Position numbers and translations under genes: made by a program. Below, in pieces: positions 1 through 39,429 of a stretch of 39,429 nt of DNA (within the stretch, counting starts at the first letter, position 1; every line of letters starts with the position of its first letter). The notes under the pieces were generated by a model. The model did no database searches and had not been told where the DNA came from. It saw only the letters and a program-made list of their open reading frames with translations. Source of the stretch: a virus; IMG/VR virus record IMGVR_UViG_3300036832_000381, positions 1-39,429 of that record; one strand, given 5' to 3'.

Positions 1-45
1 ATCTCCGAGGCGATTGGAAAGGTTGCCGCATCGCCCCCCATCCCC

Positions 46-1044
46 TCACGCCCCCACGTCGAACAACGGCAACTGCCCGACGCACAATCGATTGCTTTTC
101 CATCCATTGCACGCGCGACAAGCGCACTGCACGTTGCCATATGCGTGCGCGCCACGTTTGGTGATCGGCACGCGATGATCCAATTCGGGCGCATTGGATC
201 GATGCGTTCCGCGCCAACGCGCGGGCGTTGGCTTGCCGCATATCTGGCAGCGCCAGCCATCACGTTCAAAGATCGCGACGTGATCGATGTATTCGTAGAA
301 CACGCCATGCAGTCGAGCACGCGTACGTGGCTTGCGTCCAAGTCGATCCTTGCGGCGCTGCGACGCTGTGCACACTGGAGAGCAGCACCTATGCTTGCCG
401 TATGGAAACACAGAACAGAATTCGACACCGCAAAAAAGACACGACCTAGATGGTCGACGACGCGCGCGGGCGATCCGATGACAGAGTGCAGAGCACAGCC
501 GCGCGTTACTTCTGCGAGAGACAAACGGCGTTGCGCAGATGAGGCACAGAGCACACCACACTTGCGAGAAAGGCGGCGCTTCCTCTCGTCTCGCGCGCCT
601 GCGTTGACGCGGCGCCGCCTTATGACATGCTCTTGAACAAAAGCGCGGGAGTGGCTTCTCCCCGCGAATTTGTTCACCGTTGAGTTTGCGAAACGATGGA
701 CGTTGGCACTGCTCGCATACGAATGATCCTTTACTCGCGGCACGCTGTTGCTGTTGATAGGTTGCCCGATCACGCGGGCACTTTGCGCGACGCTCGCATG
801 CGTACGAACAAAACTTGCGCTTGTGCCCTTGAAATTCGACGCCGCATTGCTTGCAGTTGAACACGCGCTTGGCATTGCGCGCTCGTCGACGCTGCTCCGC
901 GCGCTCTCGATTGAGTACGCACGTCGCGGTTCCGATCTTCGCTCTATTGCGACAACGCGCCGAACAGTATCTTGGGCGCTGTCCACCTTGACGCGGGCGC
1001 GTAAAGGCAACGCCGCATTGCGCGCAATCGAATTGCCGCTCCAT
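46..1044 (-). CDS. HNH endonuclease with five tandem zinc ribbons
   Basis: This is a 332-residue predicted nuclease, probably a packaging cofactor or homing-type HNH enzyme. Five CxxC...CSxxC modules are visible: C7/C10/C27/C31, C64/C67/C79/C83, C110/C113/C136/C140, C167/C170/C184/C188 and C202/C205/C221/C225. They are separated by Arg-rich linkers. The C-terminal HNH fold has C266/C269, the LDH motif at 288-290, N304 and a second CxxC at 309-312. The usual final His is replaced by Asn (CRACN), giving an HNN variant. It follows a second HNH gene on the same strand. If the genome is circular it lies just before the terminase module, where HNH proteins assist cos cleavage in HK97-like phages. 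The zinc modules probably bind DNA. Confidence 0.85.
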   Translation of the reverse strand: MERQFDCAQCGVAFTRPRQGGQRPRYCSARCRNRAKIGTATCVLNRERAEQRRRARNAKRVFNCKQCGVEFQGHKRKFCSYACERRAKCPRDRATYQQQQRAASKGSFVCEQCQRPSFRKLNGEQIRGEKPLPRFCSRACHKAAPRQRRRARREEAPPFSQVWCALCLICATPFVSRRSNARLCSALCHRIARARRRPSRSCLFCGVEFCSVFPYGKHRCCSPVCTASQRRKDRLGRKPRTRARLHGVFYEYIDHVAIFERDGWRCQICGKPTPARWRGTHRSNAPELDHRVPITKRGAHAYGNVQCACRACNGWKSNRLCVGQLPLFDVGA

Positions 1045-1063
1045 CGTGCGATCGAATCACTCA

Positions 1064-1435
1064 TCACAGCAAACCGAACCCGCTGTCGCCATCGTTGCGC
1101 TTAATGCGCGGCGCACGACCGAAGCCGCCGTCGTGTCGTGCTGTCTTGCTGTCGTGGCAACGCTTGCACATTGAGCGCAAATTATCCGGATCGAAGAACA
1201 GCATTTGATCGCCACGATGCGGCACATTGTGATCGACGACTGTCGCCGACTTTCCGCATTGATAGCAATGTGGACACGCTTCGAGTTGTAGCGCGCGCAG
1301 CGTGCGCCATGCTTGCGTTTGATACAAGCGACCATTGGCGGTCAATCGACGTTGCTGCTGATACTGTTGCGTACGCTCGCGCTCGGCGCGCGCTTGGCGA
1401 CCCTCGAACACTGAGCACTGCACACGATTGCGCAT
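1064..1435 (-). CDS. HNH endonuclease
   Basis: This is a 123-residue HNH nuclease with an Arg/Gln-rich N-terminal helix followed by a compact canonical HNH domain. The domain has CPHC and CGK, the VDH motif with the catalytic His, a DPDNL segment carrying the Asn, and CKRCH supplying the last zinc pair and final His. All key residues are present, unlike the larger HNH protein just downstream. I chose the ATG at 1435 because GGAG lies about 7 nt upstream (GTGGAGCAGTG-ATG); an in-frame start at 1480 lacks a site. It belongs to the minus-strand series running toward the terminase genes, so a role in DNA packaging is likely. A homing role cannot be excluded. Confidence 0.88.
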   Translation of the reverse strand: MRNRVQCSVFEGRQARAERERTQQYQQQRRLTANGRLYQTQAWRTLRALQLEACPHCYQCGKSATVVDHNVPHRGDQMLFFDPDNLRSMCKRCHDSKTARHDGGFGRAPRIKRNDGDSGFGLL

Positions 1436-1501
1436 CACTGCTCCACGTGAAACGGTCGCGCGCGCTGCACCTGTCTGCACAACGCGCCCGACCTTACTGC
1501 T

Positions 1502-1666
1502 CTAGTGTTGAATGATCTCGATCATCCATCGCGCGCCATTGAGCGCGAATGCGAGTAAGCCGACGAAGAATGCGATACGACCGATCTCCACGAATTTCGG
1601 ATTCGTGCAAAAGAGGTACATCGCCACGCCGATCGGCGCCAACAAACTAAACGCGAGCACCACCAT
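1502..1666 (-). CDS. Small two-segment membrane protein (54 aa)
   Basis: The reading frame encodes 54 residues and starts at an ATG preceded by a good ribosome binding site (AGGGAGA, about 5 nt upstream). It shows two hydrophobic stretches, roughly residues 2-20 and 31-44. They are separated by a short polar turn containing NPKFVEIGR. This layout suggests a helical hairpin in the inner membrane. Small membrane proteins of this kind are frequent beside HNH and replication genes in proteobacterial phages, but I know of no assigned function. A holin-like role is possible because no other holin is obvious. It sits between a 38-residue basic protein and the HNH gene on the same strand. Confidence 0.7.
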   Translation of the reverse strand: MVVLAFSLLAPIGVAMYLFCTNPKFVEIGRIAFFVGLLAFALNGARWMIEIIQH

Positions 1667-1677
1667 GATGTCTCCCT

Positions 1678-1794
1678 TCATTCGTCACCGTCCCAAACGC
1701 GTTGCAGGAAAATCTGATCGTCAACGGTACGCGTACGAACGTGCCAGCGCAACCACACCCAACGCAAATGCCGGATGATCGGCCAACGTTTCAT
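1678..1794 (-). CDS. Small Trp/Arg-rich phage protein (38 aa)
   Basis: This short frame starts 4 nt after the preceding gene's stop and ends 11 nt before the next ATG, so it is tightly packed in the minus-strand operon. The N-terminal half alternates Trp, Arg and His (MKRWPIIRHLRWVWLRW), and the tail is acidic and ends DGDE. The pattern resembles short phage proteins of unknown role that I have seen in similar positions; a peripheral membrane or nucleic-acid contact is only a guess. The gene is supported by its spacing and coding character, not by a recognised domain. Confidence 0.6.
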   Translation of the reverse strand: MKRWPIIRHLRWVWLRWHVRTRTVDDQIFLQRVWDGDE

Positions 1795-1798
1795 CGCG

Positions 1799-2122
1799 TC
1801 AGTGCGGTGTGACATATCGCGCGTCCGCTGCGACCTTGCCCGCGCTGTCGCTGTCGATGAGCGCTTGTAGGCTCGTGCATTCGGCGCTGAGTTCGAAAAT
1901 CTTGACGCCGATGATTGCGCTGACGTAGCGGCGTAGAGCCTTGGCCGGAATGCTGTACTTCTCGCCTTGCGCTTCGATCGCATCGGCGAATTGCTTGCTC
2001 GCTGCCTTCTCTGCGTTCTTAAGCCCGATGAGTTCGGTCAGCACTCGCGCTGGAATTTCACCTTTGCGCGGTCCCGGTTCAAGCGCGAATGATTTGTCGG
2101 CACTGCGCTGCGTCGTGGTCAT
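1799..2122 (-). CDS. Hypothetical alpha-helical phage protein (107 aa)
   Basis: Its ATG overlaps the stop of the replication gene (ATGA at 2119-2122), which indicates translational coupling. The 107 residues look mainly helical. A Lys/Ala-rich stretch at about 35-60 is followed by PAKALRRYVSAI, which faintly recalls GapR/DUF2312-type DNA-associated proteins; the match is too weak for a name. The protein lacks a signal peptide, membrane segment or cysteine cluster. Coupling to the replication initiator suggests a replication or early lytic accessory role, which is inference from position alone. Confidence 0.7.
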   Translation of the reverse strand: MTTTQRSADKSFALEPGPRKGEIPARVLTELIGLKNAEKAASKQFADAIEAQGEKYSIPAKALRRYVSAIIGVKIFELSAECTSLQALIDSDSAGKVAADARYVTPH

Positions 2123-2802
2123 GGTGCCTCCTTCGGTGGTTGCTGCGCTTTGATGGCGGCTCGAATGCGTAGGTAGAGACTATCGCGGTCTTCGCCCGGT
2201 CGTGGAGCAATTCCGTATTGTTTGCCTGTTTCGATAATTGAGTAGAGGTCCGTCCACCATTTTTTTGAACCGGGTTTATGGGGGTTGTGAATTTTTAAAA
2301 AAGGGCCGTTAGGCTTTTTGGAGTTATCCACCGGGTGCTCAAGCGAAGACTCTTCTCTTGTTTCTTTTCCTTTCTTTTCCTTTCCTTTCCTTTCAGCGGA
2401 CACGTGTCTGACAGGTGTCGGACAGATGACGGACAATTTTGTGATCATGTCGTTGATTGCGTTATCCCTGATCGATTCCGGCGGCAATGGAAAGCGACTT
2501 TTGAAAATTCGCAGGCGTTGTTTCCATCGCGGAATAAATCCGTACTCGATTCCGTCGATTTGGTACAAGCGAATTAAATCGACGGCCGATAATTCGCCCA
2601 ATAATTTCGCCAGAGCCTCCGGTGCGGGCTTGTTGTCGACGCCGAAGCATTCCTGTCTGATGGTGTAATTCGCGGCACGAAAAATTCCGAGATCATCAGC
2701 CCGTAGCCCTAGATGGTAGAAAAGCATGCGCGCCGTATCGTTGGAAAGGAGCCAGTATCGCGGCGAAGAAAGAATTTCGTCGCGAAAAACACGATCAGGC
2801 AT
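2119..2802 (-). CDS. Replication initiator, lambda O-like
   Basis: This is a predicted origin-binding replication protein. I place the start at the ATG at 2802, because MPDRVFRDEIL opens the usual N-terminal winged-helix domain of this family. That gives 227 residues and leaves 32 nt after the upstream stop. A longer in-frame start at 2913 would overlap the upstream gene. The N-terminal ~120 residues form the winged-helix domain (ARMLFYHLGLRADDLG...YGFIPRWKQR). A very basic Lys/Glu linker follows, then a C-terminal domain ending in repeated Ala/Gln. No helicase gene is visible in the window, so it presumably recruits the host helicase. The linker-coding DNA carries tandem repeats and a DnaA-box-like site, as expected if the origin lies within the gene. 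Confidence 0.8.
   Translation of the reverse strand: MPDRVFRDEILSSPRYWLLSNDTARMLFYHLGLRADDLGIFRAANYTIRQECFGVDNKPAPEALAKLLGELSAVDLIRLYQIDGIEYGFIPRWKQRLRIFKSRFPLPPESIRDNAINDMITKLSVICPTPVRHVSAERKGKEKKGKETREESSLEHPVDNSKKPNGPFLKIHNPHKPGSKKWWTDLYSIIETGKQYGIAPRPGEDRDSLYLRIRAAIKAQQPPKEAP
2287..2436. other. Putative replication origin inside the initiator gene
   Basis: Four elements cluster in 150 bp. Three adjacent 11-bp repeats lie at 2404-2436: GTGTCTGACAG, GTGTCGGACAG and ATGACGGACAA. A pyrimidine run of seven 5-nt units (TTTCY) occupies 2361-2395. TTATCCACC at 2324-2332 matches the DnaA box at 8 of 9 positions. An AT-rich tract lies at 2289-2300. Lambda-type phages carry the origin as iterons plus an AT-rich region inside gene O, so placement and content fit. 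The assignment is inference from pattern. Confidence 0.5.
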
Positions 2803-2834
2803 TTGTCGGTCATCCACGTTGCATCGCATGTGGT

Positions 2835-3155
2835 TCAAGATAAATCGACTTGTCGAACTTCCCATCGTCCGCTCTTGCGATCTTTTTTCCAGCCGTGCAC
2901 GAATATCGACCAACCCGCTTCGCGCAGTCGACCGATGGTGTCACTGTCGCGCAGCTTCGCCACTCGAGCTGACACGTTGCTGTAACTCGTCGCCTGCACA
3001 CCGATCGTGCTGCGATTGCCGACGGCGACGACATCGATGATTCCGAATAAATCCTGCCTGACGCGCGCGTGCGGGTTCCAGTGCTCCACGACCGCTGCAA
3101 GGTAGCCATCCTCACGCAGCAGCGCTAACGTTCGTTGGGTCGGACTCTTTTGCAC
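2835..3155 (-). CDS. Small PD-(D/E)XK nuclease-like phage protein
   Basis: This 106-residue protein starts at a GTG 3 nt after the stop of the Cro-like gene, so the two are probably co-transcribed. The fold pattern suggests a short PD-(D/E)XK-type core. It has an early Glu in VVEHW, an Asp in FGIIDVVAV, a strand with TIGVQAT where the family has E/QxK, and a C-terminal GWSIFVHGWKK strand. Similar small proteins beside phage replication genes are often annotated as nuclease-like or hypothetical. The Lys of the motif is not evident, so activity is doubtful. Alternative: a non-catalytic DNA-binding relative. Confidence 0.65.
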   Translation of the reverse strand: MQKSPTQRTLALLREDGYLAAVVEHWNPHARVRQDLFGIIDVVAVGNRSTIGVQATSYSNVSARVAKLRDSDTIGRLREAGWSIFVHGWKKDRKSGRWEVRQVDLS

Positions 3156-3158
3156 GCG

Positions 3159-3392
3159 TCACAGCGCCGCCGCTGGCACGTCGAGATGATTGGCGAGCGC
3201 CCACAGCACTTGCAGACGCAGCGCAGGCGGCGGCAGTTTGCCGAGCCTGATCGCTGCACCCATCACACGATCGGCGACGCCTTGATCCAACTGCTCGGGC
3301 CAGTGATGCACGAGCGCAGGCGTTACGCCGAGCGCGAGCGCGAGATCGGTCTTTTTGCCGCCGAAAATTGCGAGTGCTTCGCTCTTCGTCAT
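3159..3392 (-). CDS. cro: P22 Cro-like transcriptional regulator
   Basis: This is a 77-residue helix-turn-helix DNA-binding protein. The N-terminal ALAIFGGKKTDLALALGV, followed by TPALVHHW, is the typical P22-Cro pattern: helix 2 with the Ala-x3-Gly turn at about 17-22 and the recognition helix to about 30. Length matches the family. It is the first minus-strand gene after the divergent control region and would repress its own promoter and the opposing plus-strand one. The predicted -10 box ends only 9 nt before the ATG, so the mRNA may be leaderless, like lambda cI made from PRM. No partner CI repressor was recognised, so this gene may carry more of the switch than usual. Confidence 0.82.
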   Translation of the reverse strand: MTKSEALAIFGGKKTDLALALGVTPALVHHWPEQLDQGVADRVMGAAIRLGKLPPPALRLQVLWALANHLDVPAAAL

Positions 3393-3401
3393 GACGCACA
3401 G

Positions 3402-3429
3402 ATTAAAAGTGATATCAAAATCGTGTCAA
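3402..3429 (-). promoter_or_regulatory. Minus-strand early promoter for cro
   Basis: Read on the minus strand, TTGACA (3429-3424) is separated by 16 nt from TTTAAT (3407-3402): a perfect -35 and a 5/6 -10. Transcription would begin around 3395, leaving only two to four nucleotides before the cro ATG at 3392. This is the strongest sigma70-type match in the control region. Confidence 0.7.
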
Positions 3430-3434
3430 TACTC

Positions 3435-3472
3435 TGACCATATATTCATATCTCAGGGTCATATGTGACCCT
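3435..3472. promoter_or_regulatory. Operator cluster with GGGTCA/TGACCC half-sites
   Basis: The palindrome AGGGTCA-TATG-TGACCCT spans 3455-3472. A third half-site, TGACC, lies at 3435-3439. The cluster is between the minus-strand cro promoter and the start of the plus-strand recombination operon. It is the natural binding site for the Cro-like protein or an unidentified repressor. The half-sites and their symmetry are seen; the protein that binds them is inferred. Confidence 0.6.
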
Positions 3473-3518
3473 GTGCGCATTATTTTTGAATTATTTTGTG
3501 ATTTAACGCAGCGCAATC

Positions 3519-3547
3519 TTGACGTGATTCACGCCGAAGCGCATAAC
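3519..3547 (+). promoter_or_regulatory. Possible plus-strand early promoter
   Basis: TTGACG (3519-3524), a 17-nt spacer and CATAAC (3542-3547) give a 5/6 -35 and 4/6 -10 match. The predicted start, near 3554, is about 37 nt before the exonuclease ATG. The operator palindrome lies roughly 50 bp upstream of the -35, so this promoter may be activated rather than blocked from there. Other AT-rich hexamers nearby could serve instead. Confidence 0.4.
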
Positions 3548-3590
3548 GATGAAAACGTCTTGAACAACTAAATATGCAACGCGCCGCATA

Positions 3591-4475
3591 ATGCTCACCG
3601 AGAAACAAATCGCAGTGCGTCAAACCGGCGTTGGTTCCAGCGAAGTCGCCGCAGCGCTCGGTCTATCGAAGTGGACCTCGCGTCTCGAACTGTATCGCCG
3701 CAAGGTCGGCGAACTTCCACCGCAAGACGAGACCATGGCAATGCGCTTCGGGCATGCGGTCGAGCCGTTCATCCTTTCCGAGTATGAGCGCGAACGCGAC
3801 GTGACGTTGGTCCGCTCGCCGGACACGATGCGTAAAGGCATTCTGCTCGCGCATCTCGACGGATGGTTGCCCAATCAACTCGTCGTCAACGCCAAGACTG
3901 CGCGCTCGCGTCTCGGCTGGGGTGAACCGGGCAGCGCGGAAATGCCAGTCGACTATCTGCTACAGGAAACCGCCGAGATGATCATCGCCGACGTGCGCAT
4001 CGCGCATGTGCCGGTGCTGTTCTTCGGATCAGCGATCGAGGTCTATGAACTCAAACTCGACAACGAGCTGGCGCAGATGATCATGGCGGGCGTCGACGAT
4101 TTTTGGTCGCGCGTCCTGCAACACGATCCGCCGCCACCTGGAACACTTGCCGAGATCAACGAGCGCTGGCCGATTTCGATCGCGCGTCGCGTCGAGTTAC
4201 CACCGAATGTTGCGCGACAGTGGCACGAACTGATCGCGACCAAGACTCACTTGGCGGCGCTTGAAAGCGACGCCGAGCGAATGGAAGCGCAAATAAAGTT
4301 AGCGATGGGCGATGCCGAAGTAGCGACCATCGACGGCATGATCGCCGCGACGTGGAAAACCCCGAAGCCCGCGCGCGTGTTGAATCAAACGCTACTCAGA
4401 GCCGAGCACCCGGAGTTGGCGGCACAGTACGAGATCGAACGGCACGCCGGAAGGCGCTTTCTACTGAAGGGGTAA
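3591..4475 (+). CDS. YqaJ-family phage exonuclease (lambda Exo-type)
   Basis: This is a 294-residue predicted 5'-3' DNA exonuclease that would supply single strands to the RecT protein encoded 27 nt downstream. Family landmarks are the GSSEVAAALG segment (15-24), GHAVEPF (54-60, helix with the conserved Glu), the catalytic Asp in HLDGW (D90) and the Lys in VNAKTA (K102). The acidic residue expected two positions before that Lys is Asn100 here, a notable deviation from E/QxK. C-terminal residues ~205-250 look coiled-coil. The start ATG lacks a clear Shine-Dalgarno site and overlaps the stop of a 5-codon frame (TAATG at 3589-3593). Confidence 0.85.
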   Translation: MLTEKQIAVRQTGVGSSEVAAALGLSKWTSRLELYRRKVGELPPQDETMAMRFGHAVEPFILSEYERERDVTLVRSPDTMRKGILLAHLDGWLPNQLVVNAKTARSRLGWGEPGSAEMPVDYLLQETAEMIIADVRIAHVPVLFFGSAIEVYELKLDNELAQMIMAGVDDFWSRVLQHDPPPPGTLAEINERWPISIARRVELPPNVARQWHELIATKTHLAALESDAERMEAQIKLAMGDAEVATIDGMIAATWKTPKPARVLNQTLLRAEHPELAAQYEIERHAGRRFLLKG

Positions 4476-4502
4476 AACCGAAACAAGAAAAAGGAATTTG
4501 CA

Positions 4503-5453
4503 ATGAGCGACGCCACAGCTGCACCATCAACAGAAGTTACGCGCGCACCCTTCGTGCCGTCATTCGTGGAACGAGATCAGTTCGAACTCGAGGTCCGCAA
4601 AGCGCGACTATTTTCCGAAGCGACACTTGTACCGCAGCAATATCAGCAGAGCATTCCCAACTGTCTCATCGCGTTGAACATGGCGCGACGCATGAACGCG
4701 GACCCGCTTATGGTGATGCAAAATCTGCACATCGTGAAAGGCAAGCCGGGTTGGTCCGGTCAATTCCTGATTGCGACGTTCAACCAGTGCGGTCGATTCA
4801 GCGCCATGCGTTTCGAGTGGCGCGGCGAAGAAGGCAACAAGGAATGGGGATGTCGTGCGCATGCAATCGAGCTTGCAAGCGGCGAGCCGATCATCGGGGC
4901 GTGGGTCACGTGGAAGATAGTCGAGGCCGAAGGCTGGAACAAGCGCGACGGCAGCAAATGGTTGACCATGCCCGAGCAAATGTTCCTGTATCGCTCTGGC
5001 GCTTTTTTGGTTCGCGCCTATGCACCCGAAATCGCGATGGGTCTGCCGACGGCGGAAGAATTGGTCGACACAATCGACGTAGGCGGCGGCAATGCTAACG
5101 GCGAGCAACGTTCACCGATCGACGCAGTGAAAAGCGCGCTACGCTCCACCACGATAGCGCCGCCGCCGTCGACAGCGGACGATTCCACAGAAGCAGCACC
5201 GGCAGCGGCACCACCGCCGCATCGCGGGCGCGGTCGCCCGCGCAAAACACCGCTCGCAGAGACGGCGACGCAAGCGCACGTTGGTGCGTCAGCGCTTTTT
5301 ACATACGCGGAAATTGCGGACGCAATTAACAAAGCGACAACGATGACCGCACTCGACGAGGCGCTTGATCTCGCTTCCCACTTCCCCGATCCCGCACAAC
5401 GAATTGAGTTAATCGACCTCGCCAAAGCACAACGACTTGCGCTCGATGTCTGA
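4503..5453 (+). CDS. recT: RecT-family single-strand annealing protein
   Basis: This is a 316-residue RecT-type recombinase that anneals the 3' tails produced by the adjacent exonuclease. The family core covers about 30-195. It contains the NCLIALNMARRMNADPLMVMQN helix region (53-74), LHIVKGKPGWSGQFLIA (75-91), the WRGEE...GCRAHA strand pair and the closing PEQMFLYRSGAFLVRAYAPEIAMG helix (157-180). After the core comes a Pro/Ala-rich disordered stretch and an AT-hook, RGRGRPRK (241-248), which is unusual for RecT and suggests minor-groove DNA anchoring. A final helical segment follows. An AAGGAA site precedes the ATG. The pair forms a two-component recombination module. Confidence 0.9.
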   Translation: MSDATAAPSTEVTRAPFVPSFVERDQFELEVRKARLFSEATLVPQQYQQSIPNCLIALNMARRMNADPLMVMQNLHIVKGKPGWSGQFLIATFNQCGRFSAMRFEWRGEEGNKEWGCRAHAIELASGEPIIGAWVTWKIVEAEGWNKRDGSKWLTMPEQMFLYRSGAFLVRAYAPEIAMGLPTAEELVDTIDVGGGNANGEQRSPIDAVKSALRSTTIAPPPSTADDSTEAAPAAAPPPHRGRGRPRKTPLAETATQAHVGASALFTYAEIADAINKATTMTALDEALDLASHFPDPAQRIELIDLAKAQRLALDV

Positions 5454-5467
5454 CTCGGGCGCCGATC

Positions 5468-5710
5468 ATGATCTGCCCGAAGTGTGCTTCCCCGAGCAAA
5501 GTTTGGAAATCGTCGAAATCTAAAGGTCGACGCAAGGACGGCGACACCAAACAAATGTTGTGGCGGCGTCGTGAATGTACCGTGTGCAAACATCGCTGGA
5601 CGACGTTCGAAGTGCCGGAAGCGATCGTCGACAAGGCTGCACAAATGGATCGACTCATGGTTGATTTGCTAAAGGATGACACGCCGCCGCGCGGCGAAGA
5701 CGATAACTGA
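5468..5710 (+). CDS. NrdR-like zinc-ribbon protein (80 aa)
   Basis: This 80-residue protein resembles the N-terminal zinc ribbon of NrdR. CPKC at residues 3-6 and CTVC near 37-40 form the zinc site, and RRRECTVCKHRWTTFE reproduces the hallmark RRRxCxxCxxRFTTFE segment. The spacer between the two CxxC pairs is a few residues longer than in NrdR. The ATP-cone domain of NrdR is missing, so it is not a nucleotide-sensing repressor. It is more likely a DNA-binding accessory or transcription factor of the recombination operon. The gene starts 15 nt after recT and is followed at 9 nt by the next gene. Confidence 0.75.
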   Translation: MICPKCASPSKVWKSSKSKGRRKDGDTKQMLWRRRECTVCKHRWTTFEVPEAIVDKAAQMDRLMVDLLKDDTPPRGEDDN

Positions 5711-5719
5711 GGAAAAATT

Positions 5720-6286
5720 ATGGATGCAACAATCCTAGAGGTTGACAAGGCGATCGCGCTCGACGCTTTGCGCGCTTATCGCAACGCACGCGCAGCGGTG
5801 ACGGACGAAGATCGCGCCATCATGACCGCGTACAAACAAATCGCGCGCGGTCGCGTCGTGGTGCAAGCCATCGAATCAATCAGGCAGGCCGGGCGACAGG
5901 ACGACGGACTGCCGCATCTAGCGATCACCAACGCTGCCGCGCAGCGCGTGCATTGCTGGGCGGCGAACGAACTCGTCGAATTCTCCGAAGCATCGAAACG
6001 CGGCGGAGCGTCAACCCGATCAACGATTCGCGTCGATCGTATGCTGCCCCCGCGCGCAGCGACCGGCAAATGGAACGCTACTGCCTTGGTGCCTTTGATC
6101 CCCCTGCATCTGCGCCCGAAGTTCGATCTTCGCCGGTACTGGATTCTGTGGGAAGCCGATTGGGTGCGCGCGCCAGTCGACCCGTATCTGTTGCGTCGAC
6201 TCAAGGGCGACCTTTGGATCGTGCTCGCTGCGTGGGAGTTGACGGCAGTCGAACGTGCCGTGCTCGAACAGCGCACCCCTCAGTGA
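5720..6286 (+). CDS. Conserved phage hypothetical protein (188 aa)
   Basis: No domain is recognised. The frame starts at an ATG with GAGGAA about 5 nt upstream, 9 nt after the zinc-ribbon gene, so it closes the exonuclease-RecT operon. The N-terminal 60 residues are helical (ALRAYRNARAAVTDEDRAIMTAYKQIARG) and the C-terminal part is rich in Trp, Leu and Arg (WILWEADWVRAPVDPYLLRRLKGDLWIVLAAWELT). It is soluble by composition and has no signal peptide. Position suggests a recombination or replication accessory, but there is no direct sign of this. About 125 nt without a gene follow, containing an alternating CG/CA run at 6371-6389. Confidence 0.7.
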   Translation: MDATILEVDKAIALDALRAYRNARAAVTDEDRAIMTAYKQIARGRVVVQAIESIRQAGRQDDGLPHLAITNAAAQRVHCWAANELVEFSEASKRGGASTRSTIRVDRMLPPRAATGKWNATALVPLIPLHLRPKFDLRRYWILWEADWVRAPVDPYLLRRLKGDLWIVLAAWELTAVERAVLEQRTPQ

Positions 6287-6412
6287 AAGTGTCGGGGCGC
6301 TTTACAGTCGCCGACGCTCGGCGCGCCAAGTCATTGATTATTCCGCGTGGAACGTTCCTTGCTCTCTATCACGCGCGCGCGCGTGCGCGACAAACAATCA
6401 ACGGGTGATCTC

Positions 6413-7096
6413 ATGAAATTCCGACTTTTTCTTACCGCACTTCTCGCAGCGATCTGTCAGTCGGCTTCGGCCGGTCCATTGACCGTCGATCTCGGTGGCT
6501 TCCTGTGCGCTGACAATCAAGCCTGCGATTCGAACCCGGCGACCAACGTCATGACCGTCACGGCGGGACTCGATGGCGTGCCGTCGGTGCCCGGCTACAA
6601 CATCGCCATCGCTACGTCGTTTTCGAACAATCCAGGTAGCCCCAATTTCAACATTCTCGATCTGACGTGGACGGTCGCATCGCTCGGCACGGCTGGTGGA
6701 CCGCTCACCGTTGCCGTCAGTCAAACCGGCTTCGCCAACGGCCCGCTCGGCGCGAGTCAGTTGACTAGCACGTGCAGCGGCGACGTGCTCGGGATCGGCA
6801 CGGTGACATGCCAGCAATGGGTCAACCTGAGCAATACGTTGTTCGGCTTGGGATCGATCACGCCCGGCGCGCAAGGCCCGTTTAGTGATGTCGGATTCAC
6901 CGACACGGCACGCACGCTGTACAACGGAAGCGTGCCGTACTCGATCACCGATCGTCTGATTTTCAATTTGGCGGCGACCAACACCAGTACGGGCGATCTG
7001 GTCAGCACAACGACCAAGGTGCCGGAACCGGCGACGCTGTTGCTGCTCGGCGGTGCGCTGGTCGTTGGTGGAATCATGCGCCGGAAAAAAGTGTGA
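6413..7096 (+). CDS. PEP-CTERM secreted protein (exosortase substrate)
   Basis: This 227-residue exported protein has a classic bipartite sorting pattern. The signal peptide is MKFRLFLTALLAAICQSASA (cleavage likely after ASA). The C-terminus has VPEPAT, a hydrophobic segment LLLLGGALVVGG and a short basic tail RRKK. The middle is a Thr/Ser/Gly-rich beta-type region with three or four cysteines. PEP-CTERM proteins are processed by exosortase in Gram-negative, polysaccharide-making bacteria. I saw no exosortase gene here, so the host must supply it. Function on a phage is unknown; cell-surface alteration of the lysogen is inferred. GGGTGA precedes the ATG. A stem-loop terminator follows at 7123, so it may form its own unit. 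Confidence 0.88.
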   Translation: MKFRLFLTALLAAICQSASAGPLTVDLGGFLCADNQACDSNPATNVMTVTAGLDGVPSVPGYNIAIATSFSNNPGSPNFNILDLTWTVASLGTAGGPLTVAVSQTGFANGPLGASQLTSTCSGDVLGIGTVTCQQWVNLSNTLFGLGSITPGAQGPFSDVGFTDTARTLYNGSVPYSITDRLIFNLAATNTSTGDLVSTTTKVPEPATLLLLGGALVVGGIMRRKKV

Positions 7097-7122
7097 CCTC
7101 TAGTTGTTGTTGGCGGCGGCAC

Positions 7123-7151
7123 GAACGGCCCTCGATGCTTGGGGGCCGTTC
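7123..7151 (+). terminator. Probable terminator after the PEP-CTERM gene
   Basis: GAACGGCCC (7123-7131) and GGGCCGTTC (7143-7151) are perfectly complementary and form a 9-bp GC-rich stem with an 11-nt loop. The downstream tract, TCTTGCC, is only weakly T-rich. The position, 27 nt after the stop codon, favours termination. Confidence 0.6.
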
Positions 7152-7187
7152 TCTTGCCTGCGATCAGCGCGCGGTGCATCATGCCGC

Positions 7188-7295
7188 GTGCGCAAATTCG
7201 ACAACGATGAATGGACGGCGCTCATCGCGGCGGCAGCGGTATTGCTTGCGATCGTCTGCATTTTCTGCGGCGTGTATTTGATGCTATCGCGATGA
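7188..7295 (+). CDS. Very small single-pass membrane protein (35 aa)
   Basis: From a GTG at 7188 the frame encodes about 35 residues: a charged N-terminus (RKFDNDEW), then one hydrophobic segment (TALIAAAAVLLAIVCIFCGVYLML). A longer start at 7104 would run through the terminator stem, so I prefer the short form, though no clear ribosome binding site is present. The stop overlaps the ATG of the next gene (ATGA), which supports a real coupled pair. Function is unknown. Confidence 0.4.
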   Translation: MRKFDNDEWTALIAAAAVLLAIVCIFCGVYLMLSR

Positions 7296-7495
7296 CTGAC
7301 GACACCGACGAATGCCTGCGAGAGTTACGAAAAGAAAAGCGCGAGTTGCGCGCAGCTGAGGGCGTTGATTGTCCGCGATGCGCGCTCGTTCGTCCCAAAG
7401 CGATCGCGTCGATTCTCTTGCCCGGTCAGACGTGCAAAGTCGACGGTTATCGCGACCCGAGATCGCGCCCCAAGCGCGTCGGTCTATACAAGTGA
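7292..7495 (+). CDS. Small Cys-containing protein (67 aa)
   Basis: The ATG overlaps the preceding stop by ATGA. The N-terminus is charged and helical (ECLRELRKEKRELRAAEG), then CPRC at 27-30 and a further Cys at 48 suggest a possible metal site with Cys8. The tail is basic (RPKRVGLYK). No family is recognised. It precedes a promoter-bearing gap of 166 nt. Confidence 0.5.
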   Translation: MTDDTDECLRELRKEKRELRAAEGVDCPRCALVRPKAIASILLPGQTCKVDGYRDPRSRPKRVGLYK

Positions 7496-7547
7496 GCGCT
7501 CCCGCGATGTCGATCGACGCTCAGTCACAGCGAATCTCCTAGTCGGT

Positions 7548-7593
7548 TCAAGGGGTTAACAGACCACCCATAAATACTTTGTAAACCCCTTGA
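7548..7593. promoter_or_regulatory. Inverted-repeat operator overlapping a -35 box
   Basis: TCAAGGGGTTAACA (7548-7561) and TGTAAACCCCTTGA (7580-7593) are inverted copies with one mismatch over 14 bp. Their centres are 32 bp apart, about three helical turns. The right arm overlaps the first bases of TTGACA at 7590-7595. This is the geometry of a repressor or activator site used by two dimers on the same DNA face. The binding protein is unknown. Confidence 0.55.
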
Positions 7594-7618
7594 CAGCATC
7601 GTTAGTGCGTGAGACTAT
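7590..7618 (+). promoter_or_regulatory. Promoter of the small-gene/integrase operon
   Basis: A perfect TTGACA (7590-7595) lies 17 nt from GACTAT (7613-7618), which matches the -10 consensus at 3 of 6 positions. It would start transcription near 7625, 37 nt before the ATG at 7662. The strong -35 and weak -10, with the inverted repeat across the -35, suggest a regulated promoter. Confidence 0.5.
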
Positions 7619-7661
7619 TCTCCTTAGCAACACAGTCATCAACTAATTGGAGATAGATCAA

Positions 7662-7850
7662 ATGTCACGCAAACACTACATAGCAATCGCCGCAGCGATC
7701 AAGTCGGTACGCGCTGAAGCGGACCCGCATGATCTGGCAACCACGACCGCTGACGAGATCGCTTACAAGCTGGCGTCGATCCTGAAGCAAGATAACGCTG
7801 CATTCGATCGTGTGCGCTTTCTCGACGCGTGCGGAGTGGTGCAAGCCTAG
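7662..7850 (+). CDS. Small phage hypothetical protein (62 aa)
   Basis: I chose the ATG at 7662, which has TTGGAGA about 8 nt upstream; an in-frame start 15 nt earlier overlaps that site. The 62 residues, beginning MSRKHYIAIAAAIK, are mostly helical, with an acidic C-terminal half ending FDRVRFLDACGVVQA. Proteins with this MSRKHY-type start are common small early phage proteins without known function. It is the first gene behind the promoter at 7590. Confidence 0.7.
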   Translation: MSRKHYIAIAAAIKSVRAEADPHDLATTTADEIAYKLASILKQDNAAFDRVRFLDACGVVQA

Positions 7851-7953
7851 TGCGTCCGACTCAGCGCGTCGCAGCGCGCTGCATCGGATCGCATTAGCGA
7901 AACGCGGGACGCCCACCGAATTGGGGCATTTTTCGAAAAAGGGAAACACGATC

Positions 7954-8256
7954 ATGGCACGCAAGAATCAGACGAACAGCAACGAAGCGACGACGAACAA
8001 CGAAGCGACGACGACGCCAGCGGCGACCAACGACGCGACCTCGCCGCCCGCGACCGACGCCAAGACTCCCGCCAAAAAGCGCATTTATCTGGTCCACAAA
8101 GACGGAGAGCCGTTGATGTTCGTGCGAGCGCGCAGCGTGGGCGCAGCGACGCTGTACGCAGCTGGCAAGCAGTTCGAGACGATCCTCGCCGATGGCGACC
8201 ATTTCATCAAGCACATGGGCAAACTGCCGATGGAGGAAGCCGCCGCTGCCGAGTAG
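7954..8256 (+). CDS. Hypothetical protein with Thr/Asn-rich N-terminus (100 aa)
   Basis: The first 45 residues are a low-complexity Asn/Thr/Ala/Pro tract, followed by a compact C-terminal domain (KKRIYLVHKDGEPLMFVRARSVGAATLYAAGKQF). This pattern, a short beta strand followed by ARSxxxAxxYAA, resembles a small domain found in many phage early proteins of unknown role. An AAAGGGAAA site precedes the ATG. The adjacent 8703 gene has a similar strand-helix arrangement (ARKGPLLVEVEAHDRAHAAYTACRM). Confidence 0.65.
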   Translation: MARKNQTNSNEATTNNEATTTPAATNDATSPPATDAKTPAKKRIYLVHKDGEPLMFVRARSVGAATLYAAGKQFETILADGDHFIKHMGKLPMEEAAAAE

Positions 8257-8328
8257 CGCGCCAGTCAGTGCCGCGTGACAGGCGGCACTATCGGGCGCGC
8301 ATTCTCGCGCGACGAAAACGGAGACCAC

Positions 8329-8706
8329 ATGAACGAAGCAAAGCCCACGCACAAAGTGACCGCATCGCTTTCCACCGATCCGTTCGATCGTTTGCTGTCG
8401 AGTCTTCTCGGGTTGCCGAATGGCGCGCACGCGAACCCGACCGTCGTCCAGTCGATCGACTTCTACGGCAACACCACGTCATTCATGATTCAAACCGTGC
8501 GAAGCGACGAAGGCGTTACGGCGTTCGTGACGCAAGTTAATGCCCAAGGTTCGCAGCGCTACATCCTGACGCACAATGTGTTGGCGACGATCGATCGCCA
8601 GCGCGATGCACTGACGACGAAGATTCGCCGTCGCCACGGCAAGCGTATTGCAGAGGAACGCAAGGCTGCCGGTCTGAAGCCCGGTTTTATGAAGGGCACA
8701 AAGTGA
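8329..8706 (+). CDS. Phage hypothetical protein (125 aa)
   Basis: No family is recognised. The protein begins MNEAKPTHKV and has a mixed beta/alpha centre (QSIDFYGNTTSFMIQTVRSDEGVTAFVTQVNAQGSQRYILT). The C-terminus is strongly basic (KIRRRHGKRIAEERKAAGLKPG), suggesting nucleic-acid contact. The ATG follows a GGAGA site. The stop overlaps the next gene's GTG (GTGA), so the pair is translationally coupled within the operon leading to the integrase. Confidence 0.65.
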   Translation: MNEAKPTHKVTASLSTDPFDRLLSSLLGLPNGAHANPTVVQSIDFYGNTTSFMIQTVRSDEGVTAFVTQVNAQGSQRYILTHNVLATIDRQRDALTTKIRRRHGKRIAEERKAAGLKPGFMKGTK

Positions 8707-8900
8707 ACTATCAGGTGTTGATCAGCCGCGCGCGCAAAGGCCCGCTACTGGTCGAGGTCGAAGCGCACGATCGCGCGCACGCCGCATACACGGCATGCCG
8801 TATGCGCGGCTTGTCCACGCACAACCTCACGATGGTCGCACCGGACGAGTACACGCTCGCTGATCATACAATCCGCGTGATCGCAAAGGGGAATACATGA
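8703..8900 (+). CDS. Small phage hypothetical protein (65 aa)
   Basis: The GTG start overlaps the preceding stop (GTGA) and the stop overlaps the next ATG (ATGA). This 65-residue protein is therefore held in a chain of coupled genes. It has a beta-alpha-beta feel: YQVLISRARKGPLLVEVEA, a helix HDRAHAAYTACRMRG, then a strand near the end. It may be a short relative of the C-terminal domain of the protein starting at 7954. Function is unknown. Confidence 0.6.
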   Translation: MNYQVLISRARKGPLLVEVEAHDRAHAAYTACRMRGLSTHNLTMVAPDEYTLADHTIRVIAKGNT

Positions 8901-9085
8901 CACTGACGAAGGGCGAACGTTACGCGCGCGAGTTGGACAGGTTCGCCGCTCGTCGCGAGCGCATGAAACAGATGCGCGCCGAGTTGAACGAGGACGGCAC
9001 CACGAAATATTCGCTACAGCAGATCGGCGACAAGTTCGGGATCAGTCGCGCGCGCGTCAGTCAACTACTTAAGGACGACAAGTGA
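8897..9085 (+). CDS. Small helix-turn-helix protein coupled to the integrase
   Basis: This is a 62-residue basic protein. Residues ~37-57 (SLQQIGDKFGISRARVSQLL) form a clear helix-turn-helix of the sigma-region-4/RpoE type, with the usual QIGxxxGISRxRVxQL signature. The N-terminal half is a charged helix. Start and stop overlap both neighbours (ATGA with 8900, GTGA with the integrase), so it is translated with the integrase. It could be a recombination directionality factor or a local transcription regulator. The HTH gene at 12258 is the other candidate. Confidence 0.7.
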   Translation: MTLTKGERYARELDRFAARRERMKQMRAELNEDGTTKYSLQQIGDKFGISRARVSQLLKDDK

Positions 9086-10176
9086 AAGACCGCTCGCTGC
9101 CTATTGGTCTCTACTATCGCGCGAAGTTCGGGACATACGGCTATCGCGAGTCCGGCGGCGGTCGCGGTGCATCGCGCAAGTTCGTCAGTCTCGGGAAGAT
9201 CACGCGCGAAGCGGCGATCGATCAATGGCTCGCGATTCAGGCGAAAGCCGAAGCGTGCGAAGCGGTCGCCATCAAAGCGTTCGCGAAAGCTGGCACCGTC
9301 GCCGAACTCATTGACGCTTACATTGACATCGAGATGCCGCGTCTCGTCCAACTCGACCAACTGTCCGAGAAAACCGCCGAGGGATACACGGCGCAAGCGG
9401 CGCAGCTGCGTACACTGTTCGGCTCAATCAAATACGCAGTGACGCCCAACCAAGCGCTGAACCGCGACGTGTTGCGTCGCGCCGATGTCGAGAGACACAT
9501 GCGCGAATTCGAGGGCGTGCGCGGCCAGGTTGCGGCCAACCGCCGCGTCGCGCTGCTGTCGATCATATTCGAGCACGGCCAATCTAAGGCGCTCTGTGCT
9601 TTCAATCCGTGTTTCAAGTCGAAGCGCAATCGAGAGATCGCGCGCAAGAATGTGATCTCCGAGGACGTGCGCGCCAAGCTGGCGGCATCGCTGCGCAATC
9701 ACCCGTTGCGACTCATTGCGGCGCTGTCAGATATCACGGCGATGCGCAAGGTCGACGTGGTCACGCTGAAAGTGTCGAGCATCGGCGAGGGCGTGATTCA
9801 TGTCACGCCGTCAAAGACTCGACGCAAGACTGGCATCAAACAGGAGTTCGTGATCACGCCCGCTATCCGCGCGATTCTGAACGACGCCGCCAAGCTTCCC
9901 GGTCGCAAGGTGTCCCCGATCACTGGCGCGTATGTGTTCCCGATGGACAACGGCAAGCCGTACAACGAATTCGCGTTACAAAATGCGTGGCAGCGCGCGA
10001 AGAAACGCGCCGGGCTGGAAGACGTGGCGTTCACGTTCCGCGACCTGCGTACAACTGAGTTGAACGCGGTGCGCGCGTCTGGTGGAGACGCTACAGCGAC
10101 CGCCGGGCATGCTGACAAGCGCACGACGGAACGGCACTATCTCGACGTGCCGACGCGCGTGATGCCAAGGAGATAA
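9082..10176 (+). CDS. int: Tyrosine-recombinase integrase
   Basis: This 364-residue site-specific recombinase would integrate the phage at the attP near 12.07 kb. An N-terminal arm-binding region (about 1-65, Gly/Arg-rich) is followed by a core-binding helical domain (~70-180) and the catalytic domain. Catalytic residues are R222 (AMRK), K245 (SKTRRK), R323 (FRDLR), H343 (AGHADK) and the nucleophile Y353 (ERHYLD). The first histidine of the HxxR box is replaced by R320 (FRDLR), a common variant in phage integrases. The GTG start overlaps the HTH gene. Unusually, six small genes separate it from attP by about 1.8 kb. Confidence 0.93.
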   Translation: MKDRSLPIGLYYRAKFGTYGYRESGGGRGASRKFVSLGKITREAAIDQWLAIQAKAEACEAVAIKAFAKAGTVAELIDAYIDIEMPRLVQLDQLSEKTAEGYTAQAAQLRTLFGSIKYAVTPNQALNRDVLRRADVERHMREFEGVRGQVAANRRVALLSIIFEHGQSKALCAFNPCFKSKRNREIARKNVISEDVRAKLAASLRNHPLRLIAALSDITAMRKVDVVTLKVSSIGEGVIHVTPSKTRRKTGIKQEFVITPAIRAILNDAAKLPGRKVSPITGAYVFPMDNGKPYNEFALQNAWQRAKKRAGLEDVAFTFRDLRTTELNAVRASGGDATATAGHADKRTTERHYLDVPTRVMPRR

Positions 10177-10177
10177 G

Positions 10178-10381
10178 ATGACGTTCGATGAACTGAAGGC
10201 GGAACGATTAGCTTTGCAGAAGACGGTGACGGACGCCGTGCACCGATTCGAACGCGAGTTCGGATGCTACGTGGAGTTGGCTCGCTTCGAGCACGTCGAC
10301 ATCACTGCAATAGACGATGATCGGCGTCAGTATATTCCGTCGGTCACTTTTCGAATCGTGCTCGACGATCACCCGACGTAA
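10178..10381 (+). CDS. Small acidic hypothetical protein (67 aa)
   Basis: The ATG lies 1 nt after the integrase stop, with an AAGGAGA site inside the integrase end. The first half is a helix (ELKAERLALQKTVTDAVHRFEREFG), followed by strands ending TFRIVLDD. This form is typical of small phage proteins with an amphipathic helix packed on a sheet. No function is assigned, and neither cysteines nor a signal are present. Confidence 0.6.
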   Translation: MTFDELKAERLALQKTVTDAVHRFEREFGCYVELARFEHVDITAIDDDRRQYIPSVTFRIVLDDHPT

Positions 10382-10401
10382 AACCCAATGGAGGCAGTCA
10401 G

Positions 10402-10587
10402 GTGGATGTCATCCGCGAAATAAAGCTTCGAATCGAAACGCGCACGACCGCGCACACTACAACGCGCGTATTCATCAACGACGTGAGCGCGGGTCTGCTC
10501 ACAATGACCAATGAGGAATTCGACGCGTTCGCATCCATGTTGATGGCGTTCGCGAGCGCGACAGTAGAGAACCGTTCACGCACATAA
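10402..10587 (+). CDS. Small hypothetical protein (61 aa)
   Basis: The GTG start at 10402 has GGAGGCAG about 6-11 nt upstream, a good ribosome binding site. The protein opens with a strand (VIREIKLRIETRTT), then a polar turn and a helix ending ASMLMAFASA. The family is unknown. It is followed by a short frame whose start is near 10606. Confidence 0.55.
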   Translation: MDVIREIKLRIETRTTAHTTTRVFINDVSAGLLTMTNEEFDAFASMLMAFASATVENRSRT

Positions 10588-10605
10588 GGAGAGCACCGCA
10601 TCATC

Positions 10606-10782
10606 ATGGACAAACAAAACCGCGAGTTTGTTTGGCGTTCCGCTTTGATTCAAGCGCGCATGCGCAATCAATGGGACGAGTTGCTACGGTTAATTGAGAC
10701 AAGCGAATCTATACCGACATCGCTGCGCAACGACGTGGCCGTCGCCATGTTGATGAAGCGTGGCATGACCGAGAAAGGGTGA
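10606..10782 (+). CDS. Small helical protein (58 aa)
   Basis: From the ATG at 10606 the frame encodes 58 residues, MDKQNREFVWRSALIQARM..., ending GMTEKG. It appears all-helical and charged, with no cysteine. An AAGGAG site lies about 14 nt upstream, a slightly long spacing, so the start is tentative. The stop is 3 nt before the next gene's GTG. Compact packing with neighbours supports coding. Confidence 0.5.
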   Translation: MDKQNREFVWRSALIQARMRNQWDELLRLIETSESIPTSLRNDVAVAMLMKRGMTEKG

Positions 10783-10785
10783 AAC

Positions 10786-11463
10786 GTGATCGAGTATCGT
10801 AAGGGATTACCTGCACGCCCGGCGCGCATGCGCCATTTGCCACTGAATGACAAAGGCTATCCGGTGCCGTGGTTTGTGGAGTGGGTCGACGATCGGCCAG
10901 ACTTTCGCATCATGGACCACGAAAAGTGGGCACGCGCGATTCGTCATAAAGTGTGTTGGTTGTGCGGCGACGTGCTTGGCTCTTACAAAACGTTTGTTGC
11001 CGGGCCGATGTGCGGTGTCAATCGAACGTCCGCAGAACCGCCGTCGCATTTCGAGTGTGCGACTTACGCCGCTAAGGCGTGCCCGTTTCTGACGTTGCCG
11101 AAAGCGATGCGCCGCGATGCAGGTCTACCGGAACATCTGCGCATGAAGGCGTCGACGGTGGAAGAGCACATCATCGGTGGAGTCGGCATCACGCGCAATC
11201 CGGGCGTGGCTATGTTGTGGACGTGTCGCGATTACAAACTCGTCCGCACGCCGAACGGATACATCATTCGAATGGGCGAACCAAATCACGTCGAGTGGTA
11301 CGCCGAAGGTCGGCCGGCGACGCGTGCTGAAGTGGAGGAATCAGTGCGTACTGGTCTGCCATTCTTGCAAAAGATGGCCGACGATGAAGGCAACGGCGCA
11401 CCCGCCGAGTTGTCGACTTTGATCGAGCGCTTTCAAGTGCACTTGCCGAGAGACGCCGCATGA
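10786..11463 (+). CDS. Conserved phage protein with a Cys cluster (225 aa)
   Basis: The frame starts at GTG 10786. It contains a likely zinc site: CWLCG near 62-66, then Cys at ~81 (GPMCGVNR) and Cys at ~96 and ~104 (FECATYAAKACPF). The N-terminal GLPARPxRMRxLPxxxxGYPVPWFVxW pattern is one I associate with conserved hypothetical proteins of betaproteobacterial phages. The C-terminal half is acidic and ends with a helix. No enzymatic motif is visible. It is coupled by ATGA to the 63-residue gene downstream. A nucleic-acid-binding role is a guess from the cysteine cluster. Confidence 0.75.
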   Translation: MIEYRKGLPARPARMRHLPLNDKGYPVPWFVEWVDDRPDFRIMDHEKWARAIRHKVCWLCGDVLGSYKTFVAGPMCGVNRTSAEPPSHFECATYAAKACPFLTLPKAMRRDAGLPEHLRMKASTVEEHIIGGVGITRNPGVAMLWTCRDYKLVRTPNGYIIRMGEPNHVEWYAEGRPATRAEVEESVRTGLPFLQKMADDEGNGAPAELSTLIERFQVHLPRDAA

Positions 11464-11651
11464 ATACACGATCGATGGATATCGTCGTGGACGCGCTGCA
11501 AGACATCATCCTAGCTGGCAGCATCGAGGACGCGCGAGCGCGTGCGCGCCGCGCACTGGCGGCGCTTCTGCGCTGCAACCACGTTTGGTCGCCCATCGCG
11601 CACGCTGGCGTGGCGCGTTGTCTACTCTGCGGCGAGGAGCTTCTACCATGA
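11460..11651 (+). CDS. Small hypothetical protein with CxxC (63 aa)
   Basis: The ATG overlaps the previous stop and the stop overlaps the next ATG, so coupling is tight on both sides. A long helix with repeated ARARARRALAAL is followed by CNHVW and CLLCGEEL, a possible zinc ribbon of C/H type. Function is not recognised. Confidence 0.6.
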   Translation: MNTRSMDIVVDALQDIILAGSIEDARARARRALAALLRCNHVWSPIAHAGVARCLLCGEELLP

Positions 11652-11962
11652 CCACCGACACGGCAGCGACGTTGCTCCGCGATCTCGACTACGAAAAGAC
11701 CGACCTTCCCCTGTTGGGGTTTCCAGATGCTTGCGTATTGGATCGCGAACTCGTCGACCGCATCCGCGCGTTCCTCGCCGCGTTGCCGGATGAGGCGATC
11801 GCCTCTCTTCACCGCTGCGCCGCCCTAGGCATGGAACGGGCGGCGAAGATTTGCGACGACATGCCGGCGAAGCCTCGGGATTCATGGGAGTGTGCCAACG
11901 CCATCCGCGCCGCCATCGCGCAAATCGGGGAAAAGTGTGACGACAGGCGCAGTCACCAGTGA
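11648..11962 (+). CDS. Hypothetical protein (104 aa), last gene before attP
   Basis: This 104-residue protein is mostly helical and acidic in its N-terminal half. It has ELVDRIRAFLAALPDEAIASLHRCAALGMERAAKICDD as its most regular segment and three or four scattered cysteines. The resemblance is to small phage proteins that carry an Ala-rich helical repeat; no function is known. The start overlaps the previous stop (ATGA). Its final codons overlap the outermost arm-type repeat of attP (11934-11944), so the coding end and the recombination site share DNA. Confidence 0.65.
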   Translation: MTTDTAATLLRDLDYEKTDLPLLGFPDACVLDRELVDRIRAFLAALPDEAIASLHRCAALGMERAAKICDDMPAKPRDSWECANAIRAAIAQIGEKCDDRRSHQ

Positions 11963-12178
11963 CCCCAAGTCGTCACACTAGGGTTTTGCGTCGTCACACT
12001 AAATTGCTAAGTCGTTGACAGCACAACACAAAACGCGATCGGTCAACATGATTCGTAATCAGTAGACCGAGGTTCAATTCCTCGCGACAGCACCAATCAG
12101 ATCAACGCGTTCCGTGATAGTGATCACTTCAGTGTGACGACATTTTCAGATGACTGTGACGACGCCCGTCGTCACACT
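11934..12178. other. attP: Phage attachment site attP with arm-type repeats
   Basis: Six copies of the 11-bp word GTCGTCACACT surround a tRNA-derived core. Left arm: reverse at 11934-11944, forward at 11969-11979 and 11990-12000. Right arm: reverse at 12131-12141 and 12153-12163 (one mismatch), forward at 12168-12178. The inner pairs are 21 and 22 bp apart, about two helical turns, and face each other across the core. This is the layout expected for integrase arm sites. Arms on both sides imply an unsplit attP, so the window is the circular or free form. The pair at 12156-12164 and 12167-12175 also forms a perfect 9-bp inverted repeat. Confidence 0.8.
12049..12095 (+). other. att core: 3' part of tRNA-Thr(CGU)
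   Basis: The stretch starts in the anticodon arm. The loop TTCGTAA (12052-12058) carries anticodon CGT, and the 3' stem TCAGT follows. Next come a short variable loop, a T-arm with CGAGG / TTCAATT / CCTCG (12068-12084), the 3' acceptor strand CGACAGC, the discriminator A and CCA (12093-12095). The 5' half, including D-arm and acceptor 5' strand, is missing, and the anticodon 5' stem pairs only three bases. It is therefore a tRNA fragment that would restore the host gene on integration. Confidence 0.8.
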
Positions 12179-12189
12179 GAAAATAACGA

Positions 12190-12219
12190 TTGATTTCTAG
12201 TACGAACAGAGACTATAAA
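12190..12219 (+). promoter_or_regulatory. Promoter of the excisionase-like gene
   Basis: TTGATT (12190-12195), an 18-nt spacer and TATAAA (12214-12219) match the sigma70 consensus at 4/6 and 5/6. It starts only 12 bp beyond the last arm-type repeat of attP. Integrase or the HTH protein bound to the arm could therefore influence it. The ATG at 12258 follows about 33 nt after the expected start. Confidence 0.6.
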
Positions 12220-12257
12220 GCGCGACTGACACCCCCCAACCGCGAGAGGGAGAGTCC

Positions 12258-12503
12258 ATGTCTCGTAGTAACCGCCGCACTCAAGCGGCGCGCTCATCTG
12301 AATCCCCCACTGTTCTGGCATTCGCCGAAGTCGCATCGTTCCTGAATCTTCCCGCTTCCACGCTTTGGAAATTGCGTGCGCAAGGCACCGGCCCGCCTGC
12401 ATTCAAGATCGGCCGTCGTCTGTACGTCCGTCGCGTCGATCTCGATGCGTGGATAAATGAAATGGCAACCACCCAAGGAGACGATAAGCGTGGCAAAACG
12501 TAA
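12258..12503 (+). CDS. Excisionase/AlpA-like helix-turn-helix protein
   Basis: This is an 81-residue DNA-binding protein of the HTH_17/AlpA/Xis class. A short basic tail (1-18) precedes the domain. Its pattern, FAEVASFLNLPASTLWKLRAQGTGPPAFKIGRRLYVRRVDLDAWI, includes the winged-helix GPPxxKxGRRxxxRxxDLxxW that defines the family. It lies immediately downstream of attP, with its own promoter and a GAGAGGGAGAG site before the ATG. It is the best candidate for the directionality factor. After integration, attP splitting would place it at the opposite prophage end from int. It overlaps the next gene by 14 nt. Confidence 0.85.
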   Translation: MSRSNRRTQAARSSESPTVLAFAEVASFLNLPASTLWKLRAQGTGPPAFKIGRRLYVRRVDLDAWINEMATTQGDDKRGKT

Positions 12504-12774
12504 CTACGACGAAGTGAACGAAGACACGGTTCGCCCGATTCGATTCTGGAACGCTAAGGAAAAGCGGTGGGTTCCGCATCGTTTCTACGCGGTTGAAAAT
12601 CTCCGCGCGCATATCGGCATCTACATTGAATCACGCCGAGCTGAAATCGGAACGACGATCGAAATGATTGACACGAGCAAGGGATACAAACTGCTTGCGC
12701 CATATACGCGACGCGTCGACGGTGTAGAAGCGCCGAAGGGCGATGACATTTTTAAACTAGCAACGAAGGAGTAA
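12490..12774 (+). CDS. Hypothetical protein (94 aa)
   Basis: The GTG at 12490 has AAGGAGA about 7 nt upstream, within the end of the HTH gene, and is preferred over an in-frame ATG at 12457 for that reason. The protein has no recognised domain. It contains a Trp/Lys-rich segment (FWNAKEKRWVPHRFYAVENLRAHIGIYIESRRAEIG), then a probable strand-rich C-terminus. It is co-directional with the excisionase-like gene and 3 nt from the next frame, so it is likely an operon member. Confidence 0.6.
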   Translation: MAKRNYDEVNEDTVRPIRFWNAKEKRWVPHRFYAVENLRAHIGIYIESRRAEIGTTIEMIDTSKGYKLLAPYTRRVDGVEAPKGDDIFKLATKE

Positions 12775-12777
12775 GTC

Positions 12778-13221
12778 TTGACAACAATCGACAACGAAGC
12801 AACACCAAAGAAACGCGATACGCACGCGCACGTGCGTGCGGCGTCGTCACCCGAAGCGCGCGCGAAAGCCGTTGCAACATTCAAAGCACGACGCGCACTC
12901 GAATCGGCAAAGACCCGCGCGACAAATAAGAAAGGAAAGGCAAGCCAGATTGCCGCCGCGCATACTCCCGCAGCCCGCGCTAAAGCCGGCGCGACGCGAC
13001 GCGCAAACCACGCGGCCAAGAAAGCCGCCAAAGCTGCCGTCGCCGATCGCATGCGCCTGATACCGCTCGATGCGATAGCAGCCGATAAGCCGCCGCGAGG
13101 GCCTTACGCCAAGAGAAACGCAGGCGTGCACGTCGAATCACTCCCGCGAGGCAACAGCGGCGCTATGGATCGTCTGATCTTGCTGAAGCTGTTGCAGATC
13201 GCGGAGAAAATTGTCGGATAA
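12778..13221 (+). CDS. Basic Ala/Lys-rich hypothetical protein (147 aa)
   Basis: The probable start is TTG at 12778, 3 nt after the previous stop, with AAGGAGTAAG overlapping the preceding end. Two related segments are visible: ASSPEARAKAVATFKARRA (near 21-39) and AAHTPAARAKAGATRRANHA (near 59-78). This looks like a tandem repeat of a basic histone-like helix. The rest is rich in Ala, Arg and Lys and is probably nucleic-acid-binding. The C-terminus is a short hydrophobic helix (RLILLKLLQIAEKIV). Function is unknown; a nucleoid-associated or chromatin-like role is a guess from composition. Confidence 0.6.
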   Translation: MTTIDNEATPKKRDTHAHVRAASSPEARAKAVATFKARRALESAKTRATNKKGKASQIAAAHTPAARAKAGATRRANHAAKKAAKAAVADRMRLIPLDAIAADKPPRGPYAKRNAGVHVESLPRGNSGAMDRLILLKLLQIAEKIVG

Positions 13222-13240
13222 AAACGAAGCGTTGCATCGA

Positions 13241-13279
13241 TGCGCTGCACCGCAAAACAAAAGCGCATGTTCCTTTTTT
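13241..13279 (+). terminator. Weak terminator candidate
   Basis: TGCGC (13241-13245) pairs with GCGCA (13263-13267) around a 17-nt loop, followed 6 nt later by six T (13274-13279). The stem is short, so the terminator is uncertain. The position between two cargo genes is reasonable. Confidence 0.3.
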
Positions 13280-13301
13280 AAACTTTTCCCAGGAGCAGAC
13301 G

Positions 13302-13922
13302 ATGAAGGAATGCCGTAGTTTGAAACTGTTTGCTGGTGTTGCTGCGCTGTGTTTGATGTCAGCAGTCAGCGCCGCTCCACCCGACGTAGACTCAACCAGC
13401 GTTGGCCCGAAAGGCACCACATTTTCCTACAACAAACATCATCAACTCGTTGGGGTAACGCTGCGCGATGGGCGGACTCAGTGGCTCAAGTATGCACACG
13501 AGGGAGCCACCGAACCTAGCGCAATCAGTCCCGATGGTGTCGAGTGGGAGGACGCGGCGTGCCTGCATCCGAACCACTCGCAGCAGCCGTGCAAGTCATT
13601 CAGCAACAACGGCAAAGGCAGATCGGTGGGCAAGCGCTTCTCCGCAAAGACGTACACCGACGACGAGATGATGGGATGGGATACCGTTGACGACACGGTT
13701 ACCGAATCCTCCAACGAAGCCGATTTTGTTGACGCGACGTGGGGATTATTTTCACCAACCCCGGAGGAGGCCGTGTGTCAGGCTCAATGCACTTGGGTCT
13801 GGGGAATGTCGCTGCAAGCTTGCCAGATCATCGGATATTGGTTCGCAGCCGACCCCTTGATTGGCGTTTCGTGCGGCCTTTGGGAGACCGGAGTTTTTGC
13901 CGCGTGCATGCTGAGTTGTTAA
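13302..13922 (+). CDS. Secreted twin-CX3C protein with an RHS-like repeat
   Basis: This 206-residue exported protein has a signal peptide at 1-25 (ending VSAA). Residues 39-88 (GTTFSYNKHHQLVGVTLRDG...LKYA...SPDGVEW) resemble a single RHS/YD repeat. The C-terminal region holds six cysteines in the order C159-x3-C163, C174, C191, C202-x3-C206, symmetrical spacing expected for a disulfide-clamped helical hairpin. Such layouts occur at the ends of exported proteins in proteobacteria. A GGAGCAG site precedes the ATG. It does not resemble a structural phage protein, so I infer lysogenic-conversion cargo. The next gene encodes a small membrane protein 12 nt downstream. Confidence 0.7.
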   Translation: MKECRSLKLFAGVAALCLMSAVSAAPPDVDSTSVGPKGTTFSYNKHHQLVGVTLRDGRTQWLKYAHEGATEPSAISPDGVEWEDAACLHPNHSQQPCKSFSNNGKGRSVGKRFSAKTYTDDEMMGWDTVDDTVTESSNEADFVDATWGLFSPTPEEAVCQAQCTWVWGMSLQACQIIGYWFAADPLIGVSCGLWETGVFAACMLSC

Positions 13923-13934
13923 AAGGAGAGTGCC

Positions 13935-14153
13935 ATGAGAAAACTGAGTAGATGGGAACGTGGATTCCTGACGTTGATTCCAATGTTGGTTTACACGGCG
14001 TGGGTTTCGTATCACATCGCAGACATCACCGCGCCTAGGCTGAATCTCGTCGAAGTGTTTGCTGCGCTCGGGCTTATGTTGTGCGTCACGTGGGGTATCC
14101 ATCGCTATTTCAAACGAATGGACGACGACGCGCGCAAACAAAATCCGTTATAG
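13935..14153 (+). CDS. Two-segment membrane protein (72 aa)
   Basis: AAAAGGAGAGTGCC precedes the ATG, a strong ribosome binding site. The basic start (MRKLSRWERG) is followed by two hydrophobic stretches: FLTLIPMLVYTAWVSYHIA and LNLVEVFAALGLMLCVTWGI. A basic tail (RYFKRMDDDARKQN) follows. This could be a holin-type protein or a partner of the secreted protein just upstream. Being on the plus strand, away from the late genes, argues against a classical lysis role. It is the last plus-strand gene before the convergent end. Confidence 0.65.
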   Translation: MRKLSRWERGFLTLIPMLVYTAWVSYHIADITAPRLNLVEVFAALGLMLCVTWGIHRYFKRMDDDARKQNPL

Positions 14154-14174
14154 AATCATTTCGTCGGGGACAAC

Positions 14175-14197
14175 GAAGACACTCGCGGTGTTTCTTC
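14175..14197. terminator. Possible bidirectional terminator between convergent genes
   Basis: GAAGA (14175-14179) pairs with TCTTC (14193-14197), and the adjacent CAC pairs with GTG around a 5-nt loop, with a two-base bulge. The 57-nt gap separates plus-strand and minus-strand gene ends, where a terminator is expected, but no T-tract is clear. Confidence 0.3.
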
Positions 14198-14210
14198 GCT
14201 GCCTTCAGGG

Positions 14211-14432
14211 CTAACCCGACTTCGCTCTGCACACCAGCGCGCGCGCCGCCAACACAATCGCTTCCTCTCGCGTGCGCGCGGTTACTCGCAACAGCACGCG
14301 CGAATCCGGTCCGCCGCCGCCCGGTGACGACACTCCTTTCGAGACCATCCAGCCGCGCCGAGTCAGTTCCTTTGTTGGCCGCTTGACTAGCGTGTACGTG
14401 AACGACTCAGGCGCGATGTCGCGCGGGATCAT
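14211..14432 (-). CDS. Hypothetical protein (73 aa), end of late operon
   Basis: I chose the ATG at 14432, which has GGAGAGTG about 6 nt upstream and lies within the end of the cupin gene (26-nt overlap). The 73 residues contain a strand-turn-strand segment (SFTYTLVKRPTKELTRRGWMVSKG), a Gly run (GGGG) and a closing helix (TREEAIVLAARALVCRA). No family is recognised. It is the last gene of the minus-strand late series. Confidence 0.5.
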   Translation of the reverse strand: MIPRDIAPESFTYTLVKRPTKELTRRGWMVSKGVSSPGGGGPDSRVLLRVTARTREEAIVLAARALVCRAKSG

Positions 14433-14766
14433 CGAGCGCACTCTCCCAAAAATATTGTTGGTCCTCCGTATAATCTTCCGGCAACTCAAACACGCAATAC
14501 CAGATAGTGTCGTCCTCCAACGCTTTCACATGATGTAGCGCGTCCTTCGGCACGATCACGTGCGCAGGCGCGCGCACGATCTCTTCGCGCCCGTCGCCCC
14601 ACTTGATCGAGATCGCGCCGCGCGCAACGAGCGTGGGATGGTCGACCATATGCTTGTGGCCTTCCATCCCCTGCCCTTTCTCCATCCTGAAGTAGCGATA
14701 GACGAAGCGCGGCAGCGCTGCTCCCTGCGGTCGAATGAATCCGATCTCGATTTTGTTGTTGTTCAC
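14407..14766 (-). CDS. Cupin-fold protein (119 aa)
   Basis: The GTG start overlaps the stop of the giant tail gene (GTGA), so it is coupled to it. Cupin signatures are the GHKHMVDHPTLVARGAISIKWGD segment, with probable metal ligands in GHKH, and the downstream VPKDALHHV. Cupins are small beta-barrels with diverse roles such as sugar isomerisation, dioxygenase activity or simple binding. In a phage tail operon, a chaperone or carbohydrate-binding partner of the receptor-binding protein is plausible. No catalytic assignment is possible from sequence. Confidence 0.65.
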   Translation of the reverse strand: MNNNKIEIGFIRPQGAALPRFVYRYFRMEKGQGMEGHKHMVDHPTLVARGAISIKWGDGREEIVRAPAHVIVPKDALHHVKALEDDTIWYCVFELPEDYTEDQQYFWESALDDPARHRA

Positions 14767-17700
14767 GAGTTTGAATCCACGCTGATGTCGTCAAAAAACA
14801 TCCCGCGAAAACCGTAGGATGCGGACGACAGTCCCCATACGCCAACGCGTCCGATAGCGCTAAACGCCGAATCAACAACGCTGCCCACGTTAACGCCATC
14901 GATATAAAGTGTGAGCGTCGTTCCAGCCAAAACGAGTTTGAGCACATACTCGTTTCCAAGCGTCAGCGTTTGGGTGTAACCGATGATCCAGGTCTCGGTG
15001 CCAGCGACCCACTTGGATACATACCACGCGCTCGCATCCGGCGCGTACCCTGCAAGGTAAAAATTGTTGTCGTCGACATAGCGCGCAACGATGCCTTGGC
15101 GCACAAATTCGCCGTTGTCGGATTGCTGCCACCAATTCGTGCAGGTAACGGTGTAATCGGGGGTCGATGGAATACCGGAAGTGAGATAGATATACGCCAA
15201 TGCGTTTGTCGCAATATTTTTGGCCGCGTTGCTTTCGATTGCAAAGCCTGACCCGCCCAGCCCGATGGTTTGAGTCCATACCGCGCCAACTTGACCGACA
15301 TGGTCTTGCAGCCATGTGCCGTCCGGATCGACAAACGTATCGTGCACATAATTCACGACGCTACCGCTGATCACTGAAACAGCCGCGCTTGTCACTGCGA
15401 TGCCTGTCGTCGGTGCAACCGTTGAAACTGGCGTTACTCGGAACGCCACCGACGTACCCGCATCCGCGCTGACCAACAAATAAGTGCTCGCAGTCGCGCC
15501 ACTGATGGCGACCCCGTTGCGAAGCCATGCAAACAGCGATACACCCTCCGGGTCGCTGTCAGGGTCCGAATACGTATAGTGACCCGTCAACGTCTGCCCG
15601 ACGGTTGGAGTGCCGCTGATGGTGACGCTCGACGCGACCGGCGCGCCAGCTGCCGCCGAGACTGACACCGGCAAACTCGTCACCGTGCTCCCGGTCGTCG
15701 GCGCAACAGTAGAAACAGGAGTCACCCGAAACGAAATGTTGGTGCCAGCGTCAGCGGTCACCAGCGTGTAGGTGATCGCTGTTGCTCCACCGATTGGCGA
15801 AGCATTACGCAGCCATTGAAAAATCGACACACCCTCCGGATCACTGTCGGGGTCCGAATACGTGTAATGACCGGTCAACGTTTGCCCAACGGTCGGCGTG
15901 CCGCTGATCGTCAGACTGGAAGCCACCGGAACACCAGCGCCGCCTGTGGTGTTTGCATCGACCCGCATATCTCCGAAGTAGATTCCGTGCCCGTAGTAGG
16001 TCATATTGCTAATACCAAACAGGCCAACTTTGCCGGGCGCAATGAACGACGTGTCGGTGGCCGTAATAATGTCGACGCCATCAACGTTCAGCTTGATCGT
16101 CGAGCCTTGCAAAATCAGTTTGACGGTATTCGTCGTACCGTTTGCGATCGTCTGCGCGTGATTGGCAATAGTCGAATCGGTTCCTGCGACTCTTTTGATG
16201 AGATACCAGTAGCCGCCACCGTCAGGTGCATATCCGGCTCTATAATAGTTAGCGTCATCCACCCAGCGCGCTATGATCGCCTGCCGAACAAACGCGGACC
16301 CATCCCAATACGACAAACTATGGGTAATCATGACCGTGTAATCGGCAGTTGCGAGCGCCGCATTTGAGTGATAGTGATACTCGGACAAGTTGGTCGCGTC
16401 GCACTTCGCAGAATTGGACAAGATCGAGAAACCGCTTCCGCCGACACCCCCTCCACGAATCCATCCCGAGCCACTATCGGCTGTGTGATTTTCCAGCGGT
16501 GAACCGTCCGCGCCGTTGAAATTGTCGAGCAGATAGTTGGCCCCGCCACCGCCACCGCCACCGGCAATCGTCACTGGCGAGCTGGTGACCGCAGTTCCAT
16601 TCGTCGGCGGAATCGTGGAAACAGGCGTCACGCGAAACGAAATACCCGCGCCAGCATCGGCAGTGACAAGCGTATATGTGAGCGCCGTTGCACCGGTAAT
16701 TGCGACTCCACCACGCAGCCATGCAAAGGTCGAAGAGCCTTCAGGATCGCCGTCGGGGTCGGAGTACGTGTAATGGCCTGTCAGCGTTTGTCCGACAGTG
16801 GGAGTTCCGCTGATGCTCACGGCTGACGCAACCGGCGCTCCGGTCGGTGCGGGAATGTTTACGGCAGCGCTCGTAACTGGCGAGCCTGTGCTCGGTGCCA
16901 CCGTCGCGACAGGCGTCACTCTGAACGTGATCGCTGCGCCAACGTCGGCGGATTGCACCGTGTACGTGATCGCAGTTGCGCCACCGATCACGACACCGTT
17001 GCGCAGCCATGCGTAGACCGACACGCCTTGCGGATCGCTATCCACGTCCGCGTAGGTGTAATGCCCGGTCAACACTTGGCCGACTGCTGGCGTTCCGCTG
17101 ATCGAAACCGCTGAGGCCGTCGGCGCATGACCAGGCGGCGGCGCGCCACCATCGACCAGTGGCATGAACATCATCGGCGACCATTGCTCGCTGAGCCACG
17201 TCAGACACTTGTATGTCTTGTTGACATCGAGTCGGCCGAAGATGCCCCATGCCATAGTCGCACCGATGACACCCGGATACGGCAAATCGCTGACGAATGC
17301 GCAGGCCCAAGTAACCGGATCAATGCTTAGCAAACTTTTGAGCGAGGGGTTGCTCTCCCCATCTCGTGGACCCCACTTGAAGCCAAACAGGAAGCGATCG
17401 TTGAATGGATCGTAGATCAGTTGCGTGTAGTTGGTGTCGGCACCGCCCCAATTCGGACTTGACAAGATTTCGGGCGGCAGCGTGATCGTGTGCGGACCAG
17501 AACACACCCACGTCGTCATGTCGACTTCGTAAAAAGAAAAGTTGTCGCTGCTCTTTTGAATGATCAGTCGGTTCCTCGCCGGATCGACCATTTGCGGTTG
17601 CCACCACCAACTAGAGAAGGAAACGCCACTCGTGAAAAATGGCGCCGTCCAACTGTTCGTCGCCGGGTTGTAGATGGTGAAGCTGCCAACGTATGGACCG

Positions 17701-20657
17701 GCCCACATGATGATTTTTTCATCGCGCGGATCGACGCACATAGGCGCGTAGCTCTGGCTCACACCGACCGGAGGCATCGGCCACGAATATGGCGGGTCCC
17801 AAAGATTCGTCACGAGATCGAATCCGTCGACCGCCCATGGCGAGTCATTGATAAGGAATAATCGATCGTGTGCTCCGCCGTCGGCCATAGCTGGCGCGCT
17901 GCCTGCAAGGCCCTTGCGAAATCGATTCGAGTAGTAAGTGTGAATGCACATCCGAATAATCGGACCATAGTCGCCGCGATTGTAGCCACCTATAGATTGG
18001 TCGCCCAAATCGCGATGGTCACTACCTGGGTTAAGCAACGCCCACGTCGGCGCATTCTGCTTTAGGTCCATGCCCCATGTCGTGTTGTACGGGTTGCCGG
18101 TCGGCGGATGCCCGCCGTTGGCCGCGAGGTAGATGCCATCGTTGAAGCTGATCGAGCCAGACCAATTGTTGATCTGGTTCGCGTTAATGGGGTCTTGTCC
18201 TGCGGCAGCGATGCCCTGCTCGAACGTCTGCGAAGTCACCGTGCCCCACGTGTCTTTTACCGTGTTCGTCGTGCGCCACGTCGGATAACTGTCGAACAAT
18301 TCGGCTGGAACACCGCACCATGTGCTACCCGCTGCGAATCGAGCGAATCGATAATGCGCGTTGCTGTTCACGATGCCATGTCCGCCATGATAGAGGTTGA
18401 CGAAGAATTGATTGACGCGCGTCTCGGGCGCGTTGCGGTATTTCGCCGTCGTCGTTGTCCATGCGGTGTGCCCGTTGACGCGGAATTCGCCGTATCCATC
18501 GGATGCGCCCGCTGTGTTCAGGATCACGCCCAACTCCAAACACACCCATCGATTCGTGCGGACAAAAGCGTTGAAGGGAGTGCCAATCGGAACATGAGGA
18601 TCGGGATACGGGCCACCGTCCTTCGTGCCTTCTTTCTTGCCTTCTTCGGCGTCGTAGAGATATTTGTAAAGCGGATACAGGCCGGGATTTGTGCGTGATG
18701 GTTCGCCGTTGTTGACGCGATACGCGATCATCTCGTTGCTCGGCGGAATCTCCATCGTTTCGTTGTAGATCGGCCCCATCATTTTGACGCCATCGGTGAC
18801 CGCCGCAGCAACGTCGTCCTCCATGTACACGAGCCAACGCGTATAGACCGCTTCGCGATTCTGACCGTACGGCAAGCGCCACGAGCACACTCGATTGCCA
18901 CCAGTCGGTAGCGGATTGTTGTACGCTGGGTCGAAGTGCATGCGCACGTATTTGATGCCGAGCGCATCGATGCCGTACTCGGTGCCGCCGTTCGCGATCG
19001 GGTAATCGATTCGTCCTGGCGCGCCGCCCCACGCCAGATTCGACGCGTTGATTACGTCCTGATCGCTCTGCGGTTCGAAGTTCCAAATATCGCCGGGACC
19101 ACCGGGCGCACCGGTTGGCACCGAGTAATCAGTGATCAGCGGACCCTTGACCTTGAACGCGCGCACCGAGCCGTCGGTCGAGTAGTAATCGAACGACAAC
19201 GTGTGACCGCGCCCCGGATTCTCGACAAGGATTTGGTTGTTATAGTGCGAGGGAAACGGGTTCGAGTATGCAGAGTCCGACTTTATCCAAAAGCCTTGTG
19301 CGGGTGCGCCGTCGATGTGCACGTAGCTGTTGATATTGACGCCGAAAAGAATCACGTCGCCATCGATGCCGCTGATATCGACCGAGCCAGTGCCCGAGCC
19401 GCCAAGCGCGCTCTGCGCTATTGGCACGGTGCCCTGATCGGTGCCGTTTGCATCGGTCCAATCACCGCCCGGATTCACCCATGGCGCATAGTTCACGCCG
19501 TTCGCGACCCATGCGCCTTGCCAATTCGTGAGGCCGTTCTCGATGTTGAGCCTGCCGGTACTCGGTGGTGTGACGATCACATTCGCTACCGTGACCGCTG
19601 CGCTGGTTACCGGACTTCCATTGGTCGGTGCAACTGTCGCAACCGGGACCACGCGGAAAGCGATTTGTTGCCCACCATCGGCGCTGACGAGCACGTAATT
19701 TTTTGCGGTCGCACCCGAGATCGGCGAGCCATTGCGAAGCCACGAAAAGACCGACGCGCCTTCGGGGTCGTTCTGCGGATCAGAGTAGACATACGTGCCG
19801 GTCAATGTCTGCCCGACTGTCGGCGTTCCGGAGATCGTGACGCTGCTCGCGCTCGGTGCACTGCCGCCCGCTGGAATAGAGACCGGCGCGCTGCTAACCG
19901 GCGTACCATTGGTCGGCGCGACGGTCGAGACCGGAGTCACCAGAAACGCGACGTTCGTGCCCGCGTCGGCACTGACGAGTAGATAGGTGAGCGTCGTTGC
20001 GCCTGCGATCGGCGAGCCATTGCGCAACCATGCGAACAGCGACGCGCCTTGTGGATCGCCGTCCGGATCATAGTACGTGTAATGTCCGGTCAAGGTTTGA
20101 CCGACGCTCGGCGTCCCTGTGATCGAAACGCCCGACGCGCTTGGCGCGCCCGCTGGTGCTGGAACCGTAACAATCGGACTCGTCACCGGGAGGCCAGTCG
20201 TTGGCGCAACGGTCGACACTGGCGTGATGCGAAACGAGATCACTTTTCCGGCATCGGGACTGACCAACGAGTAGGTCTTTGCGGTGGCGCCTGGAATCGG
20301 CGTCCCGTTGCGCAACCATTCGTAGATCGAAACGGCTTCGCCGTCGCCGTCTGGATCGTAGAACGAATAATTGCCGGTCAATATCTGACCGACCATCGGT
20401 ATGCCGCTGATGATGACGTTCAACGCAACGGGAACCTGCGGCGTTGGCGTTGCGCCAGCTGCACGACGCAAGCCGATCGATAGCCCGAGCATGCGTTCAT
20501 CTTGCGCCGCATTCACTTCCTGAATCTGCTCGACGCTCGCGTCATACGCAGCTTGGAACGAATCCTCGAAAGGTTCCGCAAGCGGCGTAACTCCCGGCGC
20601 TGGCGGTGTTTCTTTCGGCGCGCTCGATGGTGGTACCTTCGTCGGATCGACTTTCAT
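14763..20657 (-). CDS. Giant modular tail fibre / receptor-binding protein (1964 aa)
   Basis: This is probably the host-recognition protein at the tail tip. Order of modules: N-terminal anchor (1-70, similar to the neighbouring 95-aa protein); three Ig-like repeats (~77-360); a beta-sandwich (~370-520); a jelly-roll region (~585-775) resembling polysaccharide-lyase/Cip1-like domains (REAVYTRWLVYMEDD, GVKMMGP, FFVNLYHGGHG); a Kelch-type propeller (~780-1175); two Ig repeats (~1180-1360); a Gly-rich linker; a LamG-like domain (~1366-1566); two more Ig repeats (~1578-1760); and a second LamG-like domain to the end. Ig repeats share ISGTPTVGQTLTGHYTYSDP and WLRNG. The architecture suggests adhesin or depolymerase activity against surface polysaccharide. 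It is not a typical lambda J; the upstream genes supply the hub. Confidence 0.8.
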   Translation of the reverse strand: MKVDPTKVPPSSAPKETPPAPGVTPLAEPFEDSFQAAYDASVEQIQEVNAAQDERMLGLSIGLRRAAGATPTPQVPVALNVIISGIPMVGQILTGNYSFYDPDGDGEAVSIYEWLRNGTPIPGATAKTYSLVSPDAGKVISFRITPVSTVAPTTGLPVTSPIVTVPAPAGAPSASGVSITGTPSVGQTLTGHYTYYDPDGDPQGASLFAWLRNGSPIAGATTLTYLLVSADAGTNVAFLVTPVSTVAPTNGTPVSSAPVSIPAGGSAPSASSVTISGTPTVGQTLTGTYVYSDPQNDPEGASVFSWLRNGSPISGATAKNYVLVSADGGQQIAFRVVPVATVAPTNGSPVTSAAVTVANVIVTPPSTGRLNIENGLTNWQGAWVANGVNYAPWVNPGGDWTDANGTDQGTVPIAQSALGGSGTGSVDISGIDGDVILFGVNINSYVHIDGAPAQGFWIKSDSAYSNPFPSHYNNQILVENPGRGHTLSFDYYSTDGSVRAFKVKGPLITDYSVPTGAPGGPGDIWNFEPQSDQDVINASNLAWGGAPGRIDYPIANGGTEYGIDALGIKYVRMHFDPAYNNPLPTGGNRVCSWRLPYGQNREAVYTRWLVYMEDDVAAAVTDGVKMMGPIYNETMEIPPSNEMIAYRVNNGEPSRTNPGLYPLYKYLYDAEEGKKEGTKDGGPYPDPHVPIGTPFNAFVRTNRWVCLELGVILNTAGASDGYGEFRVNGHTAWTTTTAKYRNAPETRVNQFFVNLYHGGHGIVNSNAHYRFARFAAGSTWCGVPAELFDSYPTWRTTNTVKDTWGTVTSQTFEQGIAAAGQDPINANQINNWSGSISFNDGIYLAANGGHPPTGNPYNTTWGMDLKQNAPTWALLNPGSDHRDLGDQSIGGYNRGDYGPIIRMCIHTYYSNRFRKGLAGSAPAMADGGAHDRLFLINDSPWAVDGFDLVTNLWDPPYSWPMPPVGVSQSYAPMCVDPRDEKIIMWAGPYVGSFTIYNPATNSWTAPFFTSGVSFSSWWWQPQMVDPARNRLIIQKSSDNFSFYEVDMTTWVCSGPHTITLPPEILSSPNWGGADTNYTQLIYDPFNDRFLFGFKWGPRDGESNPSLKSLLSIDPVTWACAFVSDLPYPGVIGATMAWGIFGRLDVNKTYKCLTWLSEQWSPMMFMPLVDGGAPPPGHAPTASAVSISGTPAVGQVLTGHYTYADVDSDPQGVSVYAWLRNGVVIGGATAITYTVQSADVGAAITFRVTPVATVAPSTGSPVTSAAVNIPAPTGAPVASAVSISGTPTVGQTLTGHYTYSDPDGDPEGSSTFAWLRGGVAITGATALTYTLVTADAGAGISFRVTPVSTIPPTNGTAVTSSPVTIAGGGGGGGANYLLDNFNGADGSPLENHTADSGSGWIRGGGVGGSGFSILSNSAKCDATNLSEYHYHSNAALATADYTVMITHSLSYWDGSAFVRQAIIARWVDDANYYRAGYAPDGGGYWYLIKRVAGTDSTIANHAQTIANGTTNTVKLILQGSTIKLNVDGVDIITATDTSFIAPGKVGLFGISNMTYYGHGIYFGDMRVDANTTGGAGVPVASSLTISGTPTVGQTLTGHYTYSDPDSDPEGVSIFQWLRNASPIGGATAITYTLVTADAGTNISFRVTPVSTVAPTTGSTVTSLPVSVSAAAGAPVASSVTISGTPTVGQTLTGHYTYSDPDSDPEGVSLFAWLRNGVAISGATASTYLLVSADAGTSVAFRVTPVSTVAPTTGIAVTSAAVSVISGSVVNYVHDTFVDPDGTWLQDHVGQVGAVWTQTIGLGGSGFAIESNAAKNIATNALAYIYLTSGIPSTPDYTVTCTNWWQQSDNGEFVRQGIVARYVDDNNFYLAGYAPDASAWYVSKWVAGTETWIIGYTQTLTLGNEYVLKLVLAGTTLTLYIDGVNVGSVVDSAFSAIGRVGVWGLSSASYGFRGMFFDDISVDSNS
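15360..20430 (-). repeat. Seven Ig-like domain repeats within the tail protein
   Basis: Repeats of about 90 residues (about 270-290 nt) recur seven times, at roughly 20430-20160, 20145-19870, 19850-19575, 17125-16840, 16825-16560, 15930-15650 and 15640-15365. The DNA is also repetitive, since the DPDGDP and GQTLTGHYTY segments are nearly identical between some copies. Unique blocks interrupt them. This favours homologous exchange and copy-number change. Confidence 0.85.
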
Positions 20658-20658
20658 A

Positions 20659-20946
20659 TCAATGACCCCCCCGACACAGACCAGTAGCGAGTCCGTGCAT
20701 GCGTGCTACTTGCGCGGCATACCCGGCGTCGCGCTGTGCTTGCGCTTCCGCTGCCGCCTGCGCATAGACTGCCTGAAAGTTTTGCCCATAAATCACAGCG
20801 CCGGGCGCCGCTGGCGTTTCTGGCGTGACTTCTTCCGGCGTTGCTGGCTTGACTTCTTCGGCTGGTGTCTGCTCTTTCGTCGCCCCGACGGTGATCGCTT
20901 CAGATTGCGGCGCTTCTGGCTTCGCTTTCATCGGTTCCACTTTCAT
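20659..20946 (-). CDS. Short protein homologous to the tail fibre anchor (95 aa)
   Basis: The protein begins MKVEPMKAKP, close to MKVDPTKVPP of the giant protein. After a Pro/Glu/Thr-rich linker, the pattern NFQAVYAQAAAEAQ...ARMHGLATGL parallels SFQAAYDASVEQ...ERMLGLSIGL in that protein (about residues 33-62). It therefore looks like a stand-alone duplicate of the attachment domain, without the receptor-binding part. The ATG is downstream of a GGAGA site. Its stop precedes the giant gene's ATG by 1 nt. Possible roles: a capping or competition subunit, or a remnant of an ancestral fibre gene. Proline-rich composition makes it largely disordered. Confidence 0.7.
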   Translation of the reverse strand: MKVEPMKAKPEAPQSEAITVGATKEQTPAEEVKPATPEEVTPETPAAPGAVIYGQNFQAVYAQAAAEAQAQRDAGYAAQVARMHGLATGLCRGGH

Positions 20947-20956
20947 GAAAATCTCC

Positions 20957-21178
20957 TTAGCCTTTTCGCAAAACGTAACTAAGCACGGCGACGATCACCG
21001 AAGTGATGATCAACCCCGCGAAGCCGAACGCGATCAGTTTGACCGGCTCGAATTCATGTTTGCTTACCAGTTCGTGTTTGAACAGATACGTCAGCAAGCG
21101 CACTTTTGCTTGCAGGACGGCGATCGCCGAATTGACATCTCGGGGATCGTCGGCGCCGTTTTCTTCGTCGCGTTCCAC
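20957..21178 (-). CDS. Small protein with C-terminal membrane segment (73 aa)
   Basis: The acidic N-terminus (MERDEENGADDPRDV) leads into a helix (NSAIAVLQAKVRLLTYLF) and a single hydrophobic segment (LIAFGFAGLIITSVIVAVLSYVL) ending RKG. The pattern resembles XhlA-type haemolysin/holin-associated proteins, with a coiled-coil region and one C-terminal transmembrane helix. It sits between tail tip genes. It is the best holin-like candidate on the late strand, but no endolysin is adjacent. A tail-associated function is the alternative. Confidence 0.55.
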   Translation of the reverse strand: MERDEENGADDPRDVNSAIAVLQAKVRLLTYLFKHELVSKHEFEPVKLIAFGFAGLIITSVIVAVLSYVLRKG

Positions 21179-21190
21179 AATATAGCCCTG

Positions 21191-22615
21191 TTACGGCACG
21201 ACTGCCGTGTGATTGTATGCCGACGCTGATTCAGCGGCGCAGGTCAACTCCCATCCGTCCACTGTCGGCAGCGTGGACGATACCTTGCACAGCAACGCGG
21301 AATATCCGCTATCCGGAAACGTGATGTCGATGATGTCGCCCGGCTCGTGCTGCAACCCTTCATCGAACAGAGTGAGGCGGAACTTGTGCTGGCGATGCCA
21401 CAATTTGTTGAGGCGTTGATACGCTTCCGACGTTGCGTCGTTGACATCGGCAATCCACGGCATGCGCACCGTACTTTTTCGGTAGGGAGTCGACCCCGCC
21501 GTAACGCCAGCGCGCTCGACGCGTACGGTATCCTCGGTCCATGGATAGCCTGTTGCGTTGCTGAATACAATTTCCATGACCGTCGGCAATTCAGCGGTGC
21601 TCGAAAGCGTTTCGCCATCGAGCGCGATAATCTGACCAGAAGCGTGCGAATAGGACGCGAGACTCGACCCGGCGACATCCGGCACCAGCTTGAACGTGTC
21701 GCCCTGCTCGACCAACAGGCAGTTGCAAGCGGTTAGAAAGGTCGCTGCCCACGCCGCCTTCGATTGCTCCTGATCCATTGCCATGAAAATCTGGCGCGGG
21801 AACGTGGAGTCATCGCAGATATTGGCCGCCGTTACGATGGTCGACCATATCGGCGTTTTGCCTAGACCATAATCCGTCGAGCGAAAGTAATCGCATGCGA
21901 TCAGCGCCGCATTGCTTGATTGTTCCCATGTCGTCGGATCATCTTGACGATGTGACCCGCTGCCCCCGTTCGTCGAATCTAGTCGTGGATCGTAAATAGG
22001 CCGACCGACAATGAAGTCCGTAAATTTCGGGGTGCCAGTCACGCTCGCCTGCGGGATCGTGATCACGCTGTAGGCGATGCCGTGCATCGGATCAGTGAAT
22101 CCGGCGATAGCCCCGAGAATCGGATCGGCCGTTTGCGTGTCGGTGCCAAGATAATCGTTTGAGGTTGTCCCGATCGGATACGGACCGTCATTAAAAAATC
22201 GTGCGTTGAATGAGATCAGCGGTCCACGTCCCCAAATCACCCAAAAAATCCAGTTGGTCCCCGACGCGTAGAGATTCGCGAGCAAGCCAATCGCAGGGAA
22301 GGCACCATAGATGATCGGCAAGATTGCGTTGTAGGCCGCGACGGTGAATTGAAGCGCGCTCATCGATTGCGGCTGCGCCATTTCCGACGGCGATGCAATC
22401 GTGCCCGAGTAGCCACGCGGCTGCGTGCGCAGCGTGAGCAAATCTCCTGACCCAACGTTGGGGATTATCGTTGCACCACCATCCGCCGCACTCGGCGGCG
22501 CACTCGCTTCCGGTGCACCGCTACGCACGTCGCCCGGTAGGACTCCACCACTCCCACCACCACGACCGGAAAAGAACGTCGCGCCGCCGTCCCCTGTATC
22601 TGGTGTGAATGCCAT
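21191..22615 (-). CDS. Tail tip / baseplate hub protein (474 aa)
   Basis: This is a large tail protein whose C-terminal half resembles the phage central-tail/J-like region. It has AAWAATFLTACNCLLVEQGD..., DGETLSSTAELPTVMEIVF, the YRKSTVRMPWIADVNDATSEAYQRLNKLWHRQHKF segment and GLQHEPGDIIDITFPDSGY, all typical of tail tip hub proteins. The N-terminal ~75 residues are Gly/Ser-rich and presumably flexible. A hydrophobic stretch of about 40 residues (QFTVAAYNAILPIIYGAFPAIGLLANLYA) resembles membrane-penetrating segments of some hubs. It follows the 177-aa protein by 4 nt and precedes the fibre genes, consistent with tail-tip assembly order. Confidence 0.7.
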   Translation of the reverse strand: MAFTPDTGDGGATFFSGRGGGSGGVLPGDVRSGAPEASAPPSAADGGATIIPNVGSGDLLTLRTQPRGYSGTIASPSEMAQPQSMSALQFTVAAYNAILPIIYGAFPAIGLLANLYASGTNWIFWVIWGRGPLISFNARFFNDGPYPIGTTSNDYLGTDTQTADPILGAIAGFTDPMHGIAYSVITIPQASVTGTPKFTDFIVGRPIYDPRLDSTNGGSGSHRQDDPTTWEQSSNAALIACDYFRSTDYGLGKTPIWSTIVTAANICDDSTFPRQIFMAMDQEQSKAAWAATFLTACNCLLVEQGDTFKLVPDVAGSSLASYSHASGQIIALDGETLSSTAELPTVMEIVFSNATGYPWTEDTVRVERAGVTAGSTPYRKSTVRMPWIADVNDATSEAYQRLNKLWHRQHKFRLTLFDEGLQHEPGDIIDITFPDSGYSALLCKVSSTLPTVDGWELTCAAESASAYNHTAVVP

Positions 22616-22619
22616 CCTC

Positions 22620-23153
22620 TTAGCCCGCTGCGCTTGTCGGTCGATTAATCGTGATCTGCTGGCCGCCGATCATCAGGACCGTTCCGGCGCGGATCAAGTA
22701 TTGGTCTGCAATAACTTCCTGAACGCGATGCCTCGGCGTGCTATCCGTCGAACTTCCGTCGGTGAGTTCGAGCGTTACCGATGGGCTACCCGATAGCGCG
22801 TTGACGCGGCTAACGTCGCCAACGTGCCCGGTCCAAAGAAACACAGCGTCAGCGACAGCTCCGGCATAGGCTTGATAAATATTGACGCGTGTATCGCTGA
22901 AGGCTCCGCTAAGCGCAGCACCCCACCATTCCCCATCGAAATCGCCGAGCACCAGCCGCGCGGGCCGCACACTCGAACCGTCCCACAGCAGCGACGGCAC
23001 ATCGATATCGATTGCGGCGTAAGTCTCGCCCGACCATGTGACATCCGTATCAAATGTCGTGTAGAACCCTAGACCCGCGATGATGATCAGATAGCCGGGA
23101 TATGCCCCGTTCATCGTGAGCTGGCCTAAGATTCCGCCGGGAAGCGAGCGCAT
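22620..23153 (-). CDS. Tail tip protein (177 aa)
   Basis: The position is between the 117-aa tail protein and the hub. The sequence is beta-rich: YPGYLIIIAGLGFYTTFDTDVTWSGETYAA is followed by a DFDGEWWGAAL segment and RVNIYQAYAGAVADAVFLWTGHVGDV. This arrangement fits tail proteins that link tube and hub and resembles those seen in phages with small gp27-like hub modules. A DUF-type name is not given because I cannot confirm one. The gene starts only 3 nt upstream of the previous stop. Confidence 0.6.
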   Translation of the reverse strand: MRSLPGGILGQLTMNGAYPGYLIIIAGLGFYTTFDTDVTWSGETYAAIDIDVPSLLWDGSSVRPARLVLGDFDGEWWGAALSGAFSDTRVNIYQAYAGAVADAVFLWTGHVGDVSRVNALSGSPSVTLELTDGSSTDSTPRHRVQEVIADQYLIRAGTVLMIGGQQITINRPTSAAG

Positions 23154-23156
23154 GAT

Positions 23157-23510
23157 TTAGGACGCCTGCAACAGATTCACAATCAAGTCAAAAAGAAAAC
23201 CAGCCTGCACGCGATAGTCCTTGCGCGAGAATGGTTTTTCGCCGCTGAACACGCACGTTCGCGTAGAACCATCCGGCATGTGCGTATACGTGAACGTGAG
23301 CGCTCGATTTGTGTTGTAGAAAGCCATGAAGGTCGATAGCTCCGCGCTCGTCAGACCGACATGCACAACCGTCGGATCGAGGAATTGCGTTGACGCCAGC
23401 GAGCGCGTGCGTACGACTTGATTTGTTGCAACGCGATTGCGCACGCTGCCGCTCGGACGCGGCACGAGGATGGTTCCTGCGGCTTGGCAAATGTCGGGAT
23501 AGGCGGGCAT
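23157..23510 (-). CDS. Minor tail protein (117 aa)
   Basis: I start it at the ATG at 23510; an in-frame TTG at 23525 is the alternative. The sequence has a lambda-M-like feel: SNxVVRTRSLASTQFLDPTVVHVGLTSAELSTFMAFYNTNRALTFTYTHMPDG, then VFSGEKPFSRKDYRV and a closing strand. A function in coupling the tape measure end to the tip is likely from its place immediately after the tape measure gene. No Shine-Dalgarno is clear, so coupling to the upstream stop may drive translation. Confidence 0.6.
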   Translation of the reverse strand: MPAYPDICQAAGTILVPRPSGSVRNRVATNQVVRTRSLASTQFLDPTVVHVGLTSAELSTFMAFYNTNRALTFTYTHMPDGSTRTCVFSGEKPFSRKDYRVQAGFLFDLIVNLLQAS

Positions 23511-23517
23511 GGTCGAA

Positions 23518-26500
23518 TCACGCAAAATTGGTTTGTCGAGCGCCGCGCAAATCAGCCGGGCTGTTATTGACTACTACCGGACTGCTGCGACCAGCCGCCC
23601 CGGCGAACGTGTTGACCGCTCCCGCGAAATCGCCGACGGCGCCCGATAGACCGGCGAGAATTTGATCGAGTTTCGACGATAGGAATGCTTGATCGGTTTT
23701 GCTTTGCTCGGCGACGCGATCCATCGCGGCCTGCATCTGTTGGTCTGTCGTCTGTTGAACGCGATCCAGGCCGGCAAGAAAAGCTGCCTGATTCGCCGCC
23801 TGATCCTCGGGCGACAGCATTCCAAACGCCTTGTTGATCGAGTCGTTGAGTTGCTTAGCGAGGCTGTTGATCTGGTCGGGATCGGTTGCCTTCTGCAACT
23901 GTTGGAACAAGGTCGCGGCGCGCGCCTGCTCGTCGGCGTACAGTTGATCGGGCGACTTGCCCACCGCCGAGATCGTGTCGCGCGTCGTCTGGAACATATC
24001 GTCGAGCGCTTTTTTTGCATTCATGATTCCGGAGAGCAACGCCACCGTCGACGCCGCGAAAGCCTGCGTGGCTGTCGTCACCGAAGCGAGTCCATCGGCG
24101 GTGTTGGGCGCGGCTTTCGCAAGATCGTAGAGCGCATCGCGCTGCGCTTCCCACGCACCAAGTGCGGTCTGGCTGGAAGCATCGAGCGCTTTCGCGGCAG
24201 CGGTGAGTGGATCGCCCAAGGTCGCCAGCGCGGTCGTCATCTGCCCGACCGCCTGCGCCGCCGCTAGGATCGAATCGATCTGCGCACTGCTCGCCGTAGC
24301 GGCCGACAACGAGCTGAGCAGACGACCGACCTGCACCGGCAAGTCGGACGCCTGCAACGCCGCGAGTAGCATCCGCTTCGCTTGCGTCGCGAGTTCGCTT
24401 TGCAACGCTGCGTCGTCCTTGCCCGCGCCGACGTTGAGCGCCGAATAGACTTGCTGACCGCCGACGTAGACCCCTGCGGTTACACGATTCCCGGCGGTGC
24501 CCTTCGGGTCAGTGTCATAGCCGAGTGCGAAGCGCGCCCCGGCGGTGCCGCCAAGCGCTTTCACAAGGTCGGCGTAGCCCTTCGCCTGTGCGTCGACCAC
24601 GGTTTGCAATGAGGCGTCCTGTTGGGTCGGCGTGTAGAAGCGCCCGGCGTCCATGCCCGTCTGCGCGAATCCGCCGACCTTTGCGCCGCCTTGCTTGGAC
24701 TGAATCAGGTTGAAAATCGCGTAGCCCGCCGCCGCAGCTGCCGCCACGTACGGCGCTGCCGTCAGCACTGGCGCAAGCATCTGCGCCAAAGCGGGCGCGG
24801 AGGCCCCTAGCGAGGCCGCCAAGCCGGTCGCGCCGCTGGCGAGGGTGGCAGATGGTCCAACGAACGCTGCGCCCGCTGCGGCCTCGCCTGCGCCTGATAG
24901 CAGCGAATTCGAGAGGTTGCCGAGACTGCCCGCCCCGGTGAGCGATGAAAGCAAACTGCCTGCGCTCGCAAAACTCCCGGTCGACGCGATCGCCCCGCCG
25001 CCGCCGATCAACGACAAGATGCCCGATACCGCCAGCTTGGCGGCGACTTGCTCGATCGCTTGCAGCGCTGCGGTTTTGAACGTGCTCCACGCGTCCTTGG
25101 CGTGGTTGGCGAGGCCAACGAGTAGCGTCTCCATGCCGCTCGTCAACTTGTTGAACAAGTCCTGTGCAATCTTGGCGTCGGTCAGTCCGTCCATGTAGGA
25201 CTGAAACGCCTTTTGCCATCCCGAGGCGAACGAATCCTGCGACGCGATATTAGCCGCGATGATCGCCTTCGCCGTATCGGCGGCCGACGCGGCGCGCGCC
25301 TTGTCGGCTTCGATGGCGGCGATTTTCTCGTCGTCGATCGAGCCGCGATTCTCGTCGCGGATTTTCTTTTCGTCTTCGTCCAGCTTTTCGATTTGCTTGC
25401 GCAATTCGATATCGATCTTGTCATTGGCCGCTGCGATCTGTTGTTGCGTCGAGGTCTGTCCCATCGCATTGACGAGCAGATTCGACGCCTTGATCTGATC
25501 GTTGAGGCTTGCGACGTAATCGTCGCTTGACTTCTTTGCCGCTTCACTGGCCGCAGTCAGGCGCTTGCCCTGTTCGAGTTCGCGACCCGCTTCGGCATTC
25601 ATGCGCGCCATGTCTTCGGTGAATGCCTTTTGCGCCTGCTTCGCTAGATCGAACGCCGCCGCTTGGCGCATCAACGACGTGGCGTGTTCATCGGTGAAGC
25701 GCGTCGCCTTGCCCTCTTCTTCTTGGATGCGAGTCAGCGTCTTGACCTGTTCTTCGTTCTGCGCCGTCCACGACGCACCCGCATCCGTCGCCTTGGCGGT
25801 GCCCAACTCCATCGCGCCCATCAGCTTTGTGTAGTTGGCGAGTTCTTGCGCGGCGGCTTTGGCAGCGTCTTTGCTATTGTTCAGCGCATTGCGCAGCGCA
25901 GTTTGATCGACGGCGGTGCGCTCCAACGTCTTGCCCGCTTCCGTGTGCACGTCGATCAAGCCAAGCATCGCCGACGCCGAATTGACCGTCGCGTCGCGAT
26001 TTTTCTTTAGGTCTTCGTTCATGGCGTCGATCGCCGCCCCGGCGCCCTTGAGGTTCCCGGTCGCCAACTGCACAAACGCCGCCGCCAGACCGCCGAGCGC
26101 GAGACCAATCCCCTTGAACAATCCGATCAGCACCAGCGCGCCCGCGCCGAGCGTGCGCAACGCTGTCGCCAGTCCAGTGCCGACAGCTGCGGCGAGATCG
26201 ACGCTGCCTTTATTGCTTGCCGAGAACGCTTCGCGGAGATCGATGAACACTGGCGTCAGCGCTTTGATCACTGGCAGCAACATGCGCTGCGCGCCATCGG
26301 CCATCAGCAGCAGGTTGTCCTTGAACTCTTTCGACAGTTTGGCCGTTTCCTCGGATGTCGCGCCGTAGGCGTCGATCTGCTTCTGCGCTTGCGCCAGCGC
26401 TTCGTCAAGATCGCCCGATGCCTTCAGCGCATCGGACGCGCCGCGCGCGAAAAGTTTTATCGCCGCCGACGCACGTAGCGTTGGGTCTTCGATCGCGCTC

Positions 26501-26973
26501 AGTTGCTTAATCGCGTTGGTGTAGATTTGATCTAGCGACAACATTTCGCCGCTCGCATCGCGCACTTCGATGCCCATCGCCTTGAACACCGCCGCTTGTT
26601 TCGACATCGGATTCGACGCCAGCGTGACCTCGTTCGAGAGCGTTTTCATTTGCTTCTCGAACGTGCCTGCGTCGGTCCCCGCCAGCTGCATCGCGAGCGA
26701 CAACTGATCCAGCTTGTCGACGGCGATATCAAACGCGCCCGCCATTTCTTTCAACTGCGCGCCGCGCTCCACCGCCTGGTTGAACTCCTCAAACGCAGCG
26801 CGCGCCGAGAACACACCAGCGACAAAGCCGGTTAGCGAATCGTTGATCGACTCGAAACCTTTTTTGATGGCTCGCGTCGTGTCAGCCGATGCCTGCTCTG
26901 CCTTGTTCAACGCGCCGACAAACTGCGCGGTGTTGAGCGTCATCGTTGCAACGAGTTCGCCAAGCGAGGCCAT
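23518..26973 (-). CDS. Tape measure protein (1151 aa)
   Basis: This determines tail length by threading through the tail tube. The typical start is MASLGELVATMTLNTAQFVGALNKAEQASADTTRAIKKGF. An Ala-rich coiled coil follows, then a membrane-active region around residues 270-300 (GAGALVLIGLFKGIGLALGGLAAAFVQLA) and long helices. Around 660-800 lies a Gly/Ala-rich section, then a C-terminal region with repeated Gln/Ala helices. No muramidase or peptidase motif was seen. It lies directly downstream of the G/G-T chaperone genes, the standard order. At about 3.4 kb it predicts a tail near 170 nm if the usual 1.5 angstrom per residue applies (inference). Confidence 0.9.
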   Translation of the reverse strand: MASLGELVATMTLNTAQFVGALNKAEQASADTTRAIKKGFESINDSLTGFVAGVFSARAAFEEFNQAVERGAQLKEMAGAFDIAVDKLDQLSLAMQLAGTDAGTFEKQMKTLSNEVTLASNPMSKQAAVFKAMGIEVRDASGEMLSLDQIYTNAIKQLSAIEDPTLRASAAIKLFARGASDALKASGDLDEALAQAQKQIDAYGATSEETAKLSKEFKDNLLLMADGAQRMLLPVIKALTPVFIDLREAFSASNKGSVDLAAAVGTGLATALRTLGAGALVLIGLFKGIGLALGGLAAAFVQLATGNLKGAGAAIDAMNEDLKKNRDATVNSASAMLGLIDVHTEAGKTLERTAVDQTALRNALNNSKDAAKAAAQELANYTKLMGAMELGTAKATDAGASWTAQNEEQVKTLTRIQEEEGKATRFTDEHATSLMRQAAAFDLAKQAQKAFTEDMARMNAEAGRELEQGKRLTAASEAAKKSSDDYVASLNDQIKASNLLVNAMGQTSTQQQIAAANDKIDIELRKQIEKLDEDEKKIRDENRGSIDDEKIAAIEADKARAASAADTAKAIIAANIASQDSFASGWQKAFQSYMDGLTDAKIAQDLFNKLTSGMETLLVGLANHAKDAWSTFKTAALQAIEQVAAKLAVSGILSLIGGGGAIASTGSFASAGSLLSSLTGAGSLGNLSNSLLSGAGEAAAGAAFVGPSATLASGATGLAASLGASAPALAQMLAPVLTAAPYVAAAAAAGYAIFNLIQSKQGGAKVGGFAQTGMDAGRFYTPTQQDASLQTVVDAQAKGYADLVKALGGTAGARFALGYDTDPKGTAGNRVTAGVYVGGQQVYSALNVGAGKDDAALQSELATQAKRMLLAALQASDLPVQVGRLLSSLSAATASSAQIDSILAAAQAVGQMTTALATLGDPLTAAAKALDASSQTALGAWEAQRDALYDLAKAAPNTADGLASVTTATQAFAASTVALLSGIMNAKKALDDMFQTTRDTISAVGKSPDQLYADEQARAATLFQQLQKATDPDQINSLAKQLNDSINKAFGMLSPEDQAANQAAFLAGLDRVQQTTDQQMQAAMDRVAEQSKTDQAFLSSKLDQILAGLSGAVGDFAGAVNTFAGAAGRSSPVVVNNSPADLRGARQTNFA

Positions 26974-26976
26974 GGC

Positions 26977-27342
26977 CTATTCCTTTTTCTTGCGCCGGAT
27001 AATGTGATGCTTCAGACGAGACGATGCTTTCATAAACGCTTCGTTGACCCGCGCCGCCTCAAGTGCGCGGGATGACGGTCCAACTTTCATTTCGGTCCAT
27101 TCCTTCATGGTCAACGGCATGAAGTCGGTCGGCTTCGCATTTTTATTGCCGCTGGTTGTGGCGATGACCGACGCGACGATTCCCGCCCGCAAGTCGGCGC
27201 GAAACTCACCGAACGGGTGCTGTTGATAAAACAGCGCCCATTCAGTCAGCTCGGTGGCTGGCATCGTGTCTTCTATCTCGCGCACGGTCTTGCCCAGCGC
27301 AAGCGCGACGACGAACAGGAACCGCCTACCGGCGGCTAGGCT
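26977..27342 (-). CDS. Tail assembly chaperone T domain, expressed by frameshift
   Basis: This second tail chaperone frame is read as an extension of the preceding G-like gene through a -1 shift at CCCAAAA (27342-27348). After the shift the protein continues SLAAGRRFLFVV, then LGKTVREIEDTMPATELTEWALFYQQHPFGEFRADLRAGIVASVIA, a DUF4035-type tail chaperone T pattern, and ends with a Lys-rich tail (RRKKKE). The shifted part is 121 residues, giving a G-T fusion of 229. The same frame is open upstream but has no good start or site. The fusion escorts the tape measure, encoded just downstream. Confidence 0.8.
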   Translation of the reverse strand, partial: SLAAGRRFLFVVALALGKTVREIEDTMPATELTEWALFYQQHPFGEFRADLRAGIVASVIATTSGNKNAKPTDFMPLTMKEWTEMKVGPSSRALEAARVNEAFMKASSRLKHHIIRRKKKE

Positions 27343-27665
27343 TTTGGGGGTGCGACCCCGAGGCCGTTGTGCTCGTTCGATTTCTCCATCGCTACTTTCA
27401 CCAACTGCCACGGCAAGTTCAACACCGCTTGCACGTCCGTGTCCGAGTTCGGATCGAACACAGGCGTGTTGTCTTCGTTGACCAGCACGCGACAGAGAGC
27501 GCGCGCCGCTGCGGCTTGACTCTCGCCCGCAGCGGCGACCTCTCTCTGTTGCGACAAAATCTCGCCGACGGTCAGAGTACGAAAATACACTTCGCCCCAA
27601 CCGTCGATTTCGTAGCGCGCTGGTTTCGGATTGGCAGTCGCAAGAATCGCATCACGAATTGACAT
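27336..27665 (-). CDS. Tail assembly chaperone G-like protein (109 aa)
   Basis: The protein starts MSIRDAILATANPKPARYEIDGWGEVYFRTLTVGEIL, typical of G-like tail chaperones. It has helical segments such as AAAARALCRVLVNEDN and ends PPKA at the shift site. It has 109 residues and a -1 shift partner downstream. The start overlaps the tail tube gene's stop (TAATG). Both forms, G and G-T, are expected to coat the tape measure before tube assembly. The ratio would be set by slippage. Confidence 0.8.
   Translation of the reverse strand: MSIRDAILATANPKPARYEIDGWGEVYFRTLTVGEILSQQREVAAAGESQAAAARALCRVLVNEDNTPVFDPNSDTDVQAVLNLPWQLVKVAMEKSNEHNGLGVAPPKA
27342..27348 (-). promoter_or_regulatory. -1 frameshift heptamer CCCAAAA
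   Basis: On the minus strand the in-frame codons are CCC-CCA-AAA-GCC-TAG, so the heptamer C-CCA-AAA has the classic X-XXY-YYZ phasing. Immediately after it, GCCTA pairs with TAGGC around an 8-nt loop (about 27341-27324), a short hairpin that may aid slippage. The phase matches the two chaperone frames exactly. Confidence 0.8.
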
Positions 27666-28471
27666 TAGGCCGCCTCCAACTCGTGTTGCTGCGATTGCTC
27701 AGATTGCGGCTGCGGTGTCGCCGTCTTCGCCTTTGCCTTTATCCGCGAGACGCTTTGCAGATCGGCCAGCACCGCATCGGCTGCCGCCGCATCGCCTTCG
27801 ACAAATGTCGGCTCGCCGGTAATGCGTAGCACAACGTTTGATTCCAGCGCGGCATTGACGCCGCCAGCAAGCGTCATCTGTCGCACGAACGCCTGAAACA
27901 GCCACGTGCCCAACGGGTCACCATTGGCGTCGACCGGTAGCGTCAGCTTCCACCAAAGCGTTTGTCCCTTCGATTTCGCTTGACGCATGATCACTTGCGC
28001 CGGATCGCTCGGCACGAAATTCATGGTGTAGTTGAACGCGCCGAAGTCCTGCAAGCCCGGCACGAATTCCATCGCCGTGCTGCACATGGTGGTGACATCG
28101 ATCTCCGACGCCTGCCCATCGAAGCCGGTAAAATTGCGCGCCTCGCAGACGTTGTTGAACGCGGCGGTGTTGACCGTCGCGTTGCCCCCCGAGGTGTAGG
28201 TGCTGAAGCCAGTCGAATCTATCCCGACCGTGAAACTCGTTGGCGTCGCCGCCGATATCACGCCGCCGAGGCCGTTGATCTCGACCATACCGCCGACGCT
28301 ATCGAATCTGACGAGTTGACCGACGGCAAACGTGTTGGCTGCGGTGACGACCGCCTGCGCCGCCTTGCTAATACCAGTGATCGGCGCGGTAACGATCGTG
28401 CCGGAACTGACGCCCTGCACCGCCAGTTCCGTGCCCTGCGAAGAGACTGCTTCCGATTTAAATCCAGTCAT
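27665..28471 (-). CDS. Major tail (tube) protein (268 aa)
   Basis: This is the tail tube subunit. The first half contains TAPITGISKAAQAVVTAANTFAVGQLVRFDSVGGMVEINGLGGVISAATPTSFTVG, a beta-barrel-like insertion common in tail tube proteins. The core then has ARNFTGFDGQASEIDVTTMCSTAMEFVPGLQDFGAFNYTMNFVPSDPAQ and the WKLTLPVDANGDPLGTWLFQAFVRQMTLAGGVNAAL strands. This fits phage tail tube/lambda V-like proteins. The C-terminus is charged and Gln-rich, perhaps an optional Ig-like tail. It precedes the chaperone pair and follows the tail completion gene by 4-nt overlap. Confidence 0.8.
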   Translation of the reverse strand: MTGFKSEAVSSQGTELAVQGVSSGTIVTAPITGISKAAQAVVTAANTFAVGQLVRFDSVGGMVEINGLGGVISAATPTSFTVGIDSTGFSTYTSGGNATVNTAAFNNVCEARNFTGFDGQASEIDVTTMCSTAMEFVPGLQDFGAFNYTMNFVPSDPAQVIMRQAKSKGQTLWWKLTLPVDANGDPLGTWLFQAFVRQMTLAGGVNAALESNVVLRITGEPTFVEGDAAAADAVLADLQSVSRIKAKAKTATPQPQSEQSQQHELEAA

Positions 28472-28884
28472 GATGCCCTCCGTCTTTCATTGAGGTTGGA
28501 AAGCCGCGTCTTTCCTGCGGCCATGCTTTGCGCTTCCCATATCTGAAAATCCAGCGTCTTTCGATAAATGGCGATCGCTGGCTCGTATCCATCGAACGCA
28601 CCAAGCGGCACGTTTTGAAAGCCGCTCGGATTGCCGCGCATGATCGACTGGATCGATGCGGCAATCTGCTCGGCTTCGATGATCGTTGTCGCGAACACGT
28701 CTAGCCTGTAGCGCGACTCGGAAAGATTGCTTTGTCCGCACAGCGTGGTGAAATAGTTCGTTGTCACGTCGCTGTAGCGGATGCTTGCGAACACTGGCTC
28801 GTCCGGCAGACGCACCGGGTACACTCGTCCTGCCACCAACCCGGCGAGCGCGTTTTGCAAGGCGACTCCGATGTTGTAGCTCAT
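28468..28884 (-). CDS. Tail completion/terminator protein (138 aa)
   Basis: I begin at the ATG at 28884, which overlaps the upstream stop (ATGA); an upstream in-frame start would duplicate the 148-aa gene. The pattern VALQNALAGLVAGRVYPVRLPDEPVFASIRYSDVTTNYFTTLCGQSN, with ESRYRLDVFATTIIEAEQIAASIQSIM, is the DUF3168/lambda U-like tail terminator fold. It caps the tail at the head end. The helix-strand layout, length and position next to the tail tube gene agree. Confidence 0.75.
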   Translation of the reverse strand: MSYNIGVALQNALAGLVAGRVYPVRLPDEPVFASIRYSDVTTNYFTTLCGQSNLSESRYRLDVFATTIIEAEQIAASIQSIMRGNPSGFQNVPLGAFDGYEPAIAIYRKTLDFQIWEAQSMAAGKTRLSNLNERRRAS

Positions 28885-29327
28885 GCGCCCGCCTTCGCCA
28901 GCGCGCGCGGGATGCCGTTGCTGAGCACCGCTGCCATGATGTCGAGCGAGTGCGTCTTTTCCTGCTCGAACGCGACAGTGAGAAACGGTGTTCCAGGTCG
29001 TTTCACTGTGCCGAATTCGAGCCACCACCAGTAATACGGATCGTCTTGTTCTTTTCGTTGCCTGCGCGTGCCGTGACGCACGCCGATCTGATAGCTGAAA
29101 CTTAGCCCGGCCGGCGGCATGCGCGCGGTCGCAACGTTGCCGATCAGCGCGCCGGTATCGACCAGACCGTAACTAACGATGTTGGCCTGCGCAGACTTGA
29201 CGACATTGCGCGCCGCGCCATAGGCAGCGCGATAAGCGAGATGGTCTTGCACTTCACGCGACAAGGCTTTCATCGACGCCGCCAGTTCGTTCATCCCTGC
29301 CCATTCGAGTGTCGCGCTATCAGGCAT
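28881..29327 (-). CDS. HK97 gp10-like head-tail connector (148 aa)
   Basis: This 148-residue protein has the HK97 gp10 pattern. An N-terminal helix-strand (ELAASMKALSREVQDHLAYRAAYGAARNVVKSAQANI) is followed by DTGALIGNVATARM, GVRHGTRRQRKE, the WWWLEFGTVKRPGTPFLTVAFEQ segment and a C-terminal helix. The GT-x4-PGTPFL signature is conserved in this family. It belongs to the joining module between the head-tail adaptor (29328) and the tail terminator. The stop overlaps the terminator's start. Confidence 0.8.
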   Translation of the reverse strand: MPDSATLEWAGMNELAASMKALSREVQDHLAYRAAYGAARNVVKSAQANIVSYGLVDTGALIGNVATARMPPAGLSFSYQIGVRHGTRRQRKEQDDPYYWWWLEFGTVKRPGTPFLTVAFEQEKTHSLDIMAAVLSNGIPRALAKAGA

Positions 29328-29681
29328 TCACGTGATCCGTTTTGCGAGCACGCGTAGCAAGCGACCCGCCTGCTCGGGCGCGAGCACCGCTTGGATGTCA
29401 TAAACGCCGCCCTGATCGCCTTCGACTTGCGCGCGATCAGTAGCGCGCAGCAACGAGTGCGGTTCGTAGCGCAGTTTGATTTCTGCATCCGCTTGGTCGA
29501 CGTAATGCTGCGCGCCGAAATACTCGCGACCCGTCAGCGGATCAACCGACGCCCACGCCGTGAACATCGGCGCGAACGTCTCGCTCGGCTGCCCCATGGC
29601 ATCCTGACCAGGATCGCGACGCAGAAACGTCACGCGCTGGCGCAGTTGCCCGGCCCTTATGCGTAGGTCAAATTTGCCCAT
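29328..29681 (-). CDS. Head-tail adaptor (phage_H_T_join, 117 aa)
   Basis: This is a small adaptor between the portal-ring connector and the tail. Family landmarks are IRAGQLRQRVTFLRRDPGQDAMGQPSETFAPMFTAWASVDPLTGREYF and the CDI-like VEGDQGGVYDIQAVLAPEQAGRLLRVLAKRI end. The RAGxLRxRVTFxRR and WA-x-V-x-PLTGREYF segments are diagnostic of Phage_H_T_join. It abuts the gp10-like gene (start at 29327). It overlaps the upstream 213-aa gene by 25 nt. Confidence 0.85.
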   Translation of the reverse strand: MGKFDLRIRAGQLRQRVTFLRRDPGQDAMGQPSETFAPMFTAWASVDPLTGREYFGAQHYVDQADAEIKLRYEPHSLLRATDRAQVEGDQGGVYDIQAVLAPEQAGRLLRVLAKRIT

Positions 29682-30298
29682 GAGTCGAGCAGATAGAGAG
29701 GGATAAATGGCGCGGTCTCGACGCCTTGCACGCCCGCGCCGTAGTTGGCGAGTTCGCGCACTTCGTACTGCGCCGCCGCCGCTTGCAAAATGAACGCCTG
29801 CAAGTCGTCAGGCATCTCGGCGAAAGTGGGCCAACCGAGAATCGCATGCACGTTGATACCAGTCAGCTGAGCGATAGCGCTGATCTGAAAGCCCCACGTT
29901 TTCGGGTCTACTGACGACAACAACTGATAAGTCGCCGGGTCTTGTGGCTGATTATTCGCGTCCGCGATCGTGACCACGGCGCGCCCGCGTCTCACCACAA
30001 AATCACTCGGCGTTGGTGGCTGATAGTAAGGATAGCGGTCGAAAATCTGATACCCCCCGCCATAGCCATACGCATACCCGTACGAATAGCCCAAGTCGCC
30101 CGTCCACTCGCGCACCGTCGGCCACACGTCGCGCTGCAAATAATTTTCCGCTGCGTTGATCGCGCCCCCGATGTAACGCTCGATTAGCAAGTCCTCGTCG
30201 GTATTGCTAACGCGCGCGTGCTGCACGAGCAACGGCTTGATCTCGGCGATCAGCGCCGTTCGGTCTTGCTCGAACATGGTGAGTTGGAGCGGGTTCAT
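29657..30298 (-). CDS. Head-tail connector gp6-like protein with Tyr/Gly-rich insert (213 aa)
   Basis: The ATG at 30298 overlaps the stop of the 270-aa gene (ATGA) and is preferred over an in-frame upstream start. The N-terminal half resembles gp6-like connectors: EIKPLLVQHARVSNTDEDLLIERYIGGAINAAENYLQRDVW. The rest carries a C-terminal helix (DDLQAFILQAAAAQYEVRELANYGAG). An unusual Tyr/Gly-rich stretch (YSYGYAYGYGGGYQ) follows the first domain, probably a flexible surface loop. The protein extends the portal channel. Overlap with the adaptor gene continues the tightly packed assembly module. Confidence 0.75.
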   Translation of the reverse strand: MNPLQLTMFEQDRTALIAEIKPLLVQHARVSNTDEDLLIERYIGGAINAAENYLQRDVWPTVREWTGDLGYSYGYAYGYGGGYQIFDRYPYYQPPTPSDFVVRRGRAVVTIADANNQPQDPATYQLLSSVDPKTWGFQISAIAQLTGINVHAILGWPTFAEMPDDLQAFILQAAAAQYEVRELANYGAGVQGVETAPFIPLYLLDSWANLTYA

Positions 30299-31107
30299 TC
30301 CAGCACCACCGCCCACTCAGCCGAGCCGCCGCCGATGTCCGGTGGCGAATAGTTGGTCGATCGCCGACACAGAAACACGCGACCGCTGTGCCGAACAACA
30401 TCGTTGAGGCGATACGATTCATCGGCGGAAAAATTGCCGCGCCAGTTCCAACCGATGCCGTTGGCGCCATCGCGCGGACGCTTAAGCGCCATGCGCCACA
30501 CGACAGCAGCAGCGGGCGTGCCGGGTGTCAGTCCCTTCGATGGCGCGATGGCTGCCCATAGCGTGCCGTCATGCGTAACCCAATCGCCGACCGTGTACTC
30601 CGCATCGTCGACGAAGACTTCGCGATAGCGGAATCCATCACCAGGTGGGCCGCGCTGCTCGGCGAGTTTCGCCAAGGCTGGTTCAACGCGCTGATCGAGT
30701 AACGCTCCCAAGCGACTATCGATGTCGGCGAAACCGCGCTCGATGCGCGCGCTGAGTTCATCGCTAGTCGCGGCGATGACGCCGTCCATCACTTCGCGTT
30801 GCACCATGCCACCGATCGTCGCCTCGATCGTGGTGAGCATGCTGCCCAACGCGGCCATCGATACCCGCAGCGTTTCCATTTTTGCATCGAACGCGGCATT
30901 GAGTTCGTGAATCGCGGCGTTCAAAGCGTCGAGATCGCCATTCAATTTCGATTGAACGTGATCGAGCATTGAGCGCGTGACTGCGGCTTCGGTCACCGCT
31001 GCGACGCTGGTTCTCAACTGCACGATGCTGCCGAGTATCGGCGTGTTAGCGCGACGAATGGCGTCGACAGTTTCGCGCGCAAAAGCGCTTGCGAGTTCGG
31101 GAGTCAT
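30295..31107 (-). CDS. Coiled-coil protein with two CBM5/12-like modules (270 aa)
   Basis: Residues ~1-150 are an Ala-rich helical coiled-coil region (FARETVDAIRRANTPILGSIVQLRTSVAAVTEAAVTRSMLDH...). After RGPPGDGFR come two small modules, each with an acidic-aromatic start, a DxV core and a closing Trp. The first is YTVGDWVTHDGTLWAAIAPSKG...VWRMAL, the second YRLNDVVRHSGRVFLCRRSTNY...EWAVVLE. They resemble chitinase-type carbohydrate-binding modules (CBM5/12). Position between portal (ATGA overlap at 31104) and connector is surprising for a carbohydrate binder. It may be a head decoration or neck fibre that reaches out of the virion. Confidence 0.65.
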   Translation of the reverse strand: MTPELASAFARETVDAIRRANTPILGSIVQLRTSVAAVTEAAVTRSMLDHVQSKLNGDLDALNAAIHELNAAFDAKMETLRVSMAALGSMLTTIEATIGGMVQREVMDGVIAATSDELSARIERGFADIDSRLGALLDQRVEPALAKLAEQRGPPGDGFRYREVFVDDAEYTVGDWVTHDGTLWAAIAPSKGLTPGTPAAAVVWRMALKRPRDGANGIGWNWRGNFSADESYRLNDVVRHSGRVFLCRRSTNYSPPDIGGGSAEWAVVLE

Positions 31108-32492
31108 GCCGCCTCCGGTATCGCCTCATGCAAATGGTCGGAAAAACGCACGTACGAAGCGACAAGATCGTCTTCGCTTGTCGGCGGTGGCCCCGGTGGT
31201 GGTTCGGGCGGCTTGAGCGCCGGGGGCGCGACGTTGCTGCCATCCAGCGTCGACAGTGGCGCGTACTGGATTTGCATCATTGGCTCGTCGCCGCCTTCGA
31301 CGCTTGCCAATCCTTCCTTCGCGCGTGCTTCGTTGATGCACAGGAAACCGGACGTGATCCCTTCGCGATAGGCCGCGAAGCGCACGTCAAGATCGGTGCG
31401 CAGAATGGCGTCGACATCGAATTCCAGTTCCACACCTTTCGCCAATCCGAACGCCGCCGCGAAGCGCGCTTCCAACGCCTCAAGATGGTATTGCAGGCAG
31501 CCGGAATAGTAGGTGCGCATCAGCGTTTCGCTGTTGCGATACGTCACCTTGTCGAGTTCGCCGAGCAGAAACCCCGGTACGCGATAGACGCGCGCAACAT
31601 CGCTGATTCCCCATTTCAGCAATTCGAGCAACTGCGAATCCACCGCCGAGATCGTGATCGCTTCCCACTTCAGGCCGTCGCCAAGCATCGCGGTTTTGCC
31701 TGTCTGTCCCGGCCCGTAATTTTTGTCCCACTCGGCGCGCAGTCGATCGGCCAATTCCTTCGACACTTTGCCGGGCGCGGTGAGCAGACCGGACGGTCGC
31801 CCCATGTTCGCGAAAAATTCTGCGGCCGATTGCCCGGCGCGTAGCCCGACCGTCGCCGCGAGTGCAGCTGCGTAGAGCGGCGTCACACCGACTAACGGAT
31901 GATCCACGCACATGACCCGGTGATGAATGATCTCGCTCTGCGGAATCACATAACGTCCGTCCTCACCCGGCGGTGAAAGATCGGACACCAGCGCGATCGA
32001 TTGTGAATGTGAGACCTGATAGAAAACATCGCCAGTGACCGCGACCAGCGGGCGCACAAAATACGGGTTGAGTACATCCATGCGGGACACCATGCCGCGC
32101 CCGTCGCGCGTGATCAGCGCATAAGCATTGCCAGCGAGCAAGAGGCTCACCATGAAATAGGCGAAAAAATCGATATGCGTTTGATACGGGTTCGGGTATT
32201 GCAGCATCGCCTGTATCGGATGATCGGAGGCCAGCGTTCGCCCGCCTTTCGGCAGCGTGCGCCAGACATTAATCGGCAGCTTCGATACGTCGGACGAAAT
32301 GATGTTTACGCAGCTGTAGACCGCCGAGAACGACAACAGCGGCGGCGCGGGCATAGCAATCACATTCTGTTGCCATGCGCCTGGAAACGATTCACGAATG
32401 ACGCCGCCGATGGTGCCACTGACGCGCGGTCCAGTCGGCGCTGGCAGCATGCCCACCGCAGCGCGCGGCTTGATCTTCGGCTTTGCGTTCAT
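31104..32492 (-). CDS. Portal protein (HK97 family)
   Basis: This 462-residue protein forms the dodecameric ring at the unique head vertex. Typical portal features are SFSAVYSCVNIISSDVSKLPINVWRT (clip-side helix start), FMVSLLLAGNAYALITRDGRG, PTTPLYAAALAATVGLRAGQSAAEFFANMGRPSGLL (helices near the wing), TISAVDSQLLELLKWGISDVARVYRVPGFLLGEL and EARFAAAFGLAKG. The C-terminus is Pro-rich (EPPPGPPPTSEDD) and presumably flexible. The ATG overlaps the stop of the small preceding gene (ATGA). Downstream are the CBM-like protein and the connectors, upstream the capsid gene. The order is the HK97 pattern reversed onto the minus strand. Confidence 0.93.
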   Translation of the reverse strand: MNAKPKIKPRAAVGMLPAPTGPRVSGTIGGVIRESFPGAWQQNVIAMPAPPLLSFSAVYSCVNIISSDVSKLPINVWRTLPKGGRTLASDHPIQAMLQYPNPYQTHIDFFAYFMVSLLLAGNAYALITRDGRGMVSRMDVLNPYFVRPLVAVTGDVFYQVSHSQSIALVSDLSPPGEDGRYVIPQSEIIHHRVMCVDHPLVGVTPLYAAALAATVGLRAGQSAAEFFANMGRPSGLLTAPGKVSKELADRLRAEWDKNYGPGQTGKTAMLGDGLKWEAITISAVDSQLLELLKWGISDVARVYRVPGFLLGELDKVTYRNSETLMRTYYSGCLQYHLEALEARFAAAFGLAKGVELEFDVDAILRTDLDVRFAAYREGITSGFLCINEARAKEGLASVEGGDEPMMQIQYAPLSTLDGSNVAPPALKPPEPPPGPPPTSEDDLVASYVRFSDHLHEAIPEAA

Positions 32493-32728
32493 TCGAATGC
32501 CCGGCCGCGCATGCCGCTGCGTCGCTTGTGACGCGCCTTCCCGATCGGGGGCGCCGACGGCGGCGGTTGTTCGAGTGCAGAAAGCTTTTCGACGCGCCCC
32601 TCGCGGACAAGAGCATCACCGAACGCGTCGCCAATGGTAAAAATCGAACCCTTTGCGTACATCACGCGCCCGCCGACGATCACGTCGGCGAGCGCGCGAT
32701 AGCGCAACTGACGTTGCAACTTGACCAC
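32489..32728 (-). CDS. Small protein between capsid and portal (79 aa)
   Basis: The GTG start follows the capsid stop by 2 nt and its stop overlaps the portal ATG. The N-terminal half (QLRYRALADVIVGGRVMYAKGSIFTIGDAFGDALVREGRVEKL) looks like a compact beta-rich module. Its C-terminal half is Pro/Arg/Lys-rich and presumably disordered. Small genes here are often head decoration or assembly factors. No family is identified. Confidence 0.65.
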   Translation of the reverse strand: MVKLQRQLRYRALADVIVGGRVMYAKGSIFTIGDAFGDALVREGRVEKLSALEQPPPSAPPIGKARHKRRSGMRGRAFE

Positions 32729-32730
32729 GG

Positions 32731-34122
32731 CTAGTACGGAGTGCCGGTCAGCAGTTGCACCGCTTGCGGATAACGCCGCATCCAGTAGATGTAGCGCTCT
32801 GCCTTAATGCCGATCAGGTTTTGCTGCCAGAGTGAAGTCAGCGGAGCCGGTGGCGTGGCTGGCGTGGTGTCGAGTTGAATCGACGCCTCGCGCGACACGT
32901 CGAGCGATACGCCGCCATCGTCGGCAAGAAAAATCTGCCGTTGATCCAACAGCACGATCATGCCGAGAAACCCCGGACCAACACCGAGCGGCACAGAGTT
33001 AGAGGTTATGATCGGAAAGCCTAGAAGCGTGTTGGCCGTAGACACCGACGGAAACGCCGGTTGATCCATCGCTCCGCGCAGCAACCCGAGATAGATTTGC
33101 GAGCGCGCGTTCATGATCCACGCGGGCGCGTCCATCGGAATTCCCGCCCCCGACATATTCGCCAGCATGGTGCCGAGGTCGGCGGTCACCTGCGCCACCG
33201 TCGAGCCGGTCGACGCAATCGGCGTGACGCCGTTGGTGATCGACCCCGGATTGACATTGGCGACCGGCGCATTGGCCGGGTCGATGAATTGCTTGTCGAG
33301 AAATTGCCCGATCGCCAACACCATGTCATCGGTAACGACCATTTCCGCCGACGGATCGCTGAAGCGCGCAAGCTCTTCGGTCATGGCGACGATCACGGCA
33401 ACTTTGGTGAATGGCATCGTCACCGCGTCCAAGGTCAAGTCGCCGACAGGCTTGCTCATTCCCTGACCAACCCAACCCGCCGTTGACACACCGCTGAGTT
33501 GGCGAATCATGCGCGTGTTGAACGGCACGCGACGCAGGTCCGGCAGTTTCCCGAGAATGGTTTTCGGGCGCAGCAGTTCGATGAACTCGCTCGCCATCGT
33601 CTGCGCATAGACGAGCACGCCCGCCCATGCCGGGTTCGTCGTTGTTGCGGCTGACGACGCTGCGCGCGTCTGCGCGACGAAGGACTCGGCACCACCACAT
33701 TGCCCGATAGCGCGAAACAGTTCCGCCAGTTGCGGCGTCGTGTCGCGCCAATAATTTCGCGCGATCTGCTCCGCTTGCATCATGTTGCCCTTCGACGCGA
33801 TCAGCGCCATGACGTAGCGCGCGAACGCTGTGCCTTTGGGCAACTGCTTGTCTTTCATCTGAATGACCGGCACCGCCTCGACGCTCTGCACGCTGGAAAC
33901 GGCCGGGCGCGCCGAAGCTGCGACCAACTTTTCCTGCGATTCGAGTCGTTCGATGTGAGCGTTAACCGTTTCGGTCTCGGTCTTGAACTTGTCGAAAGAC
34001 TTCGTCTCTTCGTCGGTGAAGGTGCGATCTTCCGCGGCTGCTACGTCGACGGTTTCTTGCATTCCATGGAGCGCTGCATCGCGACGTGCGCGCATTGCTG
34101 CCAGTTGTTCAGCGATTGTCAT
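32731..34122 (-). CDS. Major capsid protein (HK97 fold)
   Basis: This 463-residue capsid subunit has a long N-terminal helical delta-type segment (~1-110, AEQLAAMRARRDAALHGMQETVDVAAAEDRTFTDEE) that the prohead protease would remove. The HK97 core runs from about residue 130 to the C-terminus. It contains WRDTTPQLAELFRAIGQCGG, AGVLVYAQTMASEFIELLRPKTILGKLPDLRRVPFNTRMIRQL, the TMPFTKVAVIVAMTEELARFSDPSAEM E-loop region, DKQFIDPANAPVANVNPGSITNGVTPI, and a PITSNSVPLG/AERYIYW end. This order is characteristic. A protease gene lies just upstream, typical of HK97 maturation. Confidence 0.93.
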   Translation of the reverse strand: MTIAEQLAAMRARRDAALHGMQETVDVAAAEDRTFTDEETKSFDKFKTETETVNAHIERLESQEKLVAASARPAVSSVQSVEAVPVIQMKDKQLPKGTAFARYVMALIASKGNMMQAEQIARNYWRDTTPQLAELFRAIGQCGGAESFVAQTRAASSAATTTNPAWAGVLVYAQTMASEFIELLRPKTILGKLPDLRRVPFNTRMIRQLSGVSTAGWVGQGMSKPVGDLTLDAVTMPFTKVAVIVAMTEELARFSDPSAEMVVTDDMVLAIGQFLDKQFIDPANAPVANVNPGSITNGVTPIASTGSTVAQVTADLGTMLANMSGAGIPMDAPAWIMNARSQIYLGLLRGAMDQPAFPSVSTANTLLGFPIITSNSVPLGVGPGFLGMIVLLDQRQIFLADDGGVSLDVSREASIQLDTTPATPPAPLTSLWQQNLIGIKAERYIYWMRRYPQAVQLLTGTPY

Positions 34123-34149
34123 GATTCGTCCTTGGTTGGAGTGGGTGAA

Positions 34150-34746
34150 TTACCGTTTGTGGTCGGCGACGCCCAACCGCAGAATCGTGATTTGCGCGCG
34201 CGCAACATCGAGTTGCGATCCCGACGCGGATCGAAACAGAGCGCGGCGAATCTCCGGGGAAAACGAACGTGCAAGCGTCAACGCATTCGGGTTTGCTGGA
34301 ATGCTGACGATGGAATTTTCAAGCAACTGTTGACCGACCCATTCATAGCCGCCGGTCCACTCGTTGGTTTTCGGGTCTTTGATCTCGTTCGGTTCCTTTG
34401 TTGGCTGGAATCCGACGGAGACGGCCTTCAGAATTTTCTGATCGACCAGTGCGCGCACGGCATCGACCATCGGAGTCGTGCCCGGCGCACCGAGCGTGAT
34501 GTCAGCGATTAGTTTCTTGCCGGTGACGCGGACCTCGGCGGTGCCGACTGGGTCGGTCGCTGAATGACCGAATAGAACGATGGGATTCTTGCGATACTCG
34601 TCCAGCTCCCATCCGTCGACGCGAATGATGTCGCCGTAGCGATCGACTGATTCGTCGCTGGCGACCACGGACAGTTTGCCCGCGCCTGTGATCTCGGCGG
34701 CGCGAACCTCACGATACTGAACACCGACTGGAACGGCGCGACGCAT
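34150..34746 (-). CDS. Prohead protease (S78 family)
   Basis: This 198-residue maturation protease has catalytic His61 in VLFGHSA and Ser110 in AVSVGF, plus the usual VASDESVDRYGDIIRVDGW start and NSIVSIPANPNAL end. It cleaves the capsid delta domain. The ATG lacks a Shine-Dalgarno site and follows a hairpin of the tandem leader element. The frame is also open upstream to a TGA at 34864-34866, but no ATG, GTG or TTG occurs in between. Its start may therefore depend on leader structure or on slippage from a 20-codon frame. The gene sits between TerL and capsid, the standard position. Confidence 0.9.
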   Translation of the reverse strand: MRRAVPVGVQYREVRAAEITGAGKLSVVASDESVDRYGDIIRVDGWELDEYRKNPIVLFGHSATDPVGTAEVRVTGKKLIADITLGAPGTTPMVDAVRALVDQKILKAVSVGFQPTKEPNEIKDPKTNEWTGGYEWVGQQLLENSIVSIPANPNALTLARSFSPEIRRALFRSASGSQLDVARAQITILRLGVADHKR

Positions 34747-34750
34747 GGCG

Positions 34751-34769
34751 CGGTCTCCCGAAGAGACCG
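34751..34769 (-). other. Hairpin just before the protease start
   Basis: CGGTCTC (34751-34757, plus strand) pairs with GAGACCG (34763-34769), a perfect 7-bp stem with a 5-nt loop. It ends 4 nt before the ATG at 34746, so it could block or pause translation. It is the 3' hairpin of leader copy B. Confidence 0.6.
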
Positions 34770-34820
34770 GACCCCATTCCGTCGCTCTTGAAACCGAACT
34801 AGTCGCTGTGGGGGTTACTT
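34767..34820 (-). other. Leader element copy B (tandem repeat, upstream of protease)
   Basis: On the minus strand this element begins AAGTAACCCCCACAGCG and ends GAGCGACGGAATGGGGTCCGG (last 21 nt split by a variable centre). ACCCC and GGGGT can pair. The copy is 54 nt; copy A is 50 nt, with the difference in the centre only. Copy B is followed by a 7-bp hairpin and then the protease ATG. Confidence 0.6.
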
Positions 34821-34877
34821 GCTCGGGCGCGGAAACGCTTTGCGTTCCTGCGGGGGCGGGCGATCACGACTAGACAT
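34815..34877 (-). CDS. Putative 20-codon leader ORF between the two elements
   Basis: An ATG at 34877 begins a 20-residue frame rich in Arg, Pro and Lys (MSSRDRPPPQERKAFPRPSK) that ends with TAA inside copy B. It has no evident ribosome binding site. It could be a leader peptide coupling translation to the structure upstream of the protease, or a chance frame. A -1 shift near its end would enter the protease frame. Confidence 0.25.
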   Translation of the reverse strand: MSSRDRPPPQERKAFPRPSK

Positions 34878-34891
34878 GGAGGCAAACCCAA

Positions 34892-34920
34892 CTCGTTGTG
34901 GAAATTCTCTCCACCACGAG
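34892..34920 (-). other. Hairpin following leader copy A
   Basis: CTCGT/ACGAG and GTGGA/TCCAC arms pair with one internal mismatch around a 7-nt loop. It occupies the same place relative to copy A as the CGGTCTC hairpin does relative to copy B, though the sequences differ. Preserved structure with changed sequence favours an RNA explanation. Confidence 0.5.
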
Positions 34921-34970
34921 CCGGACCCCATTCCGTCGCTCGATCAGGCTAGGCGCTGTGGGGGTTACTT
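34921..34970 (-). other. Leader element copy A (tandem repeat)
   Basis: Copy A lies 150 nt upstream of copy B and shares 16-17 identical nt at the start (AAGTAACCCCCACAGCG) and 20 at the end. The middle differs by 4 nt in length, which breaks any common reading frame, so the conservation is at nucleic-acid level. A perfect 7-bp hairpin (34971-34987) precedes it, right after the TerL stop. Confidence 0.6.
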
Positions 34971-34987
34971 CTCGCCGTGCCGGCGAG
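34971..34987 (-). other. Hairpin after the large terminase stop
   Basis: CTCGCCG and CGGCGAG form a perfect 7-bp stem with a 3-nt loop, 9 nt beyond the terminase stop codon and immediately before leader copy A. It lacks a T-tract, so it is more likely part of the leader structure than a terminator. Confidence 0.5.
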
Positions 34988-34996
34988 TGTCGCGCG

Positions 34997-37039
34997 CTAG
35001 GTATGGACGGCAACATTACTCGCAGTGTTTTCGTCCGTCAAGAACAACATCGACGGCGCCCGCTCGGTGCAGTCGAGAAACATTCGCCGCCCAAGCGCGG
35101 TGAGTGTCGCCACTAGCCCATCGATTTTCACCAACGGATCGTCTTTATTTTTGCGCGGGAAAATGTTGCCCTTCATGTCTTCCTGCACCATGACGCATCC
35201 AACATTCCACGCCAACACCGGATTGGCGTTGTGATGCAAGCGACCGGACAGCGCGAGCGCTTCGATTTCCTTCATCGGCGGCGAAAAGTTTCCGACTGTC
35301 GGTCGATACTCGATCACGGGAATTCCAACGTTGTCCAGGTTGCTTGCCATCATTCGCGCCTGCCACGGATCGTAGGCCACGTCGACGATCCTGAAGTCGT
35401 TGTTGTCTTCGATCACCGTGGCTTCGATCAAGCTTAGGTCGTTGGCCTCGCCGGGCACGATGTGAATCCAGCCATCCTGAACCCATCCCGAATACGCGTC
35501 GTTGCGCTCGACGCTGGCCTCGGGAAGAAAAAAATCCACGAATAAATAATAATGCCGCACGCCTTCGATGTCGCGCCAAAACAAACGCGTTTTCGCGGCG
35601 AGGTCGACCTTGGTCGCGAGGTCCAACCCGACGATGCACTCGTCGCCCTTGAAATCGTCAATGCTCAAACTCGGATCGCCGCACGCATCCCACACCTGCA
35701 TATCCATCCATAGCACAGCGGTGGAGGTCCAGATGTTCAAGTGCTTTTGCTTGAAAGCGTTTTGCCGAGAGGCTGATTGTTGCGCTTGATGGCATAGGTT
35801 GGCGATTGCATCAGGCATCACGCTGACATCCCAATTCGGGTTCGCCTTGATCCACGTTTTTTCGTCGCGCCAGTCGTCGTCTTTGTCGACCGTGTAGATC
35901 ACCGCAAAAAATTGTTCGTCCTCAAACTTGCGCTCGAGGATTCGCTGCGCGTACTGCCATTGCTCGTAACCGATAGACGACTGATTGCTGGCGGCGGTGG
36001 TTATGCCAATCATCATCGGCTGCGTGCGCTTGCCGGTCGCGGTCTGCAACACGTCGAACACTTCCCCGTTTTTGTGCTGCGCGAGTTCATCGAGCACTGC
36101 AAAGTGGACGTTCAGGCCGTCAAGGGATGTTGCGTCGCGCGACAGCGGGCGAAACGTCCCGGCGTTGCTCTCTTGCGCGATGGCGTGCGCATTGACGGTG
36201 ACGCCATAACGCGATCGAAACTCGGGCGCGCGTTCGGCCATGCGTTGCGCAGTGTCGAATACCAGACGCGCCTGTTGTCGGGTCACTGCCGCCGCGTACA
36301 CTTCGGACCCGCCCTCGCCGTCTAGCGCCAGCATGTAAAGCGCAAGCGGCGCGGCCAGCGTGGTCTTCCCGTTGCCGCGTGGCACGTAGCAGAGAACGTA
36401 TCGAAAGCGTCGCGCCCCGGTCTGCGCGTTGACCCACCCGAATGCGGACACGACCATGAAGCGCTGCCACGGCATGAGCACCAGTCGACGGCGCGCGCGC
36501 GGTCCCTTGATTTCGCGGAACAGCTGCAAAACGCGACAGACGCGTTCGGCTTTCGCGAAGTCAAAAGTATATTTCCAATCCGACTTGCCAATGCGTGCCC
36601 AATCACGCTCGTGCCGCTCGCATGCGAGTTGCACCAGCCGCCCGGTCGGGATGCGTTTGGCGAGCACGTCGCGCACGTACTGAAACGCCGACGCGCAATT
36701 CGGGTACCCGCGCTCGGCCAGCTCGATCAGGTCAACGTCAAGTCGTTGCGCCGGTCGCTTCGTCGATTCATCAACGGCATCCGAAGCCGCTAGTTCGTCC
36801 TCGGTCGGCTTTTGCCATGCTCGATGCGATGTCTGCCGTTTGCGCTCTGCATCAAGTAGCGCATCAACACGCTCTGGATCACTGAGCAGCGATTTGACTT
36901 CCGTCGCGCTCGGTTTCTTGATCGCTGCCTGTCTTACTTTGCTTCGAGCGCGATCTCTCTCTCGCTGCGCCGATTTTGCATCGGCAGCGGTCGCGTATTT
37001 TCTCGGTCGCCCACGTCCGCGCTTTTCAATCAATGTCAT
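34997..37039 (-). CDS. terL: Terminase large subunit with AT-hook N-terminal extension (680 aa)
   Basis: This packaging motor pumps DNA into the prohead and cuts it. I start at the ATG at 37039. Walker A is RGNGKT (221-226), Walker B HFAVLDE (312-318), with the coupling helix following. The nuclease domain begins at GLDLATKVDLAA, with a later VDVAYDPWQARMMASNLDNVGIPV segment. The N-terminal ~105 residues are an extension not typical of Terminase_1 proteins. It opens with an AT-hook (RGRGRPRK, residues 7-14) followed by a basic helix (YATAADAKSAQRERDRARSK). The start lies 14 nt inside the small terminase end. Length exceeds the usual ~560-580 by about this extension. Confidence 0.92.
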   Translation of the reverse strand: MTLIEKRGRGRPRKYATAADAKSAQRERDRARSKVRQAAIKKPSATEVKSLLSDPERVDALLDAERKRQTSHRAWQKPTEDELAASDAVDESTKRPAQRLDVDLIELAERGYPNCASAFQYVRDVLAKRIPTGRLVQLACERHERDWARIGKSDWKYTFDFAKAERVCRVLQLFREIKGPRARRRLVLMPWQRFMVVSAFGWVNAQTGARRFRYVLCYVPRGNGKTTLAAPLALYMLALDGEGGSEVYAAAVTRQQARLVFDTAQRMAERAPEFRSRYGVTVNAHAIAQESNAGTFRPLSRDATSLDGLNVHFAVLDELAQHKNGEVFDVLQTATGKRTQPMMIGITTAASNQSSIGYEQWQYAQRILERKFEDEQFFAVIYTVDKDDDWRDEKTWIKANPNWDVSVMPDAIANLCHQAQQSASRQNAFKQKHLNIWTSTAVLWMDMQVWDACGDPSLSIDDFKGDECIVGLDLATKVDLAAKTRLFWRDIEGVRHYYLFVDFFLPEASVERNDAYSGWVQDGWIHIVPGEANDLSLIEATVIEDNNDFRIVDVAYDPWQARMMASNLDNVGIPVIEYRPTVGNFSPPMKEIEALALSGRLHHNANPVLAWNVGCVMVQEDMKGNIFPRKNKDDPLVKIDGLVATLTALGRRMFLDCTERAPSMLFLTDENTASNVAVHT

Positions 37040-37499
37040 CCCACGACGAGGCGCTCGGCACCGATCCATTCATCGGCGGCGCGTGTTTCAGCCGACCAAG
37101 CGGCGAGAAACCTAGCTCGAACATCAACTTTCGCACTGCTTCGTCATGTGCCTTGTACGCGTAAAAATACGGTTGCAGAATTGGTTTGGTCGATTTTGGA
37201 TGACGCATCACCGGGCCGAATTCCTTTAGCTTCGCGAACGACTTGTCACGCATCACGATCTGACGCGCGAGCGTGGCGATCATGATGCCATCGGGACGAC
37301 CATGTACCGCTGGCAAAACGAACTCGGCGACTAGAAAATCGTAAACGCGTTTTTCGTCATCATCGAGCACTTCCCACGGCGGTAGAAAAGGCGTGCGATC
37401 CTTTGGTCGCACCGCCGCGTCATCGCGCACCTTGCTCGCGTCGTGACGTGCGGTGCCGTTTAGTAATTTTAGAACCGCACTGCTGCGATGTCTGCCCAT
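37026..37499 (-). CDS. terS: Terminase small subunit (P27-like, 157 aa)
   Basis: This 157-residue small terminase recognises the packaging site and recruits TerL, whose gene begins 14 nt before this one ends. The P27-like pattern is seen in GRHRSSAVLKLLNGTARHDASKVRDDAAVR, PPWEVLDDDEKRVYDFLVAEFVLP and the FYAYKAHDEAVRKLMFELGFSPLGRLK end. The basic N-terminus fits DNA recognition. The start follows a large gap-free module of ParB, ABC-GNAT and TerS, which suggests shared expression. The downstream AT-hook of TerL may add further DNA contact. Confidence 0.8.
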   Translation of the reverse strand: MGRHRSSAVLKLLNGTARHDASKVRDDAAVRPKDRTPFLPPWEVLDDDEKRVYDFLVAEFVLPAVHGRPDGIMIATLARQIVMRDKSFAKLKEFGPVMRHPKSTKPILQPYFYAYKAHDEAVRKLMFELGFSPLGRLKHAPPMNGSVPSASSWDDID

Positions 37500-37500
37500 G

Positions 37501-38676
37501 TCACGCCGCCGCTTTCATTTCGCCATCGATCAACGCTTGCGCAAGTCGTCGCTCGGTCATGATCGGGCCGACGTATTCGAAGATCGCGCACGGGCGCGCT
37601 TCTACGCGCGCCCCGTTCCCTTGTAGAAAGAACCCTTCTTTCCCCTTCCCTGTTTTGCGTATCGATGATGTCCTTCCGAGTGGGACGATTCGACCGGGCG
37701 CTTTGCGCATCGACCAATTCGGCGAATGATCCGCTGATCGAATGAATGCAGGATGTGCCGGGTATAAGTGCAGTCGTTGACCGATCGCGCGATACGCCGA
37801 CCCAAGCGTGTCGAACAACACAAACGCAAGCCCCATGCCTTGAAAGTCCGGCAACGTCACGCCACGCGTAAGTCCGAACACGTCTCGCGCAGTCGGGTGC
37901 GGTCGCTTCAATACGCCCGCGAATGACGCTGGCGTGCCATTGACGAACAACACAAACGAGCGCGCGGCGCGGTGCATGTCGCTGGTCAGATAGTGAAAGC
38001 GAGCGAATAATTGCCACGCCGCATAATCGACCCGCGCGATTTCGACGTGAATGTCAGGTCGCCGATGAAGTGACCTCCGCGTGAACGTCATCGTCGCCGG
38101 TTCAAATGTCCAATCCGGTTGTAGCCAATCGACGATGTCATAGTGACATGACGCGCACACGATTTGACGCTCACGTTTGCGCACCCACTTTTGCACCGCA
38201 TGGCTCGCGATCTGCGCAACCTGGCGGTCAACAACCGACGTGAACTCGTCGACGATGATCGGCTGATTCGGCGGTGTCTCGATCATGCGTCGTGCGAGAT
38301 CGGCGCGGAATCGTTCTCCTGTCGACAGCACCTTGTGCGGTCGTAGCCACGCCGGGATGGTGTTGAAACCGACCGCTTGACACGTCGCGCAAATTTCCTC
38401 GAGCGTCAGCCCTTCGGCGAAATCGTCGACAACAGCGGCACCGTACCAATCGATGCGCAGTGCGTCGCCAAACATCGCATGGAGCAGCGTCGACTTTCCC
38501 GATCCCGATGGACCGAGAATCAGCCCGACGTTCCACGCTGCTGCATCGTATGGAACATCGCCATGCCATTCCAATCGCGATCGTTCCGACGGCGGGACAT
38601 CGAACGCGCTTTCAAGCTGCCGCGCTCTTATCGATCGCGAAATTTCGGTTTCAACTACGTGGTCAACAGTCGGCAT
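37501..38676 (-). CDS. ABC-type ATPase fused to a GNAT acyltransferase (391 aa)
   Basis: The N-terminal ~200 residues are an ABC-type ATPase: Walker A GPSGSGKST (55-63), signature LSTGE (117-121, LSGGQ variant), Walker B PIIVDE (139-144), D-loop SVVD (147-150) and switch His178. The C-terminal domain (~212-330) is GNAT-like, with the acyl-CoA pyrophosphate loop QGMGLA (279-284). This resembles COG2401, an ABC-type ATPase fused to a predicted acetyltransferase. Association with ParB-like and terminase genes occurs in phages. A DNA or protein modification role is possible, such as Mom-type base modification (Mom also has a GNAT fold); this is inference. It overlaps the ParB-like gene by 22 nt. 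No membrane domain is present, so it is not a transporter. Confidence 0.8.
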   Translation of the reverse strand: MPTVDHVVETEISRSIRARQLESAFDVPPSERSRLEWHGDVPYDAAAWNVGLILGPSGSGKSTLLHAMFGDALRIDWYGAAVVDDFAEGLTLEEICATCQAVGFNTIPAWLRPHKVLSTGERFRADLARRMIETPPNQPIIVDEFTSVVDRQVAQIASHAVQKWVRKRERQIVCASCHYDIVDWLQPDWTFEPATMTFTRRSLHRRPDIHVEIARVDYAAWQLFARFHYLTSDMHRAARSFVLFVNGTPASFAGVLKRPHPTARDVFGLTRGVTLPDFQGMGLAFVLFDTLGSAYRAIGQRLHLYPAHPAFIRSADHSPNWSMRKAPGRIVPLGRTSSIRKTGKGKEGFFLQGNGARVEARPCAIFEYVGPIMTERRLAQALIDGEMKAAA

Positions 38677-39188
38677 TGCCGTCCCTCGTTCTCAAGCTGC
38701 GACAACAGTGCCGCTTGATCGCGTTCATCGCGACACTGCACGATGATCGCATAGGTGAACGCATCTCCTAATTGTGGCGCAGAATCGGTGCCTACCAGCG
38801 CGAGCAACGATTGCAATTCTTCGTCGTCGAAGCCGGTTAGCTTCACATCGTAATCCGATTTATCCAAGTCGATCAGCTCGTCACGCAATAGCGCCAAATC
38901 CCAACCTGCATTGAGCGGAATCTTGTTATCGGCGATACGATAGGCGCGTTTTTGATCTTCGGATAGATGCGTCAGTCGAATACACGGCGCGTCCTCGATC
39001 GCGAGTTCATCGGCGGCCAGGATTCGGCCATGCCCGGCGATCACCGAATCGGCCTCGTCGATCAGGATCGGGTTGGTGAATCCGAACTCGCGAATCGACG
39101 CCGCGATCTGCGCGACTTGTGCTGGCGTGTGCGTGCGCGCGTTCTTCGCGTACGGCAACAGACGCTGCAATGGGACGTGCTCGATCAT
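38655..39188 (-). CDS. ParB-like nuclease-domain protein (177 aa)
   Basis: Residues ~1-100 form a ParB/Srx-type N-terminal domain. IEHVPLQRLLPYAKNARTHTPAQVAQIAASIREFGFTNPILID is followed by the GHGRILAA box (near 52-59) and LSEDQKRAYRIADNK, a pattern common in phage ParB-like proteins. The HTH DNA-binding part of plasmid ParB is absent. These proteins may be nucleases or CTP-binding DNA clamps. The gene precedes the ABC-GNAT fusion (overlapping by 22 nt) and starts where the 57-residue frame ends (TGATG). ATG 39188 is preferred to GTG 39191. A common operon with packaging genes is likely. Confidence 0.82.
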   Translation of the reverse strand: MIEHVPLQRLLPYAKNARTHTPAQVAQIAASIREFGFTNPILIDEADSVIAGHGRILAADELAIEDAPCIRLTHLSEDQKRAYRIADNKIPLNAGWDLALLRDELIDLDKSDYDVKLTGFDDEELQSLLALVGTDSAPQLGDAFTYAIIVQCRDERDQAALLSQLENEGRQCRLLTT

Positions 39189-39361
39189 CACTGCACGTCG
39201 CCCCCATCACGCCCTGACGCTCCGGGCACCCTGCGTCGACTCTTCGCCGACGTGCTAGGAATACCCCCCAAACGTCGCGGGAACGCGCTGGCGGGGTTGG
39301 GGACAGGGAAAGACCCCTTCCGCTTGCCCCGAGGTCGCTGACGCCCCCCTGCGCCCTTCAT
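39188..39361 (-). CDS. Putative 57-residue Arg/Gly-rich protein
   Basis: On the minus strand the frame opens at ATG 39361-39359 and ends at a TGA that overlaps the ParB-like ATG (TGATG). It has GAGGGGG about 6 nt upstream. The composition is Gly/Arg/Pro-rich (KGAGGRQRPRGKRKG...), with no recognised domain. If coupled to the ParB gene, it would be the first gene after the HNH genes across the circular junction. It remains tentative. Confidence 0.4.
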   Translation of the reverse strand: MKGAGGRQRPRGKRKGSFPVPNPASAFPRRLGGIPSTSAKSRRRVPGASGRDGGDVQ

Positions 39362-39429
39362 TTGACCCCCTCGAAATTGATTCCTGACCCCCGGATCGAT
39401 CCGTCTTTTGGGGGCCGTGATTTTTCGTC
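39362..39429. other. Non-coding packaging-site candidate at the genome junction
   Basis: This 68-nt end has no gene. It contains a perfect 12-bp palindrome CGGATCGATCCG (39392-39403) and G/C runs (CCCCC at 39366-39370, GGGGG at 39410-39414). With the 45 nt at the window start, it lies between the HNH gene and the ParB/terminase module, the usual cos region of HK97-like phages. No repeated terminal sequence is seen at the two window ends. Confidence 0.4.

Follow-up and report, generated by a model that had tools for sequence, protein, structure and literature searches.

What is the function of the duplicated element that lies between the large terminase gene terL (37069-34997) and the prohead protease gene (34746-34150, ATG at 34746) on the minus strand of IMG/VR record IMGVR_UViG_3300036832_000381, a 39.4-kb virus from an uncultured phage? 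The first-pass annotation, made on the whole stretch of 39,429 nt that we call the window, had offered two answers, a new cis-acting RNA controlling head gene expression or a DNA site for terminase. The protease gene, which follows the element, matches PHROG 80 and 617, and the genes for the major capsid protein (MCP) and the portal lie downstream of it in the same region. This head gene order, terL - protease - MCP - portal (31104-34746 for the head genes), is unusual; in TerL relatives lacking the hairpin H1 described below, the portal appears directly after terL as read by eye. Just upstream of terS the window encodes a protein with a ParB-like nuclease domain (38655-39191) and an ATPase-like protein of 391 aa (phrog_11143, 37501-38676). 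Among cultured phages and plasmids no convincing DNA similarity to the window was found; the TerL proteins of cultured phages are at most 43% identical, and there is no close relative among them. Bacterial genomes gave four TerL relatives of at most 48% identity and no trustworthy match to H1.

Both end blocks of the element are repeated exactly within the window. The sequence AAGTAACCCCCACAGCG occurs twice on the minus strand, at 34804-34820 and 34954-34970, where 0.05 occurrences are expected by chance with up to 3 mismatches allowed, and CGACGGAATGGGGTCCGG occurs twice, at 34767-34784 and 34921-34938, with one further place at 3 mismatches. As the copies of one block are 150 nt apart and those of the other 154 nt, the insides of the elements differ by 4 nt, in agreement with the earlier description of two elements 150 nt apart with common ends and a 4-nt internal difference. 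Folding confirmed that each copy is followed by a hairpin of different sequence in the same place. The third hairpin described before copy A is present at 34987-34971 (minus strand), within a decayed ORF, but it is not unusual for its composition (z = -1.24); it is not conserved in relatives and is probably not a part of the element.

The nearest relatives by TerL (72-99% identity) have one copy each between terL and protease, and only a near-identical 5.6-kb contig (L006) shares the two copies of the window. The order in these relatives is a TTGAC-N17-TAGTGT promoter at the terL end, 8 nt, the ATG of an ORF of 20-26 aa, its stop codon, CCCCCACAGCG, a hairpin, a Shine-Dalgarno sequence (SD) and the protease ATG, from which it follows that the tiny ORF plus element of the window is a tandem duplication where the first ORF has lost its start and been shortened. 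Judged from the sequence, the duplicated unit is the tiny ORF with H1 and a second hairpin, H2, and the first ORF is dead: it runs from an ATA at 35004 to 34965 on the minus strand, ends in AAG TAA and begins 8 nt after the -10 box, as does the intact leaderless ATG ORF of the relatives. Copy A now stands ahead of the surviving tiny ORF and copy B ahead of the protease. The tandem arrangement is thus a local duplication of a unit that is single in the nearest relatives, while in other relatives, too, two or three genes are each preceded by an H1. The statement that protein coding cannot explain the repeat has to be narrowed, as part of the 150-nt unit is explained by a 20-aa ORF (34877-34815). 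The shared AAGTAA is in copy B the place where an ORF terminates (AAG TAA), and in copy A what is left of such an ORF end.

Distant phages, whose TerL is about 51-66% identical, keep only the second half of the element, H1, and not the AACCCCCACAG half. Comparison of about 30 uncultured relatives describes H1 as a compact bulged hairpin consisting of a covarying outer stem, C, an unpaired (G/A)A, CGG, a variable loop, CCG, G, often an unpaired U, and the closing strand of the outer stem. The loop is of 4-8 nt or an inserted hairpin, the unpaired nucleotide after the G is optional, and the distance from core to start codon is 17-43 nt. The asymmetric core C-RA-CGG / CCG-G is invariant, although many instances, including most of those from three-copy loci, were chosen by a core regular expression and a stem of at least 3 bp, which inflates this invariance. 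On the minus strand of the window, copy A (34917-34942) reads CGAG-C-GA-CGG-AAUGGGGU-CCG-G-CUCG with the outer stem paired, and is matched by the covariance model at 34915-34944 (E = 0.026). Copy B (34761-34789) reads AAGAG-C-GA-CGG-AAUGGGGU-CCG-G-U-CUCUU and is matched at 34760-34790 with E = 5.6e-5, its sequence being one of the 19 in the model. The outer stems of the two copies differ by compensating changes. H1-like hairpins with the loop replaced by a longer hairpin insert were seen in L169 (3867-3911) and L086 (1714), and L169 may lack a tiny ORF in front.

The first-pass annotation had named a covariance search of related phage genomes as a check, and comparison of the relatives showed a covarying stem whose covariation score was reached by none of 500 shuffles. 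Positions 1-4 of the outer stem pair in 38-39 of the 39 distinct arm pairs and positions 5-6 in about half or less; 97-98% of cells pair in alignments of 19 and 40 distinct sequences, the model alignment leaning to structure, while slid registers are only 27-64% paired. Changes on both sides are found in five of the nine modelled pairs, namely all five outer pairs, the other four being the invariant core, and the arm changes compensate with G-U pairs included. For 17 instances with unusual arms the mean was 4.06 bp with the own partner and 1.55 when partners were swapped. Instances found by their position beside terL have the same pairing pattern as those selected by the regular expression. 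No shuffle equalled the covariation and stems given a foreign partner do not hold, so we take H1 to be RNA; on these sequence comparisons both the conserved RNA element and its gene specificity are well supported.

No Rfam 15 family matched in the window, the best sub-threshold hit (E = 4.7) being to an unrelated miRNA model, and no such element was found in the open-access papers searched. A CsrA site, with ACGGA at the core, was set aside since most relatives have ACGGU. No terminator-like U run follows H1 or H2 in the instances read, which speaks against an intrinsic terminator, and a REP-like mobile repeat is unlikely as the copies sit only ahead of the same three genes.

The covariance model was run over 16 whole phage records, and clearly significant matches were obtained only in these leaders, including both window copies. 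Scanning 2.9 million viral contigs with the exact pattern gave 28 stretches, of which 25 are followed by terL, by a tiny Arg/Pro-rich ORF or by the protease of this phage group; the other three (L308, L311 and L315) look like chance. H1 is always on the sense strand just ahead of starts, with up to three copies within the late operon. The arrangement of the window, with copies before tiny ORF and protease, is also found in L017, L018, L077, L248 and L237, and in a third group the copies number as many as three, placed ahead of terL (GTGGATCAG.., MDQIDIPG), the tiny ORF and the protease. The terL copy has no clear nearby promoter and no tiny ORF before it. In L087 the ORF after H1 (3360-5318) is of 652 aa, a length that would suffice for a fusion of protease and capsid protein.

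H2 is placed between H1 and the start codon; its loop or 3' arm contains the SD. In copy A it is a long alternative hairpin (34886-34925, minus strand) which shares the 3' strand of H1 and has GGAGAG in the loop (folding, z = -3.1). In copy B it is CGGUCUCU-UCG-GGAGACCG (34751-34769, minus strand), likewise shares the 3' strand of H1, and is not clearly stronger than shuffles (z = -0.9). The protease had been described as lacking a ribosome site, which is wrong: the SD GGGAG is at 34759-34755, 8 nt before the ATG and inside H2, and relatives have AGGAG or similar. H2 follows H1 at the terL and protease starts, while the leaders of the tiny ORF are mostly without it; the mean z against shuffles is -3.0 for terL, -2.0 for the protease and -0.7 for the tiny ORF (Mann-Whitney p = 0.005 for the weaker H2 before the tiny ORF, not corrected for relatedness). 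The CCGG(U)CC strand of H1 is in many lineages an arm of H2 as well, where its partner is codons 2-5 or the SD region (GGUCC with GGACC or GGAUC, CCGG with CCGG, CGGCC with GGCCG, CGGCUC with GAGCCG). In 42 of 48 cases the H1 3' strand pairs with downstream sequence more than the shuffles do on average, for example in GGUCC..AUGGACC and CGGCC..AUGGCCG, with a small mean z of 0.56, and G+C-rich sequence pairs easily. As this effect is small, competition between H1 and H2 is something we infer, and the signal is absent or reversed in leaders of L017, L018 and L077.

The intact tiny ORF of the window (34815-34877, minus strand) encodes 20 aa, MSSRDRPPPQERKAFPRPSK. The products of this family are of 20-36 aa and have in common the pattern RxRP....R and a Pro-rich tail. 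Among relatives, 285 of the single-base codon differences are synonymous and 120 are not (70% synonymous, 27% expected), the alignment of pairs as proteins favouring synonymous counts somewhat. Because of this excess we regard the tiny ORF as very probably a translated gene, and the substitution pattern points to purifying selection. PHROGs gave no significant match, neither for the tiny ORF nor for basic proteins of about 55 aa found elsewhere. These are proteins of 52-58 aa encoded just before the protease in L157, L159 and L163, which lack H1 (L163 having the order terL - small basic ORF - protease, and also, by protease, L157 and L159), and they are perhaps distant counterparts of the tiny ORF. 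A basic protein can hence exist there without H1, and the longer ORF at the same place suggests that the tiny protein may have another job.

A predicted promoter is located at the 3' end of terL (35013-35041, minus strand), with the -35 box TTGACG (35041-35036), a 17-nt spacer and the -10 box TAATGT (35018-35013). In the leaderless relatives checked, the pattern TTGAC-N16-18 followed by a TA-rich -10 stands 7-13 nt ahead of the ATG of the tiny ORF, and in most other relatives it precedes the first H1, hence we predict a conserved promoter and, in the former, a leaderless tiny ORF. Each locus of the three-copy group has a single parS-like palindrome (TGTTTCACGTGAAACA or close), immediately 5' of the -35 box in the promoter for the tiny ORF and head genes (L234 5977, L235 2653, L236 4074, L247 5773, L248 1313, L320 3859 and others); none was found at that place in the window.

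We lean, if only somewhat, towards H1 as a cis-acting mRNA leader element that controls initiation of translation on the genes for packaging and head maturation in one clade of tailed phages, all uncultured. The earlier proposal of a new cis-acting RNA controlling head gene expression fits the covarying stem, the fixed position, seen only ahead of the start codons of terL, the tiny ORF and the protease, and the lack of an Rfam match. As H1 in relatives is found only ahead of these three genes, it is likely to be a switch in virus head production that has not been described before. The best reading is a new family of leader elements that act on translation of head and packaging genes and are probably recognised by a trans-acting factor. 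For the direction of control and for the ligand or binder we infer the following. A trans-acting factor recognising H1 (or cotranscriptional folding) would hold the leader open, H1 competing with the downstream H2, which would bury the SD and often the start codon as well. While H1 is formed or held, H2 could not use the H1 3' strand and translation would be on; otherwise H2 would form as the closed state and translation would be off. Since tiny-ORF leaders are mostly without H2, or the tiny ORF is leaderless, its product should be made unregulated, and this basic product would be a candidate H1-binding regulator. Further, we speculate on a counterpart of Tat/TAR, where the Arg/Pro-rich protein of 20-36 aa, made from a leaderless or unoccluded leader, would bind the bulged H1 before terL, the protease and its own gene and jointly switch on translation of motor and head protease; such an extension is rather unlikely.

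Other explanations must be weighed against a translational switch. H1 might be an mRNA processing or stability element, an RNase III/E site or a 5'-protecting hairpin that sets the message level of terL, tiny ORF and protease separately. In favour are its conservation, its bulge and its high G+C content, and in tiny-ORF leaders it starts near the predicted transcription start (13-23 nt from -10 to core), like known 5' stabilising hairpins. However, in the leaderless subgroup, which includes the ancestral state of the window, H1 lies about 100 nt inside and near the protease SD, and stability elements rarely need an invariant core sequence, so that we find this unlikely. In phage HK022 small RNA hairpins make the polymerase read through terminators, and H1 could be such a put- or nut-like RNA serving a long late operon, its first copy coming just after the conserved promoter and ahead of the head genes. 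Yet as many as three copies occur, all of them tied to start codons, no clear promoter is near the terL copy, and a single copy after a leaderless ORF fits poorly with a promoter-proximal requirement; we hold this explanation for improbable.

Control by a leader peptide seems equally improbable. Translation of the tiny ORF, with its polyproline RPPP, would here open a long-range helix P1 and a CCCC/GGGG pseudoknot by the stop codon and so set the folding of H1 and H2 at the protease. In the window subgroup both pairings can be drawn, tentatively: P1 from CUAGUCGU (34866-34873) and GCGACUAG (34799-34806), and the pseudoknot from CCCCCA (34809-34814), in a CCCCCAC immediately after the stop codon, with the H1 loop UGGGG (34776-34772), all on the minus strand. 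The loop complementarity is retained where UGGGG becomes GUGGG. But neither pairing is significant in every sequence; in some relatives P1 is weak, and outside the subgroup it was not seen. No tiny ORF precedes the terL copies, and the synonymous excess indicates that the ORF is kept as a protein. Although the statistics are weak, P1 and the loop pairing may in the window subgroup also couple the element to translation of the tiny ORF. A DNA site, be it a terminase cos/pac site or a transcription factor operator, would suit the nearby terminase genes, but is very improbable and, as far as sequence can tell, already largely refuted by covariation. The arms covary as an RNA stem with compensating changes and G-U pairs, on the sense strand only and just before start codons, in up to three copies inside the late operon, which leaves the suggested terminase site unsupported.

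Among known systems, H1 resembles the phage translational operators (the coat protein operator of ssRNA phages; T4 gp32, RegA and gp43) as a small RNA at the ribosome binding site of phage structural or replication genes, with a sequence-specific core and unpaired purines. As in hairpins of protein operators it adjoins the ribosome binding site (17-43 nt from core to start) and has the invariant C-RA-CGG/CCG-G, partly by instance selection. It differs in belonging to dsDNA tailed phages, in its place before terL, tiny ORF and protease, in its core and in the second, SD-containing hairpin, and no homology is shown. With translational riboswitches and anti-SD leader switches it shares a conserved, covarying 5' hairpin that may compete with an SD-sequestering one, the latter clear at terL and many protease leaders and the competition signal only modestly above shuffles, whereas its core is about 25 nt, Rfam gives no match, and the genes are phage structural ones and not metabolic. 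The put RNAs of HK022 and lambda nut-boxB with the N peptide are also short hairpins read in the phage's own transcript, and the nearby small Arg-rich protein recalls N/boxB. The H1 core is not recognisably boxB or put, however, and while first copies are promoter-proximal the terL copies apparently are not; being tied to the start codons of single genes, H1 has a position that points to translation. The manA and wcaG RNA motifs of cyanophages are structured 5' UTR elements upstream of metabolic and photosynthesis genes (PMC2864571). They are like H1 in being structured 5' UTR elements found by comparison in phage or metagenome DNA, and differ in their downstream genes and are unrelated. H1 would act like a translational operator or leader switch, yet is a member of no family tested.

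The usual explanation for the control of late genes in tailed phages is transcriptional. If one repeated, covarying leader hairpin serves terL, the gene of a tiny basic protein and the protease gene, these phages would co-regulate packaging and head maturation at the RNA level. H1 offers a compact RNA family that is open to test, since its compensating mutations can be predicted, and the tiny conserved protein is a candidate binder.
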